Assembly: GCF_008932245.1 (NCBI RefSeq)
Contig: NZ_CP034909.1
Location: forward strand, 3,280,001 to 3,344,000
Length of the DNA: 64,000 nucleotides
Reading direction: 5' to 3'
Origin: Sinorhizobium alkalisoli
Lineage (GTDB): Bacteria > Pseudomonadota > Alphaproteobacteria > Rhizobiales > Rhizobiaceae
Shown: piece after piece, positions 1 to 64,000 of the stretch
Numbering within the stretch: position 1 is the stretch's first letter
Layout of the letters: every line of letters begins with the position of its first letter
Made by a program: the position numbers and the translations under genes
The notes under the pieces: generated by a model
The model's database searches: none
What the model was told of the DNA's origin: nothing
Seen by the model: only the letters and a program-made list of their open reading frames with translations

Positions 1-447
1 CGAGTGCGGGGGCTCGGTCGGATCCTCGCCGAGGCACCCGCGCACCTGGTATAGCTCTTCGGCCTTCGCATACCACGGCTCGAGTTCCTCATATCGAAAA
101 GGCCACGCCGGCGAGATGCCATCAAGATGGATCATCTCCTCGAAATCCTCACGTCGGTAGCGGGTGAGTACCGCACCGTAGAACTTCGAATTGCCGCCGA
201 CATTGTAGTAGTTTCCGGGATTGAAGCCGGGGCCGCCCGCCTCGTACCAAGTCTCCTTCGGTCGGAATCGGCCGCGCTGGAAGATCGCCCGCTGATCGCG
301 GTTTTCCGGCCGGTCCTCGATATGGCCACCCGCTTCCAGGATGAGGATTTCCGCACCCGAAGGGGCAAGACCCGCCGCGACGGTGGCGCCGCCGATACCC
401 GAACCGATGATGACGACATCCGGCTCTCTCACCGCGGCCGCGCTCAT
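1..447 (-). CDS. GMC-family oxidoreductase, N-terminal part (cut by window edge)
   Basis: The first 149 codons are present; the rest lies beyond base 1. The N-terminus reads DVVIIGSGIGGATVAAGL, the FAD-binding Rossmann GxGxxG motif, followed by an ILEAGG strand end that contacts the ribose. Further on, NYYNVGGNSKFYG resembles the second conserved GMC segment that touches FAD. GMC enzymes oxidise alcohols or sugars (choline, glucose, 3-keto-sugar formation). The ATG overlaps the stop of the upstream ABC ATPase gene by 4 bp (ATGA), so it is probably translationally coupled to the sugar importer and may oxidise the imported substrate. No signal peptide is visible, so a cytoplasmic location is inferred. 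The substrate cannot be told from this fragment. Confidence 0.85.
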   Translation of the reverse strand, partial: MSAAAVREPDVVIIGSGIGGATVAAGLAPSGAEILILEAGGHIEDRPENRDQRAIFQRGRFRPKETWYEAGGPGFNPGNYYNVGGNSKFYGAVLTRYRREDFEEMIHLDGISPAWPFRYEELEPWYAKAEELYQVRGCLGEDPTEPPHS

Positions 448-1556
448 GCGATGCGATTCTCGCTCTCGGGATCGAAGAAGACCGCCTTGTCGAGATTGAA
501 GGCAAGGCGCGACGTCTGGCCGGGGGCGATGCGGGCATCGGCCCGGAGCCGGGCGATGATCTCCTTGCCGCCGAGCCGGGTGACGGCAAAGGTGTCGGAG
601 CCGGCCGGCTCGACCACTTCAATCAGGCAGTCGCCTTCGGCGACGAACTTCGCATTGCGGTCGGCGCCGTCCGGATCGGTCAGCGCCTCCGGACGGATAC
701 CGAAGACGACCTGTCTGCCGGCATAAGCGGACAGCGCGCCGTCATGCGGCACGGGAAGCCTCAGTGGTTCGGCATTCGGCCGCTCCAGCGCCACGGCGAC
801 CTGGGCGCCCTGGGTCTCGACGCGGACGCTCAGCAGGTTCATCGCTGGCGAGCCCATGAAATCGGCGACGAACATGTTGGCCGGGTTATTGTAGATCTCC
901 GCCGGCGTGCCGAACTGCTGCAGCACGCCGTCCTTGAGCACCGCGATCTTGGTCGCAAGCGTCATCGCCTCGATCTGGTCATGCGTCACATAGACGATCG
1001 TCGTCTTCATGCGGCCGTGCAGGCGCTTGATCTCGGTGCGCATGTCGACGCGCAGCTTGGCATCGAGGTTCGACAGCGGCTCGTCGAAAAGGAAGACCTG
1101 CGGTTCGCGCACGAGCGCCCGTCCCATGGCGACGCGCTGACGCTGGCCGCCGGAGAGCTGGCTCGGCTTGCGGTCGAGCAGGTGGCCGATCTGCAGCATG
1201 TCGGCGACCTGCTTAATGGCCTTGTCGCGTTCCTCCTTCGGCACGCCACGGATCTCCATGCCGAAGGCAATGTTGCCGGCGACCGTCATGTTCGGATAGA
1301 GCGCGTAGGACTGGAACACCATGGCGATGTCGCGCTTCGACGGGTGCAGGCCCGAGACCGAGCGGCCGTTGATGGCGATGTCGCCGGAGCTGATCGGCTC
1401 CAGCCCCGCAATCGTGTTCAGAAGGGTCGACTTGCCGCAGCCGGAGGGGCCGACGAGCACGAGGAAGCCGCCCTCCTCGATCTCGAGGCTGATGTCCTTC
1501 AGGATCTCGAGCGAGCCGTAGGACTTGCGCAGGTTGCTGATCTTCAGGAATGACAT
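444..1556 (-). CDS. Sugar ABC transporter ATP-binding protein (UgpC/MalK type)
   Basis: This 370-residue protein is the ATPase of a CUT1-type carbohydrate importer. It shows Walker A GPSGCGKST (about residues 37-45), signature LSGGQRQRVAMGRA, Walker B VFLFDEPLSNLDA, and switch His in VYVTHDQ. A C-terminal TOBE-like extension of about 130 residues is typical of MalK/UgpC proteins, which energise the permease pair on the cytoplasmic face. It begins 4 bp after the second permease stop and overlaps the downstream GMC gene by 4 bp, so it is inside one operon. Length fits the family. The exact sugar is not shown by this subunit. Confidence 0.95.
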   Translation of the reverse strand: MSFLKISNLRKSYGSLEILKDISLEIEEGGFLVLVGPSGCGKSTLLNTIAGLEPISSGDIAINGRSVSGLHPSKRDIAMVFQSYALYPNMTVAGNIAFGMEIRGVPKEERDKAIKQVADMLQIGHLLDRKPSQLSGGQRQRVAMGRALVREPQVFLFDEPLSNLDAKLRVDMRTEIKRLHGRMKTTIVYVTHDQIEAMTLATKIAVLKDGVLQQFGTPAEIYNNPANMFVADFMGSPAMNLLSVRVETQGAQVAVALERPNAEPLRLPVPHDGALSAYAGRQVVFGIRPEALTDPDGADRNAKFVAEGDCLIEVVEPAGSDTFAVTRLGGKEIIARLRADARIAPGQTSRLAFNLDKAVFFDPESENRIA

Positions 1557-1560
1557 GGGC

Positions 1561-2442
1561 TTATCCTTTCACGGCGCCGGACATCAGCCCGCGAACGAAG
1601 TAGCGGCCCGACACGATATAGACGATGAGCGTTGGCAGGGCGGCGAGGATCGCGCCGGCGAAGTGGACGTTGTATTCCTTGACCCCGGTCGAGGAGCTGA
1701 CGAGATTGTTGAGCGCGACCGTCATCGGGGTCGAGAAGGGGCCGGAGAAGGAAGCGCCGAACAGGAAGTCGTTCCAGATATTGGTGAACTGCCAGATGAC
1801 CGAGACGACGATGATCGGTCCGGAGGACGGCAGCATGATGCGCCGGAAGATCTGGAAGAAGCCGGCGCCGTCGATCTGCGCCGCACGCACCAGTTCGGTC
1901 GGAAACGCCTCGTAGTAATTGCGGAAATAGAGCGTCGTGAAGCCGATGCCGTAGACCACATGGACGAGGATCAGCCCGGAGATCGAGCCGGCAAGGCCGA
2001 GAATGCCGAGAATCCGCGCCATAGGGATCAGCACGATCTGGAACGGGATGAAGCAGGAAAGCAGCAGCATGCCGAAGAAGATGTTCGCGCCGGGGAAGCG
2101 CCACTTGGTCAGCACATAGCCGTTTAGCGCACCAATGATGGTCGAGATCGCCACGGCCGGAACGACCATCAGGATCGAGTTGATGAAGAACGGGCGAAGG
2201 CCGGTCGGCTGCACGCCGATCTGCGCCGTCGACCAGGCGGAAAGCCATGGCTCGATCGTCCAGGTCTCAGGCAGGTTCAGCATGCCGCCGCGGCGGATCT
2301 CGTCGAGCGGCTTCAGAGAGTTCACGACCATCACATAGAGCGGCAGCAGCGAGTAGAGCGCGAAGAGGACCAGCGCCAGGTATATCAGCGCCCGTGTCAG
2401 CCGGTTGTGCGAGATGACATTTTCTGGACTGGGAGCGCCCAT
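1561..2442 (-). CDS. Sugar ABC transporter permease (MalG/UgpE type)
   Basis: 293 residues and about six hydrophobic segments; this is the second inner-membrane subunit of a CUT1 importer. The EAA loop reads ELVRAAQIDGAGFFQIFRRIMLPSSGP, where it docks to the ATPase. The start ATG shares one base with the preceding permease stop (TGATG), giving MGAPSPENVISHN; longer readings upstream run through the other permease gene and are rejected. It is followed 4 bp later by the ATPase gene. It works as a heterodimer with the neighbouring permease. Confidence 0.94.
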   Translation of the reverse strand: MGAPSPENVISHNRLTRALIYLALVLFALYSLLPLYVMVVNSLKPLDEIRRGGMLNLPETWTIEPWLSAWSTAQIGVQPTGLRPFFINSILMVVPAVAISTIIGALNGYVLTKWRFPGANIFFGMLLLSCFIPFQIVLIPMARILGILGLAGSISGLILVHVVYGIGFTTLYFRNYYEAFPTELVRAAQIDGAGFFQIFRRIMLPSSGPIIVVSVIWQFTNIWNDFLFGASFSGPFSTPMTVALNNLVSSSTGVKEYNVHFAGAILAALPTLIVYIVSGRYFVRGLMSGAVKG

Positions 2443-3320
2443 CAGCGTTTTCCTCCCCGAACTTCGGAATAGAGATAGGGAATGATGATCGAGAAGATCA
2501 TCACCATCATGATGATCGCCGACGAGGCGCCGATCGCCATCTGGTTGCGCGTGAAAGTGTAGGAATACATGAAGGTCGCCGGCAGTTCTGTCGCCTGGCC
2601 CGGCCCGCCGCCGGTGAGCGCTATGATGAGGTCGTAGGCCTTGATCGCGAGATGGGCGAGAACGACGAAGGCCGAGAGGAAGACCGGACGCATCAGCGGA
2701 ATGATGATGCGCCGATAGATGGTCGGCGTCGTCGCCCCGTCGATCTGGGCGGCTTTGATGATCTCGTTGTCGACGCCGCGAAGGCCCGCCAGGAACATCG
2801 CCATGATGAAGCCGGTCGATTGCCAGACGGCGGCGATGACGACGCAATAGATCGCGAAGTTGCGGTCCTTGATCCAGTCGAATGAGAAACTCTCCCAGCC
2901 CCAGAGGTGCATGGTGTTCTCGAGCCCGATGCCGGGGTCGAGGAACCATTTCCAGGCCGTTCCCGTGACGATGAAGGAGAGCGCCATCGGGTAGAGATAG
3001 ATCGGCCTGAGGAGCCCCTCCGCCCGGATCTTCTGGTCGAGCAGGATGGCGAGCGCCAGGCCCAGGATCGAGCAGATCGCGATGTAGAGGGTCGCGAAGA
3101 TCGCCAGATTGCTGATCGCCCGCCACCAGTGTGGCAGGGCCCAGAGCCTCGAATAATTGCTCAAGCCGACGAAATCATAGGAGGGCAGCATGCGGCTGTT
3201 CGTCATCGACAGGAAGCCGGTATAGACGATGAAGCCGTAGACGAAGACCAGGACTATCAGAAAGCTGGGGGCAAGCACGAGCTTCGGCAGAAGCTCCTGC
3301 AGCCGGGCGCGGCTATCCAT
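2442..3320 (-). CDS. Sugar ABC transporter permease (MalF/UgpA type)
   Basis: 292 residues from the ATG giving MDSRARLQELL; a GTG four codons earlier is possible, but GGTGG eight bases before the ATG favours the later start. Hydrophobic segments alternate with the loop EIIKAAQIDGATTPTIYRRI, the EAA docking motif. It is the first permease of a CUT1 importer. The gene lies about 230 bp after the solute-binding protein gene, with a long palindromic repeat between, and joins the next permease by TGATG. The spacing suggests that the binding protein is made in excess over the membrane parts, a common arrangement. Confidence 0.93.
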   Translation of the reverse strand: MDSRARLQELLPKLVLAPSFLIVLVFVYGFIVYTGFLSMTNSRMLPSYDFVGLSNYSRLWALPHWWRAISNLAIFATLYIAICSILGLALAILLDQKIRAEGLLRPIYLYPMALSFIVTGTAWKWFLDPGIGLENTMHLWGWESFSFDWIKDRNFAIYCVVIAAVWQSTGFIMAMFLAGLRGVDNEIIKAAQIDGATTPTIYRRIIIPLMRPVFLSAFVVLAHLAIKAYDLIIALTGGGPGQATELPATFMYSYTFTRNQMAIGASSAIIMMVMIFSIIIPYLYSEVRGGKR

Positions 3321-3332
3321 GTTCGTTACCAC

Positions 3333-3550
3333 CGTTGACGCATTGTTTCGTTCAAACCGCCCGAATACCCCTCACCTGGCTCTCTCCTCCACTGTGCAGA
3401 GAGCACCGGGCATCAACCCGCGACCTGAGGGACACGAGGGCACTGGAGCTTGCCGCGGGTCCTTCTCCCCGCGCGCGGGGAGAAGGTGCCGGTCCACCCT
3501 CCGCAGCTGCTGCGGAGGACGGGCAGGCGGATGAGGGGCAGTGACCGCCC
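3333..3550. repeat. RIME-like palindromic intergenic element between binding-protein and permease genes
   Basis: This gap contains a perfect 26-bp palindrome at 3461-3486 (CCTTCTCCCCGCG and its complement). A second hairpin follows at 3498-3518, CCTCCGCAG-ctg-CTGCGGAGG. The element ends in gcggatgaggggca, a tail also seen in the element at 38.65 kb. Such structures are common Rhizobium intergenic mosaic elements. Sited between a binding-protein gene and its permease gene, the hairpins would be transcribed and could protect the upstream mRNA end; that role is inferred. Confidence 0.75.
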
Positions 3551-4795
3551 CTACTTCGCCGCCTCGACAGCCGAGACGAGCTCCTCGACCGCTTCCTCCG
3601 AGTTGATCTCGCCGTTGAAGTGACGGGTCACCACGTCATAGATGGCGTTCTTGACGGAGGCCGGATTGGCATGGCCATGCGCCATTGAGCCGTAAAGCGT
3701 GCCGTTCGCATTGGCCTCTGCAAGGTCCTTGATGCCTTTCTTGCCGCAGTCGTCGAAATCGGTGTCCGGAACGTCGGTGCGGGCTGGTACCGAACCCTTG
3801 ACCACGTTGAAGGCTGACTGGAAGGTCGGGCTTTCGATCGCCGAGGCCATCGCCAGCTGCGCCGGGACCTTTTCTTCTGAGACCTTGAACATCGCGAACT
3901 GGTCGGAGTTGAAGGTGACCGAGCCTTGCGTTCCGGGGAAGCGGATGCAGACGAAGTCCTCGCCCGGCTTCTTGCCGGCCTTCAGGAACTCGCCCTTCGC
4001 CCAGTCGCCCATGAACTGCAGGCCGGCCTTGTCCTCGATCACCATCGACGAGGCGAGATTCCAGTCGCGGCCGGAGAAGTTGTCGTCCACATAGGAGCGG
4101 AGCTTCGTCATCCGGTCGAAAGCCTCCTTCATCTTGTCGCCGCCGAGTGCTGCCGGATCGAGGTCGATGAAGGCTTGCTTGTAGAAGTCGTTGCCGAGCG
4201 AGAGTACGACCGCGTCGAAGATCGTCGCGTCCTGCCAAGCCTGGCCGCCATGGGCAACGGGCGTGATGCCCTGCTCCTTGAAATTGTCGAGCAGTGCGAT
4301 CAGCTCCTCCCAGGTCGTCGGCTCCTTGCCCCCGGCCTTGTCGAGCGCCGCCTTGTTGATCCACACCCAGTTGGTCGAATGGACGTTCACCGGAGCGGCG
4401 ATCCAGTGGCCGTCATATTTCGAGAACTGCTGTAGCGCGCCCGGGATGACCTTCTCCCAGCCCTCCTTTGCGGCCACCTCGTCGAGATTGCCGAGCGCGC
4501 CTTCCTTGGCCCAGTCGAGAATGTCGAAGCCGAGCATCTGCACTGCCGTCGGCGCGTTTCCGGAGGTGACGCGCGCGCGCAATACCGTCATCGCCTCCGT
4601 GCCGCCGCCGCCGGCGACCGGCATGTCCGTCCAGCCGATGCCCTTGCTTTCCAGATCCTTCTTCAGAACGTCGAGTGCCGCCGCCTCGCCGCCGGACGTC
4701 CACCAGTGCAGCACTTCCACATTCTCGGCTGCACGCGCGGCGGTCGCCGCGAACATCAAAGCCGCAACCGCTGTCGTCGTCATCAACTTGCGCAT
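3551..4795 (-). CDS. Periplasmic sugar-binding protein of ABC importer (GtsA/COG1653-like)
   Basis: 414 residues. A signal peptide is evident: [22 protein letters not shown] then [10 protein letters not shown]. The [20 protein letters not shown] opening and the [19 protein letters not shown] segment resemble, from memory, the glucose/mannose-binding protein GtsA of Pseudomonas and its rhizobial homologues. That makes a hexose or a related monosaccharide a reasonable guess, but binding residues were not mapped. It is upstream of two permeases and an ATPase on the same strand. About 190 bp separate it from the aldehyde dehydrogenase gene, leaving room for its own promoter, though none is obvious. 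Confidence 0.93.
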
Positions 4796-4992
4796 CGTTT
4801 TCCTCCCGTTTGCAAGTTACCGAAGCGGGGAATCTCCGCCCGCCTACTCTTTCCTTGCCGCCCCCGCTCGTTTCCGGCGGGACGGCATCGCCCGCGGCTT
4901 CTGCCGCAAGCCTAATCAAGATGTTACACCCTTTCCCCGGTCAGGACGACTTCACCCTTAGCCGGACCATCTTCCAGCAGGCGTCTCCCCAT

Positions 4993-6501
4993 CTAGCGCG
5001 GCATCCACCAGTTGGTACGCTCGCCGATATGCATGTTGAGCGTCTTCGTTTCCGTGTAGTCCTCGACCGCATGGCGCCCGAGTTCACGGCCGAGACCCGA
5101 CTGCCGGTAGCCGCCGAAGGGCAGTTCCGCAGCGCCATCCATGAAGGTGTTCATCCAGACCGTACCGGCGCGCACCCGCCGCCCGACCGTCAGGCACGTA
5201 TCGAAGCCACGGCTCCAGACAGCGGCCGAGAGCCCGTAATCGATCGAGTTGGCAATGCGGATCGCCTCTTCCATAGTCTCGAAAGTAAGCACCGAGAGGA
5301 CCGGCCCGAAGACTTCCTCGCGCGCCACCGCCATGTCCGGCCGCACGGCCGAGAGGATGGTCGGCGCCATGAACTGCCCCATGCCGAGCTCGAGCGCCGC
5401 GCCGCCCCCGGCGACGGTGGCGCCATCATTCGCCGCGGCAGAAACATAGCCGGTAATCTTTTCCAGGTGTTCAGGCGTGATGATCGCTCCGACCTGAGTA
5501 TCCGGGTCGAGGGGATCGCCGACCTTGACCTTGGCCGCGAGGCTGGCGATGCGTGCCGTCACCTCCTCGGCAATCTCGCGATGCAGGATCAGCCGCGAGC
5601 CGGCATTGCAGCATTCGCCTGCGTTGAAATAGGCGCCGAAAACGGCGGCATCGACGAATTCTTCGAGATTGGCGTCGGGGAAGACGATCTGCGGGTTCTT
5701 GCCGCCGAGCTCGAGCGAGACCTTCTTCAGCGTCTGGGCGGCATTGGCCATTGTGAGCCGGCCGACCCCCGTCGACCCGGTGAAGGAGACCATGTCGACT
5801 TCCGGATGGCTGGTGAGCGGCGCGCCCGCCTCCGGCCCGGTTCCGACGATGATGTTGACGACGCCGGCCGGCAAGCCGGCGGCCTCGAGGATTTCGCCGA
5901 GGACGAGCGTCGAGCCCGAGGTGAGTTCCGATGGCTTCACGACGGCGGTGCAGCCGGCCGCGAGCGCGAAGGGCAGTTTCTGGCTGACAATCAGGAAGGG
6001 GAAATTCCAGGGCGTGACGATCGAGACGACGCCGATTGCCTCGCGCAGCACGACGCCGAGCGTGCCGTCGCCGAGCGTGTTGTAGCTTTCGCCGGAAAGC
6101 TCGCGGGCGAGTGCCGCGGCATAGCGCCAGATGTCAGCCGCGCCCGCAAGCTCGCCCTTTGCCTGGCTGATCGGCTTGCCGGATTCGATCGCGTCGAGAA
6201 AGGCAAGCTCGTCTGCACGTGCGGCAATCATGTCGGCCGCACGCAGGAGGATCAGCGAACGCTCCGCCGCGGTCATGCGCGGCCAGGGACCGTCGTCGAA
6301 GGCGCGCCGTGCCGCGGCGATCGCCCGTTCCGCATCCGCCCGTGTCGCCGCCTGATAGCGGCTGACGACGACGCCGTGGCCGGGCGCGACGCGTTCAATC
6401 GTCCGGCCTTCGGCGCCCGCAACCCATTGGCCGTCGATCAGCATGCGGAATTCGCGCACCTTATAATCGCCGAGCCCCTTCGGCCGCACCAGAACCGTCA
6501 T
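4993..6501 (-). CDS. NAD(P)-dependent aldehyde dehydrogenase
   Basis: 502 residues, the usual ALDH length. Visible motifs are TPWNFP with the oxyanion Asn (about residue 166), FTGSTGVG for the cofactor, LELGGK with the general-base Glu (about 264), and NAGECCNAGS with the catalytic Cys (about 298). It oxidises an aldehyde to an acid in the cytoplasm. The ATG at 6501 forms TGATG with the stop of the enoyl-CoA hydratase gene and has AGGGAG seven bases before it; an ATG two codons earlier sits too close to that site. Its place between CoA enzymes and a sugar importer suggests a role in the same catabolic route. Substrate class (betaine, succinate or glyceraldehyde type) is not resolved. Confidence 0.93.
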   Translation of the reverse strand: MTVLVRPKGLGDYKVREFRMLIDGQWVAGAEGRTIERVAPGHGVVVSRYQAATRADAERAIAAARRAFDDGPWPRMTAAERSLILLRAADMIAARADELAFLDAIESGKPISQAKGELAGAADIWRYAAALARELSGESYNTLGDGTLGVVLREAIGVVSIVTPWNFPFLIVSQKLPFALAAGCTAVVKPSELTSGSTLVLGEILEAAGLPAGVVNIIVGTGPEAGAPLTSHPEVDMVSFTGSTGVGRLTMANAAQTLKKVSLELGGKNPQIVFPDANLEEFVDAAVFGAYFNAGECCNAGSRLILHREIAEEVTARIASLAAKVKVGDPLDPDTQVGAIITPEHLEKITGYVSAAANDGATVAGGGAALELGMGQFMAPTILSAVRPDMAVAREEVFGPVLSVLTFETMEEAIRIANSIDYGLSAAVWSRGFDTCLTVGRRVRAGTVWMNTFMDGAAELPFGGYRQSGLGRELGRHAVEDYTETKTLNMHIGERTNWWMPR

Positions 6502-7280
6502 CACCATTCTCCCTTGAAACGGGCTTCGCGTTTCTCGCCGAAGGCGGCGATGCCTTCCTTGAGGTCGCCTGTCTTGGCGACGAGGATCGAGCCCAGCGCC
6601 TCGACCGCGGCGCCCTTGTCCTCGCCATTCGCCGAGGCAATCATCAGTTTCGACACTTCAAGCGCCGCGGGACCGCGGGAGGCCACACGCGCCCCATAGT
6701 CCCGCGCCTCCCGCATCACCGTTCCCGGTTCGACCACGAGATCGACCAGGCCCTCGGCCTTCGCCTCTTCGCCCGAGAACATCTCACCGCCGAGGACCAT
6801 GCGCCGCACGATCTGCGCGCCAAATCGGGCGACGAGGCGCTGCGTGCCGGACCAGCCGGGCACCATTCCGAGGCTCGTCTCCGGCAGGCCGATCTTCACG
6901 TGTTTCTCGGCGATCCGGATATCCGCGGCCGCCGCGAGTTCCAGCCCGCCGCCGAGCGCATGGCCGTTGAGCGCCGCGATCACCGGCACGCGCAGCGTTG
7001 CCAGCCGCTCGAAGACCCGATGGCCAAAGCGTACCCAATCGTGGCCGAATGCCTGCGGCTCCATGGCGCCCCAGGCCTTTATGTCGCCGCCGGCAGAGAA
7101 GGCCTTGCCCTCGCCGGTCAAGATCGCGACGCGCACGGCACGATCCGCCTCGACCCTGTCGCAGGCGGCGGCGAGCGCCTTCAGCATGTCGAGGTCGAAG
7201 GCATTGAGCCTTTCCGGCCGCGCGATCGTCAGGATCGCAATCGCACCGTCGACTTCGACGCGAATCCGGTCGTCAGCCAT
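6501..7280 (-). CDS. Enoyl-CoA hydratase/isomerase (crotonase family)
   Basis: 259 residues from MADDRIRVEV. Oxyanion-hole segments KAFSAGGDIK (about 59-68) and NGHALGGGLEL (105-115) are present. Both catalytic Glu positions of true hydratases appear to be filled, E114 in GGLEL and E134 in LPETSLGMVPGWSG. It should add water to, or isomerise, an acyl-CoA double bond. The start lies 8 bp inside the end of the CoA-transferase gene; upstream in-frame codons encode an Arg-rich stretch with no family match and are rejected. Its partner CoA-transferase would supply the thioester. Confidence 0.92.
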   Translation of the reverse strand: MADDRIRVEVDGAIAILTIARPERLNAFDLDMLKALAAACDRVEADRAVRVAILTGEGKAFSAGGDIKAWGAMEPQAFGHDWVRFGHRVFERLATLRVPVIAALNGHALGGGLELAAAADIRIAEKHVKIGLPETSLGMVPGWSGTQRLVARFGAQIVRRMVLGGEMFSGEEAKAEGLVDLVVEPGTVMREARDYGARVASRGPAALEVSKLMIASANGEDKGAAVEALGSILVAKTGDLKEGIAAFGEKREARFKGEW

Positions 7281-8907
7281 CGGCGCCTCCCACAATCGTC
7301 CGCCGCGGCTTGGCCGGCAAGCTGAGCCCGATCGGCGCCTCCTGAAACAGCGCCGCATCCATAACCTTCAGCCCGTCGGAAACGAGAAGCGGAAATTCGG
7401 ACTGCCCGAGAACATGCTCCTGAAGATCGACGCCCGGCGCAATCTCCGTGAGCATGATTCCTTCCGGCGTCAGCTTCATCACCGCGCGCTCGGTGACATA
7501 GGTCACGTCCTGCCCCTGCTCGATGGCCCGCCGGCCGGAGAAGGTGACATGCTCGACGCGATCGACGAGCTTCTTGAGCTTGCCTTCCTTCTCGATGACG
7601 AGCCGCCCGTCGGCGACCGCGAGCCGGGCGCCGGCATTGAACATGCCGGAAAAAACGATCTTTCTGGCACGCGCGGTGATGTCGACGAAGCCCCCTGCCC
7701 CCGCCGTCACATGCGGCCGGAAGCTGAGCTTCGAGACATTGACCGAGCCCGTTCGGTCGATTTCCAGGAAGGACAGCAGCGAAGCATCGAAGCCCGCCCC
7801 CTGGAAGTAGGTGAACTGATGCGGCGACGGCATGAACGCGTCGGCATTCGCGGCGCAGCCGAAGGCGAAATCGAGAAGCGGAACGCCGCCGACCGCGCCC
7901 TGCTCGATCACCCAGGTCACGGCCCCGTGCAACCCTTCTTCAAGGAGGATCCGCGGGACGTTGGCGGAGATGCCGAAGCCGAGATTGACGGCACTTCCGG
8001 CCTCGAGCTCCTGCGCGACGCGACGCGCGATCACCTTCTGAATGTTGAATTCCGGCAGGCGGAAGCTGTCGAGCGGGCGGAAGATCTCGCCGGAAATCGC
8101 CGGGTCGTAGAGCGTCTGCGTCGTCTGCTTCTGTTCGGGATCGACGACGATATAGTCGACGAGCACGCCGGGAACGCGCACGTCATGGGGCTTGAGCGAA
8201 CCCTCCCTTGCGAGGCGCTTCACCTGGGCAATGACGATTCCACCATTGTTGCGGGCGGCAAGCGCCTGGTCGAGACCGCCGAGATAAGCGCCTTCATGTT
8301 CATAGGTGAGATTGCCGCGCTCGTCCGCCGTGGTCGCGCGGATGATCGCGACCTCAGGGGCGATCGCCTTGAAATAGAGCCAGTCCTCGCCCTCGAAGGA
8401 AATCTTCTTCACGACCGGCTCGGCGGCGGCCGCCGCATTCATGGCACAGCCTTCGCGCGACGGATCGACGAAGGTGTCGAGCCCGACCTTGGTCATCACC
8501 CCCGGTCGCCTGGCCGCCGCCTCGCGATGCATGTCGAAGAGGATGCCGGAGGGGATGTTATAGGCGGCGACGTCGTTGGCGCCGATCATCTGCCAGATCA
8601 GCGGCGGCTCCGCACTCGACGGCCCGGATGGGTAGGAGCCGCCAATGATCCGCTTGAGCAGATCCTTCCTGGCAATGTGGTCGACCCCCTTGATGCCGCT
8701 CATGTCGCCGGCGGCGATCGGATGCAGGGTTGTCAGATCCCGCGGGTGGCCGGTCGCGTCGAAGCGCTCGCCGATCGCCTTCAGCATCAGGTCCGGGCAG
8801 CCAAGCCCGCTCGAGGAGGAGACGGAAACGACCGCGCCGTCCGGAATGAGGGCCGCCGCTTCGGCCGGGCTGATGTGCTTGCTGGAAAGTGCTGGTGTCG
8901 ACCGCAT
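7273..8907 (-). CDS. Acyl-CoA:carboxylate CoA-transferase (family I, PCT/YdiF-like, fused alpha-beta)
   Basis: 544 residues, matching fused-subunit family I transferases such as propionate or acetate CoA-transferase. The N-terminal half has IPDGAVVSVSSSSGLGCPD and the C-terminal half has VIEQGAVGGVPLLDFAFG, where E335 is the likely catalytic Glu that forms the glutamyl-CoA thioester. The ATG chosen is 4 bp after the stop of the oxidoreductase gene; an earlier in-frame start would lie inside that gene. It should move CoA from a donor such as acetyl-CoA to an acid, perhaps the product of the adjacent aldehyde dehydrogenase. This link is inference. Confidence 0.9.
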   Translation of the reverse strand: MRSTPALSSKHISPAEAAALIPDGAVVSVSSSSGLGCPDLMLKAIGERFDATGHPRDLTTLHPIAAGDMSGIKGVDHIARKDLLKRIIGGSYPSGPSSAEPPLIWQMIGANDVAAYNIPSGILFDMHREAAARRPGVMTKVGLDTFVDPSREGCAMNAAAAAEPVVKKISFEGEDWLYFKAIAPEVAIIRATTADERGNLTYEHEGAYLGGLDQALAARNNGGIVIAQVKRLAREGSLKPHDVRVPGVLVDYIVVDPEQKQTTQTLYDPAISGEIFRPLDSFRLPEFNIQKVIARRVAQELEAGSAVNLGFGISANVPRILLEEGLHGAVTWVIEQGAVGGVPLLDFAFGCAANADAFMPSPHQFTYFQGAGFDASLLSFLEIDRTGSVNVSKLSFRPHVTAGAGGFVDITARARKIVFSGMFNAGARLAVADGRLVIEKEGKLKKLVDRVEHVTFSGRRAIEQGQDVTYVTERAVMKLTPEGIMLTEIAPGVDLQEHVLGQSEFPLLVSDGLKVMDAALFQEAPIGLSLPAKPRRTIVGGADG

Positions 8908-8911
8908 GCGC

Positions 8912-10953
<2,042 letters not shown>

Positions 10954-10988
10954 GAATGCCTCCTCACCAGTTTTTCATTTCTGGATGC

Positions 10989-11018
10989 TACATAATTGGA
11001 TCGTTCCAATGTCGTCAA
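10989..11018 (-). promoter_or_regulatory. lacI-operon promoter with LacI-type operator in the spacer
   Basis: On the minus strand TTGACG (11018-11013) and TATGTA (10994-10989) are separated by 18 bp. The spacer holds the near-perfect palindrome ATTGGAACGATCCAAT (10995-11010). The centre AACGAT with flanking TTGG/CCAA is a typical LacI-family operator. A repressor bound there would block RNA polymerase, giving autoregulation of the regulator and the downstream catabolic operon. Confidence 0.75.
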
Positions 11019-11207
11019 GGGGGATTCGTTCACATTTTTTTACCGGCGATGGAGTCGCTAAGGCGGTTGCGCCATGGGCTAAGGGGAAGGCATTGATCAA
11101 TAAAGACTTGCAATTTCATAGGTTTGCTCTCTGGCCCAGCCGCGAAGCGCCGCCTGGGCCGGCACAAGAACCATGACGCGATCCCGCGCAGGCTCGAATT
11201 TTCTACC

Positions 11208-11236
11208 TTGTCTTTTGGAACGATCTAAATTACTCC
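11208..11236 (+). promoter_or_regulatory. DUF993 promoter with second LacI-type operator
   Basis: TTGGAACGATCTAA at 11215-11228 matches the operator in the opposing promoter at 13 of 14 core positions. It sits just after a possible -35 TTGTCT (11208-11213), with a weak -10 TACTCC (11231-11236) 17 bp on. The gene start follows 24 bp later. The shared operator links the DUF993 gene to the regulon of the divergent LacI protein. The operator is better supported than the -10. Confidence 0.65.
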
Positions 11237-11259
11237 TTCCGCAAACCTGAGGAGGATCA

Positions 11260-12438
11260 ATGCCGATGACCAGCCTGCTGCTGCCGAACCGGGACGGCTC
11301 GCTTGAAGAATACCGGCTGCGCGGAACGCCGATCGCCCGACCCGCGGCGGCACCAAGCTTCAGCCGCATCGCCTATGCGGCCGCCCATGTCGTCTCCGAT
11401 CCGCTCGCGGACGCCGATCCCTGGGGGCATCCGGCGATCGATTGGGAGGCGACCATGGCCTTCCGCCGTCACCTCTGGAGCCTCGGCTTCAAGATCGCCG
11501 AGGCGATGGATACCGCCCAGCGCGGCATGGGGCTTTCCTGGGCGGGCGCGCAGGAGCTGATCCGCCGTTCGCTTGCGGAGGCGCGCGGCGTCCCCGGCGC
11601 CGACCTTGCCTGCGGCGCCGGCACGGACCAGCTCTCCCCCGCGGAGGCGCGCTCCGTCGAGGACGTCATCGCGTCCTACGAGGAGCAGATCGGCTTCGTC
11701 GAGGCCGAGGGCGGGCGGGCGATCATGATGGCGAGCCGGGCGCTCGCCAGCGTCGCGCGCTCCGCAGACGACTACCGCCACGTCTACGGCCGCATCCTGT
11801 CCCAGGCGAGGGACAAGGTGGTGCTGCATTGGCTGGGCGACATGTTCGACCCGCAGCTCGAGGGCTATTGGGGCTCGACGAATTTCGAGGAGGCGCTGGA
11901 AACGGTGCTCTCCATCATTCGCGAGAACAGCGCCAAAGTCGAAGGAATCAAGATTTCGCTGCTCGACAATCGCAAGGAAGTAAAGCTTCGCAACGGCCTG
12001 CCGGAGGGCGTGCTCTGCTTCACCGGCGACGACTTCAATTATGCGGAACTGATCGAGGGTGACGGCGAGAAATGCAGCCACGCCCTGCTCGGCATCTTCG
12101 ACGCCGTCGCGCCCTCGGCCTCAAAGGCCCTTGCAGCGCTTGCGGCCGGCGATCTCGCGACCTTCCGCGGCGTGATCGCGCCGACCGTACCGTTGTCGCG
12201 CAAGATCTTCGAGGCGCCGACGCAATATTACAAGGCCGGCGTCGTGTTTCTGGCCTGGCTCAACGGCCACCAGCGCCATTTCACCATGCCGGCCGGCCTG
12301 CAATCCGCCCGCGGTGTGCTGCACTATGCGGATATCTTCCGCCTCGCCGACCAGGCCAACGTGCTCGACCAGCCAGAACTCGCGGTGGGGAGAATGCGCC
12401 ATCTGCTTGCGGTGCTGGGGGTGGAGCAGGGGGTATAG
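11260..12438 (+). CDS. DUF993 family protein (DapA-like TIM-barrel, putative aldolase)
   Basis: 392 residues, start backed by GAGGAGG seven bases upstream. I recognise the DUF993 family (annotated as dihydrodipicolinate-synthase-like) from segments such as WEATMAFRRHLWSLGFKIAEAMDTAQRGMG and the C-terminal GHQRHFTMPAGLQSAR. Lys231 lies in KVEGIKISLLDN, at the place where class I aldolases of the DapA/NanA family carry their Schiff-base lysine; this is my alignment by eye. The gene is divergent from the LacI regulator with a shared operator motif, so it likely cleaves or condenses a keto acid in the same catabolic route. The reaction is not established as far as I know. Confidence 0.85.
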   Translation: MPMTSLLLPNRDGSLEEYRLRGTPIARPAAAPSFSRIAYAAAHVVSDPLADADPWGHPAIDWEATMAFRRHLWSLGFKIAEAMDTAQRGMGLSWAGAQELIRRSLAEARGVPGADLACGAGTDQLSPAEARSVEDVIASYEEQIGFVEAEGGRAIMMASRALASVARSADDYRHVYGRILSQARDKVVLHWLGDMFDPQLEGYWGSTNFEEALETVLSIIRENSAKVEGIKISLLDNRKEVKLRNGLPEGVLCFTGDDFNYAELIEGDGEKCSHALLGIFDAVAPSASKALAALAAGDLATFRGVIAPTVPLSRKIFEAPTQYYKAGVVFLAWLNGHQRHFTMPAGLQSARGVLHYADIFRLADQANVLDQPELAVGRMRHLLAVLGVEQGV

Positions 12439-12683
12439 CGCGCGGGGGCCAGCGTATGGCCCTACACGCCGGCTCCTACAGTGGGATACACCCTCCCCAA
12501 TTCTTCCCCTCAGGTGGGAGGGGCTTGGAGTCCGCGGCGATCGCCTGCGATCCCCATTACCCTTAGCGTCTGTCGCAACAGGCGAGATTTGGGGAAACGG
12601 TGCCGCCGAAAGAGCCCTTCCCACCTGTGGGGGGCTGTGGGGAGGGGTTGGGGAGGGGCAAGCGTTTGGCGCGTCCCGCCTCT
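12439..12683. repeat. RIME-like G/C-rich mosaic repeat between convergent genes
   Basis: The gap between the convergent DUF993 and peptidase genes holds several short blocks of the cctcccac...gtgggagggg type (12497-12528 and 12616-12660). They resemble the elements at 3.46, 20.38 and 38.67 kb. A hairpin able to end transcription in both directions is possible, but no T-run follows. No reading frame in it looks real. Confidence 0.55.
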
Positions 12684-14756
12684 TCAGAGTACCGGCGCCG
12701 CCAGTCCCCTCTTCGCCAGCATCGCGTCCGGACTCGGCAGCTTGCCACGGAAGGCCTTGTAGGCATCTTCCGGGTCGATCGCGCCGCCGATGGAATAGAT
12801 GTGGGCCTTGAGTCTGGCCGCCATTTCCGGATCGAAGGGGTCGCCGGCTTCCTCGAAGGCGGCGAAGGCGTCGGCGTCGAGCACCTCCGACCACATGTAG
12901 GAATAGTAGCCGGCGGAATAGCCGTCGCCTGAAAAGACATGCAGGAAATGCGGGCTGCGATGGCGCATGACGATCGACGTCGGCATGCCGATCCTTTCGA
13001 GCGTCGCCGCCTCCAGCGCCAACGGGTCCGAGCCCGCCTCCGCCGTGTGATAGGCCATGTCCACGAGCGCCGACGAGGTGAATTCCACCGTCGCGAAGCC
13101 GGAATTGAAAGTCCGGGCGGCGAGTACTTTTTCGAGCAGCGCCTCGGGCATCGGCTCGCCGGTCCGGTAGTGCACGGCATAGGTTTTGAGGATGTCCGGC
13201 ACGGTCAGCCAGTGCTCATAGAGCTGCGACGGCAATTCGACGAAATCGCGCGAAACGCCGGTGCCGGACACGGACGGATAGGTGACGTTGGAGAGCATGC
13301 CGTGCAACGCGTGCCCGAACTCGTGGAACAGCGTGCGGGCGTCGTCGAGCGAAAGCAGCGCCGGCTTGCCGTCGGCGGGCTTCGCGAAATTGCAGACATT
13401 GTAGATGATCGGGATTTCGCCGGTCGTGCCGTTCTTGAGCCGAAGCTTGTGCTGCGACTGGAACGAGCTCATCCAGGCGCCGGATCGCTTGGAGGAGCGG
13501 GCGAAATAGTCGCCAAGGAACAGCGCAACCAGCTTGCCCTGGACATCGCGGATCTCGAAAACGCGGACATCCGGGTGATAGGCGGCGAGGCCCTTCTTCT
13601 CCGTGGCCGTGATACCGAACAGGCGATGAGCGACGGCGAAACAGGCGTCGATGATCTTCTCGAGTTGCAGATAGGGCTTCAGTTCGCTTTCCGAGAAGCT
13701 GAATGTCCGGGCCCTCAGCTTTTCGGCATAGTGCCGCCAATCCCAGGGCATGACCTCGTGGTTTCGTCCTTCGGCGGCGATGAGCTTCGCAAGCTCCGCC
13801 TCTTCCTCGCGGGCGCGTGCGGCCGCCTTCTCCCAGACCTGCATCAGGAGGCCGTTCACCGTCTCGGGCGTCTTCGCCATGGTGTCGTCCAGCTTCAACG
13901 CCGCGTAATTCTCGTAGCCGAGCAGCCTCGCCTTTTCCGCCCGGAGTGACAGCGTCTCGGCGATTATGGCGCGGTTATCGGTATCGCCGCCATTTTCGCC
14001 GCGGGCGATCCAGGCCTTGAACGCCTGCTCGCGCAGGTCACGATTGTCCGAGAAGGTCAGGAAAGGCTCGATGATCGAGCGCGACAACGTCACCGCATAT
14101 TTGCCGTCCTCTCCCCGGTCGCGCGCCGCCGCCGCCATGGCGTCCCGGAGGAAATCCGGCAGGCCCGCCAGTTCCTCCTCGCTCGCAAGCATCAGCGCCC
14201 ACAGCTTCTCGTCCCCGAGCACGTTCTGGCCGAACCTCGCTCCGAGTCCGGCAAGCCTCTCGTTGATTGCGGCAAGGCGCTCCTGATCGGGCCTGTCGAG
14301 CTTCGCCCCGGATTTGACGAAACCCTTCCAGTGGCGCTCGAGGACACGCGTCGCCTCGAGGTCGAGCCCCAGTTGCTCGCGCCTCTCCCAGAGCGCATCG
14401 ATGCGGGCGAAGAGCACGGGATTCGTGCCGATCTTCGAATAGTGCCGCGACATCTTCGGCGCGATTTCGCGCTCGAGCGCCTGGATCACGTCATTGGTGT
14501 GGGCGCCCGCCTTGTTCCAGAAGAGCGCCGAGACGCGCGAAAGTTCATCTCCGGCAATCTCCAGCGCGACGACGGTGTTCTCGAAGGTCGGCGGCTCCGG
14601 ATTGTTGGCGATTGCTTCGATCTCCGCCTCGTGGCTCGCGAGCGCCGCATCGAAAGCGGGTCCGAAATCCTCGTCCATGATCGCCTCGAACCGTGGCAGG
14701 CCCTCGTGTCCGGTCCAGTTCACGAGGGCGGGATTGAGCGAAGCGTTGGCGGCCAT
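12684..14756 (-). CDS. M3 family oligopeptidase (Dcp / PrlC-like)
   Basis: 690 residues. The zinc-binding signature HEFGHALHG begins at H478 (HExxH, third ligand Glu expected about 25 residues later in FVELPSQLYEHW). The N-terminal half is the helical cap typical of thimet/oligopeptidase A enzymes, which degrade short peptides in the cytoplasm. No signal peptide is visible. The ATG at 14756 has AAGGA seven bases upstream; a GTG five codons earlier lies before this site and is less likely. The gene is downstream of a LysE-type exporter gene (88 bp gap) and may share its transcript. Confidence 0.93.
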   Translation of the reverse strand: MAANASLNPALVNWTGHEGLPRFEAIMDEDFGPAFDAALASHEAEIEAIANNPEPPTFENTVVALEIAGDELSRVSALFWNKAGAHTNDVIQALEREIAPKMSRHYSKIGTNPVLFARIDALWERREQLGLDLEATRVLERHWKGFVKSGAKLDRPDQERLAAINERLAGLGARFGQNVLGDEKLWALMLASEEELAGLPDFLRDAMAAAARDRGEDGKYAVTLSRSIIEPFLTFSDNRDLREQAFKAWIARGENGGDTDNRAIIAETLSLRAEKARLLGYENYAALKLDDTMAKTPETVNGLLMQVWEKAAARAREEEAELAKLIAAEGRNHEVMPWDWRHYAEKLRARTFSFSESELKPYLQLEKIIDACFAVAHRLFGITATEKKGLAAYHPDVRVFEIRDVQGKLVALFLGDYFARSSKRSGAWMSSFQSQHKLRLKNGTTGEIPIIYNVCNFAKPADGKPALLSLDDARTLFHEFGHALHGMLSNVTYPSVSGTGVSRDFVELPSQLYEHWLTVPDILKTYAVHYRTGEPMPEALLEKVLAARTFNSGFATVEFTSSALVDMAYHTAEAGSDPLALEAATLERIGMPTSIVMRHRSPHFLHVFSGDGYSAGYYSYMWSEVLDADAFAAFEEAGDPFDPEMAARLKAHIYSIGGAIDPEDAYKAFRGKLPSPDAMLAKRGLAAPVL

Positions 14757-14844
14757 GAAGATTCCTTTCACATGCGGGACCGGTGCGCCTCGGCGCTCAG
14801 CCGGCCGGCTGAGATGCTTGAAGTGGTTGATGGACGCCTGGTCG

Positions 14845-15486
14845 TCAAGGCCTCCGCACGCCGAAAAGGCCGGGCGCCGCGTGCCAGACCGCCTGCGCCG
14901 CGAAGGCGATGAAGACGAGGCCGGAAAGCCGGACGATCGTGAGCTCGTGACGGCGGTAGAAGCGGCGCACGACCGAAGCGCCGATGATCGCGATCAGGAT
15001 TACATCGGCCAGGAGGAAGCCGATCAGCGACACGGCAAGCAGCATCGGCAGCGCATTGAATTCCAGCGCATTGGCGGATCCCGCGAGAAGCGCGGTGAAG
15101 GTCGCGAGCGCCACCGGATAGCCCTTGGGATTGGTGAGCCCGAAGACGAGCCCGCGCCTGAGCGGCCGCTCGACGGCCAGGAGCGCCCGGTCTTCGCCCG
15201 TCGGTTGGGCGTTGAGCGCGGTCCAGCCGATCCATGCGAGATAGGCTCCGCAGATGAGACCGAGGACGTCGAAGATCGTCGTGCCGATCGACCGGGCGCC
15301 GACGATGGCGACGAGCGCCATTGTCGACCAGAGAATGTCGCCGGCAAGGTGGCCGCCCATGAAGAGCGCGCCGGCCCTTCGGCCCTGGCCGGCGCCGATG
15401 CCGAGCAGCGCCAGGAAGGCGGGGCCGGGGATCAGCGTATAGGAAAGCGCTGCGAGAAAGGCACCAACAAGAAGCGTCTCGGACAT
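14845..15486 (-). CDS. LysE/RhtB family amino-acid or metabolite exporter
   Basis: 213 residues with about six hydrophobic segments. The N-terminus MSETLLVGAFLAALSYTLIPGPAFLALLGIG with the PGPAF turn, then GHLAGDILWSTMALVAIVGA and FGLTNPKGYPVALATFTAL, follow the LysE/RhtB pattern (GPN/PGP motif and NPK). It sits in the inner membrane and exports small amino acids or related compounds. The ATG at 15486 has GGGGAT upstream; a TTG seven codons earlier is an alternative. It is divergent from leuB. Confidence 0.9.
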   Translation of the reverse strand: MSETLLVGAFLAALSYTLIPGPAFLALLGIGAGQGRRAGALFMGGHLAGDILWSTMALVAIVGARSIGTTIFDVLGLICGAYLAWIGWTALNAQPTGEDRALLAVERPLRRGLVFGLTNPKGYPVALATFTALLAGSANALEFNALPMLLAVSLIGFLLADVILIAIIGASVVRRFYRRHELTIVRLSGLVFIAFAAQAVWHAAPGLFGVRRP

Positions 15487-15672
15487 TTCGGATATCCCCG
15501 TTCGCAATCATTCGAGCGGCGGCGCGCGATTTCGTCAAGCGGAAACGTCGGTTGGGGCAGGACCGACAGTCGACGGTGAGAAGGCGCGCACAAATCTTTC
15601 GCCGGCGCGATTTCCCTCGATACGAAGTTGCGCTAAGAACGCGGCCGAGTTCCCCCCCAAGAAGGACTATCC

Positions 15673-16785
15673 ATGACTGTGCGCAATCTCTTCCTTCTGC
15701 CCGGCGACGGCATCGGCCCGGAAGCCATGGCGGAAGTCCGCAAAATCATCGACTACATGAACGCCGAGCTCGGCACCGGCTTCGTGACGGACGAGGGCCT
15801 TGTGGGCGGCTCCGCCTATGACGCCCATGGCGCGGCGATCTCGGAAGGGGACATGGCGAAGGCGCTTGCCGCCGATGCCGTACTCTTCGGCGCCGTCGGC
15901 GGACCGAAATGGGATGCGGTTCCCTATGAGGTGCGGCCGGAAGCGGGCCTGCTGCGTCTGCGCAAGGATCTCGAGCTCTTCGCCAACCTGCGCCCCGCGA
16001 TCTGCTATCCCGCACTTGCCAGCGCATCCTCGCTGAAGCCGGAACTGGTCGAGGGCCTCGATATCCTCATCGTGCGCGAATTGACCGGCGGCGTCTATTT
16101 CGGCGAGCCGAAGGAGATCATCGACCTCGGCAACGGCCAGAAGCGCGGCATAGACACGCAGGTCTACGACACCTACGAGATCGAGCGCATTGCCGGCGTC
16201 GCCTTCGAGCTGGCGCGCACCCGCAAGAACCGCGTCTGCTCGATGGAAAAGCGCAACGTCATGAAGTCGGGCGTGCTCTGGAACCAGGTGGTCACCGAGA
16301 CACACAAGGCGAGATATCCGGACGTCGAACTCGAGCACATGCTGGCTGATGCCGGCGGCATGCAGCTCGTGCGCCAGCCGAAGCAGTTCGATGTGATCGT
16401 CACCGACAACCTGTTCGGCGACATGCTGTCCGACGTCGCCGCCATGCTCACCGGTTCGCTCGGCATGCTGCCGTCGGCCTCGCTCGGCGCACCGGATGCC
16501 AAGACCGGCAAGCGCAAGGCGCTCTACGAGCCGGTGCACGGCTCGGCACCCGACATCGCCGGCAAGGGCATCGCCAACCCGATCGCCATGATCGCCTCCT
16601 TCGCCATGTGCCTGCGCTATTCCTTCAACCTCGTGAAGGAAGCCGACAACCTGGAAAAAGCGATTGCCAAGGTGCTAGACAAGGGCATCCGCACCGGCGA
16701 CATCATGGCGGAAGGCTGCCGCAAGGTCGGCACCACCGAGATGGGCGATGCGATCCTGGCCGAATTCAGGGCGCTTGCGGCCTGA
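15673..16785 (+). CDS. leuB: 3-isopropylmalate dehydrogenase
   Basis: 370 residues. It oxidatively decarboxylates 3-isopropylmalate to 2-oxoisocaproate in leucine synthesis, using NAD and Mg2+ or Mn2+. Motifs include [15 protein letters not shown] at the N-terminus, [22 protein letters not shown] (substrate Arg residues), [13 protein letters not shown], the metal-binding [28 protein letters not shown], and [19 protein letters not shown]. An AAGGA site precedes the ATG. It stands alone here, away from leuA and leuCD, as is usual in rhizobia, and is followed by a clear terminator-like hairpin. Confidence 0.97.
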
Positions 16786-16816
16786 ATTCGGAGAGAACGG
16801 CCCGAAGCCACTTCAA

Positions 16817-16850
16817 CACCTCCGGTTTCGCCGGAGGTGTCTTGCATTCT
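16817..16850 (+). terminator. Terminator-like hairpin after leuB
   Basis: CACCTCCGG and CCGGAGGTG (16817-16825 and 16831-16839) form a 9-bp stem with loop TTTCG, followed by TCTTGCATTCTTT. It stands 31 bp after the leuB stop. The T-rich tail is interrupted, but the structure fits an intrinsic terminator. Confidence 0.75.
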
Positions 16851-16851
16851 T

Positions 16852-16912
16852 TAGCGCCGCACGTCTTCTCAAATGCACTCAGAGGCGCAAAGGCGCTGTA
16901 GCACTTTGAAAT
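16852..16912. repeat. Mosaic palindromic repeat, CGCG/CGCTGT family copy
   Basis: The stretch agcgccgcacgtcttctc...gaggcgcaaaggcgctgtagcactttgaa shares its right end (gcgctgtarcactttgaa) and a GCGC/GTCT core with the better-preserved copy at 20438-20472. It lies between leuB and the PAP2 gene. It is an intergenic repeat with no coding potential. Confidence 0.55.
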
Positions 16913-16980
16913 TGCGACAGGTTCCTTGATTTCGCCCTCTCCGCTTCCAAATCCATGGCAGCGAACGGAGAAGGAGTGAC

Positions 16981-17685
16981 ATGAGGCAACCGCTTTCCTC
17001 GACCGTCTGGATCCTGCTGACCACAATCGTTCTCATACTGGCGCTGGTACCCTTCGACGCGTATCTGTCCGAATGGGCAAAGGGCCTGCCGGAAGAAATC
17101 GTCGACTTCAACCGAATGATTACCGATTTCGGCACATTCGCCTGGATGGTTTACGCGTCCGCTCTCCTCTTTCTCGTCGCTTTCATCGCCAACAGCACCG
17201 CTAAGCGCGAGACGGTACGGCAGCAAGCGCGAACGGCGCGCAGCCTTTCCGCCTATTTCTTCCTGACGATCGGCACCGCCAGCGTTCTGGTTCACGGGCT
17301 GAAGTTTCTGATCGGCCGCGCCCGCCCGGAGCTTTTGCAAGACTATGGCGCCTACAGTCTGACACCTTTCGCCGGTGAGCGGGTGTTCGAGAGTTTCCCC
17401 TCCGGCCACTCGACCGCGGCCGGTGCCCTGTTCGGTGCCTTTGCGATGCTGATGCCGCGGTTCCGGCCGCTATTCTTCGTCTTCGCCGTGACGATCGGCG
17501 CCTCGCGCGTGATCGTCGGCGCCCACTACCCGAGCGATGTGGCCGCCGGCCTGCTGCTCGGTCTTTGGACAGCGGTGATGTTTGCCTTCCTCTTTGCTCG
17601 GCAGGGATGGCATTTCCGAAGGGGAGCCAATGGCTGGCCGGTGTCAGGGCCCGCGCAAACCGCTGCGCGGGACGAGCCGCAATAA
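16981..17685 (+). CDS. PAP2 family membrane phosphatase
   Basis: 234 residues with about five hydrophobic segments. The three phosphatase motifs are complete: KFLIGRARP (K108 to P116), PSGH (140-143) with the catalytic His, and SRVIVGAHYPSD (175-186). Such enzymes dephosphorylate lipids or polyprenyl pyrophosphate at the periplasmic face of the inner membrane. GGAGAAGGAG stands just before the ATG. The last 25 residues are polar. A GC-rich inverted repeat follows the stop. The natural substrate (phosphatidate, undecaprenyl-PP or lipid A precursors) cannot be told from sequence. Confidence 0.9.
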   Translation: MRQPLSSTVWILLTTIVLILALVPFDAYLSEWAKGLPEEIVDFNRMITDFGTFAWMVYASALLFLVAFIANSTAKRETVRQQARTARSLSAYFFLTIGTASVLVHGLKFLIGRARPELLQDYGAYSLTPFAGERVFESFPSGHSTAAGALFGAFAMLMPRFRPLFFVFAVTIGASRVIVGAHYPSDVAAGLLLGLWTAVMFAFLFARQGWHFRRGANGWPVSGPAQTAARDEPQ

Positions 17686-17689
17686 AACG

Positions 17690-17711
17690 CCGGCGCGGCA
17701 GGCCGCGCCGG
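17690..17711 (+). terminator. GC-rich hairpin after PAP2 gene
   Basis: CCGGCGCGGC and GCCGCGCCGG form a 10-bp inverted repeat with only two bases between the arms, a few bases after the stop. There is no T-run, so termination is uncertain; it may instead stabilise the mRNA end. Confidence 0.45.
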
Positions 17712-17900
17712 AAGTGGGAGAGTCTCTTACAAAGCCGCACGTCCGGTAAGACGCACGAGGCGGCAGTCTCGGACGAAGAGGATGCCAGAAGCGCGTCCAG
17801 CAAGGCAGGGATGCTTTCGTCCTATGACTTTCGTTTCGTCGAAAAGGGACGCGCGGGTTTTGGCATCGGCTCCGAGAATTGATGCCGGCTTGTCTGCGGC

Positions 17901-17928
17901 TTGACTCTTGCCGAAAAGCCGGTATGAG
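17901..17928 (+). promoter_or_regulatory. Candidate promoter of the asd leader transcript
   Basis: TTGACT (17901-17906, preceded by C as in alphaproteobacterial CTTGAC boxes) and TATGAG (17923-17928) are 16 bp apart. Transcription would start near 17935, only about 17 bases before the leader ORF, a layout seen in attenuator-controlled amino-acid genes. Confidence 0.6.
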
Positions 17929-17951
17929 CAGCGGCGAACGAGGAAACCGCC

Positions 17952-18071
17952 ATGGGACCGATTCTTGCGTCCATCGCTCAGCCGATCCTGCCGGCCCCTG
18001 CCGCCGGGCGGATTCGCCTTTTCTCGCTCGCTAGCAAAACAACGGCCAAAACGACGACGAAAACCGTCTGA
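17952..18071 (+). CDS. Putative attenuator leader peptide upstream of asd (Thr/Lys-rich)
   Basis: A 39-codon ORF with its own GAGGAAA site seven bases before the ATG. It is ordinary up to residue 28 and then ends KTTAKTTTKTV: six Thr and three Lys in the last eleven residues. Asd makes aspartate semialdehyde, the branch compound for Thr, Lys, Met and Ile, so a ribosome slowing at Thr or Lys codons would report on the end products. The layout (promoter, short 5' leader, short ORF with regulatory codons, GC-rich hairpins, then the gene 113 bases on) resembles thrL-type leaders. I know of no described asd leader in rhizobia. The ORF is seen directly; the regulatory role is inferred. Confidence 0.6.
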   Translation: MGPILASIAQPILPAPAAGRIRLFSLASKTTAKTTTKTV

Positions 18072-18086
18072 CGTCTCTGGCCCTCC

Positions 18087-18177
18087 GCTCTCTCCCCGGT
18101 AAGGCCGGGGACAGGAACCTCGCGGGCGAAAACCGCGCGGCTCCCCTCCACCCAACGAGGAGAGACAGAAAGAGAGC
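18087..18177 (+). promoter_or_regulatory. Structured 5' leader of asd with hairpins and anti-Shine-Dalgarno segment
   Basis: Between the leader ORF and asd lie two hairpins: CCCCGG-taagg-CCGGGG (18094-18110) and CGCGG-gcgaaaa-CCGCG (18121-18137). In addition GCTCTCT (18087-18093) is exactly complementary to AGAGAGC (18171-18177), the likely ribosome-binding site of asd. TCTCTCC (18089-18095) can also pair with GGAGAGA (18159-18165). These pairings compete with the first hairpin, which would allow switching. No T-run follows either hairpin, so control of translation or Rho access is more likely than intrinsic termination. Confidence 0.45.
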
Positions 18178-18184
18178 TTTGATC

Positions 18185-19219
18185 ATGGGTTTCAAGATTG
18201 CAGTCGCAGGCGCCACCGGCAATGTCGGCCGGGAGATGCTGAATATCCTTTCAGAACGTGGGTTTCCTGCAGACGAGGTTGTGGCGCTCGCCTCCTCGCG
18301 TTCCGTCGGCACCGAGGTCTCCTACGGCGACAAGACGCTGAAGGTCTCCAATCTCGAAACCTATGATTTCTCCAATACGGACATCTGCCTGATGTCGGCC
18401 GGCGGTGCGGTTTCGCTGAAATATTCGCCGAAGATCGGTCAGCAGGGATGCGTCGTGATCGACAACTCCTCTGCCTGGCGCTACGACGCCGAGGTGCCGC
18501 TGATCGTGCCCGAGGTCAATCCGGATGCGATCTCCGGCTTCACCAAGAAGAACATCATCGCCAACCCGAATTGCTCGACGGCCCAGCTCGTCGTCGCGCT
18601 GAAGCCGCTGCACGAGCGCGCCACGATCAAGCGCGTGGTCGTCTCCACCTATCAGTCGGTGTCCGGTGCCGGCAAGGACGGCATGGACGAACTCTTCAAC
18701 CAGACGCGTGCCGTCTTCGTGGCCGACCCGATCGAGAGCAAGAAATTCACCAAGCGAATCGCCTTCAACGTCATTCCGCATATCGACGTGTTCATGGAGG
18801 ACGGCTACACCAAGGAAGAGTGGAAGGTGCTCGCCGAAACCAAGAAGATGCTTGACCCGAAGATCAAGCTGACCTGCACCGCCGTGCGCGTTCCGGTTTT
18901 CATCGGCCATTCGGAATCGGTCAATATCGAGTTCGAAAAGGAAATCACCGCCGACGAGGCACGCGAAATCCTGCGCGAGGCACCGGGTTGCCTGGTCGTC
19001 GACAAGCGCGAGAACGGCGGCTACGTGACGCCCTATGAATGCGCCGGCGAAGACGCGACCTACATCTCGCGCATCCGCGAAGACGCAACCGTCGAGAACG
19101 GCCTCAATCTGTGGGTCGTCTCCGACAACCTCCGCAAGGGTGCGGCACTCAATGCCGTCCAGATCGCCGAGCTTTTGGTTAACCGCGGCCTGATCAAGCC
19201 GCGCAGCCAAGCCGCCTGA
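18185..19219 (+). CDS. asd: Aspartate-semialdehyde dehydrogenase
   Basis: 344 residues. It reduces aspartyl phosphate to aspartate semialdehyde with NADPH, at the entry to lysine/DAP, threonine, methionine and isoleucine synthesis. The NADP-binding GATGNVG is at residues 9-15, the catalytic Cys is C130 in NPNCSTAQL, and the downstream substrate segment VRVPVFIGHSESVNIEF is conserved. The ATG at 18185 is preferred to a TTG two codons earlier; AGAGAG lies about eight bases upstream. A short Thr/Lys-rich ORF precedes it. DAP is needed for peptidoglycan, so the gene is expected to be essential. Confidence 0.97.
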   Translation: MGFKIAVAGATGNVGREMLNILSERGFPADEVVALASSRSVGTEVSYGDKTLKVSNLETYDFSNTDICLMSAGGAVSLKYSPKIGQQGCVVIDNSSAWRYDAEVPLIVPEVNPDAISGFTKKNIIANPNCSTAQLVVALKPLHERATIKRVVVSTYQSVSGAGKDGMDELFNQTRAVFVADPIESKKFTKRIAFNVIPHIDVFMEDGYTKEEWKVLAETKKMLDPKIKLTCTAVRVPVFIGHSESVNIEFEKEITADEAREILREAPGCLVVDKRENGGYVTPYECAGEDATYISRIREDATVENGLNLWVVSDNLRKGAALNAVQIAELLVNRGLIKPRSQAA

Positions 19220-19324
19220 GGCGGCGAGCGGTTGGCCGCCGGTTCGTCACGGTCCGGGCGCGCGCGAAGCGGCGGAGCGGGAAAAGAACGGCGGCTCTCC
19301 TCTCGCTCCGCCTTTCCACTGCAT

Positions 19325-19380
19325 GTTTCCTTAAATCGACCTCGATTGGAGGGCAAGGAACGCAGCGGGGCAATGGCGGC
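19325..19380. repeat. Decayed mosaic repeat fragment
   Basis: ccttaaatcgacctcgattggaggg resembles the left half of the compound palindrome at 22198-22231 (cgacctcgattaaaggacat). It lies in the asd to transglycosylase gap and appears to be an eroded copy of that intergenic repeat. Confidence 0.35.
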
Positions 19381-19429
19381 CTTTGAGTGTCTGACGGGAC
19401 GCGCGACGCCAAAGAACTGCGCCGGCCAT

Positions 19430-19445
19430 GGATTCACGTGAAACC
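19430..19445. promoter_or_regulatory. parS-like site within a 26-bp palindrome
   Basis: GGATTCACGTGAAACC matches the bacterial parS consensus TGTTTCACGTGAAACA at 12 of 16 positions and has the complete TTCACGTGAA core. It is flanked symmetrically by CCATGG on both sides (19426-19431 and 19444-19449), making a palindrome from 19425 to 19450 with one mismatched pair. It is the outermost site of the cluster, about 27 kb from parAB. Confidence 0.6.
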
Positions 19446-19513
19446 ATGGCGGCCGGCCGGACGGCGGTTGACCGAGCCGGTATCAGCATTTTCTTGAACA
19501 CAACAGACGGGCA

Positions 19514-20350
19514 ATGACGGGGTATCTCATGTACAAGATGAAGCGCACAGCGGCGGGGCTCGCGGCCCTCATCTCAGTGGCGGTCGTTCCCACGGCCGCT
19601 TTCGCGGCACAATGCGGCAATGACGGCGGCCGGTTTTCGGCCTGGGTGCAAGAATTCAAGCGCGAGGCCGCCGGCAACGGCATCAGCCAGTCCGTGCTTG
19701 ATCAGGCACTCGGCAGCGTTTCATACAGCCGGGCAACCATCCGTGCCGACCGCGGACAGAAGAGCTTCAAGCTCTCGCTCGACCAATTCATGCAGAAGCG
19801 GGGCGGCCAGGTGATCATTTCGCGCGGCAGCAAGATGCGCGCGCAGCATGCCAAGCTCTTCGCCTCGATCGAGCGGCGCTATGGCGTCCCGGCTGGTCCG
19901 CTGATCGCCATATGGGGCATGGAGACCGGCTTCGGTTCGTTTTTGGGCAAGGAACACACGCTGTCAGCCGTCGCCACCCTTGCCTATGACTGCCGCCGCT
20001 CCGCCTATTTCACCGAACAGCTCTACGCCGCCATCCAGCTTGTCGGCCGCGGTGATCTGAGCCCGTCTGCCCGCGGGGCCGCCCATGGAGAAATCGGCCA
20101 GACGCAGTTCCTGCCGCTGAACGTCCTGAAATATGGCGTCGACGGCGACGGCGACGGACACATCGACATGGTCCACTCAAAGGCGGATGCGCTGGCCTCG
20201 ACCGCGAATTTCCTGCGCGGCCACGGTTGGCAGCCGGGCGCCGGCTACCGGCCCGGCGAGCCGAATTTCGTCGCCATCCAGGGCTGGAACGCCGCCAGCG
20301 TCTACCAGCAGGCAATCGCCATCATCGCCTCCGAGATCGACGGCGACTGA
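19514..20350 (+). CDS. Lytic murein transglycosylase (MltB family)
   Basis: 278 residues from the first ATG; ATGs at codons 6 and 9 are alternatives, and the signal peptide reads best from codon 9 (MKRTAAGLAALISVAVVPTAAFA). After cleavage the mature protein starts near AQCGNDGG. E137 in IWGMETGFGSF is the likely catalytic Glu. The conserved GEIGQTQFLPLNVLKYGVDGDGDG follows the SLT/MltB pattern with a Ca-like DGDGDG loop. The enzyme cuts peptidoglycan between MurNAc and GlcNAc with 1,6-anhydro ring formation in the periplasm. No lipobox is seen. Confidence 0.9.
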   Translation: MTGYLMYKMKRTAAGLAALISVAVVPTAAFAAQCGNDGGRFSAWVQEFKREAAGNGISQSVLDQALGSVSYSRATIRADRGQKSFKLSLDQFMQKRGGQVIISRGSKMRAQHAKLFASIERRYGVPAGPLIAIWGMETGFGSFLGKEHTLSAVATLAYDCRRSAYFTEQLYAAIQLVGRGDLSPSARGAAHGEIGQTQFLPLNVLKYGVDGDGDGHIDMVHSKADALASTANFLRGHGWQPGAGYRPGEPNFVAIQGWNAASVYQQAIAIIASEIDGD

Positions 20351-20375
20351 AGAGGAACGATCACACGCCGGTCAT

Positions 20376-20405
20376 CCTCTCCCCACCCACCTGTGGGGAG
20401 GGGGT
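20376..20405. repeat. Short RIME-like palindrome (CTCCCCAC type)
   Basis: cctctccccacccacctgtggggagggg, immediately after the transglycosylase stop, is the core hairpin of the same family as the elements at 3461 and 38672. It may serve as transcript end for the transglycosylase gene. Confidence 0.5.
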
Positions 20406-20437
20406 CTGGACGAAGGGCTACCGCCGCTTACAGCAGT

Positions 20438-20472
20438 ACAGCGCCGCGCGTCTTTCAGACGCGCGGCGCTGT
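20438..20472. repeat. Mosaic repeat with perfect 16-bp hairpin; possible bidirectional terminator
   Basis: ACAGCGCCGCGCGTCT and AGACGCGCGGCGCTGT form a perfect 16-bp stem with a 3-base loop. It lies between the convergent transglycosylase and carbonic anhydrase genes. This is the best-preserved member of a repeat family recurring at 16.85, 27.46 and 50.34 kb, all followed by a gcgctgtar-ctttgaa-type tail. Position suggests it ends transcripts in both directions. Confidence 0.7.
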
Positions 20473-20496
20473 AACTCTTTGAATCTGCGTATCGTC

Positions 20497-21144
20497 TCAT
20501 GTCCCGGGCCGGACGAAATCGCCGGTCTTCGCGTCCATGACCCAGAGCTCGCCGGTCGAGATATCGAACCAGGCGCCATGGAGCCGCAGCTTTCCCTTGG
20601 CCTCAAGCACCTGAACGCAAGGAAAGGTCCTCAGATTGGCCACCGAGTTGCGGATCGACACGCGCTCGAGCGCCCGCTGGCGTTCCGACTGGGTCATGTA
20701 GTCGTAGCTCTGTATCTGCTCCGCAGCAGGCTTCAGCAGGTGCATCCAGCGGCCGATGAAATCGCCGGGAGAAAGCGGCTCCGCATCCGGATCGAGCGCC
20801 GCCTTGATGCCGCCGCAGCGGCCGTGGCCCATGACCACGATATCGCTGACGCGCAGCGACTGGACCGCGAATTCCAGAGCGGCGGAGGTCGAGTGATAAT
20901 GCCCGTCTGGCTCGTAGGGCGGCATCATATTGGCGACATTGCGAACGACGAAAAGCTCACCCGGGCCGCTGTCGAAGATCGTCTCCGGTGCGGCGCGCGA
21001 ATCGCAGCAGGCGATCACCATCGTCGTCGGCTTTTGCCCGCTCTCGGCGAGCGTCCGGTAGCGTTGCTGCTGTTCGCTGAAACGGCCGCCCATGAAATTG
21101 CGGTAGCCGGCCAGGAGATTTTCCGGAAAGCTCTGCTTCTCCAT
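20497..21144 (-). CDS. Beta-class carbonic anhydrase
   Basis: 215 residues. Zinc ligands are visible as C46 and D48 in CCDSR, and H107 and C110 in GHGRCGG, the plant-type beta-CA set. It interconverts CO2 and bicarbonate in the cytoplasm, supplying bicarbonate for carboxylases. The ATG has GGGG upstream (GGGGTAACTGATGG). It is downstream of pdxY on the same strand with about 140 bp between that contain a repeat fragment, so co-transcription is uncertain. Confidence 0.95.
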   Translation of the reverse strand: MEKQSFPENLLAGYRNFMGGRFSEQQQRYRTLAESGQKPTTMVIACCDSRAAPETIFDSGPGELFVVRNVANMMPPYEPDGHYHSTSAALEFAVQSLRVSDIVVMGHGRCGGIKAALDPDAEPLSPGDFIGRWMHLLKPAAEQIQSYDYMTQSERQRALERVSIRNSVANLRTFPCVQVLEAKGKLRLHGAWFDISTGELWVMDAKTGDFVRPGT

Positions 21145-21205
21145 CAGTTACCCCGTGTCATCCACTGCATCAAACACTGCTCTATGGCTACTCGGGTAGC
21201 ATGGA

Positions 21206-21250
21206 GCGTCGAAGTGTTACAGCGAGCCTTGCGTGCCCGAAAGGATAAAT
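21206..21250. repeat. Fragment of CGCTGT mosaic repeat
   Basis: On the minus strand gcacgcaaggctcgctgtaacacttcg matches the right end of the repeat at 27.46 kb (gacgcgcaaaggtcgctgtggcgct). It lies in the pdxY to carbonic anhydrase gap. Confidence 0.4.
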
Positions 21251-21287
21251 TGCCTTCATCAGACATTTCTTTTGTGCCCGCCCCCGC

Positions 21288-22169
21288 CTATTTCCGTCGC
21301 ATTTGGCCCGGATGCATGAGGCGGCGCATCTGCACCATGGCCATCGGCGTCGCGAGGCTTGAGGCGTCCTGTTCAAGCGTCAACTCGTCGGCGCCGCGCT
21401 TGGCGGTGCGTGCGATGACCTCGAATATGCTGGCGGTCGCCATTTGCAGCGCGCGCTCCTCGGAAAGACCCTGCAGGAGCCGCGCAAGAAAGACGGCCGA
21501 CAGCAGGTCACCCGCGCCGTTCGGTGGATTCTCGACCAGCCGATGCTCGGCGAGCAGGGCATGGCGACCGGACAGATAGAGGTTGCCGGTGCCGCCGTTC
21601 ATCATCGCGACCGCCGATGTGACGAGCACCCGCGGCGGCCCGAGGCCGAGTGCCGCCTCGAGGATCGCCGCGTTCGTGTCGAGTTCCGCACCCGCCAGCC
21701 AGGAAAGTTCAAAACGGTTCGGCGTTGCCAATGAAGCAAGCGGCAGCAGCCGGTCACGAATGGCGAAGGCACTCTCGGCCGGGATATAGAGTCCGTTCGA
21801 ATCGCCGATCACCGGGTCGCAGGCGTAGAAAAGCTCGGGATTGCGGTGCTTCAGCGCCGTTACCAGCCGCGCGACTTCCTCGGCCTGGCCGGGTGTTCCG
21901 AGATAGCCGGAAAGCACCGCGCGCACTTCGCCGATCCACGGCGCATCGATAAGATCGTCGATGATCGACCGGAACTCCGCATCGGAGATCGTCACCCGCG
22001 TCGCACGGCCATGGCCGGGATGCCATGACAGGATGACCGTCGGCAACGCCCAGACGAGATGCCCGAGCGTCTCCAACGCGAATACCGCCGCGCGGTTGCC
22101 GACCGTGCCGCGAACCACGTGGCTGGAGATGACGATGACGGCGCCGGGCGCGGCAGGAATTTCAGACAT
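21288..22169 (-). CDS. pdxY: Pyridoxal kinase
   Basis: 293 residues of the ribokinase-like fold. It phosphorylates pyridoxal to PLP in the salvage route, in the cytoplasm. Supporting segments are VIVISSHVVRGTVGNRAAVFALETLGH at the N-terminus, the internal ACDPVIGDSNGLYIP, and VENPPNGAGDLLSAVFLARLL near the C-terminus, which carries the anion hole and catalytic Asp (GAGD). The ATG at 22169 has AAGGA upstream. It is divergent from the glutamate dehydrogenase gene. Confidence 0.92.
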   Translation of the reverse strand: MSEIPAAPGAVIVISSHVVRGTVGNRAAVFALETLGHLVWALPTVILSWHPGHGRATRVTISDAEFRSIIDDLIDAPWIGEVRAVLSGYLGTPGQAEEVARLVTALKHRNPELFYACDPVIGDSNGLYIPAESAFAIRDRLLPLASLATPNRFELSWLAGAELDTNAAILEAALGLGPPRVLVTSAVAMMNGGTGNLYLSGRHALLAEHRLVENPPNGAGDLLSAVFLARLLQGLSEERALQMATASIFEVIARTAKRGADELTLEQDASSLATPMAMVQMRRLMHPGQMRRK

Positions 22170-22553
22170 CAGGCGATCCTTGGGCTCTGTTCCACTTCAT
22201 GTCCCGAACTCGACCTCGATTAAAGGACATGTAGGATATCGAGGTGCTGCAGCGATCTTTGCGCTCGGAAAAGCCGCTCGACACTGCAAGCTGTGATCGC
22301 CGACTGCCGAAGCGGTGTCAACGGGATGTCGAGGGGCGACCGGGTCCGTGTTTCGGCGCCGTCCGGTGTTTTCGTTCGTTTGCGCCGTTTTTGGAGAGAT
22401 TTCTGTAAAATCGCGCCTGGTTTAAATGGATTTAGGTCGATTCTACGTGAAATTCTCCAAGAACAGGCTCGATTTTGCCCAAATCCGTCATAAAACGATC
22501 GCCATTGGCCATGGTTCTGATAGGTTCGTCTATCATATTTGGGGAGCGACTTC
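22170..22553. other. Divergent intergenic region pdxY / NAD-GDH with mosaic repeat and inverted repeat
   Basis: The left part holds an imperfect 34-bp palindrome with ends CATGTCC (22198-22204) and GGACATG (22225-22231), followed by gaggtgctgcagcgatctttgcgctcg, a minus-strand copy of the CGCTGT repeat tail. The right part is AT-richer and should contain the glutamate dehydrogenase promoter, but no convincing -35/-10 pair was found. The perfect inverted repeat TGATAG-gttcgt-CTATCA at 22518-22535 lies 18 bp before the start codon. No small ORF is supported. Confidence 0.55.
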
Positions 22554-25500
22554 ATGGGCGTGAAATACAATCCGAAGCGAGATCGGCACATCGATGCCGC
22601 CCGGGCAGCGGTGGGCAAGATCGGCGTCGACACTCTGCCGCCGGAGATCCTCTTCGGAGGCGCGAGCAATGACGACCTCGACCTTTATTCGCCGGATATG
22701 CTGGCTCTGACCGCCGCGCACGCCCGCAAGGAACTGGCCCGCTGGGACGGCGGCAAGCCGCAGGTTTCGGTGGAAACGGTGCCCGGAGTGGCGCCAGGCG
22801 GGACCGAGGTTTCGATCATCGCCATCACCGAGCGCAACATGCCGTTCCTCTATGACTCGGTCATGGGCGAGGTAACGAGCACCCATCGCGACATTCACCT
22901 TGCCATCCACCCGATCCTCCTCATGCAACCGGGCAAGCCGGTCAAACTTTTCGATCCGGACGAGGAAAGCGATCCGGCGCACCGCGTCAGCCATATTCAG
23001 ATCCACCTCGGCAAGCTGACGCCGATCGAGGAGCGCTCGCTCAGCAAACGCATCACTGACGTCCTGGAGCAGGTGCATCAGGCGGTGCACGACTGGCCGG
23101 CCATGACGGCGCTGCTCGACCAGGTCATGCGCGAGCTCGAGGATTACCACGCCTCGCGCAAAAAGAGCGACCGTGACGAGGCGCTCGCGTTCCTTCGCTG
23201 GCTAAGGGACAACAACTTCACCTTCCTCGGCATGCGCGAATACACCTATTCCGGTAAGGGCGAGAACGCGACGGTCGAACGCGGCAAGGGCAGGGGTCTC
23301 GGCATTCTCTCCAATCCCGAGGTACGCGTCCTTAGGCAAGGCAACGACGCCGTGTTCACGACGCCGGAGATCCTCGCCTTCCTCGAGGGTCCGGACTTCC
23401 TGATCGTCACCAAAGCGAATGTGAAGTCGGTCGTGCATCGCCGCGCCTATATGGATTACATTGGCGTCAAGCGCTTCGACACGTCCGGCAATGTCGTCGG
23501 CGAGTTGCGCATCGTCGGCCTCTTCACCTCGAGCGCCTACACCCGCCAGGCGGCGGAGATTCCGCTGCTTAGACACAAGATCGAGAAGATCATCGACCAT
23601 TTCGGCTACGACCCGCAGAGCCATTCCGGCAAGACCCTGGCAAACACGTTGGAATCCTATCCGCGGGACGATCTGTTTCAAATCGATGTCGGGCTTCTCG
23701 CCGCCTTCTGCGAACAGATCAACGAGCTCGGCGACCGGCCGCGGGTGCGCGTTCTGCCGCGCATCGACCATTTCGACCGCTTCGTCTCCGTCATCATATA
23801 CGTACCGCGCGAGCAATATGATTCCAGCGTCCGCGAGAAGATCGGCGATTACCTGAAAGCCGTCTATGACGGCCGGGTCTCCGCCTATTATCCGGCCTTC
23901 CCGGAAGGCGGGCTGGCGCGCGTGCACTTCATCATCGGCCGCTCGGGCGGCAAGACGCCGCGCGTCCCGCAGGCCAAGCTCGAGGATGCGGTGCGCACCA
24001 TCGTCACGCGCTGGATCGACCGCTTCAACCTGCTCGCCCGCAACGAAGGCATCGAGCTTTCCGCGGGCGAGGCCTATCAGGCCGCGTTCACGCCTGCCGA
24101 AGCCTATGCTGACCTTGGCGACATGTCGGCCTGCAAGAGCGACGACCCGATCCGCATCTCCTTCTATCACCGCCATGGCGAAAGGCCGGACGCGCTGGAA
24201 CTGAAGATCTTCCACGCAAACCACCCGGTCTCGCTCTCCCGCCGCGTGCCGCTGCTCGAAAACCTCGGCTTCCGCGTGATCAGCGAGCAGACTTACGATA
24301 TCGGCGTGCGTGCCCATGCGCAGGAGCAGTGCAACGTCGTGCTGCACGACATGGAGCTCCTTCATCGTGACGGGCATACGGTCAACCTCGCCAAGGCCGG
24401 CATGGCGCTGGAGGAGGCGTTCCTCGCCGCCTGGGACGGCACGATTGAGGACGACAATTTCAATCGGCTGGTCCTTTTGGCGGGCCTGACCGCACGGGAA
24501 GTGACGGTGCTGCGCAGCTATGCGCGCTATTTGCGCCAGGCGGGCATCACCTATTCGCAGGGCTACATAGCCGACACGCTGAACAAGTATCCGGCGATTG
24601 CCGCCGACATCTTCCGCCTGTTCACCACGCGGCTCGATCCGAGGGTCGAGCCGAAGTCGCGCGTGAAGAGGACCAACGCCGTGCTGGCTGCGATCGAGGA
24701 GGCGCTCTCGGCCGTGCCGAGCCTCGACGAGGACCGCATCCTGCGCCGCTACGTCAATGCAGTTCAGGCGACGCTCAGGACCAACTATTTTCAGAAGGAT
24801 GCGGAAGGCAGGCCGCGGCCCGTGCTCGCCTTCAAGCTCGATCCGAAGGCGCTCGAGGGCCTGCCGGAACCGCGCCCCTTCCGGGAGATTTTCGTCTACG
24901 GCACCGAGGTCGAGGGTGTGCACCTGCGCTTCGGCAAGGTGGCGCGCGGCGGGCTCCGCTGGTCCGACCGGGCGCAGGACTACCGCACCGAGGTGCTGGG
25001 TCTCGTCAAGGCGCAGCAGGTGAAGAACGCGGTCATCGTCCCCGTCGGCGCCAAGGGCGGCTTCTACCCGAAGCAGCTTCCCGCCGGCGGCACCCGCGAT
25101 GACGTGTTCAGGGCCGGGACGGAAGCCTACAAGACCTTCATCCGCAGCCTTCTGTCGGTGACCGACAACATCGTCGGCCCGGATGTGGTTCCGCCTGAGG
25201 ACACGGTGCGGCTTGACGGCGACGACCCCTATTTCGTCGTGGCCGCCGACAAGGGAACCGCAACCTTCTCGGACACGGCGAACGCGCTGGCGCAGGAGGC
25301 GGACTTCTGGCTCGACGACGCCTTCGCCTCCGGCGGCTCGGCCGGCTACGACCATAAGAAGATGGGAATTACCGCCCGCGGCGCCTGGGAGGCGGTCAAG
25401 CGGCACTTCCGCGAGATGGACATCGACATCCAGGCGACGCCCTTCACGGTGGCCGGCGTCGGCGACATGTCCGGCGACGTCTTCGGCAATGGCATGCTGC

Positions 25501-27341
25501 TTTCGGAAAAGATCCGGCTGATTGCCGCCTTCGATCACCGTGACATCTTCATAGATCCAAATCCGGATACCGATCTCTCCTTCGCCGAGCGCAAGCGCAT
25601 GTTCGCCCTGCCGCGCTCGAGCTGGCAGGATTACGACCGCAAGTCGCTTTCGCCGGGCGGCATGATCATTTCCCGCGCCGACAAGCTGGTGACGCTGACG
25701 CCCGAAGCCATGGCGGCGATCGGCATCGACAGGCAGAAGGCGACTCCCTTCGAGATCATGAACGCCATTCTGAAGAGCTCGGTCGACCTTCTCTGGTTCG
25801 GCGGCATCGGCACCTATGTGCGGGGCAGCAACGAGACGGATGCCGAGGTCGGCGACCGCGCCAACGATCCGATCCGCGTCACGGCGGAAGAGGTGCGCGC
25901 CCGGGTGATCGGCGAAGGCGCCAATCTCGGCGTCACCCAGAAGGGCCGCATCGGCTATTCGCTCAATGGCGGGCGCTGCAATTCCGACGCGATCGACAAT
26001 TCGGCTGGCGTGAATTCCTCAGACGTCGAGGTCAATATCAAGATCGCGCTTGCCTCGGCCATGCGCGACGGGCGCCTGACACGGCCCAAGCGCAACACGC
26101 TGCTTGCCGCCATGACCAGCGAGGTGGCCCATCTTGTGCTGCGCAACAACTATCAGCAATCGCTCGCAATCTCGCTGACGGAGATGCAGGACCTTGGCAA
26201 TCGCACGCCGCTGGCGCGGCTGATGGAGCGGCTCGAGGCCGACGGTCACCTCAACCGCAAGGTTGAGACGCTGCCATCGGACCAGGCCATGGCCGAGCGC
26301 TACCAGGCGGGCAAGCCGCTGACACGGCCCGAGATCGGCGTCCTGCTCTCCTACGCAAAGCTCGTGCTATTCGATGAACTGATCAAGAGCGATCTTCCGG
26401 ACGACGTCTACTTCACCGCGACGCTCGAGCGCTACTTTCCGGCAAAAATGCGCAAAGCCTACGCGAGCGATATCCAGGGGCACCGGCTGCGCCGCGAGAT
26501 CGTCGCGACGATGCTCGCGAACGAAGCGATCAACCGTGGCGGGCCGGCTTTCGTCTCGACGCTGACGGACGCGACCGGCTTCCTGCCTGCCGACGTCGTC
26601 AAGGCAGCCGTACTGGCGCTCGACGGCTTCGATCTGCCGCGAATCTACGGCGAGATCGACGCACTCGACAACAAGATCGGCGGCATCGTCCAGAACCGGC
26701 TCTATCAGGAAGTCGGGCGGATATTCGCGCTCGTCACCGAAAGGGCGCTGCGCACCCGCGCTGCGGAGGGACCGGTCACCGAGGCAGTTCAGCGCCTCAG
26801 GGACGGGCTCCAGAAGCTCCGCGCCACGACGCGCGCGGCAATCTCCAGCGAGAGCGCCGAGGAGGCACAGCTGAGATCGGCGGCCTACATCGAGAGCGGC
26901 GTGCCGGCCAAGCTCGCCACGGAGATCGCGGAACTGTCGCTGATGACCCTTGTGCCGGAGATCATGCAGATCGCTGCGGTGACCGGCGAACCGCTGAACC
27001 GCACGGCCCAGGGCTATTTCGCCGTCACGGAAAATCTCCGGATCAACCACCTGCTGGCCGCCGCCGACCGCGTACCCGCCGTAGAGCAATTCGAGGCGAT
27101 GGCGCTCTCGCGCGCTGTTGCCGATATCGCCACCGCCCGCCGCGACATCACCATCGCCGCCCTCGTCGAGCACAAGGGCGATCGGAACCCTGTTCTGGCG
27201 TGGGAGGAGCAGGATCGCGAACGCGTTCTGAGCGTCCGCGACCAGCTGAGGCTGCTAACCGAAAAGGGCGAGACGACGCTCGCCAAGGTAGCGGTGGCCG
27301 CCGGCCTCCTCAGCGACCTTGCACGCGGCAGGGCGAAATGA
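22554..27341 (+). CDS. NAD-specific glutamate dehydrogenase, large 180-kDa type
   Basis: 1595 residues from the ATG with GGGGAG nine bases upstream; a TTG five codons earlier is less likely. It interconverts glutamate and 2-oxoglutarate plus ammonia. The family (GDH-180, known in Streptomyces, Pseudomonas and rhizobia) has a long N-terminal regulatory part with ACT-like regions. The catalytic core lies about residues 780-1200, with KVARGGLRWSDRAQDYRTEV, QQVKNAVIVPVGAKGGF and DANPDTD-like loops; the NAD fold includes GEGANLGVTQKGRI. It normally acts in glutamate breakdown and is probably cytoplasmic. A strong hairpin ends the transcript. Confidence 0.95.
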   Translation: MGVKYNPKRDRHIDAARAAVGKIGVDTLPPEILFGGASNDDLDLYSPDMLALTAAHARKELARWDGGKPQVSVETVPGVAPGGTEVSIIAITERNMPFLYDSVMGEVTSTHRDIHLAIHPILLMQPGKPVKLFDPDEESDPAHRVSHIQIHLGKLTPIEERSLSKRITDVLEQVHQAVHDWPAMTALLDQVMRELEDYHASRKKSDRDEALAFLRWLRDNNFTFLGMREYTYSGKGENATVERGKGRGLGILSNPEVRVLRQGNDAVFTTPEILAFLEGPDFLIVTKANVKSVVHRRAYMDYIGVKRFDTSGNVVGELRIVGLFTSSAYTRQAAEIPLLRHKIEKIIDHFGYDPQSHSGKTLANTLESYPRDDLFQIDVGLLAAFCEQINELGDRPRVRVLPRIDHFDRFVSVIIYVPREQYDSSVREKIGDYLKAVYDGRVSAYYPAFPEGGLARVHFIIGRSGGKTPRVPQAKLEDAVRTIVTRWIDRFNLLARNEGIELSAGEAYQAAFTPAEAYADLGDMSACKSDDPIRISFYHRHGERPDALELKIFHANHPVSLSRRVPLLENLGFRVISEQTYDIGVRAHAQEQCNVVLHDMELLHRDGHTVNLAKAGMALEEAFLAAWDGTIEDDNFNRLVLLAGLTAREVTVLRSYARYLRQAGITYSQGYIADTLNKYPAIAADIFRLFTTRLDPRVEPKSRVKRTNAVLAAIEEALSAVPSLDEDRILRRYVNAVQATLRTNYFQKDAEGRPRPVLAFKLDPKALEGLPEPRPFREIFVYGTEVEGVHLRFGKVARGGLRWSDRAQDYRTEVLGLVKAQQVKNAVIVPVGAKGGFYPKQLPAGGTRDDVFRAGTEAYKTFIRSLLSVTDNIVGPDVVPPEDTVRLDGDDPYFVVAADKGTATFSDTANALAQEADFWLDDAFASGGSAGYDHKKMGITARGAWEAVKRHFREMDIDIQATPFTVAGVGDMSGDVFGNGMLLSEKIRLIAAFDHRDIFIDPNPDTDLSFAERKRMFALPRSSWQDYDRKSLSPGGMIISRADKLVTLTPEAMAAIGIDRQKATPFEIMNAILKSSVDLLWFGGIGTYVRGSNETDAEVGDRANDPIRVTAEEVRARVIGEGANLGVTQKGRIGYSLNGGRCNSDAIDNSAGVNSSDVEVNIKIALASAMRDGRLTRPKRNTLLAAMTSEVAHLVLRNNYQQSLAISLTEMQDLGNRTPLARLMERLEADGHLNRKVETLPSDQAMAERYQAGKPLTRPEIGVLLSYAKLVLFDELIKSDLPDDVYFTATLERYFPAKMRKAYASDIQGHRLRREIVATMLANEAINRGGPAFVSTLTDATGFLPADVVKAAVLALDGFDLPRIYGEIDALDNKIGGIVQNRLYQEVGRIFALVTERALRTRAAEGPVTEAVQRLRDGLQKLRATTRAAISSESAEEAQLRSAAYIESGVPAKLATEIAELSLMTLVPEIMQIAAVTGEPLNRTAQGYFAVTENLRINHLLAAADRVPAVEQFEAMALSRAVADIATARRDITIAALVEHKGDRNPVLAWEEQDRERVLSVRDQLRLLTEKGETTLAKVAVAAGLLSDLARGRAK

Positions 27342-27344
27342 CAC

Positions 27345-27385
27345 AGTCCCTCCGGGTTTTGCGGCCCGGAGGGACTTGGTTCCCG
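27345..27385 (+). terminator. Intrinsic terminator-like hairpin after NAD-GDH
   Basis: AGTCCCTCCGGG and CCCGGAGGGACT (27345-27356 and 27365-27376) form a perfect 12-bp stem with loop TTTTGCGG, only three bases after the stop codon. The following TGGTTCCCGTTT is moderately T-rich. Confidence 0.8.
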
Positions 27386-27460
27386 TTTCGGCTTGAAGCG
27401 CATTCGCGTTGCCCGTTCCGCCGCTGGCGTGATCGGGCTCTGCGGTGTAGTGCGTATTGC

Positions 27461-27510
27461 AGCGACGCGCGTCTTTTCAGACGCGCAAAGGTCGCTGTGG
27501 CGCTCGTGGA
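27461..27510. repeat. Mosaic palindromic repeat, CGCG/CGCTGT family copy
   Basis: GCGCGTCT-tttc-AGACGCGC (27467-27486) is nested in AGCGAC (27461-27466) and GTCGCT (27491-27496), giving a two-part hairpin with an aaag bulge. It is a sibling of the 20.44-kb copy. It lies just upstream of the MFS gene, where it would be transcribed only if the promoter is further upstream. Confidence 0.65.
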
Positions 27511-27551
27511 TTGCCGGATGTCGCAGTCATGCTGGAGCGGGGAGGGGAAAC

Positions 27552-28943
27552 TTGGAGATCGTGGCCACACAGGCAATGGAACGGCGCAGGGTCCCGCGGC
27601 TCGGCATTGCCGGTTGGATGCTCTTCGACTGGGCCGCGCAGCCCTTCTTCACCGTCGTCACGACCTTCATCTTCGCACCCTATTTCGTTTCCCGGCTCGC
27701 CGCCGATCCCGCCGAGGGGCAGGCGATCTGGGGCTACACGCTTACCGTTTCCGGCATCGTCATCGCCTTGCTCTCGCCGGTGCTCGGCGCCGTCGCTGAC
27801 GCGACCGGACCCCGTAAGCCGTGGATCGGCGTCTTTGCCGCGATCAAGATCGTCGCGCTGGCGATGCTCTGGTTCGCCGTGCCCGGCTCGCCGCTTCTCT
27901 ATCCGGCGATCTTCCTCGCGCTGGCGACCGTCGCCGCCGAATTCTCCATCGTCTTCAACGATTCGATGATGCCGCGTCTCGTCAGCGAGAAAGAGGTGGG
28001 GCGAATCTCCAACGTCGCCTGGGGGCTCGGCTATCTCGGCGGCATGATCGTGCTGATCGCGGTCGTCGCGTTCCTTGCCGGCAATCCGCAGACAGGCAAG
28101 ACGGCGCTCGGCCTCGATCCCCTCTTCGGCCTCGATCCGGCGAAGGGCGAGGATGCCCGCATCACCGGCCCGATCGCGGCCGTCTGGTACCTGATCTTCA
28201 TCCTGCCGATGTTCCTGTTCACCCCGGATGCAGGCAAGGCGACGAGCTCGCTTGCCAAGGCGACGGCGACGGGGCTCCGCGAGCTCAAGGGCACGCTCGC
28301 GGAGCTCAGGCAACGGGCAGGGATATTGCGCTTCCTGATCGGGCGCATGATCTACCAGGACGGTGTCAACGGTCTGATTGCGCTTGGCGGCGCCTTTGCC
28401 GCCGGCATGTTCGGCTGGCAGACGATGGAACTCGGCCTCTACGGCATTATCCTGAACGTGGTCGCCATCTTCGGCTGCCTCTATGCCAGCCGGCTCGACG
28501 TGCGGCTTGGCTCCAAGGCGATCGTCGTCGCCAGCCTCGTCTGCCTTACCATCGCCACGCTCGGCATCGTCTCGACCGGCCCCGGCTTCACGCTGTTCGG
28601 ACTGGTGACGCTGCCGACCGACGATTCCGGCGGGCTCTTCGGCACGGCCGCCGAGAAGGCGTATATCCTCTACGGCCTGCTCGTCGGCATCGCCTTCGGC
28701 CCGGTGCAGGCCTCGTCACGCTCCTATCTCGCCCGCAGCGTCTCGCTCGACGAGGCCGGGCGCTATTTCGGACTTTATGCGCTGTCCGGGCGGGCCACCT
28801 CGTTCCTGGCACCCGCATCGGTGGCAACGATCACGATGATGACGGATTCGGCACGGATCGGCATGATGGCGCTGGTCGCCTTCCTCGCCGGCGGTCTCGT
28901 TATTCTGCTGCGCACGCCCTATCCAGCCAACCGGCCGGAATAG
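27552..28943 (+). CDS. MFS transporter, UMF1-like
   Basis: 463 residues from a TTG with GGAGGGG six bases upstream; GTG at 27561 and ATG at 27576 are alternatives. Earlier codons lie in the mosaic repeat. The protein is hydrophobic with about twelve membrane spans. The start GIAGWMLFDWAAQPFFTVVTTFIFAPYF and later LLSPVLGAVADATGPRKPW fit the UMF1 (YxiO/Atg22-like) branch of the major facilitator superfamily. Substrate is unknown. It sits between NAD-GDH and the convergent purH, apparently as its own unit. Confidence 0.85.
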   Translation: MEIVATQAMERRRVPRLGIAGWMLFDWAAQPFFTVVTTFIFAPYFVSRLAADPAEGQAIWGYTLTVSGIVIALLSPVLGAVADATGPRKPWIGVFAAIKIVALAMLWFAVPGSPLLYPAIFLALATVAAEFSIVFNDSMMPRLVSEKEVGRISNVAWGLGYLGGMIVLIAVVAFLAGNPQTGKTALGLDPLFGLDPAKGEDARITGPIAAVWYLIFILPMFLFTPDAGKATSSLAKATATGLRELKGTLAELRQRAGILRFLIGRMIYQDGVNGLIALGGAFAAGMFGWQTMELGLYGIILNVVAIFGCLYASRLDVRLGSKAIVVASLVCLTIATLGIVSTGPGFTLFGLVTLPTDDSGGLFGTAAEKAYILYGLLVGIAFGPVQASSRSYLARSVSLDEAGRYFGLYALSGRATSFLAPASVATITMMTDSARIGMMALVAFLAGGLVILLRTPYPANRPE

Positions 28944-28949
28944 GAACCC

Positions 28950-29000
28950 GCCGCTGCAGTGCCGCGGGTCTGAAAAGGTGCCGACACTGTAATGCGACGC
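28950..29000. repeat. Degenerate mosaic repeat between MFS gene and purH
   Basis: cgctgcagtgccgcgggtctgaaaaggtgccgacactgtaatgcg is a weak copy of the CGCTGT family. It lies between the convergent MFS and purH genes. No clear terminator is present. Confidence 0.35.
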
Positions 29001-29044
29001 CCTGTTGAGCGTCGCACCCCTCGGCGATATCAACGGCCCCCGTG

Positions 29045-30655
29045 TCAATGCCGGAAGTGCCGCATCCCCGTGAACACCATCGCCACATCGTGCTCGTTTG
29101 CCGCGGCGATCACCTCGTCATCGCGCATGGAGCCGCCCGGCTGGATGACTGCGGTGGCGCCGGCGGCAATCGCCGACAAAAGCCCGTCGGCGAAGGGCAG
29201 GAAGGCCTCGGAGGCGACGGCGGAGCCGCGCGTCAGCGGCGCGGCGAGACCCAGTGCCTTGGCTGCATCCTCCGCCTTGATGGCGGCGATACGGGCGGAG
29301 TCGACACGGCTCATCTGCCCTGCACCGATGCCGGCGGTCTGACCGTCCTTGGCGTAGACGACGGCATTCGACTTCACATGCTTCGCCACCTTGAAGGCGA
29401 ACTTCATGTCCTCGAGCTCCTGCGCCGTCGGCGCACGCTCGGTCACCACCTTCAGCTCCAGATCCTCGACCATGCCGTGATCGCGCGTCTGCACGAGCAG
29501 ACCGCCGGCGACCGTCTTGGCGGAAAGACCCGGCGCACGCGGATCCGGCAGGCCGCCGGCAGCCAGCAGCCTGAGGTTCGGCTTGCGGGCGATGATCAGG
29601 CGTGCTTCTTCGCTCACCGCCGGGGCGATGATGACCTCGGTGAAGAGCTTGACGATCTCTTCAGCCGTTTCCGCATCGAGCTCCTGGTTGACGGCGATGA
29701 TGCCGCCAAAGGCCGAGGTGGAATCGCAGGCGAGCGCCCGGCGATAGGCCTCGGAAAGGGTCGGCGCCGTGGCGACGCCGCAGGGGTTGGCGTGCTTGAT
29801 GATCGCGCAGGCCGGCGCCTTTTCCGGCAGGAATTCGGCGACCAGCTCGAAGGCCGCGTCCGTGTCATTGATATTGTTGTAGGAGAGCTGCTTGCCCTGC
29901 AGAAGGCTTGCGGTCGCGACCCCGGGGCGCTTGTCGCCCGTCACGTAGAAGCCGGCCTTCTGGTGCGGATTTTCGCCGTAGCGCATTTCTTGCTTGAGCA
30001 CGCCGCCGATCACGCGGTGACGCGGCATGGGCGTATCCAGCGCCTCGGCGAACCAATTGGAGATCGCAGCATCGTAAGCGGCGGTGCGAGCATAGGCCTT
30101 CGCTGCCATCTTCTGGCGGAAGGCGTAGCGCGTGGTGCCGCTGGCAATCTCCTCGAGGAGCAGCGGATAGTCGGCCGGATCGGTGACGATCGTCACATAG
30201 GCATGGTTCTTGGCCGAAGCGCGGATCATGGCCGGGCCGCCAATGTCGATGTTCTCGACCGTCGTAGGATAGTCGCCGCCGGCAGCGCGCACCTCTTCGA
30301 AGGGATAGAGATTGATGACGGCAAGGTCGATGGCCGCAATGCCGTGTTCGTCCATTGCCGCCGTGTGCTCGGCGTCATCGCGAATGGCAAGCAGGCCGCC
30401 ATGGACATTCGGGTGAAGCGTCTTGACGCGGCCGTCCATGATCTCCGGAAAGCCGGTCAGTTCCGAAACGTCGCTGACAGGAAGCCCGGCCGCGGAAATC
30501 GCCTTGTGCGTGCCGCCGGTCGAAATCAGCCGGATGCCCTTCTCGTGCAGAGCCTGGGCGAGCTCAATGACGCCGGTCTTGTCGGAGACGGAGAGGAGGG
30601 CGGTTTTGATCCGGACCTCGTCCGGGGCGGGGATTTTCTTGGAGGCGACAGCCAT
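29045..30655 (-). CDS. purH: Bifunctional AICAR formyltransferase / IMP cyclohydrolase
   Basis: 536 residues from [14 protein letters not shown]; upstream in-frame codons are rejected because GGAG precedes this ATG. It carries out the last two steps of IMP synthesis. The N-terminal cyclohydrolase has the MGS-like fold with [25 protein letters not shown] and STGGTHKAI. The C-terminal transformylase has [31 protein letters not shown] (with catalytic Lys/His) and the end [30 protein letters not shown]. Cytoplasmic. It follows the heparinase-like gene on the same strand with a 138-bp gap. Confidence 0.97.
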
Positions 30656-30732
30656 CAACCTTGCTCCTTTGGCAGCGCCGGACGCCTGCAGGGAACGGTT
30701 CCGGCGGTTGGGATGGCTGCCCGTTAGCACAG

Positions 30733-30746
30733 CTTCCCACGGGAAG
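30733..30746. repeat. Small inverted repeat upstream of purH
   Basis: CTTCCC-ac-GGGAAG lies 78 bp before the purH start, on the purH promoter side. It could be an operator or chance; no family was identified. Confidence 0.25.
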
Positions 30747-30793
30747 AAACCGTCGCCGCGGCACGCAGGGGAAAATAGCGGGACGCCCCATGC

Positions 30794-32479
30794 CTACCCT
30801 TCGCGGATCAAGGTCCATTGAACTTCCGGCTGCGATTCTACAGTAAAGGTGACGGTGATCTGCGACGACGTCCGAATGCCGGATGGATCGGCGAAGAAGA
30901 CGTCCTCCTCGATCGCCACTTCGCCGTCACGGCAGGCAAAGAGCCAACCCTCGCCATCAGGTGCCGTGAGATAGATCTCGCTGTCGCTGTGCCGGCGCAT
31001 GCCGATCGATGGATGGACGTGAAAACGGGCAACGGCGAGTGCGGCATGGGCCGCATCCGGCTCACGCCCATCCTCCCGCGAAAGCCGGTCGCGGCCGCGG
31101 ACAAGGCGGCCACCGTTCAAGATTCCGATGTCGCGTTCGTGGATCAGGCCGAACAAGGCGAGATACCCGTCATGGCTTGCCCGGACGGCGTCGATCACGC
31201 CGGGCTCGTCCTTTCGTTCGACGACGACCCGTGGCAGCTCGCTCGTCACGACGGGACCGAGGAATTTCGATTTCGAGAAGCGCAGCGAAGAGGTGTCGTT
31301 GACGGTCACCGTCGAGTGGGCGGCAGTTGCGCGCGCCATCTGGCGGAATCGTTCGCCGGCGAATTTCGGTGCGCCGGAATTGATGATGAAACGGTTCCGC
31401 CCCGAAGACATCTCGAAAGAGAGGCAGCCCGCATGGGCCGTGCGCGACAGATCGACCGAAAGCGGGCGGCCCGTGTCCACGATGATGGCGGTATCGCCAA
31501 GCGAGAGCCGCTCGAAGTGGATGTGCGGCAACGAACGGAACGGCTCGCCCGCCGTTTCGTCATAGCGCAGCACCGAGGCGAGCTCGTGGGCGAGCACCGA
31601 GGTGGCGCCGTTGAAGAGCGCCAGCTCGCCGCTCTGGTGACGAAAGAACCGCAGCGCCGGATACATCCGGTCGATGCAGGGTATCAGCCGGGACGGCACG
31701 TCGTGGCCGAGATTGACATAGGTCTGGCGCAGCGGCAGCAGATCGAGCAGCAATTCGAGCCCGGCCCGCGGATTGCGGGAAAAATGGCCACCGTCGGGCA
31801 GAACCTGGCGGTCGAGCTCGAGATCGAGACGGCGCGATGCCTTGCGGATCACCGAGGCCGAGGCGGGCATGGACACGGAGGCGACCGCGAGCGCGATGCG
31901 GACCCGAAGCCGCGCCTCGCCATCAGGCAGGGTCTCGGCGATATGCCGGAGGTACCGCACCTGCAATGCCAGGCTTTTCAGAAAGCGTCGATAGAAACCG
32001 CGCTCGGCGTTGCGCAGCACCACCGGCGAGTGGGACAGCCAGGCGATGATGCGCTGCGCCACCACATCCGCCTCCCACGAGATGCCGCCCATGTTTCGCC
32101 CGTGGCTGGCGATCCAGTCATCGATGATCTGCCGGAGCTTGACGAATCCGGCTTCCTCGCGCACGGCGCGAAGATGGCGCAGCCAGGTAAAAGAATGCAA
32201 CTTCATCGCAAAGGCACGTGACGGCAGGTCGATCTCGAAGGGCGAATCGCCCTCCGTGTCGAGCGCACGACCGCCAAGCGGGTACCGGCCCTGAAGAATC
32301 TCCTCCGCCACGAAGGGATCGATGGCTCTCAGATCCGTCGGAGCGACGATCAGGCGGTCAGGTGTCGCGCCGGCAAAACGGAGCGCCGCCATGCGCCAGA
32401 GCGAGAGTCCGCGCGAAAAGCGACGCCAGCCTTCGCGCAGATACAGGTAAAGGAGCCTTCGTTCACTGGAAAACAGCAT
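30794..32479 (-). CDS. Heparinase II/III family protein
   Basis: 561 residues from MLFSSERRLLYLYL. The N-terminal half is an alpha-toroid typical of polysaccharide lyases (GISWEADVVAQRIIAWLSHSP, RHIAETLPDGEARLRVRIALA). The C-terminal half is beta-rich with DTGRPLSVDLSRTAHAGCLSFEMSSGRNRFIINSGAP and RATAAHSTVTVNDTSS, the conserved heparinase II/III-like domain with its His. No signal peptide is obvious, so location is uncertain. In rhizobia this gene stands between rsmB and purH. The polysaccharide target is unknown. Upstream start codons are possible because the SD (GAGGAA) is 14 bases away. Confidence 0.87.
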   Translation of the reverse strand: MLFSSERRLLYLYLREGWRRFSRGLSLWRMAALRFAGATPDRLIVAPTDLRAIDPFVAEEILQGRYPLGGRALDTEGDSPFEIDLPSRAFAMKLHSFTWLRHLRAVREEAGFVKLRQIIDDWIASHGRNMGGISWEADVVAQRIIAWLSHSPVVLRNAERGFYRRFLKSLALQVRYLRHIAETLPDGEARLRVRIALAVASVSMPASASVIRKASRRLDLELDRQVLPDGGHFSRNPRAGLELLLDLLPLRQTYVNLGHDVPSRLIPCIDRMYPALRFFRHQSGELALFNGATSVLAHELASVLRYDETAGEPFRSLPHIHFERLSLGDTAIIVDTGRPLSVDLSRTAHAGCLSFEMSSGRNRFIINSGAPKFAGERFRQMARATAAHSTVTVNDTSSLRFSKSKFLGPVVTSELPRVVVERKDEPGVIDAVRASHDGYLALFGLIHERDIGILNGGRLVRGRDRLSREDGREPDAAHAALAVARFHVHPSIGMRRHSDSEIYLTAPDGEGWLFACRDGEVAIEEDVFFADPSGIRTSSQITVTFTVESQPEVQWTLIREG

Positions 32480-32790
32480 CGGCGCCCGTCGGTTTCCTCG
32501 TTGATGCAACGGACCCTTTCGAAGCGCGCGAGCGGCACTCGCCCGGTTGCGCCGGATCCCTTCCTGGGTCGGATACGGCTTGGAAATGATTAAGATTCTA
32601 TCAACCGATGTGCCATTGTTAGGCGCCTGCTCGCGGAGCGTCAATCGTCGCGGCGAAACAGCTGTCGACGGGGCAAATGGCTGTGCGGCCTCCTGAATGC
32701 ACAAAACCTTTCAACCTGCGCATCTTTGCTTTGGAACATCGCACCCGATTTCCGAGCGCCTGAAGAGACGCGGCGCCGTAGCTTCCAGGC
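32480..32790. other. Gap between rsmB and heparinase-like gene, with repeat remnants
   Basis: The first half (towards the heparinase gene) has no clear signal except AT-richer tggaaatgattaagattctatcaacc. The second half, tttcaacctgcgcatctttg ... gagcgcctgaagagacgcggcgccgta (32711-32785), resembles an inverted copy of the CGCTGT mosaic repeat. Reading frames here lack ribosome-binding sites and family similarity. Confidence 0.45.
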
Positions 32791-34203
32791 TCAGCCGAGG
32801 CTTCGGCGTAGGACCGCGGCGTAGAACCCATCGAGCCCGCCGGCAAAGGGAGGGGCGAGCGGCAGCATCGCCGGTGTCGTACGGAACTCGCCAAGCGCGG
32901 TGACCGCCGTCTCGAGCCCCGGCCAGTCGGCGGCGGCGATCGGCAGCCGTTCGCACAGGCCGTCGGCGACGACGCGCTCGACCACCTCCTCGCCCTCGCG
33001 AGGATCGAGCGAGCAATTGGAAAAGACCACGGTTCCTCCGGGTTTGACGACGGTCAGCGCGTGCCGCAGCAGCTTCTCCTGCAGCCGCGCAAGCTTGTCG
33101 ATGTCCTCCGGCCCCTTGGTCCAGAGCACGTCCGGGTGGCGCCGGGTCGTGCCGGTGGAGGAGCAGGGAGCATCGAGGAGCGCCGCATCGAACAGCTCTT
33201 CCGGCTGGAACTCGGCCATATCGATCTCTTTCGTCCGGGCCTCAAGCCCGAGCCGCGCAAGGTTGCTCTCGAGCCGCCGCAGCCGGCTGGAGGAGTGGTC
33301 GAGCGCCGTCACGCTTGCCCCGGCAAGAACGAGCTGCGCCGTCTTGCCGCCCGGGGCGGCGCAGAGATCGAGCACGGCCTTGCCGGCAAGATCGCCGAAG
33401 AGCCGCGCCGGGATCGAAGCTGCCGCGTCCTGCACCCACCAGGCGCCCTCGGCAAAGCCCGGCAAGGACGGAATCGACCCGGAAAATTCCGGGAGCCGGA
33501 TTGAGCCCGTCGGCAGGACCGTGCCGCCGAGGCGCTCGGCCCAGGACGCGTTGTCGGCCTTGACCGTGAGATCGATGGCGGCGGGAACAAGCTGCGCTTC
33601 CGATATCCTGTCCGCCTGTTCGCGGCCATAATACGCGACGAGCCGGTCGCGGAACCAGCCCGGCATTGCCGGAATGCTTTGCACCCGCGCGAGAACGTCC
33701 TCCTTTTCGCGCGACAGCCGCCGGAGCACCGCATTGACGAGGCTCGCGAAGCGACGGTTGCGCGGATCCGCTTGCGCCTGTTCGACCGCCAGATCGACGG
33801 CGGAATGATCGGGAACATCGAGATAGAGGATTTGCGCGGCGGCAACCGTCAGCACATGCTCGAGGGCGCGCGCGCCTTCCGGCAGGGACGTCTGCAGAAG
33901 CGAACCGATTGCCGCCCGGATCCGCGGCAGGTGCCTGAGCGCGGAATTGAGGATGGCACGCACGAGCGCCCGGTCGGCATCGTTCAGGGCCCGATAGGCG
34001 GGATTGCCGTGCTCCTGATCGAGCATGCCGTCGAGCGGCGTCTTGCGGTCGACGACGGCCGCCAGGATCTTGGCGGCGGCCTGGCGGCTCTGCAAGCCGG
34101 GCTTGCCGGCCGCGACAGAGCCGGATCGCACGCCGCCCCTGTGGAACGTCTTGCTTGATCGGGGTCGTTTCGGATGTGAATCGTTCTTGTTATCTTCAGG
34201 CAT
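32791..34203 (-). CDS. rsmB: 16S rRNA m5C967-type methyltransferase (RsmB/Sun)
   Basis: 470 residues. A NusB-like RNA-binding domain (ARQAAAKILAAVVDRKTPLDGML at residue about 40 onward) is followed by a class I SAM methyltransferase: VLDLCAAPGGKTAQL (SAM site), then ALLDAPCSSTGTTRRHPDVLW with the TC/PC Cys, and KPGGTVVFSNCSLDPREGEEVVER with the second, catalytic Cys. The basic start region may help bind RNA. The ATG shares one base with the htpX stop (TGATG), so it is translated together with htpX. Confidence 0.93.
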   Translation of the reverse strand: MPEDNKNDSHPKRPRSSKTFHRGGVRSGSVAAGKPGLQSRQAAAKILAAVVDRKTPLDGMLDQEHGNPAYRALNDADRALVRAILNSALRHLPRIRAAIGSLLQTSLPEGARALEHVLTVAAAQILYLDVPDHSAVDLAVEQAQADPRNRRFASLVNAVLRRLSREKEDVLARVQSIPAMPGWFRDRLVAYYGREQADRISEAQLVPAAIDLTVKADNASWAERLGGTVLPTGSIRLPEFSGSIPSLPGFAEGAWWVQDAAASIPARLFGDLAGKAVLDLCAAPGGKTAQLVLAGASVTALDHSSSRLRRLESNLARLGLEARTKEIDMAEFQPEELFDAALLDAPCSSTGTTRRHPDVLWTKGPEDIDKLARLQEKLLRHALTVVKPGGTVVFSNCSLDPREGEEVVERVVADGLCERLPIAAADWPGLETAVTALGEFRTTPAMLPLAPPFAGGLDGFYAAVLRRSLG

Positions 34204-35162
34204 CAGGACCAGGGGCCTTTCGGCGGTTCGGAACCACCGCGACCCCAGCCGGTTCTCGGGACAGAGCGCGATTTGCGCGTTGCAATATCAGGGCCGCCCG
34301 CGCCCGTCGAGCCCGTCGACATCTCCCGCGCCATTCTCTCGAGCGCCGCGATACGGTTTTCCGTATTCGGATGGGTCGAAAAGAGGTTGTCCATCCGCTC
34401 GCCCGACAGCGGGTTGATGATAAACATGTGCGCCGTCGCCGGATTGCGTTCCGCATCGTCATTGTGGACGACATGGGCGGCCCGGGCGATCTTGCCGAGC
34501 GCCGAGGAGAGCCAGAGCGGATTGCCGCATATCTCGGCGCCCCGCCGGTCGGCGGAGTATTCGCGCGTGCGGCTGATCGCCATCTGCACCAGGGCGGCCG
34601 CGAGCGGCGCGACGATCATCGCGATCAACACGCCGATGAAGCCGAGAGGATTGTTGTTGTCGCGATTGCCGCCAAAGAAGAAGGCGAAATTGCCGAGCAT
34701 GGAGATCGCCCCTGCAAGGGTCGCGGTCAGCGTCATCGTCAGCGTGTCGCGATTCTGGACATGCGCCAGCTCATGCGCCATCACACCGGCGACTTCCTGG
34801 TGAGACAGGGACTGCAAAAGGCCGGTGGACGCGGCGACCGCCGCATTCTCCGGATTACGGCCGGTGGCGAAAGCATTCGGCTGCGGGCTGTCGATGATAT
34901 AGACGCGTGGCATCGGCAGGCCGGCATTCTTCGCGAGCTCACGGACGATGCCGTAATATTCCGGGGCGCTGCGCGCGTCGACCTCCTGGGCGCGATACAT
35001 GCTCAATACCATGCGGTCGGAATTCCAGTAGGAGAAGAAATTCATCGCCGCGGCGAGCACAAAGGCGATCATCATGCCGCCCCTGCCGCCGATGACAAAG
35101 CCGACGGCCATGAACAGGACGGTCATGAAGGCAAGCAGCATGGCGGTGCGAATGAGGTTCAT
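34203..35162 (-). CDS. htpX: Membrane zinc metalloprotease HtpX
   Basis: 319 residues. Two N-terminal membrane spans (about 7-24 and 30-46) are followed by [11 protein letters not shown] with H130, E131 and H134 (M48 HExxH). Another hydrophobic pair follows (about 145-190), and the third zinc Glu lies in [11 protein letters not shown]. It degrades misfolded inner-membrane proteins and is often heat- or envelope-stress induced. The C-terminus ends in a disordered Gly/Pro-rich tail. It is the first gene of an htpX-rsmB unit divergent from the SDHAF4-like gene; a parS-like site lies in the divergent region. Confidence 0.95.
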
Positions 35163-35239
35163 GGATCGGCTCCAGGCGTTCCTTCTTCGTCGGGCGTATC
35201 GGGTGCGCGGCCCAAGCCAGCGCTCCGATGTGCTACGAA

Positions 35240-35255
35240 CGTTTCACGTGAATCA
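35240..35255. promoter_or_regulatory. parS-like ParB-binding site
   Basis: CGTTTCACGTGAATCA matches the TGTTTCACGTGAAACA consensus at 14 of 16 positions. It lies in the divergent region between htpX and the SDHAF4-like gene, about 11 kb from parAB. Identical in sequence to the site at 52085. Confidence 0.75.
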
Positions 35256-35257
35256 GG

Positions 35258-35277
35258 GTTCCCGCGCAGGCGGGAAC
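35258..35277. repeat. Perfect 8-bp hairpin just before SDHAF4-like gene
   Basis: GTTCCCGC-gcag-GCGGGAAC lies directly after the parS-like site. It would block an early promoter for the small gene or act as a structured leader. Simple hairpins of this form occur as dispersed repeats in many alphaproteobacteria. Confidence 0.45.
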
Positions 35278-35338
35278 TCATTATATGATGGGGTCGAAAC
35301 CTCGGCTCTTCAATATCGTCAGGGAATCCGACCGTCAC

Positions 35339-35539
35339 ATGCAGAACAGCAACGACAATTCGCCCGATCGACCGGTGCCGCCGCTACCGCCGGCAGCACT
35401 GCGCGCTCTCAGGGAAGCGGAAGAGAGACGGCAGGCTGTAGAACCGAAGGAGATCCCGAAGGAGCTCGGCGGCCGCGGCGGACTGGACCCGGCGCGCTTC
35501 GGCGACTGGGAGATCAAGGGCAGAGCGATCGATTTCTAA
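35339..35539 (+). CDS. DUF1674 / SDHAF4-like succinate dehydrogenase assembly factor
   Basis: 66 residues from MQNSNDNSPDRPVPPLPP. The C-terminal signature ELGGRGGLDPARFGDWEIKGRAIDF is that of the SDHAF4 family, which in mitochondria assists flavinylated SdhA before complex II assembly. The N-terminal half is Pro-rich and charged, expected to be disordered. ATGs at 35285 and 35288 would add 17-18 residues (MGSKPRLFNIVRESDRH) without family support; the later start gives the usual size. It precedes the convergent acs. Confidence 0.85.
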   Translation: MQNSNDNSPDRPVPPLPPAALRALREAEERRQAVEPKEIPKELGGRGGLDPARFGDWEIKGRAIDF

Positions 35540-35615
35540 CGGGTCGTTGCGCGCCCGAATCAATCGCCGGGACGTGGATCCCGGGAGGAATCCGGCTAAT
35601 TTTCTCACCTGGGAA

Positions 35616-35643
35616 TGTCCGGGCCCCTTCAGCGGCCCGGACA
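35616..35643. terminator. Bidirectional terminator between SDHAF4-like gene and acs
   Basis: TGTCCGGGCC and GGCCCGGACA form a perfect 10-bp stem with loop CCTTCAGC, followed by TTTAT on the plus strand. It sits 5 bp past the acs stop on the other strand and 76 bp after the small gene, so it can serve both. Confidence 0.75.
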
Positions 35644-35647
35644 TTTA

Positions 35648-37597
35648 TCACGCACGGTTCTGGCGATTGGCGATCAGGTCGTCCACCACCGTCGGATCGG
35701 CGAGCGTCGAGGTGTCGCCGAGCGAGCCGAAATCGTCCTCGGCGATCTTACGCAGGATGCGCCGCATGATTTTGCCCGAGCGGGTCTTCGGCAGGCCCGG
35801 AGCGAACTGGATCTTGTCCGGCGTGGCGATCGGGCCGATCTCCGAGCGCACATGCTTGACGAGTTCCTGGCGCAGTTCGTCGCTGCCGGCTTCCCCCGCC
35901 ATCAGCGAGACATAGCAATAGATGCCCTGCCCCTTGATCGAATGCGGATAACCGACCACCGCCGCCTCCGTAACGAGAGGATGGGAGACGAGCGCCGATT
36001 CCACCTCGGCCGTACCGAGGCGGTGGCCGGAGACGTTCAGAACGTCGTCGACGCGGCCGGTGATCCAGTAATAGCCGTCCTGATCGCGGCGGCAGCCGTC
36101 GCCGGTGAAGTACTTGCCCTTGTAGGTGGAGAAGTAGGTCTGCACGAAGCGCTCGTGGTCGCCATAGACCGTGCGCATCTGTCCCGGCCAGCTATCGGTA
36201 AGGCAAAGATTGCCGTCCGCAGCGCCTTCGAGCACATTGCCCTCGTTGTCGACGAGCTGCGGCTGTACGCCGAAGAAGGGCCGCGTCGCCGAACCGGGCT
36301 TGAGATCCGTCGCACCCGGCAGCGGCGTGATCAGAATGCCTCCGGTTTCCGTCTGCCACCAGGTGTCGACGATCGGGCAGCGTTCGTCACCGACCACATG
36401 GTAGTACCATTCCCAGGCTTCCGGGTTGATCGGTTCGCCGACCGTGCCGAGCAGCCGCAACGACGAGCGCGACGAGCGCTTCACGAAAGCGTCGCCGGCG
36501 CCCATCAGCGAGCGGATCGCCGTCGGCGCCGTGTAGAAGATATTGACCTTGTGCTTGTCGATGACTTCCCAGAAGCGGCCGGCGTCCGGGAAGGTCGGCA
36601 CGCCTTCGAACATCAGCGTCGTCGCGGCGTTGGCGAGCGGGCCGTAGACGATGTAGGAATGGCCGGTCACCCAGCCGACATCCGCCGTGCACCAGTAGAT
36701 GTCGCCGTCCTGGTAATCGAAGACATACTGATGCGTCATCGAGGCATAGACGAGGTAGCCGCCGGTCGTGTGCAGCACGCCCTTCGGCTTGCCCGTCGAG
36801 CCGGAGGTGTAGAGGATGAACAGCGGATCCTCCGCGCTCATCTTCTCCGGCGGGCAGTCCGGCTCGACCGTGGCGATCTCCTGGTGGAACCAGAGGTCAC
36901 GGCCCGGCGCCCACGGAACCTTGCCGCCGGTGCGGCGCACGACCAGCACCTTGTTGACCATGACATATTGTTTGGCGGCGATGTCGATCGCCTTCTCCGT
37001 ATTCTCCTTGAGCGGCACCGGCTTGCCGCCGCGCACGCCCTCGTCGCAGGTGATCACGAAAGTGGACTCGCAATCGACGATGCGGCCGGCCAGAGCCTCC
37101 GGCGAAAAGCCGCCGAAAACGACCGAGTGGATGGCGCCGATGCGGGCGCAGGCAAGCATCGCGTAAGCCGCTTCCGGGATCATCGGCATGTAGATGGTGA
37201 CGCGATCACCCTTCTTGACGCCGTGCTTCTTGAGCACGTTCGCAAGGCGGCAGACTTTGTCGTAAAGCTCCTTGTAGGTGATCTTCTTGTCGACGTAGGG
37301 ATTGTCTCCCTCCCAGATGATCGCCGTCTTGTCGCCATGCTCCTCAAGATGGCGGTCGATGCAGTTGTAGGAAACGTTCGTGAACCCGTCTTCGTACCAT
37401 TTGATCGAGACATCGCCGTCGAAAGACGTGTTCTTGACCTTCGTATAGGGCTCGAACCAATCGATCCGCTTGCCGTGCTTGCCCCAGAAACCGGCCGGAT
37501 CGGCGGCGCTTTCCTGATACCACTTCAGATAGGTGTCGTTGTCGAGCAGTGTCCGGCTCTTGGCCGATTCCAGGACCGGATAGGTCGTGACGGACAT
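35648..37597 (-). CDS. acs: Acetyl-CoA synthetase (AMP-forming)
   Basis: 649 residues from [17 protein letters not shown], with AGGGAGGAAAAT before the ATG; longer frames upstream are rejected. It activates acetate through acetyl-AMP. The adenylate core shows [15 protein letters not shown], the middle has [24 protein letters not shown], and the C-terminal [15 protein letters not shown] carries the Lys that is often controlled by acetylation. Cytoplasmic. The gene is divergent from trcR; promoter elements for acs itself were not clear. Confidence 0.96.
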
Positions 37598-37758
37598 ATT
37601 TTCCTCCCTGCGCATTTCGGTCGCTGTTACGGGGCGGAATGCATGCGGAAAATCCGGCATTCCGCTCCGGGGCGGCGTTCTTCGCCACCCGCTTGGACGA
37701 TTCATAGCAGTTCGATGCTCTGCCGCAATTAGACAAAAGCACATTTGGAAGTGAAGAA

Positions 37759-37787
37759 TTGCAATTTCGAGACAAGAACGATATAGA
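37759..37787 (+). promoter_or_regulatory. Candidate trcR promoter
   Basis: TTGCAA (37759-37764) and TATAGA (37782-37787) are separated by 17 bp, giving a start near 37794 and a leader of about 70 bases before trcR. The surrounding AT-rich stretch supports it. Confidence 0.6.
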
Positions 37788-37863
37788 ACGCTCAATTCCC
37801 GGAAATCAGTGGTAGACTCCACGGCCCGCGACACCGGCGCGGACGGACAAAAGGACTATATCC

Positions 37864-38562
37864 ATGGCTCAGCAACTGCTTATGCCCAAGGCAACAGCCG
37901 TCTGGCTCGTTGACAACACCGCCCTCTCGTTCGACCAGATCGCGCAGTTCTGCAAGCTGCACCCGCTCGAAGTCAAGGCGATTGCCGACGGCGAATCGGC
38001 CCAGGGCATCAAGGGGCTCGATCCGATTGCCACCGGTCAACTTTCGCGCGACGAGATCGGCCGCGGCGAGGCTAATCCCAACCACAAGCTCAAGCTTTCC
38101 GAGCCCAAGGTCCGCGTTCCGGACTCGAAGCGCAAGGGCCCGCGCTACACGCCGGTGTCGAAGCGTCAGGACCGGCCGAACGCCATCCTGTGGCTTGTGC
38201 GCAATCATCCGGAACTGAAGGACGCCCAGATCTCGCGGCTCGTCGGCACGACGAAGTCGACGATCGAGCAGATTCGCGAGCGCACCCACTGGAATTCTGC
38301 CAACCTGACGCCGATGGATCCGGTGACACTCGGCCTCTGTTCGCAGATCGACCTCGATCTGGAAGTCGAGCGCGCCGCCAAGGGCCGGCCGCTGCCGACC
38401 GCCGCCGAGGCGGGTGCTACGCTCGAGGCCGCACAGGAAACGGAAAAGCTGAGTTACGATTTCGACCGCGAAGAGGAGAAGGAAATCGATGCCGATGCCG
38501 TCTTCGCCAAGCTGAAGTCGCTGAAGTCCGACCGCAAGGACGAGGAAGACGACGAGTATTGA
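37864..38562 (+). CDS. trcR: Cell-cycle transcriptional regulator TrcR (DUF1013)
   Basis: 232 residues. The N-terminal half MAQQLLMPKATAVWLVDNTALSFDQIAQFCKLHPLEVKAIADGE and the middle RPNAILWLVRNHPELKDAQISRLVGTTKSTIEQIRERTHWN are two helix-turn-helix-like modules typical of DUF1013. The C-terminus is acidic (DREEEKEIDAD ... KDEEDDEY). The family is nearly confined to alphaproteobacteria and has been named TrcR for a cell-cycle transcription role; its targets here are not known. It has its own promoter and a strong terminator, so it is a single-gene unit. Name assigned from recalled family similarity. Confidence 0.88.
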   Translation: MAQQLLMPKATAVWLVDNTALSFDQIAQFCKLHPLEVKAIADGESAQGIKGLDPIATGQLSRDEIGRGEANPNHKLKLSEPKVRVPDSKRKGPRYTPVSKRQDRPNAILWLVRNHPELKDAQISRLVGTTKSTIEQIRERTHWNSANLTPMDPVTLGLCSQIDLDLEVERAAKGRPLPTAAEAGATLEAAQETEKLSYDFDREEEKEIDADAVFAKLKSLKSDRKDEEDDEY

Positions 38563-38587
38563 TCGCTTCGTCATCGCCGAGATGCAG

Positions 38588-38618
38588 AACCCCGGATCGA
38601 AACGTCCGGGGTTTTTTG
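38588..38618 (+). terminator. Strong intrinsic terminator after trcR
   Basis: AACCCCGGA and TCCGGGGTT (38588-38596, 38605-38613) with an 8-base loop, followed by TTTTG. Total T-run is six including stem bases. It lies 25 bp after the stop. Confidence 0.92.
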
Positions 38619-38639
38619 TTGGCCGCCGCCTCGATTAAA

Positions 38640-38762
38640 GGTGCGGGCGTGTGATTCGCCCCTGACCCTGACCCTCTCCCCGCACGTGGGGAGAGGGGAC
38701 TTGGACGGCGCGGCGTTTGTCGCGGCAGCGGGATGAGGGGCTGCCGCGCGGCACTTGACACC
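38640..38762. repeat. RIME-like palindromic element
   Basis: CCCTCTCCCC and GGGGAGAGGG (38672-38681, 38688-38697) frame gcacgt. They are followed by gcagcgggatgaggggctgccgcgcggca, matching the architecture of the 3.46-kb element (hairpin, then g-gatgagggg tail). It lies between the convergent trcR and prpE. Confidence 0.7.
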
Positions 38763-38763
38763 G

Positions 38764-40671
38764 CTAAACGCCAATGCCCTTGGCGTGCAGCACTTCGGCG
38801 ATCTCGTCGAGGATTGCCGGATCGTCGATCGTCGCCGGCATTTTCCAGGGCTGGCGATCGGCGATCTTCTGGATCGTCGCGCGCAGGATCTTGCCCGACC
38901 GGGTCTTCGGCAACCGCTTGACGCAGATGGCGGTGCGGAAGGCGGCAACCGGTCCGATACGCTCGCGCACGAGGCCGACGACCTCCTTTTCGATCTCCGC
39001 CGGCTCACGGGAAACATTGGAGTTGATCACCAGAAAGCCGGCCGGCACCTGGCCCTTCAATGGATCCGCAATGCCGATGACGGCGCATTCGGCGACGTCC
39101 GGATGGCTGGCGCAGACCTCTTCCATCGCGCCCGTCGACAGGCGATGGCCTGCGACATTGATGATGTCGTCGGTGCGGGCCATGATAAAGACATAGCCGT
39201 CCTCGTCGATATAGCCGGCATCCGCCGTCTTGTAGTATCCGGGAAATTCCTCGAGATAGGCGGCGTGGAAGCGCCCATCGGCGTTCCAGAGCGTCGGCAG
39301 GCAACCCGGCGGCAGCGGCAGCTTGATCACCACGTTGCCGAGCGTGCCGGGCGTGACCGGATGACCGGCATCATCGAGGATCTGCACGTCATAGCCGGGC
39401 AAAGGCACGGCCGGGGAGCCGTATTTCACCGGCAGCAGGCCGAGCCCGACGGCATTGCCCGCGACGGGCCAGCCGGTCTCCGTCTGCCACCAGTGGTCGA
39501 TGACCGGGACGCCGAGCGCCTGCTCGGCCCAGCGGATCGTATCGGGATCGGCCCGCTCGCCGGCCAGATACAAGGCACGAAAGCGCGACAGATCGTAGCG
39601 CGCCACATGAGACGCCGCAGGGTCCTCCTTACGGATCGCCCGCAGGGCCGTCGGTGCGGTGAACATTACGGTGACGCCATGTTCGGCGATGGCACGCCAA
39701 TAGGTGCCCGGATCGGGCGTGCCGACCGGCTTGCCTTCGAATAGGATCGAGGTGCTGCCGTTGAGAAGCGGGCCATAGACGATGTAGGAGTGGCCGACCA
39801 CCCAGCCGATATCCGAGGCCGCCCAGAAGACCTCCCCCGGGCGCACGCCGAAAAAATTCTCCATGGACCATTTGAGCGCGACCATATGGCCGCCGGTGTC
39901 GCGCACAACCCCCTTCGGTTGGCCGGTCGTTCCCGACGTGTAGAGCACGTACAGCGGATCGGTAGCGGCGACGGGAGCACAGGGCGCCTCTTCGCCCGCC
40001 GCCTTCGCCGCGGCGAGCACCTCTGAAAAGTCGATATCGCGGCCGGGCACCATGTTCGCGGCAAGCATGTCGCGCTGGAAGATCAGGCAATGGGCGGGCT
40101 TGTGCCGCGCCGCCTCGATCGCCTGATCGAGCAGCGGCTTATAGGCGACGGTGCGGCCGGGCTCGATGCCGCAGCTCGCCGAAACGACGAGTTTCGCTTT
40201 GCAATCATCGACGCGCACGGCGAGTTCGTTGGCGGCAAAGCCGCCGAAGACCACCGAATGAACGGCACCGATACGCGCCGCGGCGAGCATGGCGACGGCC
40301 GCCTCGGGGATCATCGGCATGTAGATGACGATCCGGTCGCCCTTTTCGACGCCGAGCTTGCGGTAGACCGCCGCAAGCGCTTTCACGTCGGAAAGCAGCC
40401 CCTCATAGCTGATCTTCTCGGACCGGCCGGTGACGGGACTGTCATATATGAAGGCCGCCTGTTCTCCGCCACCGGCCGCTATGTGGCGGTCGAGGCAATT
40501 GTAACAGGTATTGGTGAAACCATCGGGAAACCAGAGGCCGTAGGTCCCGCGCTCCGCATCGAAGATCCGCCGCGGCTTTTCGAACCAGTCGATCGCTTGC
40601 GCCGCCTTCGCCCAGAAGCCCTCGGGGTCGGCTTTCCATGCGGCATACACTTCGGAATAGCGGCTCGCCAT
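38764..40671 (-). CDS. prpE: Propionyl-CoA synthetase (acyl-CoA synthetase PrpE)
   Basis: 635 residues. It begins MASRYSEVYAAWKADPEGFWAKAAQAIDWF, characteristic of PrpE rather than Acs, and carries YVLYTSGTTGQPKGV (adenylate motif), DHWWQTETGWPV and [15 protein letters not shown] with the C-terminal acetylatable Lys. It activates propionate, and often butyrate or related short acids, to the CoA thioester through an acyl-AMP. Cytoplasmic. It stands apart from prpB/C/D genes in this window and close to acs, with trcR between. Confidence 0.93.
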   Translation of the reverse strand: MASRYSEVYAAWKADPEGFWAKAAQAIDWFEKPRRIFDAERGTYGLWFPDGFTNTCYNCLDRHIAAGGGEQAAFIYDSPVTGRSEKISYEGLLSDVKALAAVYRKLGVEKGDRIVIYMPMIPEAAVAMLAAARIGAVHSVVFGGFAANELAVRVDDCKAKLVVSASCGIEPGRTVAYKPLLDQAIEAARHKPAHCLIFQRDMLAANMVPGRDIDFSEVLAAAKAAGEEAPCAPVAATDPLYVLYTSGTTGQPKGVVRDTGGHMVALKWSMENFFGVRPGEVFWAASDIGWVVGHSYIVYGPLLNGSTSILFEGKPVGTPDPGTYWRAIAEHGVTVMFTAPTALRAIRKEDPAASHVARYDLSRFRALYLAGERADPDTIRWAEQALGVPVIDHWWQTETGWPVAGNAVGLGLLPVKYGSPAVPLPGYDVQILDDAGHPVTPGTLGNVVIKLPLPPGCLPTLWNADGRFHAAYLEEFPGYYKTADAGYIDEDGYVFIMARTDDIINVAGHRLSTGAMEEVCASHPDVAECAVIGIADPLKGQVPAGFLVINSNVSREPAEIEKEVVGLVRERIGPVAAFRTAICVKRLPKTRSGKILRATIQKIADRQPWKMPATIDDPAILDEIAEVLHAKGIGV

Positions 40672-40833
40672 CTCCGTTCTCCTCCACTCGCCTCCCGGAC
40701 GTGGCGTCCGGCTCCTCGCTGCGAAGGATAGGCCCGCGGCGGGAAAGGTGAACCCCGACGAAAGGGGAATGCCCGGAAAAGAGGAAGAGCGAATGCGGTT
40801 TTCCGCCCGCGCCTTGCCTTGCGCTGGAATTGT

Positions 40834-41493
40834 TCAGCGCGCGCCGAAGATCGCCGAACCGACGCGCACGCTGGTGGCGCCGAAGGCGATCGCCGTTTCG
40901 AAATCGCCGGACATGCCCATGGAGAGCCGTTCAAGCCCGCATCGGCCGGCGATCTTGTGAAGCAGGGCGAAGTGCGGACCGGGATTTTCATCGACCGGCG
41001 GAATGCACATCAGCCCCTCGATCACCAGACCGAGCTCGGTGCGGCAGAAATCGACAAAGGCCCCGGTTTCCTTGGGCGCAATTCCCGCCTTCTGCTGCTC
41101 CAGACCGGTATTGACCTGCACGTAGAGCCGAGGCTTTCGCCCCTGGCGCGCCATTTCGGCGGCGACTGCGCGAGCGATTTTCTCCCGATCGATTGTTTCG
41201 ATGACGTCGAAGAGCGCGACGGCGTCGGCCGCTTTGTTGGACTGCAGCGGACCAATCAGATGCAGTTCGAGGTCCGGGGTTTCCGCCCGAAGCGCGGGCC
41301 ATTTGCCCTGCGCTTCCTGCACGCGATTTTCCCCGAATACCCGCTGGCCGGCTTCGATGACGGGACGGATCGCCTCGGCATCGAAGGTCTTGGAGACCGC
41401 GACAAGGATCACGGAGTGGTCGGGCCGGTTGGCCGCCTGTTTGCCCGCCCGAATCCGGCTCAGGACATCATCCAGCCGTTCCTGCACTTCCAT
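40834..41493 (-). CDS. YggS/PLPBP family pyridoxal-phosphate homeostasis protein
   Basis: 219 residues. A single alanine-racemase-like barrel. The PLP Lys is K35 in VILVAVSKTFDAEAI; other family marks are GENRVQEAQGKWPAL, LHLIGPLQSNKA, QVNTGLEQQKAGI and LSMGMSGDFETAIAFGATSVRVGSAIFG at the end. It binds PLP without a known enzymatic reaction and influences PLP and amino-acid balance. The ATG has GGAAGGAG upstream. It is divergent from leuS. Confidence 0.95.
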   Translation of the reverse strand: MEVQERLDDVLSRIRAGKQAANRPDHSVILVAVSKTFDAEAIRPVIEAGQRVFGENRVQEAQGKWPALRAETPDLELHLIGPLQSNKAADAVALFDVIETIDREKIARAVAAEMARQGRKPRLYVQVNTGLEQQKAGIAPKETGAFVDFCRTELGLVIEGLMCIPPVDENPGPHFALLHKIAGRCGLERLSMGMSGDFETAIAFGATSVRVGSAIFGAR

Positions 41494-41622
41494 CCTTGGC
41501 TCCTTCCGCTAAGAGGTGTCACTCACCGACTGAGCGGATTAGTGAAACTTACCGTGCTTGCCAAGCCCGGTGGCCGGGAAACCGTCCCCGAAAACCCTTC
41601 GAAACTTGACGCTAGGGCTGTT

Positions 41623-41652
41623 TCATGATGAAGGTCACGCCAGCTATCATGA
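41623..41652. repeat. 7-bp inverted repeat in leuS 5' region
   Basis: TCATGAT (41623-41629) and ATCATGA (41646-41652) flank 16 bases, 43 bp before the leuS start. This could be an operator or an RNA stem in the leuS leader. No known element was recognised. Confidence 0.3.
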
Positions 41653-41694
41653 GGGTGCTTTGAGCCCCGCAGACTTCCGGAACATCGACGAAAA

Positions 41695-44325
41695 ATGGCG
41701 ACCGAACGATACAATCCGCGTGATGCCGAGCCACGCTGGCAGCAGGAATGGGAAGCAGGCAAGGTCTTCGAGACCGCGAATGACGATCCGCGCGAGAAGT
41801 ACTACGTACTGGAGATGTTTCCCTACCCGTCCGGACGGATTCATATGGGGCACGTGCGCAACTATACCATGGGCGACGTCGTCGCCCGCTACAAGCGCGC
41901 CCGCGGCTTTAACGTGCTGCATCCCATGGGCTGGGACGCCTTCGGCATGCCGGCGGAGAATGCCGCCATGGAGCGCGGCGTGCACCCGGCCGGCTGGACC
42001 TACCAGAACATCGCCTCGATGAAGGCGCAGCTGAAGGTCATGGGCTTGTCGCTCGACTGGAGCCGCGAATTCGCAACCTGCGATCCGGCCTATTACCAAC
42101 GCCAGCAGCACCTTTTCCTCGATTTCCTGGAAAAGGGCCTCGTCTATCGCAAGCAATCGAAGGTCAATTGGGACCCGGTCGACAACACGGTGCTCGCCAA
42201 TGAACAGGTGATCGACGGCCGCGGTTGGCGCTCGGGTGCACTGGTCGAGCAACGCGAGCTGACGCAATGGTTCTTCCGCATCACCGAGTTCAGCCAGGAC
42301 CTGCTCGACGCGCTCGACACGCTCGAGCAATGGCCGGAAAAGGTGCGGCTGATGCAGAAGAACTGGATCGGCCGCTCCGAGGGCCTGTCGCTCAGATGGG
42401 AGCTCGACCCGGCGACCGTCCCCGGCGACACGACGGAACTGACCGTCTATACGACACGTCCCGACACGCTCTTCGGCGCTTCCTTCCTGGCGATCTCCGC
42501 CGACCATCCGCTTGCCAAGGAAGCGGCGGCCAAGAGTGCCGTGATCGACGCCTTCTGCGAGGAGTGCCGCCGCGCCGGCACCTCGCTTGCCGCTCTCGAG
42601 ACGGCCGAAAAGAAGGGCATCGACACTGGCATCCGCGCCAAACATCCGCTCGATCCGAGCTGGGAGCTGCCGGTCTATGTCGCCAATTTCGTGCTGATGG
42701 ACTACGGCACGGGCGCCATCTTCGGCTGCCCCTCCGGGGACCAGCGCGACCTTGACTTCGCCCGCAAGTACGATCTGCCTGTCGTGCCTGTGGTGATGCC
42801 CGGGGATGCCGATGCCGAGACCTTCACGATCGGCGACGAAGCCTATGTCGGCGACGGCGTGATGATCAATTCGGGTTTCCTCGACGGTCTCTCGACCGAG
42901 GATGCCTTCGAGACGATTGCCTCGAAACTCGAGAAGGAAACGCTGAAAGGGGAACCGCGGGCAGAGCGCAAGGTCAATTTCCGCCTGCGCGACTGGGGCA
43001 TCTCCCGGCAGCGCTATTGGGGTTGCCCGATCCCGGTCATCCATTGCGACGATTGCGGCGTCGTGCCGGTGCCGAAGGCGGATCTGCCGGTGACGCTGCC
43101 GCCGGACGTTACCTTCGACAAGCCCGGCAACCCGCTGGATCGCCATCCGACCTGGCGTCGCGTCGCCTGCCCGCAATGCGGCAAGGACGCGCGCCGGGAA
43201 ACCGACACGATGGACACTTTTGTCGATTCCTCCTGGTATTTCGCCCGCTTCACCGCCCCCTGGGAGGACACGCCGACCGATCCCAAGGCCGCCAACCATT
43301 GGCTACCCGTCGACCAATATATCGGGGGTATCGAGCATGCGATCCTGCACCTGCTCTATTCGCGCTTCTTCACCCGCGCGATGAGGGCAACCGGCCACGT
43401 GGCGCTGGACGAACCCTTCAAAGGCCTGTTTACCCAGGGCATGGTCGTGCACGAGACCTATAGCCGCGGCGAGGGTGCGCAACGTGAATGGATCACCCCG
43501 GCCGAGGTCCGCATCGAAGAGATCGACGGGCGTCGGCGTGCCGTGCTGATCGAAACCGGCGAGGAGATCGCCATCGGCTCGATCGAGAAAATGTCGAAGT
43601 CGAAGAAGAACGTCGTCGACCCGGATGACATCATCGGCTCCTATGGTGCCGATACCGCGCGCTTCTTCGTGCTTTCCGACTCACCGCCGGACCGCGACGT
43701 CATCTGGTCCGAGGCGGGCGTCGAAGGCGCCCACCGCTTCGTCCAGCGCGTCTGGCGGCTGGTGAGCGAAGCCGCGGACATGCTGCGCAGCGTCGATGCT
43801 TCGCCGGCGAAGGAAGGCGAGGGGCTCGCCATCTCGCAGGCCGCACACCGTACGCTCAAGGCCGTCGAGGCGGACTACGACAAGCTTGCCTTCAACAAGG
43901 CCGTCGCCCGGATCTACGAGCTCGTAAACCTGCTCGCTGCCCCGCTGACCCAGGTCGCTGGCGGCAGGGCCGAGACGACGGTGATTGCGGCAGTCAAGGA
44001 CGCCACCGCGATCCTGATCGACCTGATCGCGCCGATGATGCCGCATCTTGCCGAAGAATGCTGGCGTGAAATCGGCGGCGAGGGGCTGATTGCCGAGAAA
44101 TCCTGGCCGAGCTTCGACCCGGCCCTGGTCGTCGAGAACGAAATCACCCTGCCGGTGCAGATCAACGGAAAGAAGCGGGCCGATTTGACAATTGCGCGCG
44201 ACGCAGATCAGAGTGCGATCGAAACTGCCGTGCTCGCCCTCGACGTCGTCAAGTCGGCGCTGAACGGCGTCTCTCCGAAGAAGATCATCGTCGTGCCGCA
44301 AAGGATCGTCAATGTCGTCGTCTGA
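41695..44325 (+). CDS. leuS: Leucyl-tRNA synthetase
   Basis: 876 residues, the full bacterial class Ia enzyme. HIGH appears as HMGH at residues 50-53 ([18 protein letters not shown]), KMSKS at 632-636 ([16 protein letters not shown]), and the CP1 editing domain lies between ([41 protein letters not shown]). The zinc-like [25 protein letters not shown] segment is present. It charges tRNA-Leu in the cytoplasm. The stop overlaps lptE by 14 bp, and holA follows, an arrangement known from many proteobacteria. Confidence 0.98.
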
Positions 44326-44842
44326 TGAATCTGGCTACCGATTTCGGTTCTCCGGCGCACTAGCCGGCGCGCTGCTGCTGACGGCGCTCGCCGGCTGCCA
44401 GGTGCGCCCGCTCTATTCCGAAGGTGCGACGGGTGCGACGGCGACTTCGTTGGCGTCTATCGAGATTTCCGAAGCCGACGACCGCGTGGAGCAAGAGGTA
44501 CGTAACGCCTTGATCTTCCTGGCCTCCGGCGGTAAGGGCGAACCGGTCAATCCGCAATATCACCTCGCCCTGAAAGTATCGCACCGGACGATGGGCGTGC
44601 TCTACGACCAGGCCCGCGACAGGGCGGGCGCGGGACGCATCGTCGTCAAGGCGGACTACAATCTGACGAGGACCGCGACGGGCGAGACCGTCGCATCGGG
44701 CAATCGCTCGGCCGTCGCGCTGGTGGACTTTCCCGAGCAGGAGTTCGCCAAGATCCGAGCGGCTCGCGACGGCGAGACTCGCGCCGCCAGAGAACTGGCG
44801 GAACTCATCAGCGCCGACATCGCCGCCGCCCTCGGACGCTGA
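44312..44842 (+). CDS. lptE: LPS-assembly lipoprotein LptE
   Basis: 176 residues. The lipoprotein signal ends LTALAGC with the lipidated Cys at residue 29, then QVRPLYSE. The rest ([73 protein letters not shown]) fits the alphaproteobacterial LptE/RlpB family. It plugs the LptD barrel in the outer membrane and is needed for LPS export. It starts inside the 3' end of leuS and is followed 12 bp later by holA, so leuS-lptE-holA is one operon. Confidence 0.9.
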
Positions 44843-44854
44843 TCCGGTGGCCGG

Positions 44855-45889
44855 ATGAGCGAGGTCAAGTCGCACGAGTTCGATAATTTCCTGCAGAAAT
44901 CTGCAGCGGATTATCGGCTTTTCCTCGTTTATGGTCCCGATCGCGGCCTCGTTTCCGAACGGGCGGCCCAGCTCGCCGGTTGCTTCGGCATTCCCCTTGA
45001 CGACCCCTTCGCCGTCGTCAAACTCGATGCAACAGAGTTGCAGCAGAGTGCGGGCCGCCTTCTCGACGAGGTCAATGCCATCGGACTATTCGGCGGTGAG
45101 AAGCTGGTCTGGATCAAGGGTGCTTCGGCGGAAAAGGGCCTCAGCGAAGCCCTGCAGGTTCTTGCCGCCGCGCCGCCGTCAGGCAGCTATCTGGTCATCG
45201 AGGCCGGAGACCTCAAGAAGGGCGCAGCACTGCGTAAAACGGCGGAGCCATCCCGCACCGTCGCCTCGATCGCCTGCTATAGCGACGATGCCCGTGCGCT
45301 CAATGCACTCGTCGATAGGGAACTGTCCGAGGCCGGCCTACGCATCAGCCCGGCAGCGCGCGAGCGGCTCCTGGAGGCCCTCGGCGGCGACCGCATCGCC
45401 TCGCGCAATGAGGTGAGAAAGCTCGCGCTCTATTGCCGCGGCAGGGACATCATCAGCGAGGAAGACGTGCTCGCCGTTGTCGGCGACGCCAGCGCCATCT
45501 CAGTCGACGATGCCGTCGACGCGGTTCTGCAGGGCAATGTGGATGCGCTGATGCATGCGATGAGGAAGATCACCACGTCGAAGACGCCGGCTTTCCTGGT
45601 GCTCCAGTCCTGCCTCAGGCAGTTTCAGCAGTTGGACGTCATGCGGTCCGAAATGGACGCCAACCGCCAATCGGCGAGCCAGGTGATCGCCAGTCTCGGC
45701 CGCGGTCTGCATTTCCGCCGCAAGCCAATCGTCGAGGCGGCGCTTCGCCACTGGACCGCGCCGGCCATTCGCCGCGAATTGAACCGGCTGCAGACGACGA
45801 TCTACCAGAGCCGCAGCCGCCAGAGCCTCGAGGAAAGCCTCGTGCTGCAGAACCTGCTGGCAATTGCGATTCAATCAGCGAAGCGCTGA
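44855..45889 (+). CDS. holA: DNA polymerase III delta subunit
   Basis: 344 residues. AAA+-like clamp-loader subunit: YRLFLVYGPDRGLVSERAAQLAG at the N-terminus, a degenerate nucleotide-binding fold with no Walker A, then DRELSEAGLRISPAARERLLEALGGDRIASRNEVRKLALYC and a C-terminal helical collar. It opens the beta clamp as part of the delta-delta' complex in replication. The gene follows lptE closely and converges with parB; a 8-bp inverted repeat lies in the gap. Confidence 0.93.
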   Translation: MSEVKSHEFDNFLQKSAADYRLFLVYGPDRGLVSERAAQLAGCFGIPLDDPFAVVKLDATELQQSAGRLLDEVNAIGLFGGEKLVWIKGASAEKGLSEALQVLAAAPPSGSYLVIEAGDLKKGAALRKTAEPSRTVASIACYSDDARALNALVDRELSEAGLRISPAARERLLEALGGDRIASRNEVRKLALYCRGRDIISEEDVLAVVGDASAISVDDAVDAVLQGNVDALMHAMRKITTSKTPAFLVLQSCLRQFQQLDVMRSEMDANRQSASQVIASLGRGLHFRRKPIVEAALRHWTAPAIRRELNRLQTTIYQSRSRQSLEESLVLQNLLAIAIQSAKR

Positions 45890-45905
45890 GGGCGGCGACG
45901 ACCGT

Positions 45906-45943
45906 GGAGTTGCCGCGGCTTCGCCTCAAGGAAGCGCAACTCC
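45906..45943. terminator. Possible bidirectional terminator between holA and parB
   Basis: GGAGTTGC (45906-45913) and GCAACTCC (45936-45943) form an 8-bp stem with a 22-base loop in which a smaller hairpin may form. It lies 16 bp past the holA stop and 130 bp past parB. No T-run is seen, so support is modest. Confidence 0.4.
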
Positions 45944-46075
45944 GTTGCCAGGCGGATATTCGCCATGCCGTGGCAAGCTCAACTCGGTCATATCGCCGCA
46001 AGGCAAGCGCCCCGTCGACAGACCATCCGGCCTGCCGGCGATTCGCACCCGACAGCGCGGCGAGAAAAGCCCGTT

Positions 46076-46966
46076 TCAGCGCCGCTCGAGGAGACGGCAG
46101 ATCTCTTCAAGTTGATCAAGCGTCTTATAGGCAATCCGCAGGTGGCCGCCGGAGGCCTTGTGGTTGACGGTGACCTCGAGGCCAAGACTGTCCGACAATG
46201 TGCGCTCCAGCGCCAATGTGTCGGCATCCTTTTCCTCCCGGTGCCGGCCCTTGGCGAAGTTGGGATCGTTCTGCGCCTTGATGTCGTTCTGGGCGAGGCG
46301 CTCCGCTTCACGCACGGACAGTCCCTTGCCGACGACGGCCCGTGCTAGCGCCACCGGATCGGAAGTGGGGATCAGCGCGCGGGCGTGACCGGCCGAAAGG
46401 CTGCCGGCGGCGAGCATGTCCCGCACCGGCTCGGGCAGCTTCAGGAGCCGCAGGCTATTGGCCACATGACTGCGGCTCTTGCCGATGATGTCGCCGAGAT
46501 CGTTTTGTGTGTAGCCATGTTCTGCGATCAGCTGCTCGTATCCGAGCGCTTCTTCGAGCGGATTGAGGTCGGAGCGCTGGACGTTTTCGACGATGGCGAT
46601 CTCCAGCGCCGTGCGGTCGTCGACATCGCGCACGATCACGGGAATCTCGGTGAAGCCGGCCAGCTGGGCGGCGCGCCAGCGGCGTTCGCCGGCGATGATC
46701 TCGTACCGGTCCTCGCCCAGCGTGCGGACCACGACCGGCTGGACGATGCCGTGTTGGCGCACCGAACTTGCCAGATCCTGCAATTCCGCCTCATCGAAGT
46801 GACGGCGCGGGTTGCGCGGGTTGCGCGACACGAACTCGATCGGCACGCGGCGATCGGCACTGACGGGGCTGGCCGGTGCGGCGCCGCTCTGCAGGGGCTG
46901 GTCCATTTCGCCGATCAAGGCGGCCAGACCGCGGCCAAGCCGCCTTTTGGAGCTGTCATCGTTCAT
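46076..46966 (-). CDS. parB: Chromosome partitioning protein ParB
   Basis: 296 residues. KRRLGRGLAALIGE (residues 8-20) is the ParA-contact region. The N-terminal CTPase/sliding-clamp domain shows GERRWRAA (93-100) and ENVQRSDLNPLEEA (127-140). The helix-turn-helix (152-176, YTQNDLGDIIGKSRSHVANSLRLLKL) binds parS, and the C-terminal dimerisation region ends with LRIAYKTLDQLEEICRLLERR. It loads at the parS sites present in this window and spreads as a CTP-dependent clamp. It follows parA with a 32-bp gap. Confidence 0.97.
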   Translation of the reverse strand: MNDDSSKRRLGRGLAALIGEMDQPLQSGAAPASPVSADRRVPIEFVSRNPRNPRRHFDEAELQDLASSVRQHGIVQPVVVRTLGEDRYEIIAGERRWRAAQLAGFTEIPVIVRDVDDRTALEIAIVENVQRSDLNPLEEALGYEQLIAEHGYTQNDLGDIIGKSRSHVANSLRLLKLPEPVRDMLAAGSLSAGHARALIPTSDPVALARAVVGKGLSVREAERLAQNDIKAQNDPNFAKGRHREEKDADTLALERTLSDSLGLEVTVNHKASGGHLRIAYKTLDQLEEICRLLERR

Positions 46967-46998
46967 ACGTCACCACTTAGATTTCGAAACCGAAACGA

Positions 46999-47793
46999 TC
47001 AGGCAGCCGGACGCTGCCGTTCCCGCTGTATCACTTCCGAAGCCAATTGCAGATAGGCCTGGCTTCCGGCGCATTTCAGATCGTAGAGAATGGCTGGCTT
47101 GCCGTAGGAAGGCGCCTCGGAAACCCGCACATTTCGTGGTATTAAGGTATGATAAACCTTGTCGCCCAGATGCGTACGAACGTCACTGACGACCTGCTGC
47201 GCCAGATTGTTGCGCGAATCGAACATCGTCAGGACGATGCCTTGGATGTCGAGATTGGGATTGACCGTGCGCCGCACCTGATCGACCGTCTCCAGAAGTT
47301 GGCTCAATCCTTCGAGTGCGAAGAACTCGCATTGCAGCGGGACGAGCACAGAATGCGCCGCCGTCATGGCGTTCATCGTCAGGAGATTGAAAGAGGGCGG
47401 ACAATCGACGAGGATATAGGAAAAGGCATGCGCCTCCGCAGAGGCGAGCGCCGTGCGCAGGCGAAAGACCCGATCGGAATGCTGGGCAATCTCCAACTCG
47501 ATTCCAAGCAGATCCATGGTTGAGGGAACAATCGCCAGATTCGGGACCGCCGTCTCCCGAGCGATGTCGCCGATCGAGTGCGTGCCCATGATCAGGTCAT
47601 AGGAGGACAGGTTCCGGTCGCGACGCTGAATGCCAAGGCCGGTGCTGGCATTACCTTGCGGGTCGAGATCGACGATCAGCACCGTCTCGCCGATGGCGGC
47701 AAGTGCCGTTGCTAGATTGATGGCCGTCGTCGTCTTTCCGACGCCGCCCTTCTGATTGGCAATGGTGATAATCCGGTTCTTGGGGCCAAACAT
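46999..47793 (-). CDS. parA: Chromosome partitioning ATPase ParA
   Basis: 264 residues. The deviant Walker A motif is KGGVGKTTT (15-23), the Walker B region ends in LVDCPPSF, and DLDPQGNASTGLG is the usual switch region. It is a dimeric, DNA-binding ATPase that pulls the ParB-parS complex to the new pole. It is translated after rsmG (15-bp gap) and before parB. Chromosomal type, not the RepA plasmid type. Confidence 0.98.
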   Translation of the reverse strand: MFGPKNRIITIANQKGGVGKTTTAINLATALAAIGETVLIVDLDPQGNASTGLGIQRRDRNLSSYDLIMGTHSIGDIARETAVPNLAIVPSTMDLLGIELEIAQHSDRVFRLRTALASAEAHAFSYILVDCPPSFNLLTMNAMTAAHSVLVPLQCEFFALEGLSQLLETVDQVRRTVNPNLDIQGIVLTMFDSRNNLAQQVVSDVRTHLGDKVYHTLIPRNVRVSEAPSYGKPAILYDLKCAGSQAYLQLASEVIQRERQRPAA

Positions 47794-47808
47794 GTTTCCG
47801 CTCGCCTG

Positions 47809-48450
47809 TCACTTCGTTCGACGTGAGAGATTTGCAATCTCGAGCACAACCGAATCCGGCTCGACAATACTTGCATGTTTTATCATGTCGAATTGAAAGC
47901 GGCTAACGGCTTTGTCGACTTCCTGCTGATAATCCCGCCCTTTATGGAAGAATGCGACGGTTTTCGAGTCCGCCTGCAACATCCAGGGCGCGGAATAATC
48001 GAGCAGTTGCGTGAGATCCGCCAAGGCGCGGGCGGAAATGGCGTCGCAGCGGGGAATCATCGATGGGGCCGATTCGATGCGAATCGGGTGTACGGACCCC
48101 CGCGCCCCGGTTTCCTGCAGAGCCACGCGCAAGAATGCGGCCTTTTTGTTGTTGCTCTCGACCAGATGGACCCAACCGTCCGATAGACCGGAGAGGCAGA
48201 TGGCGGTAATGACACCCGGAAAGCCGCCGCCACTGCCAAGATCCACCCAGGTTTTCGGGGATGGGGACAGATGGAAGATCTGCAAGCTGTCCAATACATG
48301 GCGCTGCCACAGATCATCAAGAGTAGAGGGCGCGACCAGGTTGATCGACTTCGCCCACTTCTGGAAAAGGCGGCCGAAGTGCTCCAGCTTGTCCTGCGTT
48401 TCACGTGAAACACGCAGACCGTTCAGTCTGCCAGTGGGACTCGTTTTCAT
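47809..48450 (-). CDS. rsmG: 16S rRNA m7G527 methyltransferase
   Basis: 213 residues. SAM-binding segment [19 protein letters not shown] and the preceding [24 protein letters not shown] are family hallmarks; loss of RsmG gives low-level streptomycin resistance in other bacteria. The start overlaps the mnmG stop by ATGA. A parS-like site is embedded in codons 13-18, where it is read as R-V-S-R-E-T. Part of the mnmG-rsmG-parA-parB operon. Confidence 0.96.
48397..48412. promoter_or_regulatory. parS site inside rsmG coding sequence
   Basis: CGTTTCACGTGAAACA agrees with the parS consensus at 15 of 16 bases. It lies within codons 13-18 of rsmG, about 0.6 kb from parA, and encodes SRET on the minus strand. 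It is one of the two best matches in the window. Confidence 0.9.
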
Positions 48451-50327
48451 TGTAGACTCTGCCCCGCCACACGCTTCGTCCCGCGGTCCTGTCGCCTAAG
48501 ACAAGACAAGATCAGGGACACCGCCGCCGGCGTCATTCCATCGACCTTGATGGCCTGCGCCAAATTGCGCGGCCGCTGCTGTGCCAGTTTCTGCTTCAAT
48601 TCATTAGACAGACCGGGCAACGCGCTGTAATCGAAGTCATCCGGAATCGTTGCACTTTCCTCCCGACGGATGCCCGCGATGTCCGCGGCTTGGCGGTCCA
48701 TGTAGACCGCATAGGCCGCATCGATTTCCAGCGCTTCCACAACTCTGCCGTCAATGCCCGCGAGTTCGGGCCAGAGCGATTTCAGTCCAGCGATTGATTG
48801 CTCCGGGTAGGAAAGTATGTCGAAGGCCGATCGGCGCTGACCATCCTGATTGAGCTTCAGACCGTAAGATCTGCCCTGCGAAGGTGTGATCGACAGCGAC
48901 TGCAGCAGCGTCCGGCCGGCGTCATAGGCGCGCCGCCAGGCCTCGAAACGGCTGCGGCGCGCGGCGCCCACGCAGCCCAGCTCGACACCCACCGGCGTCA
49001 GGCGCATATCAGCATTGTCCGCTCGCAGCGACAACCTGTATTCCGCCCGCGAGGTGAACATCCGGTAGGGCTCGGAAATGCCGCGCGAGGTCAGATCGTC
49101 GATCATCACGCCAATATAGGAATCGGTCCGGCTGAAGACGAATGGCTCGCGCCCGACCGCCGCCAGCGCCGCATTCAGTCCCGCGACCAACCCCTGCGCG
49201 CCGGCTTCCTCGTAACCCGTCGTGCCATTGATCTGCCCCGCCAGATACAGGCCGGGGATCTTCCGCACTGCCAATGTGAGCTGCAGCTCTCGCGGGTCGA
49301 CATGATCATATTCGATTGCATAGCCGGGCTGAAGGATACTCACCTCTTCAAGACCAGGAATGGTACGAATGAATGCCTCCTGCACCTCCTCCGGAAGCGA
49401 GGTGGAGATTCCGTTCGGATAGACGGTGTCGTCGTCCAATCCCTCCGGCTCCAGGAAGATCTGGTGACCATCCCGTTCGCCAAAGCGGACGATCTTGTCT
49501 TCGATCGAGGGGCAATAGCGCGGACCGACACCTTCGATCTGGCCGGAATACATCGCCGATCGATGAATATTCTCTGCAATGATCCTGTGCGTCGAATCCG
49601 TCGTGCGCGTAACCCCGCACTCGATCTGGCGATTGACGATGCGATCGGTCATGAAGGAGAAGGGAACAGGGTCTTCGTCTGGACCCTGACGGCCGACCCG
49701 ATCCCAATCGATGGTACGCCCGTCGAGGCGTGCCGGCGTCCCAGTCTTCAACCGGCCAAGCTGCAGACCGAAGCGTGCCAGCGTTGCGGAGAGACCGAGG
49801 GACGGCTCCTCTCCGACCCGACCCGCCGGAATCTTGCGATCGCCAATGTGGATCAAGCCCTTCAGGAAGGTTCCGGTGGTCAGCACCACGGCCCGGGCAC
49901 GAAAGTGTCTTCCGTCTTTGGTGATCACGCCGCAGACCGTGCCGTCTTCGGTGAGCAGATCGAAGGCATCCCCTTCGATCACCGAAAGATTCGTCGCATC
50001 GATTTCGCGCTGCATCGCCTGGCGATAGAGCTTTCGATCCGCCTGGGTTCGCGGGCCACGCACGGCTGGACCTTTGCGGCGATTAAGCAGACGGAACTGG
50101 ATACCGGCGGCATCGGCAACGCGCCCCATCAGCCCGTCCAATGCGTCGATCTCGCGCACCAAATGTCCCTTGCCCAAACCGCCGATCGCCGGATTGCAGG
50201 ACATGACGCCGATGGTTTCCTTCTTATGGGTGATCAAGGCGGTGCGGGCGCCGAGTCGCGCCGACACCGCGGCTGCCTCACAGCCCGCATGGCCGCCACC
50301 GACCACAATGACATCAAAGCTTTCCAT
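48447..50327 (-). CDS. mnmG: tRNA uridine-34 carboxymethylaminomethylation enzyme, FAD subunit
   Basis: 626 residues from the second ATG-like position; AGGAG lies just upstream, and a GTG one codon earlier is possible. It starts [19 protein letters not shown] with GGGHAG (10-15) for FAD. Further marks are [21 protein letters not shown], the catalytic-Cys region [14 protein letters not shown], and [29 protein letters not shown]. With MnmE it forms cmnm5U34 on tRNA. It follows mnmE on the same strand with about 250 bp carrying a repeat and a parS site. Confidence 0.97.
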
Positions 50328-50341
50328 CACCTGCTCCTGTC

Positions 50342-50460
50342 TGCAGCGCCGTGCAGCCCCGTATCAGGCGCGTGAAGGTCGCTGTAGCATTTGAACCTGC
50401 ACTGTGTCTTCGTGCTTGTAGCGCCGCGCGTCATCACGCAAAATCGCTGCACATACCGAC
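50342..50460. repeat. Mosaic repeat copies between mnmE and mnmG
   Basis: ctgcagcgccgtgcagccccgtatcaggcgcgtgaaggtcgctgtagcatttgaacctgc is a CGCTGT-family copy; a second partial copy, tgtagcgccgcgcgtcatcacgcaaaatcgctgc, follows at 50427-50450. They lie upstream of mnmG. Confidence 0.55.
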
Positions 50461-50531
50461 TTTCGGCCGACGCGCGCGACACATGCAGTCGTCCGCCTGT
50501 TGATTCTTAATTTGCAGCTCCCTGTCAAGGA

Positions 50532-50547
50532 CGTTTCACGTGAAACG
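50532..50547. promoter_or_regulatory. parS site upstream of mnmG
   Basis: CGTTTCACGTGAAACG is a perfect 16-bp palindrome matching 14 of 16 bases of the parS consensus. It lies in the mnmE-mnmG gap, 29 bp past the mnmE stop. On the mnmG strand a TTGACA lies just downstream of it, possibly a -35 box. Confidence 0.88.
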
Positions 50548-50575
50548 GGTTGCCTGACCCGGCCGCTTGCAATTG

Positions 50576-51895
50576 TCATTTCCCGACGCAGAATTCGGAG
50601 AATATCACGTCGAGAAGATTCTCCACATCGACACGCCCAGTGATCCGGCCAAGAGCATTGCTCGCCAGTCGCAATTGCTCCGCCTGAAGATCGAGCCCTT
50701 CCGTGGCCAAGCCGCGCTCCAACGCAGCACTGGCTTGCCGCAGGCAATCGACATGTCGCTTCCGCGACGGCATGGCAAAGGACGTCCGCCCCGCAAGGTC
50801 CGGCAGAAAGGCCGTCAATTCCTGGAGCAGGTCAGCGATGCCCGCACCAGTCTTTGTCGATAGAAAGACGTCGGCATCCGTCGGCTGCCAGGCCGTATCA
50901 CCGCGATCCAGTTTCGTTGCCACCCGGATCACCGGCACATCGTCCGTGATCGCCTCATCCAGATGGAATGCGCCCGGCTTTTCCGATAATAGCAGGACCA
51001 AATCGGCATGCCCGATGATCTCCCGCGCCCGGCGAATGCCTTCGCGCTCGACCAGTTCCTCCGTCTCCCGCAGTCCCGCCGTATCGAACAGTTTAACCGA
51101 GAATCCGGCTAAGGAAAGGTCGACGGACAGAACGTCGCGGGTTGTGCCGGCGATCTCCGTCACGATGGCAATGTCTCTCTTGGCGAGCGCATTGAGCAGG
51201 CTCGACTTACCGGCATTCGGCTCCCCGGCGATGACGATCTTCAAGCCATCGCGGATTATCTCGGCAAGACCTGCCTCATCGACATGCGTGTCGATTTCAT
51301 TCCTCAAGGTCACGATGTCGGCCCAGATAGACGCGCTGACCGAGCCGGGAATGTCGTCCTCATCGGCAAAGTCGAGTTCGGCTTCGATCATCGCGCGGGC
51401 ATGAGTCAGGCGCTGCGCCCATGCCTGATAGAGAGCCGAGTTGCCGCCGTGCGCCTGTTCGAGAGCAAGCCGGCGCTGCATCTCGGTCTCGGCTGCGATC
51501 AGATCGGCGATGCCCTCGACCTCGACGAGATCCATCCTGCCGTTTTGAAAGGCGCGCCGGGAAAACTCGCCCGCTTCCGCATGGCGAAAGCCGTCGATCT
51601 GCGACAACTCGTCAAGGACAGCGTGCACGACCGCCCGCCCGCCATGGATCTGCAACTCGCAGCAATCTTCACCGGTAAACGATGACGGGCCCGGAAAATA
51701 GAGCACTAGACCGTTGTCCAATGCTCGACCGTTTCGAGTCCGAATCGTTCTGAGGGCCGCAGTACGGGCTCTAGGCAGCGCCCCGCAAAGCCGCACCAGC
51801 GCATCGGCCACTCCAGGACCGCTGACGCGGATGATCGCAACACCCGCTGGCAGGGCACCGCTGGAAAGAGCGTATATCGTGTCGGTAAACTGCAT
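50576..51895 (-). CDS. mnmE: tRNA modification GTPase MnmE
   Basis: 439 residues from MQFTDTIYALSSGALPAGVAIIRVSGP; a longer frame upstream lacks family similarity. The N-terminal folate-binding domain is followed by helices and a G domain with P-loop GEPNAGKSS (224-232), switch GTTRDV, DTAGLRE (G3) and ATKLD (G4). The C-terminal CVGK supplies the Cys-x-Gly-Lys required for tRNA modification. It works as a homodimer with MnmG. Located just downstream of rho on the same strand, with a 400-bp gap holding a terminator and a parS-like site. Confidence 0.97.
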   Translation of the reverse strand: MQFTDTIYALSSGALPAGVAIIRVSGPGVADALVRLCGALPRARTAALRTIRTRNGRALDNGLVLYFPGPSSFTGEDCCELQIHGGRAVVHAVLDELSQIDGFRHAEAGEFSRRAFQNGRMDLVEVEGIADLIAAETEMQRRLALEQAHGGNSALYQAWAQRLTHARAMIEAELDFADEDDIPGSVSASIWADIVTLRNEIDTHVDEAGLAEIIRDGLKIVIAGEPNAGKSSLLNALAKRDIAIVTEIAGTTRDVLSVDLSLAGFSVKLFDTAGLRETEELVEREGIRRAREIIGHADLVLLLSEKPGAFHLDEAITDDVPVIRVATKLDRGDTAWQPTDADVFLSTKTGAGIADLLQELTAFLPDLAGRTSFAMPSRKRHVDCLRQASAALERGLATEGLDLQAEQLRLASNALGRITGRVDVENLLDVIFSEFCVGK

Positions 51896-52084
51896 CGAAC
51901 TATGGGGACCCGGCAGGCGGGCCTCAGCCTCGCGCCGGCTTCGCTTTCTTCCGGTTTCACTTGGGACGCGGTACTTGGCTGCGGCGAGCATTGATCGCAT
52001 CGATCGCATACCCGGACGGCGCGAGACTTATGCACATGTCCTTGCCGGAAAATCAAGCGGCACCCGAAGCGGTAGGGAGCGGCA

Positions 52085-52100
52085 CGTTTCACGTGAATCA
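52085..52100. promoter_or_regulatory. parS-like site upstream of mnmE
   Basis: CGTTTCACGTGAATCA matches the parS consensus at 14 of 16 bases and is identical to the copy at 35240. It lies 190 bp upstream of the mnmE start. Confidence 0.78.
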
Positions 52101-52149
52101 TCGCGCAGCGCCTTCGGGTCCATTCCGAATCCGGCTATCAGTCTAGCAT

Positions 52150-52183
52150 GAAAAGAAAGAGGCCGGGATTGAGAATCCCGGCC
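52150..52183 (-). terminator. Intrinsic terminator of rho
   Basis: GGCCGGGATT-gag-AATCCCGGCC (52161-52183) is a perfect 10-bp stem. Read on the minus strand it is followed by TCTTTCTTTTC, a T-rich tail. It lies about 120 bp past the rho stop. Confidence 0.8.
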
Positions 52184-52300
52184 CTTGAACCGGCGCGCGT
52201 CGATTCGGGTGCGGAAAAATCTGTAACGCTTTCAGTCTGCGCATCGAACTTTCCGAAAATCGGGTACGATTTCGCACCGAGGGCCTAGCGTCGCAATTCG

Positions 52301-53566
52301 TCAAGCGTTCATCGAGTCGAAGAAATCCCCGTTGTTCTTCGTCTGCTTGAGTTTGTCGATGAGGAACTCGATCGCATCCGTCGTCCCCATCGGGGCGAGA
52401 ATCCGGCGTAGCACGAAGATCTTCTGCAGTTCGTGCCGCGGCACCAGCAGGTCTTCCTTGCGCGTCCCCGACTTGAGGATATCCATCGCCGGGAAGATGC
52501 GCTTGTCGGCGACCTTCCGGTCGAGCACGATTTCGGAGTTGCCGGTACCCTTGAACTCCTCGAAGATGACCTCGTCCATGCGGCTGCCTGTATCGATCAG
52601 CGCGGTGGCGATGATGGTGAGAGAACCGCCTTCCTCGATGTTGCGGGCTGCGCCGAAGAAGCGCTTCGGCCGCTGCAAGGCATTGGCGTCGACGCCGCCG
52701 GTCAGAACCTTGCCGGAAGAGGGCACGACCGTGTTGTAGGCCCGGCCGAGGCGGGTGATCGAATCGAGAAGGATGACGACGTCGCGACCGTGCTCGACGA
52801 GGCGCTTGGCCTTCTCGATGACCATTTCGGCGACCTGCACGTGACGCGTCGCCGGCTCATCGAAGGTCGAGGACACCACTTCGCCCTTGACCGAGCGCTG
52901 CATGTCCGTGACTTCTTCCGGTCGCTCGTCGATCAGCAACACGATCAAATAGCATTCCGGGTGGTTGGCGGTGATCGAATGGGCGATATTCTGCAAGAGC
53001 ACCGTCTTACCGGTACGCGGCGGCGCCACAATCAGCCCGCGCTGCCCCTTGCCGAGCGGCGCCACCAGATCGATGACGCGGGCCGAAAGATCCTTCGAGG
53101 TCGGGACCTCAAGCTCCATCTTGAACCGCTCGTTCGGGTAAAGCGGCGTCAGGTTGTCGAAATGAACCTTGTGGCGGATCTTCTCCGGATCGTCGAAATT
53201 GATCGTGTTGACCTTGAGAAGCGCAAAGTAACGCTCGCCTTCCTTCGGCCCGCGGATCGGCCCTTCCACCGTGTCGCCGGTCTTCAGCGAAAAACGGCGG
53301 ATCTGCGAGGGGGAGATGTAGATGTCGTCCGGACCCGGAAGGTAGTTTGCGTTCGCCGATCGCAGGAAGCCGAATCCGTCCTGAAGGACTTCCACGACGC
53401 CTTCTCCGATGATCTCGATGTCCTGCGTCGCCAGCATTTTGAGGATCGCAAACATCAGTTCCTGCTTGCGCATGGTGCTGGCGTTTTCCACCTCGAGTTC
53501 TTCGGCAAAGGCAAGGAGATCGGTCGGCGTCTTGTTCTTGAGTTCTTGTAGCTTCATTTCAGCCAT
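52301..53566 (-). CDS. rho: Transcription termination factor Rho
   Basis: 421 residues. N-terminal helix domain ([42 protein letters not shown]), RNA-binding cold-shock fold ([37 protein letters not shown]), Walker [10 protein letters not shown], then [15 protein letters not shown] and [26 protein letters not shown] for the Q- and R-loops. It is the hexameric helicase that ends transcripts. Its own transcript ends in an intrinsic terminator. A parS-like site lies upstream, in a possible rho promoter. Confidence 0.98.
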
Positions 53567-53679
53567 GAAGAGTCCATGTGTGATAAGGGAATGGAAGGTG
53601 GGCGTGATTTTCGTAAGGGAGCTGCGAGGGGGGAGAGGCAGGCTCTAAACTTTGTCACGGGCCATGCAGGAGATGCACG

Positions 53680-53708
53680 AAAATAGCGATTCACGTGAAA
53701 CGCCGCAA
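53680..53708 (-). promoter_or_regulatory. Possible rho promoter overlapped by a parS-like site
   Basis: On the minus strand TTGCGG (53708-53703) and TATTTT (53685-53680) are 17 bp apart, leading to rho 115 bp on. The spacer contains CGATTCACGTGAAACG (53687-53702), with the core of parS and 13 of 16 consensus matches. ParB binding here could compete with RNA polymerase; this is inference. Confidence 0.5.
53687..53702. promoter_or_regulatory. parS-like site between rho and hemJ
   Basis: CGATTCACGTGAAACG keeps the TTCACGTGAA core and agrees with TGTTTCACGTGAAACA at 13 of 16 bases. It lies about 1.7 kb from the putative oriC. Confidence 0.68.
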
Positions 53709-53758
53709 GGGGTCCTCGCAAATTAGCGACAACTATCGCAGCTGCGAATCGATTGAAT

Positions 53759-54301
53759 TCAAAACGGTTTCACGACAACGAGGATGACGATGAGGATCAT
53801 CAGCAGCGTCGGGACCTCGTTCATCAGCCTCCAATAGCGTGCGTTCCGGCGATTTTCGTCTCGCCCGAAGGCCGCAACCGCCCGGCTGTAGTGCACGTGT
53901 ACGAGGGTCAAGAGCAGCACGGACAACAGTTTGGCGTGCAGCCATCCTCCACGAAACCCGTATACGTCCCAGGCAAGATAAAGACCGAGCCCCCAGGTGA
54001 TCATCATCGCCGGGTTCATGATGACCTTCAGAAGCCGCTGTTCCATGATCTTGAAGGTCTCGGACTGCGGCGATCCGCGCGGTGCGTCCGTGTGATAGAT
54101 GAAAAGCCGCGGCATGTAGAGAAGGGCCGCCATCCAGGAAATCACCGCAATGATATGGAGCGCCTTGACCCACAGATAGAGATCGTCGGGCCTTGCGGCG
54201 AAGAGGGCGCCCAACAGGGCCGCAAAGGCGGCAAGGGCGATCATTGCCCGAAGCCGCGCCCGCTTGCCTGGAGCGCTGTCGCTCTGCCTTTCGCCCATCA
54301 T
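53759..54301 (-). CDS. hemJ: Protoporphyrinogen IX oxidase HemJ
   Basis: 180 residues with four or five hydrophobic segments. [49 protein letters not shown] and [22 protein letters not shown] hold the conserved His residues that bind haem in this family, which replaces HemG/HemY in many bacteria. It oxidises protoporphyrinogen IX in the inner membrane. The ATG overlaps the hemE stop by ATGA, so hemE and hemJ form a coupled unit. The N-terminus [20 protein letters not shown] is basic and cytoplasmic. Confidence 0.9.
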
Positions 54302-55344
54302 CGCTCCCCGCGGACGCGTGCCACGAGCGCGGCGACATGGTCCGGCCTGGCGTCAGGGGTGATGCCGTGGCCGAGATTGAAGATCAGCGGCCCGTTGCCG
54401 AGCACGTCGAGAATCCGGTCGATACCGCCCTCCATCGCCGCTCCGCCGGCGACCACGCGCAACGGATCGAGATTCCCTTGGACCGGCCCCTCCTTCTGCA
54501 ATTCCGCCGCAAAGGAAAGGGGCAACGTCCAGTCGAGGCCGATGGCGTCCGCCCCGGTCGCTTGCCGATAGTTCCTGAGCTGCAGCCCGGCGCCTTTGGC
54601 AAAGGCGATCACTTTGGCAGACGGCCTGCGAGCGCGAACGGATGCAATCATCCGCCGGACGGGCTCGACGGCAAAGCGCGCAAACTCCTCCTCACCGAGC
54701 ACGCCGGCCCAGGAGTCGAAGATCTGCACCGCATCCGCACCGGCATCGATCTGCGCCACGAGATAGTCGGCCGAAACGTCGGCCAGAAATGTCAGCAGCC
54801 GTTCGAAAGCCTCACGATAGCGATAGGCAAAGAGCCGAGCGGGCGCCTGGTCGGGTGTCCCGTGCCCGGCGATCATATAGGTCGCGACCGTCCACGGGGC
54901 GCCGCAGAAGCCGAGGAGCGTCGTTTCCACCGGCAATTCTCGCCGCAACCGCGACACCGTTTCGATGACCGGCGCGAGATGGCCGGATACGCCATCGGCG
55001 TTGAGCAGGGCAATGCCGTCGGCGTCGATCGGGTCCATGCGCGGTCCATGCCCCTCCTCGAAGCGAACATTGCGATGAAGCGCGTCGGGAATGACGAGGA
55101 TGTCGGAAAAGAGAATCGCCGCATCAAAGCCGTAGCGGCGGATCGGCTGCAGCGTCACCTCGACGGCGAGATCGGGCGTATAACAGAGATCGAGAAAGCT
55201 CCCGGCCTTCGCCCGCGTCTGGCGATATTCCGGAAGATATCGGCCCGCCTGGCGCATCAGCCAAACCGGGGGCGGGGTGACGCATTTCCCGTCCAACACC
55301 TCCATCACCTTTCGATGTTTCTCGGCCACGGCTTCGTTCCCCAA
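54298..55344 (-). CDS. hemE: Uroporphyrinogen decarboxylase
   Basis: 348 residues. [21 protein letters not shown] (residues about 20-40) carries the two Arg that bind substrate carboxylates; [16 protein letters not shown] and [23 protein letters not shown] at the end are typical. It decarboxylates uroporphyrinogen III to coproporphyrinogen III in haem synthesis. Its 5' side faces the putative oriC, a layout shared by Caulobacter and rhizobia. Confidence 0.97.
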
Positions 55345-55735
55345 TCTAAAAACAAATCTATTTGAAATGGTTTCTATTTCTTAGAGTCGGTGACTATCAA
55401 GGATTAAAATCAATCCTCACTTCGTCCAGAAGGGCGGCAAAGCCCCGCGTCGCACGGGAGGGAAATCGCCTGACCGAGCCCTGAAGTGAGGAAAGCTCAA
55501 AAAGCCGAGCTTCGTCAAAACCTTGGATGCCGTTGAGGAATGGCGCTACCTGTGGACAAGAAGTGGATCCGCGTGACAATTTGTCTTCCGCATGAGTCTT
55601 GTCCACAGCGGTGCGTCCGGGTTTTCCGCCCGGGTCTTCGATGTGAATAACCGGGCGCTTTTCCACTTGCCTGATCGCTGCCCGCGATTTTAGCTGTCTT
55701 TCGTCCCGACCTATCAACAGCCCCCGGAGAATTGC
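55345..55735. other. Putative chromosomal replication origin (oriC)
   Basis: The gap between divergent hemE and the PPDK regulator gene begins with an AT-rich stretch (about 55345-55415, including aaaaacaaatctatttgaaatggtttctatttcttag) that could be the unwinding element. DnaA-box-like 9-mers follow: TGTGGACAA (55551-55559), TTGTCCACA (55599-55607), TGTGAATAA (55642-55650), TTTTCCACT (55659-55667) and CTATCAACA (55711-55719); the first three each have one mismatch to TTATCCACA on one strand. A GGATT/AATCC inverted repeat lies at 55401-55416. Gene context (hemE, maf, aroE, coaE, dnaQ, parAB nearby) is the classical alphaproteobacterial origin. No IHF or CtrA site was established. Confidence 0.82.
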
Positions 55736-56557
55736 GTGGAGAATCCAAAAAACTATTTCCATCTCCACCTCGTCTCCGATTCGACCGGCGAGACGCTGAT
55801 CGCCGCCGGCCGTGCGGCGGCGGCGCAGTTTCAGACCTCCCACGCACTGGAACATGTCTATCCGCTGATCCGCAACAAGAAGCAGCTGATGCAGGTTCTG
55901 GACGCGATCGACGGCGCACCGGGGATCGTGCTCTACACCATCGTCGACCGGGAACTCGCCGGCATCATCGACCAGCGCTGCCGCGAGATGGGCGTCCCCA
56001 GCGTCTCCGTGCTGGATCCGATCATCGAATTGTTTCAGTCCTATCTCGGTTCTCCGTCCCGCCGCCGCTCGGGCGCGCAACACGTGATGGACGCCGATTA
56101 TTTCGCCCGCATCGAAGCGCTGAATTTCACGATGGACCATGATGACGGCCAGATGCCGGCCGATTTCAACGCGGCCGATGTCGTGCTGGTCGGCGTCAGC
56201 CGTACGTCGAAAACCCCGACGAGCATCTATCTCGCCAATCGCGGCATCAAGACTGCCAATATTCCGATCGTCCCGGGTGTGTCCTTGCCCGATTCACTGC
56301 TACAGGCGACGAATCCGCTGATCGTCGGTCTCATTGCCAGCGCCGACCGGCTGTCGCAGGTCCGCCAACACCGCCTGCTCGGCATGACGCATGGCTTTCA
56401 TGGCGAGGAATATACGGACAGGGCGGCAATCGCCGAAGAGCTGAAATATGCGCGCATGCTTTGCGCCCGCAACAATTGGCCGGTGATCGACGTCACCCGC
56501 CGCTCGATCGAAGAAACCGCCGCCGCGATCGTTGCCCTTCGTCCGCGGCTCAGATAA
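55736..56557 (+). CDS. Pyruvate phosphate dikinase regulatory protein (kinase/phosphotransferase, DUF299)
   Basis: 273 residues from a GTG with CGGAGA upstream. The P-loop-like [15 protein letters not shown] lies at 153-167. [23 protein letters not shown] at the N-terminus and [17 protein letters not shown] near the end are family-typical. The protein phosphorylates and activates or inactivates PPDK or PEP synthetase using ADP and phosphate. In alphaproteobacteria it is the gene immediately next to oriC. It leads a rightward run with maf, aroE and coaE. Confidence 0.94.
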
Positions 56558-56568
56558 GCGAAACGGAA

Positions 56569-56602
56569 GGCTGGACGGCGGCATGCAGGCGAGCCGCCAG
56601 CC
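56569..56602. repeat. Hairpin between PPDK regulator and maf
   Basis: GGCTGG and CCAGCC, with inner CGGC/GCCG pairs, fold into an interrupted 10-bp stem 11 bp past the stop. On the minus strand it would be followed by T-less sequence; terminator function is unsupported. Confidence 0.3.
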
Positions 56603-56673
56603 AAAACCTTGGCGTAAGCCGCGCGATCGTCGGATCCGCTCGATCGCCGCGAAATCCATGCGGGATTGGAACA

Positions 56674-57273
56674 ATGACATCCTCGCTCGTGCTGGCCTCG
56701 GCCAGTCCATTTCGTCGGGCCCTTCTCGAAAATGCAGGGCTGACATTCGATGCCCGCGCCGCCGAGATCGATGAGCGGGCGCTGGAGTGGCCGCTCGAAC
56801 GCGCAGGTGCTTCGCCGGTCGATGTGGCACTGGCGCTGGCGGAGGCGAAGGCGCGGGACGTGGCCCGCCAGTTCCCTGGCGCGATCGTGATCGGCAGCGA
56901 CCAGACGATGTCGCTCGGGCCGCGGGTCTATCACAAACCGAGGGACATGGCCGAAGCAGCCGACCATCTCCTGTCTCTGGCGGGCAAGACGCACAGCCTG
57001 AACAGCGCGATCACCCTCGTCCGCGCTGGCGACGTGCTCTGGCGCCACGTGTCCACCGCCCATATGACGGTCCGTCCCTTGAGCGCGGACTTTGTCGAGC
57101 GACACCTGGAACGCGTCGGCGTGAAGGCGCTGGCGAGCGTCGGTGCCTATCAACTCGAGGGCGAGGGCATCCAACTCTTCGAAAAGATCGAGGGCGATTA
57201 TTTTACGATTCTCGGCCTGCCGATGCTGCCGCTTCTTTCCAAGCTTCGCGAACTGGGTTCGATCGATGGATGA
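56674..57273 (+). CDS. maf: Maf-like nucleotide pyrophosphatase
   Basis: 199 residues from [23 protein letters not shown]; earlier codons give an Arg-rich non-family stretch. The LASASPFRR motif (7-15) binds the phosphates, and D76 in VIGSDQT is the likely catalytic Asp. Maf proteins hydrolyse dTTP/UTP or modified nucleotides and are linked to division arrest. It overlaps the next gene, aroE, by 8 bp. The overlap includes part of a parS site. Confidence 0.93.
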
Positions 57274-58126
57274 TTCACGTGAAACATTTGTTAAGCATGC
57301 CTTCGTCACCGGCTGTCCCGTCAGGCACTCGCGCTCGCCGCTGATCCACGGCTATTGGCTGAAGACCTTCGGCATTCCCGGCAGCTACGTGGCGCATGAG
57401 GTCACGCCGGAAGAGTTCCCCGGCTTCATGACCGCGCTGAAGGAGGGAACCGCCGGCTTCTGCGGCGGCAACGTCACCATCCCGCACAAGGAGGCGGCCT
57501 ATCGACTTGCCGACAGGCCGGACGAACGCGCCGCCGAACTCGGCGCCGCCAACACGCTCTGGCTGCAGGAGGGATCGATCTGCGCCACCAATACAGACGG
57601 CCTCGGTTTCGTTGCCAATCTCGACCAGCGCGCCGTCGGCTGGGACCGGACAGCCAGCGCCGTCGTCCTCGGCGCCGGCGGCGCCAGCCGAGCCGTCATA
57701 CAGGCGGTGCGCGACCGCGGCATCAAAACGATCCACGTCGTGAACCGCACCGAGGCTCGGGCGCGAGAGCTCGCCGACCGCTTCGGCCCCGCCGTTCACG
57801 CGCAGCCGATGGCGGCGCTTTCCGAAGTCATGACTGGTGCCGGACTGTTCGTGAATACGACGTCCCTCGGCATGGATGGCGAACCGGCGCCGGAGATTGA
57901 CTTCTCGCCGATGGCCGCCGATGCCGTCGTCACCGACATTGTCTATGTACCGCTGAAGACGCCGCTCCTGAGGCAGGCGGAAGCGCGGGGCTTCCGTATC
58001 GTCGACGGACTTGGCATGCTGTTGCACCAGGCGGCGCCCGGATTCGAAAAATGGTTTGGCCGGCGACCCGCCGTGGATGAGAAGCTTCGGCAGATCATCA
58101 TCGACGATATGGACGCGCGCGCATGA
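57266..58126 (+). CDS. aroE: Shikimate dehydrogenase
   Basis: 286 residues. [11 protein letters not shown] (21-31), NVTIPHK with catalytic K75, NTDGLGF with D111, and [13 protein letters not shown] for NADP are all present. It reduces 3-dehydroshikimate to shikimate in aromatic amino-acid synthesis. The first codons (MDDSRET) contain a parS-like sequence. It overlaps maf by 8 bp and coaE by 4 bp, so maf-aroE-coaE is one unit. Confidence 0.96.
57271..57286. promoter_or_regulatory. parS site at the maf/aroE junction
   Basis: TGATTCACGTGAAACA has 15 of 16 matches to the parS consensus. It includes the maf stop codon TGA (57271-57273) and is read in aroE codons 2-7 as D-D-S-R-E-T. It is the only site on the far side of the putative oriC, about 1.6 kb from it. 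Confidence 0.88.
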
Positions 58127-58707
58127 TCATCGTCGGCCTCACGGGCTCCATCGGCATGGGAAAATCGACCACGGCCCAGATGTTTCGCGAGCTCGGCGTG
58201 CCGGTAAACGATGCGGACGAGGTCGTGCACGACCTCTACCGCGGGGAAGCGGTGGCGCCGGTCGAAGCGGCCTTCCCAGGCGTGGTCCGGGACGGCGTCA
58301 TCGATCGGGCCGAACTCTCGAGGCAACTTCTCGACCGGCCCGACCGGCTCGGCGAATTGGAGCGGATCGTGCATCCGCTCGTGCGCGCGCGTGAGCAGGA
58401 GTTCATCGCGCGGAATCGGACGGCCGGTGCGCCCTTCGTGGTTCTCGACATTCCCCTGCTTTACGAGACCAAGGCGGAAACGCGCGTCGATCGCGTCGTC
58501 GTCGTCACCTGTGATCCCGAGACCCAGCGCCAGCGCGTCCTGAAGCGGCCGGGAATGACGGCGGAAAAATTTGCGATGATCCTCGCCCGCCAGGTTCCCG
58601 ACAGCGAAAAGCGCGCGCGCGCCGACTACATAATCGACACGAGCCACAGCTTCGACGTGACCCGGAAGCAGGTCGGCGCCGTCGTCGACAGATTGCGGGT
58701 GGGGTAG
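58123..58707 (+). CDS. coaE: Dephospho-CoA kinase
   Basis: 194 residues. P-loop [12 protein letters not shown] at 5-16; [14 protein letters not shown] and [12 protein letters not shown] fit substrate binding, [11 protein letters not shown] is the Walker B-like segment. It makes the final step of CoA synthesis. The ATG overlaps the aroE stop by 4 bp. It is followed by a 200-bp gap before dnaQ. Confidence 0.95.
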
Positions 58708-58911
58708 GCGCATCGCGCCTTATCAACATCGGTTCCCGGCCGAGGCGCCAAGCGGACATTCACGGGTTTACCCACGATGATCCGCTCAGATTTCCTGGGT
58801 TTGCCGCAGGTGCTGGTCGCAAAGCCGTGGAACACCTTTGCGGAACCTGCTTAAAAGCGAAGACCGGTTCGCGAGTGATTCGCGTCGAACCATTGCTCCG
58901 GGGAAGTCCGC

Positions 58912-59610
58912 ATGCGTGAAATCATCTTCGATACGGAAACGACCGGTCTCGACAATCGCGAGGACCGGGTGATCGAGATCGGCGGCGTCGAGCTCGAGAA
59001 TCACTTTCCGACCGGGCGGAGCATTCACATCTACATCAATCCCGGAGACCGCAAGGTCCATCCCGACGCGCTGGCGGTGCATGGCATCACCGACGAGTTC
59101 CTGAGGGACAAGCCGCCCTTTGCCGATGTCGTCGAGGAAATCCTCGAGTTTTTCGGCGATGCCCGCTGGGTCGCGCACAATGCCGCCTTCGATATGGGCT
59201 TCGTCAATGCCGAGCTCGAACGGCTCGGACTGCCCCTCGTTGCTGGCGACCGGGTAACCGACACACTGGCGCTCGCCCGGCGCAAACACCCGATGGGCCC
59301 CAATTCGCTCGATGCCCTTTGCCGGCGGTACGGCATCGACAATTCCCACCGGACGAAGCACGGCGCGCTTCTCGATTCCGAGTTGCTTGCCGAAGTCTAT
59401 ATCGAGATGATCGGCGGTCGGCAGGCGGCGCTCGGCCTCGTGACGACTGAGCTCGGCGGCGTCGCAGCCGATGCCGATGACGCGCCTATCCTCCTAATCC
59501 AGCGGGAGCGGCGCCTGCAGGCCCGCTTGACCGAGGCCGATCTCGCCGCCCATGCGGCCCTGATTTCCAAGATCGGCGCCAAGGCCATCTGGGCAAAGTA
59601 CGGCGGTTGA
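58912..59610 (+). CDS. dnaQ: DNA polymerase III epsilon subunit (3'-5' exonuclease)
   Basis: 232 residues. DEDDh motifs are complete: FDTETTGLD (Asp/Glu near residues 5-7), HNAAFDMGFV, and the HGALLDSELLAEVY region with His and Asp. It proofreads as part of the core polymerase. MREIIFDTETTGL begins close to the catalytic site, the normal form. GGGGAAG precedes the ATG. Its transcript ends with a shared hairpin before secB. Confidence 0.97.
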   Translation: MREIIFDTETTGLDNREDRVIEIGGVELENHFPTGRSIHIYINPGDRKVHPDALAVHGITDEFLRDKPPFADVVEEILEFFGDARWVAHNAAFDMGFVNAELERLGLPLVAGDRVTDTLALARRKHPMGPNSLDALCRRYGIDNSHRTKHGALLDSELLAEVYIEMIGGRQAALGLVTTELGGVAADADDAPILLIQRERRLQARLTEADLAAHAALISKIGAKAIWAKYGG

Positions 59611-59660
59611 AGGCGCCTGCAGCGCAACGTGCAAACGCCACGCATACAGACGGCCAAACA

Positions 59661-59690
59661 AAAAACCCGGCTCGCGGAGCCGGGTTCGGG
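59661..59690. terminator. Terminator between dnaQ and secB
   Basis: AACCCGGCT-cgcgg-AGCCGGGTT (59664-59672, 59678-59686), with a run of A before it, so on the minus strand a hairpin followed by TTTTTTGTTTGG ends the secB transcript. On the plus strand there is little T, so its effect on dnaQ is uncertain. Confidence 0.88.
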
Positions 59691-59708
59691 ATCAGAGCTG
59701 AAAAAACT

Positions 59709-60212
59709 CTAATTGGCCGTGCTGTTGGTATTCGCGACCTGCGAGCGGACTTTTTCCTCTGCCATGCGCTGCGCGAACATCTGCGCGAAATCGATCGGGT
59801 CGATCATCAGCGGCGGGAAGCCGCCATTGCGGGTCGCGTCGGAGACGATCTGCCGGGCGAACGGGAAAAGGAGACGCGGGCACTCGATGAAGAGCAGTGG
59901 CAGCATATGCTCCTGAGGGAAACCGCTGACACGGAAAACGCCACCATAGGCCAATTCGACGTTGAACAGGACCTTGTCGCCGTCCTTTGCCTCGGCATTG
60001 AGCGACAGAACGACATCGAAATCGTTCTCCGCAAGCGGATTGGCGTTGACGTTGACGTTGATATTGATCGACGGAGCCCGTTCGCGCGCCTGCAGGGAAC
60101 GCGGTGCGCCGGGGTTCTCGAAGGAGAGGTCCTTGACGTACTGGGCCAGGATGTTGAGCGACGGGGTTTGCTGGGCGCCGCCATTGCCGGTGGATGCGGT
60201 ATCAGTCGTCAT
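59709..60212 (-). CDS. secB: Protein-export chaperone SecB
   Basis: 167 residues from [37 protein letters not shown], with GAGGAAA upstream. [41 protein letters not shown] and [41 protein letters not shown] match the family's beta-sheet and helix core. It is a tetramer that keeps exported precursors unfolded and passes them to SecA. A longer upstream frame has no family similarity. Convergent with dnaQ. Confidence 0.97.
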
Positions 60213-60244
60213 GAGAGTTTCCTCGGACTTCGAATTGCTGAGGC

Positions 60245-60273
60245 CATCTAGCATTTCGGACCTGGGCTTACAA
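60245..60273 (-). promoter_or_regulatory. Candidate secB promoter
   Basis: On the minus strand TTGTAA (60273-60268) and TAGATG (60250-60245) are 17 bp apart, with the secB ATG about 35 bases further. The -10 is imperfect. Confidence 0.5.
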
Positions 60274-60498
60274 CCCTCGGCACCGGCGCTGGTTCCCTGG
60301 TGATTTCGGGCATGCTCATGGATCGTCATCGGCATCAATTCGGGGCAGTCGGTACTGGGCTCTTGATGCGTTTCACCCAATCTGTGCTGCGGTTTTGGAC
60401 AACGACACGCGTAAGACCAGGGCCCAAAGCCCGTCGCACGAACAGGCTTGATCGCGACGCGCCGATTGGAGGAGTTGCGGCGCCGCAGCCGGCACGCC

Positions 60499-61005
60499 TT
60501 AGTCGGGAAGGCGGTTGGAGGGCGGCGCGGACTCGTTCTCGTCGTCATCGTCCCTCGAGAATTCGTCCGACTCGAGATCGATGACCCGGCCGGAGGGCTG
60601 GTCGCTCCTTGCGCCGCTCGTGTAAAAAAAATCAGTTCCGGTCGTCAGGATCGTCATGCGCGACTGGAGGAAGCGGGCGAGACCGCGCCGTATCGGGGGC
60701 AGGAACAGGAGAATACCCACCGCATCGCTGATGAAGCCGGGAATGATGAGCAGGATCGCGGCGATGAAGACCAGCGCACCGCCGACGACGTCAAGGCCCG
60801 GGTCGATGCCCTTCCGTGCCGATTCCTGCACGCGGCGGAGCACGCCGAAGCCCTGAATGCGCAAGAGCGCGACGCCGGCGACGGCACTCAGCAGCACGAG
60901 CAGCAGTGTTGCCGCGACGCCGACCGCGCGCCCGACCATGACGAAGCCGGCGATTTCCGCAAGCGGAAGTCCGAGAATTGTGAGAGGGATGATCAGGGAA
61001 CGCAT
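60499..61005 (-). CDS. FxsA-family membrane protein
   Basis: 168 residues. Three or four membrane spans ([71 protein letters not shown]), the LLxIPGFxSDxxG signature and a charged tail place it in the FxsA family, which in E. coli affects phage T7 exclusion by F. The C-terminal third is acidic and disordered. It is adjacent to secB on the same strand with a 286-bp gap. Function in rhizobia is unknown. Confidence 0.85.
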
Positions 61006-61065
61006 CAAGGGTGCTCACGAGAGTGGAATTGGCCGAACGACGGTTTATGGGTGCGACATCGCCAT

Positions 61066-61094
61066 TTGAATGGTTTATCCTTGCGGACTATATG
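61066..61094 (+). promoter_or_regulatory. Candidate promoter of the Tim44-domain operon
   Basis: TTGAAT (61066-61071) and TATATG (61089-61094) are 17 bp apart, giving a start near 61101, about 33 bases before the first gene. This is one of the better promoter matches in the window. Confidence 0.65.
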
Positions 61095-61133
61095 GAACAG
61101 TAACGTAAATTCTAACAGCGGTTCCGGGTGGAA

Positions 61134-61838
61134 ATGGGCTCTTTCGACTTCATCACGTTTTTTTTCCTGATCGCGGCTGTGGTCATCTTCCTTCAATTGC
61201 GAAGCGTGCTCGGTCGCAGGACGGGAAGCGAACGCCCGCCGTTCGACCCCTATTCGCCGCGCGATATCGCCCAGGGCCCCGAGGCAAAGGACGGCGGCAA
61301 GGTCGTTCAACTGCCTCGCCGTGAGAGGAGCGAGGAAGACGAAAGCCGCTACGCGGCCATCGACTCCTACGCCAAGCCCGGCACGCCATTGAACGGCCAA
61401 CTGCGAGCCATGAACGAAGCCGACCCCGAGTTCGAACCCGGCGAATTCCTTAATGGCGCAAAGATGGCCTACGAGATGATCGTCATGGCTTTTGCCGATG
61501 GCGACCGCAAGACGCTAAAAGGTCTTCTCTCCCGGGAGGTCTATGAGGGTTTCGAAGCCGCCATTGCCGAGCGTGAGGCCAAGGGCGAAGTGGTCAAGTC
61601 GACCTTCGTCGGTATCGAGAAGGCCGATATCGTCCATGCGGAACAGAAAGGCAGTGAGGCCAATGTCACGGTGCGGATCATCAGCCAGCTGATCTCCGCC
61701 ACCTATGACAAGCAGGGAAAGCTTATCGATGGCGATGCCGACTCCGTGGCCGAGGTCAACGATCTGTGGACCTTCGCGCGCGACGTCCGCTCGCGTGATC
61801 CGAACTGGAAGCTGATCGCCACCGAGTCTGAAAACTGA
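61134..61838 (+). CDS. Tim44-like domain protein with N-terminal membrane anchor
   Basis: 234 residues from MGSFDFITFFFLIAAVVIFLQLRSVLGRRTG; a GTG two codons earlier is an alternative. The N-terminal span (about 5-22) is followed by a charged linker and a Tim44/TimA fold (EFEPGEFLNGAKMAYEMIVMAFADGDRKTLKGLLSREVYEGFEAAIAEREA). In mitochondria this domain ties Hsp70 to the import channel; the bacterial role is not well known. It starts a run with mltA, smr and XRE. Confidence 0.88.
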   Translation: MGSFDFITFFFLIAAVVIFLQLRSVLGRRTGSERPPFDPYSPRDIAQGPEAKDGGKVVQLPRRERSEEDESRYAAIDSYAKPGTPLNGQLRAMNEADPEFEPGEFLNGAKMAYEMIVMAFADGDRKTLKGLLSREVYEGFEAAIAEREAKGEVVKSTFVGIEKADIVHAEQKGSEANVTVRIISQLISATYDKQGKLIDGDADSVAEVNDLWTFARDVRSRDPNWKLIATESEN

Positions 61839-61853
61839 CCGCACGGGGCGACG

Positions 61854-62972
61854 ATGGCCTTTGATCTCGAGCCGGTCGCTTTTTCCGACTTGCCCGGTTG
61901 GCAGGAGGACGATCCCGCACTGGTGATCGCCGCTCTCCGCCGTTGCCATCGTCACGTGACGATGGTGAAGCCGTATAGAACCGGCTCCCTCGGCATCACG
62001 GTCGGCGATCTGCTGCCCGCCTTCGAGGCGGCCGGTGCGCATCGTTTTGACGCAGGTCGGGCGCGCGCCTTCTTCGAGGAACACTTCGCGCCATTCCGAA
62101 TCCGGCCAGACGGGAGACAGACGGGCTACGTGACGGCCTTCTACGAGCCGGAGCTCGAGGTGCGCGCGGCCGCAGACGATGATTTCCGCTTTCCCTTCTA
62201 CCGCCGCCCGCCCGAGCTCGTCGACATCGACGAAAATAATCGGCCGGAGGGCATAGACCCCTATTTCGCCTTCGGCCGGCAATGCGACGGCTCGATCGAA
62301 GAATATCCGGACCGCCGAGAAATCGAGGAGGGGTTCCTTGCCGGCCGCGGTCTCGAAATCGCCTTTGCCCGCTCCAAGGTCGATGTGTTCTTCGCCCATG
62401 TTCAGGGGGCTGCCCGGCTGATCTATCCGGACGGCACGCGCCGTCGCATCACCTATGCGGCGAAGACGGGGCATCGTTTCTCCGCGATCGGCAAGCTGCT
62501 CGTCGAGCGCGGCGAGATCGATGCCGCGACCGTGTCGATGGCGAGCATACGGGGCTGGCTCGCGGCCCACCGGGGTCGCGTCGACGAAGTCCTGTGGCAC
62601 AACCGTTCGTTCATCTTCTTCCGCGAGGCGCCGGTCGAAGATGAGGAACTCGGGCCGGTCGCCGCCGCCAAGGTTCCGCTCGAGCCGGGGCGCTCGCTCG
62701 CGGTCGACCGCCTCATCCACACCTTCGGCGTGCCGTTCTATGTCGCAAGCGAGAGCCTGACACATCTCGACGCGGGACGGCCTTTCGGGCGCCTGATGCT
62801 GGCGCTCGACACGGGCTCGGCGATTATCGGCCCGGCACGCGGCGACATCTTCACCGGCTCCGGCGAGGCCGCAGGCGATCTTGCCGGTTCGGTGCGCAAC
62901 GATGCGGATTTCTTCATCTTCATACCGCGCGCGGCGGCGGCCAGATATCGCCCCGGATATCGCCATGGCTAA
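61854..62972 (+). CDS. mltA: Membrane-bound lytic murein transglycosylase A
   Basis: 372 residues. TGYVTAFYEPELEVRAA near residue 84, the central barrel, and LMLALDTGSAIIGPARGDIFTGSGEAAGDLAG near the C-terminus (with the catalytic Asp in LALDTG) fit MltA. It cleaves peptidoglycan in the periplasm. No signal sequence or lipobox is visible at the N-terminus MAFDLEPVAFSDLPGW, which is odd for a periplasmic enzyme; an upstream start was not found. It overlaps the Smr gene by 8 bp. Confidence 0.88.
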   Translation: MAFDLEPVAFSDLPGWQEDDPALVIAALRRCHRHVTMVKPYRTGSLGITVGDLLPAFEAAGAHRFDAGRARAFFEEHFAPFRIRPDGRQTGYVTAFYEPELEVRAAADDDFRFPFYRRPPELVDIDENNRPEGIDPYFAFGRQCDGSIEEYPDRREIEEGFLAGRGLEIAFARSKVDVFFAHVQGAARLIYPDGTRRRITYAAKTGHRFSAIGKLLVERGEIDAATVSMASIRGWLAAHRGRVDEVLWHNRSFIFFREAPVEDEELGPVAAAKVPLEPGRSLAVDRLIHTFGVPFYVASESLTHLDAGRPFGRLMLALDTGSAIIGPARGDIFTGSGEAAGDLAGSVRNDADFFIFIPRAAAARYRPGYRHG

Positions 62973-63531
62973 GGAAAAGAAGCTCTCGCCGGAGGACCGC
63001 ATCCTGTGGGGCAAGGTCGCGCGCTCGACGCGGCCGATGCCCGGCCGGCTGGAGGAACTCACGGGCCTGCTCGAAGAGGAAGAGCAGCCGCCAGCCGCGC
63101 CGACGCCGGAGCAGCCGGGCACGCCACCCTCCGCGTCAAAAAAGGCGGAGCAGGGCTTCAGGCTGAGCGGCAGCGGCCCCGAGTACCATCACCACCCGCT
63201 CGAGCGGCCGGTGAAGCGCAAGCTCTCCAAGGGACGGCTGGCGCTTGAGGCGCGCATCGACCTGCACGGCATGATCCAGAGCGAGGCGCATGGGCTGCTC
63301 TTGCAGTTTCTCATCAAGGCGCATGAGCGGGGGCTCAGACATGTGCTTGTCATCACCGGCAAGGGTACCTCGCTCGGCAGCGACGGCGCCTTGAAACGGG
63401 CGGTGCCGCTCTGGTTTTCGCTGCCGGAATTCAGGCCGCTGATTTCCTCCTACGAGCCGGCGGCGAGGAATCATGGCGGCGAGGGCGCGCTTTATGTGCG
63501 CCTCGCGCGCGTCAAGGGTCATGCGTCTTGA
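62965..63531 (+). CDS. Smr-domain DNA-binding/endonuclease-like protein
   Basis: 188 residues from MAKEKKLSPEDRILWGKVARS. The N-terminal part is charged and Pro-rich; the Smr domain holds RIDLHGMIQSEAHGLLLQFLIKAHERGLRHVLVITGKG and LWFSLPEFRPLISSYEPAARNHGGEGALYVRL. DLHGM and TGKG are the usual landmarks. The stand-alone form may nick DNA or bind nucleic acid. Its start overlaps mltA, and its stop overlaps the XRE gene. Confidence 0.88.
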   Translation: MAKEKKLSPEDRILWGKVARSTRPMPGRLEELTGLLEEEEQPPAAPTPEQPGTPPSASKKAEQGFRLSGSGPEYHHHPLERPVKRKLSKGRLALEARIDLHGMIQSEAHGLLLQFLIKAHERGLRHVLVITGKGTSLGSDGALKRAVPLWFSLPEFRPLISSYEPAARNHGGEGALYVRLARVKGHAS

Positions 63532-63905
63532 CCCCGTTCGGCGAGGCAATGCGTGAACTGCGCCGCCGCAAGGGCGTCTCGCAAAAGGAGATGGCGGCGG
63601 CGATCGGGGTATCCCCGGCCTATCTTTCGGCGCTCGAACACGGCAAGAGAGGCTCCCCGAGCTTTGACTTCCTGCAGCGCGTCGCCGGTTACTTCAACGT
63701 GATCTGGGACGAGGCGGACGAACTCTTCCAGGTGGCGCGGATTTCGGATCCCCGGGTGGTGCTCGACACCTCCGGCCTTCCGCCCGGCCACACGGCCTTT
63801 GCCAACCGCTTGAGCGAGCGTATTCGCGACCTGTCGGCAGAGACCATCGAGGCCATGGAAGATATTTTGGAAAAAGCCGCATTTCCTGATAATGACAGGG
63901 GATGA
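63528..63905 (+). CDS. XRE-family transcriptional regulator
   Basis: 125 residues from a TTG that overlaps the Smr stop (TTGA); an ATG seven codons later (63549) is possible but would cut into the first helix. The HTH is VSQKEMAAAIGVSPAYLSALEHGKR (18-42), followed by a helical tail with DEADELFQVARISDPRVVL. It is translationally coupled to the Smr gene. Target genes are unknown; its position just before a probable gyrB promoter is noted. Confidence 0.85.
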   Translation: MTPFGEAMRELRRRKGVSQKEMAAAIGVSPAYLSALEHGKRGSPSFDFLQRVAGYFNVIWDEADELFQVARISDPRVVLDTSGLPPGHTAFANRLSERIRDLSAETIEAMEDILEKAAFPDNDRG

Positions 63906-63941
63906 AGCCCGCCCCGGCCCCGCGATCCTGCAGGTCGGGAT

Positions 63942-63970
63942 TTGGAACCCGTGGACAAATTTCCTATAGT
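63942..63970 (+). promoter_or_regulatory. Strong candidate promoter leading out of the window (probably gyrB)
   Basis: TTGGAA (63942-63947) and TATAGT (63965-63970) are 17 bp apart. GTGGACAAA (63951-63959), a DnaA-box-like 9-mer, sits in the spacer. In Sinorhizobium the next gene is, from memory, gyrB; it is not in view. Confidence 0.6.
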
Positions 63971-64000
63971 CCGCGAGGCATCCCGCTCGTGATTCGGACC

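Follow-up and report, generated by a model that had tools for sequence, protein, structure and literature searches.

Upstream of asd, the gene for aspartate-semialdehyde dehydrogenase, the genome of Sinorhizobium alkalisoli contains a short open reading frame (ORF) on the same strand that is preceded by a ribosome-binding site and is enriched in codons for lysine and threonine. Asd catalyzes a step shared by the routes to Lys, Thr, Met and Ile, the first of which also supplies diaminopimelate to the cell wall, and the combination of a short ORF with its own ribosome-binding site, an excess of codons for products of the pathway and a position upstream of the biosynthetic gene is expected of a leader-peptide attenuator. 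The locus raises the question whether ribosomes translating this leader sense the supply of Lys and Thr on behalf of asd and, if so, how the signal reaches the gene. We address this question by analysis of a 64 kb stretch of S. alkalisoli DNA (hereafter, the window) and of the corresponding loci from other genomes of the genus, family, order and class.

Layout of the asd locus and published precedent

The elements from which the original prediction was assembled, namely, a promoter-like sequence, a ribosome-binding site, the 39-codon ORF, a gap of 113 bases between the leader stop codon and the asd start codon, and asd itself, are all present where it had located them (Table 1). The downstream gene is identified as asd by two NCBIfam models, both with scores above the respective cut-offs (NF011456, 522.5 bits against a cut-off of 223; TIGR01296, 461 bits). 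The C-terminus of the leader peptide, KTTAKTTTKTV, includes six Thr and three Lys within 11 residues. Among the ORFs of 8-80 amino acids on both strands of the window, the leader is the only one with at least seven Lys/Thr in 12 residues, and five ORFs contain at least six. A generic sigma-70 scan of the window did not call the TTGACT/TATGAG element. The gene upstream of the leader (16981-17685, plus strand) weakly resembles undecaprenyl-diphosphatases and phosphatidylglycerophosphatase B, with every NCBIfam match below the cut-off, and is followed by a strong GC-rich inverted repeat (17690-17711) that is terminator-like on the minus strand.

Table 1. Features of the asd leader and its surroundings in the window (Lys/Thr run and proposed RNA elements included)
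Feature	Positions	Strand	Basis
Promoter-like element: TTGACT (17901-17906), 16-base spacer, TATGAG (17923-17928)	17901..17928	+	read directly
Ribosome-binding site of the leader ORF, GAGGAA	17940..17945	+	read directly
Leader peptide ORF: ATG at 17952, 39 codons, TGA at 18069-18071	17952..18071	+	read directly, conservation
Lys/Thr codon run AAA ACA ACG GCC AAA ACG ACG ACG AAA ACC, candidate sensor	18036..18065	+
Region 1: GGCC at the Ala codon within the run, potential partner of 18079-18082 (helix 1:2)	18044..18047	+
Small hairpin at the ORF end, GACG-AAAAC-CGUC	18056..18068	+
Region 2: GUCUCUGGCC, directly after the stop codon, can pair with region 1 or region 3	18073..18082	+
Pyrimidine tract GCUCUCUCC, with complementarity to the ribosome-binding region of asd (P4)	18087..18095	+
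Region 3: hairpin P2, CCCCGG/CCGGGG, 18094-18099 with 18105-18110	18094..18112	+
3' part of region 3, GGCCGGGGAC, pairs alternatively with region 2 (helix 2:3)	18103-18112	+
P3: variable GC-rich hairpin, no U run in the window	18114..18144	+
GGAGAGA (18159-18165) and AGAGAGC (18171-18177, Shine-Dalgarno region of asd), alternative partners of the pyrimidine tract	18159..18177	+
asd, aspartate-semialdehyde dehydrogenase (ATG at 18185)	18185..19219	+	NCBIfam matches

The leader had been taken to be undescribed, and in this respect the original prediction has to be corrected: a small protein of Sinorhizobium meliloti 2011, SEP5, which is translated according to Ribo-seq and Western blot, is already in print as 'possibly a leader peptide' (PMC10117765, 2023). 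According to the available text of that paper, the SEP5 gene includes six Thr and three Lys codons close to its 3' end, is located in the 5'-UTR of a gene printed as aspartate dehydrogenase and is 'conserved only in Sinorhizobium'. Given that the codon counts and the position before asd agree, we infer from this description that the window leader corresponds to SEP5. The description of SEP5, in the available text, includes neither an RNA structure nor a mechanism, whereas the present analysis extends the range of the leader to the family and part of the order and delineates a candidate switch. The open-access literature searched, mostly at the level of listings, yielded no mechanism for this leader; in the text available, PMC4117421 contains no asd leader ('asd' there stands for anti-Shine-Dalgarno), and 'asd' was not found in PMC1273637 or PMC2965389.

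Phylogenetic range and variant forms of the leader

To qualify as a leader, an ORF had to end 55-165 bases before asd and to contain at least seven Lys/Thr within a 12-residue window near its end; the form of this rule was set after inspection of the sequences, and thresholds from 5 to 9 were tabulated together with controls, 7 being the one quoted. The rule is passed by 30 of the 30 genus loci (out of 33 genus genomes), by 73 of the 87 family loci and by 9 of the 20 order loci (out of 24). Thus, the ORF, which on the original prediction should be neither absent nor frame-shifted in close relatives, is kept throughout the genus sample. The family loci come from 198 genomes with a match, 3 of which belong to the genus, and consist of the 27 best matches and 60 loci picked at about one per genus. 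None of the controls passed, be it the reverse strand (0/137), the region 300 nt further upstream (0/137) or dinucleotide shuffles (0/2740); when the threshold is lowered to at least six Lys/Thr, 3 of the 2740 shuffles pass. Among the best 80 of 585 matches in named records, 73 have at least seven and all 80 at least six Lys/Thr, with the proviso that these records represent close relatives (Sinorhizobium, Rhizobium, Agrobacterium, Shinella, Hoeflea, Roseibium and others) whose genomes partly overlap the main sample. The published range, 'conserved only in Sinorhizobium', is too narrow for this leader.

At the class level, leaders that pass the rule are rare (4 of 49 loci, drawn from 73 matching genomes; one of the 49, L138, belongs to the same order and another, L193, is cut by a contig end). 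The four loci (L140, L165, L174 and L182) come from other alphaproteobacterial orders and might reflect either independent origin or an older element with a patchy distribution.

Of the 71 scorable rows (76 in total), 67 have a TTGAC motif no more than 62 nt ahead of the leader ATG, so that a conserved promoter-like element precedes the leader, and G/A-rich sites similar to GAGGAA are visible before the leader ORF in many family rows (uncounted). Fourteen family loci fail the rule. In 11 of these, there is a short form, 11-13 residues in length, that includes 4 to 8 Lys/Thr/Ile; the run of L063 is weaker (5), and L067 and L101 lack one altogether. Short-form leaders, which span 11-15 residues when all such rows are taken together (L066, L069, L080, L099, L103, L106-L110, L112, L114, L116 and L117), contain Lys, Thr and Ile, and in 13 of these 14 rows, the ATG lies 35-39 bases after TTGAC; judging from this spacing, the short-form transcript is probably leaderless or nearly so.

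Ile also appears in other variants of the run. Endings akin to the short form (TTIKTKTTI) are present in Hoeflea (L265) and Pseudohoeflea (L269), and in Agrobacterium and allied records (L241, L242, L243, L245, L250, L252, L253, L257 and L260), the run takes the form RITAKTTIKTV, in which two of the Thr positions have Ile codons; Agrobacterium vitis (L273) retains TTKAKTTTKTV. Thr is the precursor of Ile. Two genus genomes encompass a second, distant asd-like gene with 40-41% identity (G003:C3:468860-469867 and G005:C18:11896-12903). Two further families that include aspartate-pathway enzymes, homoserine dehydrogenase (3 loci) and amino-acid kinases (4 loci), were examined in the S. alkalisoli genome, and no leader with at least seven Lys/Thr was found; in L171, an ORF with six Lys/Thr precedes the kinase domain by some 1.3 kb and was judged to be a chance occurrence.

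Competing RNA helices and the candidate output

Helix 2:3, hairpin P2 and the small hairpin at the ORF end all carry compensatory changes. All folding, alignment and covariance work was performed on ORF-positive rows, and the alignment used here (A1) includes 57 of the 70 long-form family rows, after exclusion of ten near-repeats and three divergent rows (L065, L068, L070). On these 57 sequences, RNAalifold, unprompted, predicted the small hairpin, helix 2:3 and three pairs inside helix 2:3. For helix 2:3, 92.5% of the cells are paired, with a covariation score of 0.319 (equalled in 0 of 500 shuffles and at most 0.200 in slid versions), with the caveat that double-sided changes are more numerous in one slid version (+2; 34 cells vs 31). 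For P2, which we proposed by hand, 93.6% of the cells are paired and the covariation score is 0.185 (0 of 500 shuffles; slid versions at most 0.054). These two helices share bases and are mutually exclusive, and both covary in the 57 rows. In the small hairpin (85.1% of the cells paired, covariation 0.336), the inner pair changes from G-C to C-G or U-G in 25 of the 57 rows, and Thr codons on the two sides change in step (ACG..ACC vs ACC..ACG). Helix 1:2, with 85.3% of the cells paired, has a covariation score of 0.068, a level that a slid version (0.069) and 25 of 500 shuffles also attain, and this helix is missing in the rows that lack GGCC in the run; pairing of region 2 with GGCC would explain why Ala interrupts the run. 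Concerted changes are seen across regions 1, 2 and 3 in L084 (AGCC/GGCT/AGCC) and L092 (AGCC/GGCT/AGTC), and in regions 2 and 3 in L090 (GGCC/GGCT/AGCC). Throughout the helix tests, the numbers of pairs changed on both sides and of pair types were often reached by shuffles, and much of the covariation falls on a single deep divergence between clades.

A covariance model of the leader (R1) matches a single place in the S. alkalisoli genome at E <= 1, at asd (150 of the 2389 first-look candidates were scored), and 26 of the 199 order genomes, S. alkalisoli included; some of the matches in the family are inside or near the training set of the model. All 20 matches that were retrieved end on the asd start codon, on the asd strand, and apart from that of S. 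alkalisoli itself, 17 have at least seven Lys/Thr in the leader and 2 have six. Under the strict filters applied, R1 found no match in 173 of the 199 order genomes, including four that pass the ORF rule (G039, G045, G048 and G054). Searched against Rfam, the whole window yielded no match that reached a gathering score, be it to the lysine riboswitch, Thr_leader or any other family; between positions 17850 and 18250, there were three sub-threshold matches, the best of which, to the sRNA ar7 (E = 0.18; 18.1 bits against a gathering score of 60), was judged to be due to chance.

The link from these helices to asd is sought in the pairing of the pyrimidine tract with the asd ribosome-binding region (P4), in which 18087-18093 would pair with 18171-18177. 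The alignment count for P4 suffers from a misregister of two bases, such that a slide of -2 scores higher, and for this reason, a per-sequence cognate test was used instead. In 69 rows (L068, without a tract, was dropped; L071, L074, L075 and L091, in which the GGCC region was taken instead of the tract, were kept), the mean energy is -14.68 for cognate pairs vs -13.74 for the others, and none of 5000 permutations was as good. Within the groups, 3 of 5000 permutations were as good in the far group and 425 of 5000 in the near group, and the cognate pairing is better than the non-cognate mean of the same row in 36 of the 69 rows (8 of 34 in the near group). Matching changes in the tract and its target are visible in L100 and L090. 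Perfect complementarity as such is unsupported, given that its length was reached by 3198 of 7000 dinucleotide shuffles. In the far family, P4 falls just upstream of the Shine-Dalgarno sequence rather than on it.

Folding with the ribosome masked (L100 excluded; some far-group averages are undefined) suggests how P4 might respond to the ribosome position. In the genus, the predicted P4 probability is 0.90 without a ribosome, 0.28-0.72 when 10 to 4 codons separate the A site from the stop, and 0.95-1.00 over the last three codons and the stop itself. In the near family, the corresponding values are 0.71-0.89 with the ribosome in the run vs 0.96, and the far family exhibits no clear switch. A broader P4 measure that mixed different pairings gave means of 0.80-0.90 in every ribosome state and was replaced. 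Other results of this calculation speak against the switch proposed below, so that folding backs the proposed output only partially. While the run is occupied by the ribosome, helix 2:3 has a mean probability of at most 0.24 in the genus, 0.20 in the near family and 0.09 in the far family, so that helix 2:3 rests on covariation and not on predicted stability; P2, under the same condition, has a probability of 0.72-0.99 in the genus. The exposure of the asd Shine-Dalgarno sequence and start codon is nearly constant between the states (0.38-0.56 unpaired in the genus).

The principal alternative retains the same leader and the same logic of helices 1:2 and 2:3, with the output being a terminator, Rho-independent or Rho-dependent, before asd, that is, classical transcription attenuation. 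The GC-rich hairpins that the original prediction noted before asd are indeed there; the intrinsic terminator that such a system might end in is absent from the window, where no terminator-like site was detected on the plus strand between the leader and asd. Among the family rows, 15 of 70, all in the far group (for example, L104, L102 and L073), have a GC stem, P3, followed by at least four U in six, a weak terminator candidate that speaks for termination in these lineages, as does the precedent of the tryptophan attenuator at trpE in S. meliloti (PMC10117765, available text), whereas the other 55 rows have no such site. As no intrinsic terminator was detected at this place in the window, the signal in the genus is more likely to act by masking the asd ribosome-binding site, with termination as the chief competing output, particularly in the far clade; for the locus as a whole, we regard transcription attenuation as unlikely, albeit deserving serious consideration. 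Because the search of the window for a terminator gave a negative result, we do not assign the leader to the classical transcription attenuators of the thrL, trpL and hisL type.

The most plausible reading, to which we attach a probability of roughly 0.6, is that of ribosome-mediated attenuation, in which the charging of tRNA-Lys and tRNA-Thr governs the expression of asd, probably via translation initiation. The leader and asd would be carried on one transcript. When Lys and Thr are plentiful, the ribosome would reach the UGA and cover region 2, region 3 would then fold as P2, and the tract would pair with the asd ribosome-binding region, keeping asd off. When Lys or Thr is scarce, the ribosome would stall in the run and cover region 1 (the GGCC of the Ala codon); region 2, left free, would form helix 2:3, P2 would open, and the tract would be looped out, freeing the asd ribosome-binding site and turning asd on. 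If the leader is not translated, helix 1:2 would form and asd would remain off. In this scheme, both the assignment of the on and off states and the translational rather than transcriptional output are our interpretation of the predicted pairings.

In Escherichia coli, the leader of the thr operon (thrL) responds to Thr and Ile and has an intrinsic terminator at its end. The original prediction had set the asd leader apart from thrL on account of its sensing two products of one branch enzyme; the sensing of two amino acids is not new in principle, considering that the thr leader reads Thr and Ile; the differences are that the asd leader has Lys and Thr codons and, in the window, no terminator. 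It is the Lys/Thr pairing that is the unusual part of the asd leader. The LEU element of Actinobacteria resembles the asd leader in having an ORF with a codon run and an RNA that involves the Shine-Dalgarno region of a biosynthetic gene, but in that element, according to the available text of PMC1262725, it is the run of Leu codons that pairs with the Shine-Dalgarno box of leuA, with a pseudoknot proposed; in the asd leader, by contrast, a separate pyrimidine tract pairs with the Shine-Dalgarno region, and the run can pair with region 2. The rnTrpL/peTrpL system of S. meliloti is a leader-peptide attenuator from the same genus with a leaderless ORF, as the asd short form appears to be (PMC10117765, available text), but it has Trp codons rather than Lys/Thr codons, and an attenuator sRNA and trans functions are reported for it (PMC10117765 and PMC7298713, available text).

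Selection on the leader and its implications

The peTrpL precedent suggests another explanation, under which the leader ORF encodes a small protein that acts in trans and its position before asd is secondary. Tagged SEP5 has been seen by Western blot, only in the soluble S100 fraction (PMC10117765, available text), and peTrpL is needed for regulation of a resistance operon in S. meliloti (PMC7298713, available text), both of which are compatible with such a role. However, the N-terminal part of the leader drifts, and across the family, conservation of the peptide is confined to the Lys/Thr run; moreover, in 14 family loci, a short form of 11-15 residues takes its place, with the position before asd kept. 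Together, these observations make a trans-acting protein improbable.

The run itself shows a different pattern. In the 70 long-form family rows (chosen for having the ORF), the nine run positions that remain after exclusion of the Ala and Val positions contain 101 synonymous single-base variants of the majority codon, 20 Lys<->Thr exchanges and 25 other variants, against 21 synonymous, 7 Lys<->Thr and 53 other single-base neighbors available (81 in total). Thus, the Lys/Thr identity of the run is under selection while the codons change. The length of the run varies in whole-codon steps. The N-terminal part, although it drifts, remains an open frame: across 66 leaders, 61 stop codons were counted in the +1 frame and 50 in the +2 frame, and these frames are stop-free in 22 and 28 leaders, respectively. 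Lys is encoded by AAA in 198 of 221 cases within the last 12 codons of the 70 leaders, and in asd, the preference is reversed (AAA, 2/23; AAG, 21/23); the AAA preference in the run might be due to sensitivity to starvation or, alternatively, to a requirement for unpaired A. The latter possibility, along with the room that the lack of Rfam matches at gathering scores leaves for a new RNA class, fits a conserved RNA element bound by a protein or a metabolite, in which the Lys/Thr reading would be a by-product of A/C-rich sequence, but the persistence of Lys/Thr identity through codon changes and Lys<->Thr exchange, the whole-codon length variation, the ATG that is at the expected place in 71 of the 76 rows (themselves selected for having such an ORF) and the translation of the S. 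meliloti ORF (PMC10117765, available text) all argue against this explanation, which we consider even slightly less probable than a trans-acting protein.

At its core, then, the original prediction of a Lys/Thr-sensing leader peptide for asd is supported, at the level of sequence comparison, by conservation far beyond the genus, by the codon pattern and by the competing helices that are kept. A more inclusive formulation, that of an attenuator long present in Hyphomicrobiales and sporadic in other orders of Alphaproteobacteria, whose single leader would serve as an OR gate for Lys and Thr (joined by Ile in some lineages) at the branch enzyme Asd and would act by freeing the asd ribosome-binding site, is tentative, and we would put its chances at somewhat below even.

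The idea of a leader at this position is not new for the genus; what is added here is order-wide conservation, a candidate RNA switch and a probable translational output. A possible leader peptide known from one genus belongs to a much wider regulatory element, and a conserved attenuator at asd would explain the tuning of the aspartate family in rhizobia and their relatives. Lysine is usually sensed by a riboswitch. If the proposed mechanism is true, lysine joins the amino acids that are read by ribosome stalling, and the asd leader would be, to our knowledge, the first ribosome-read lysine sensor of a biosynthetic gene.
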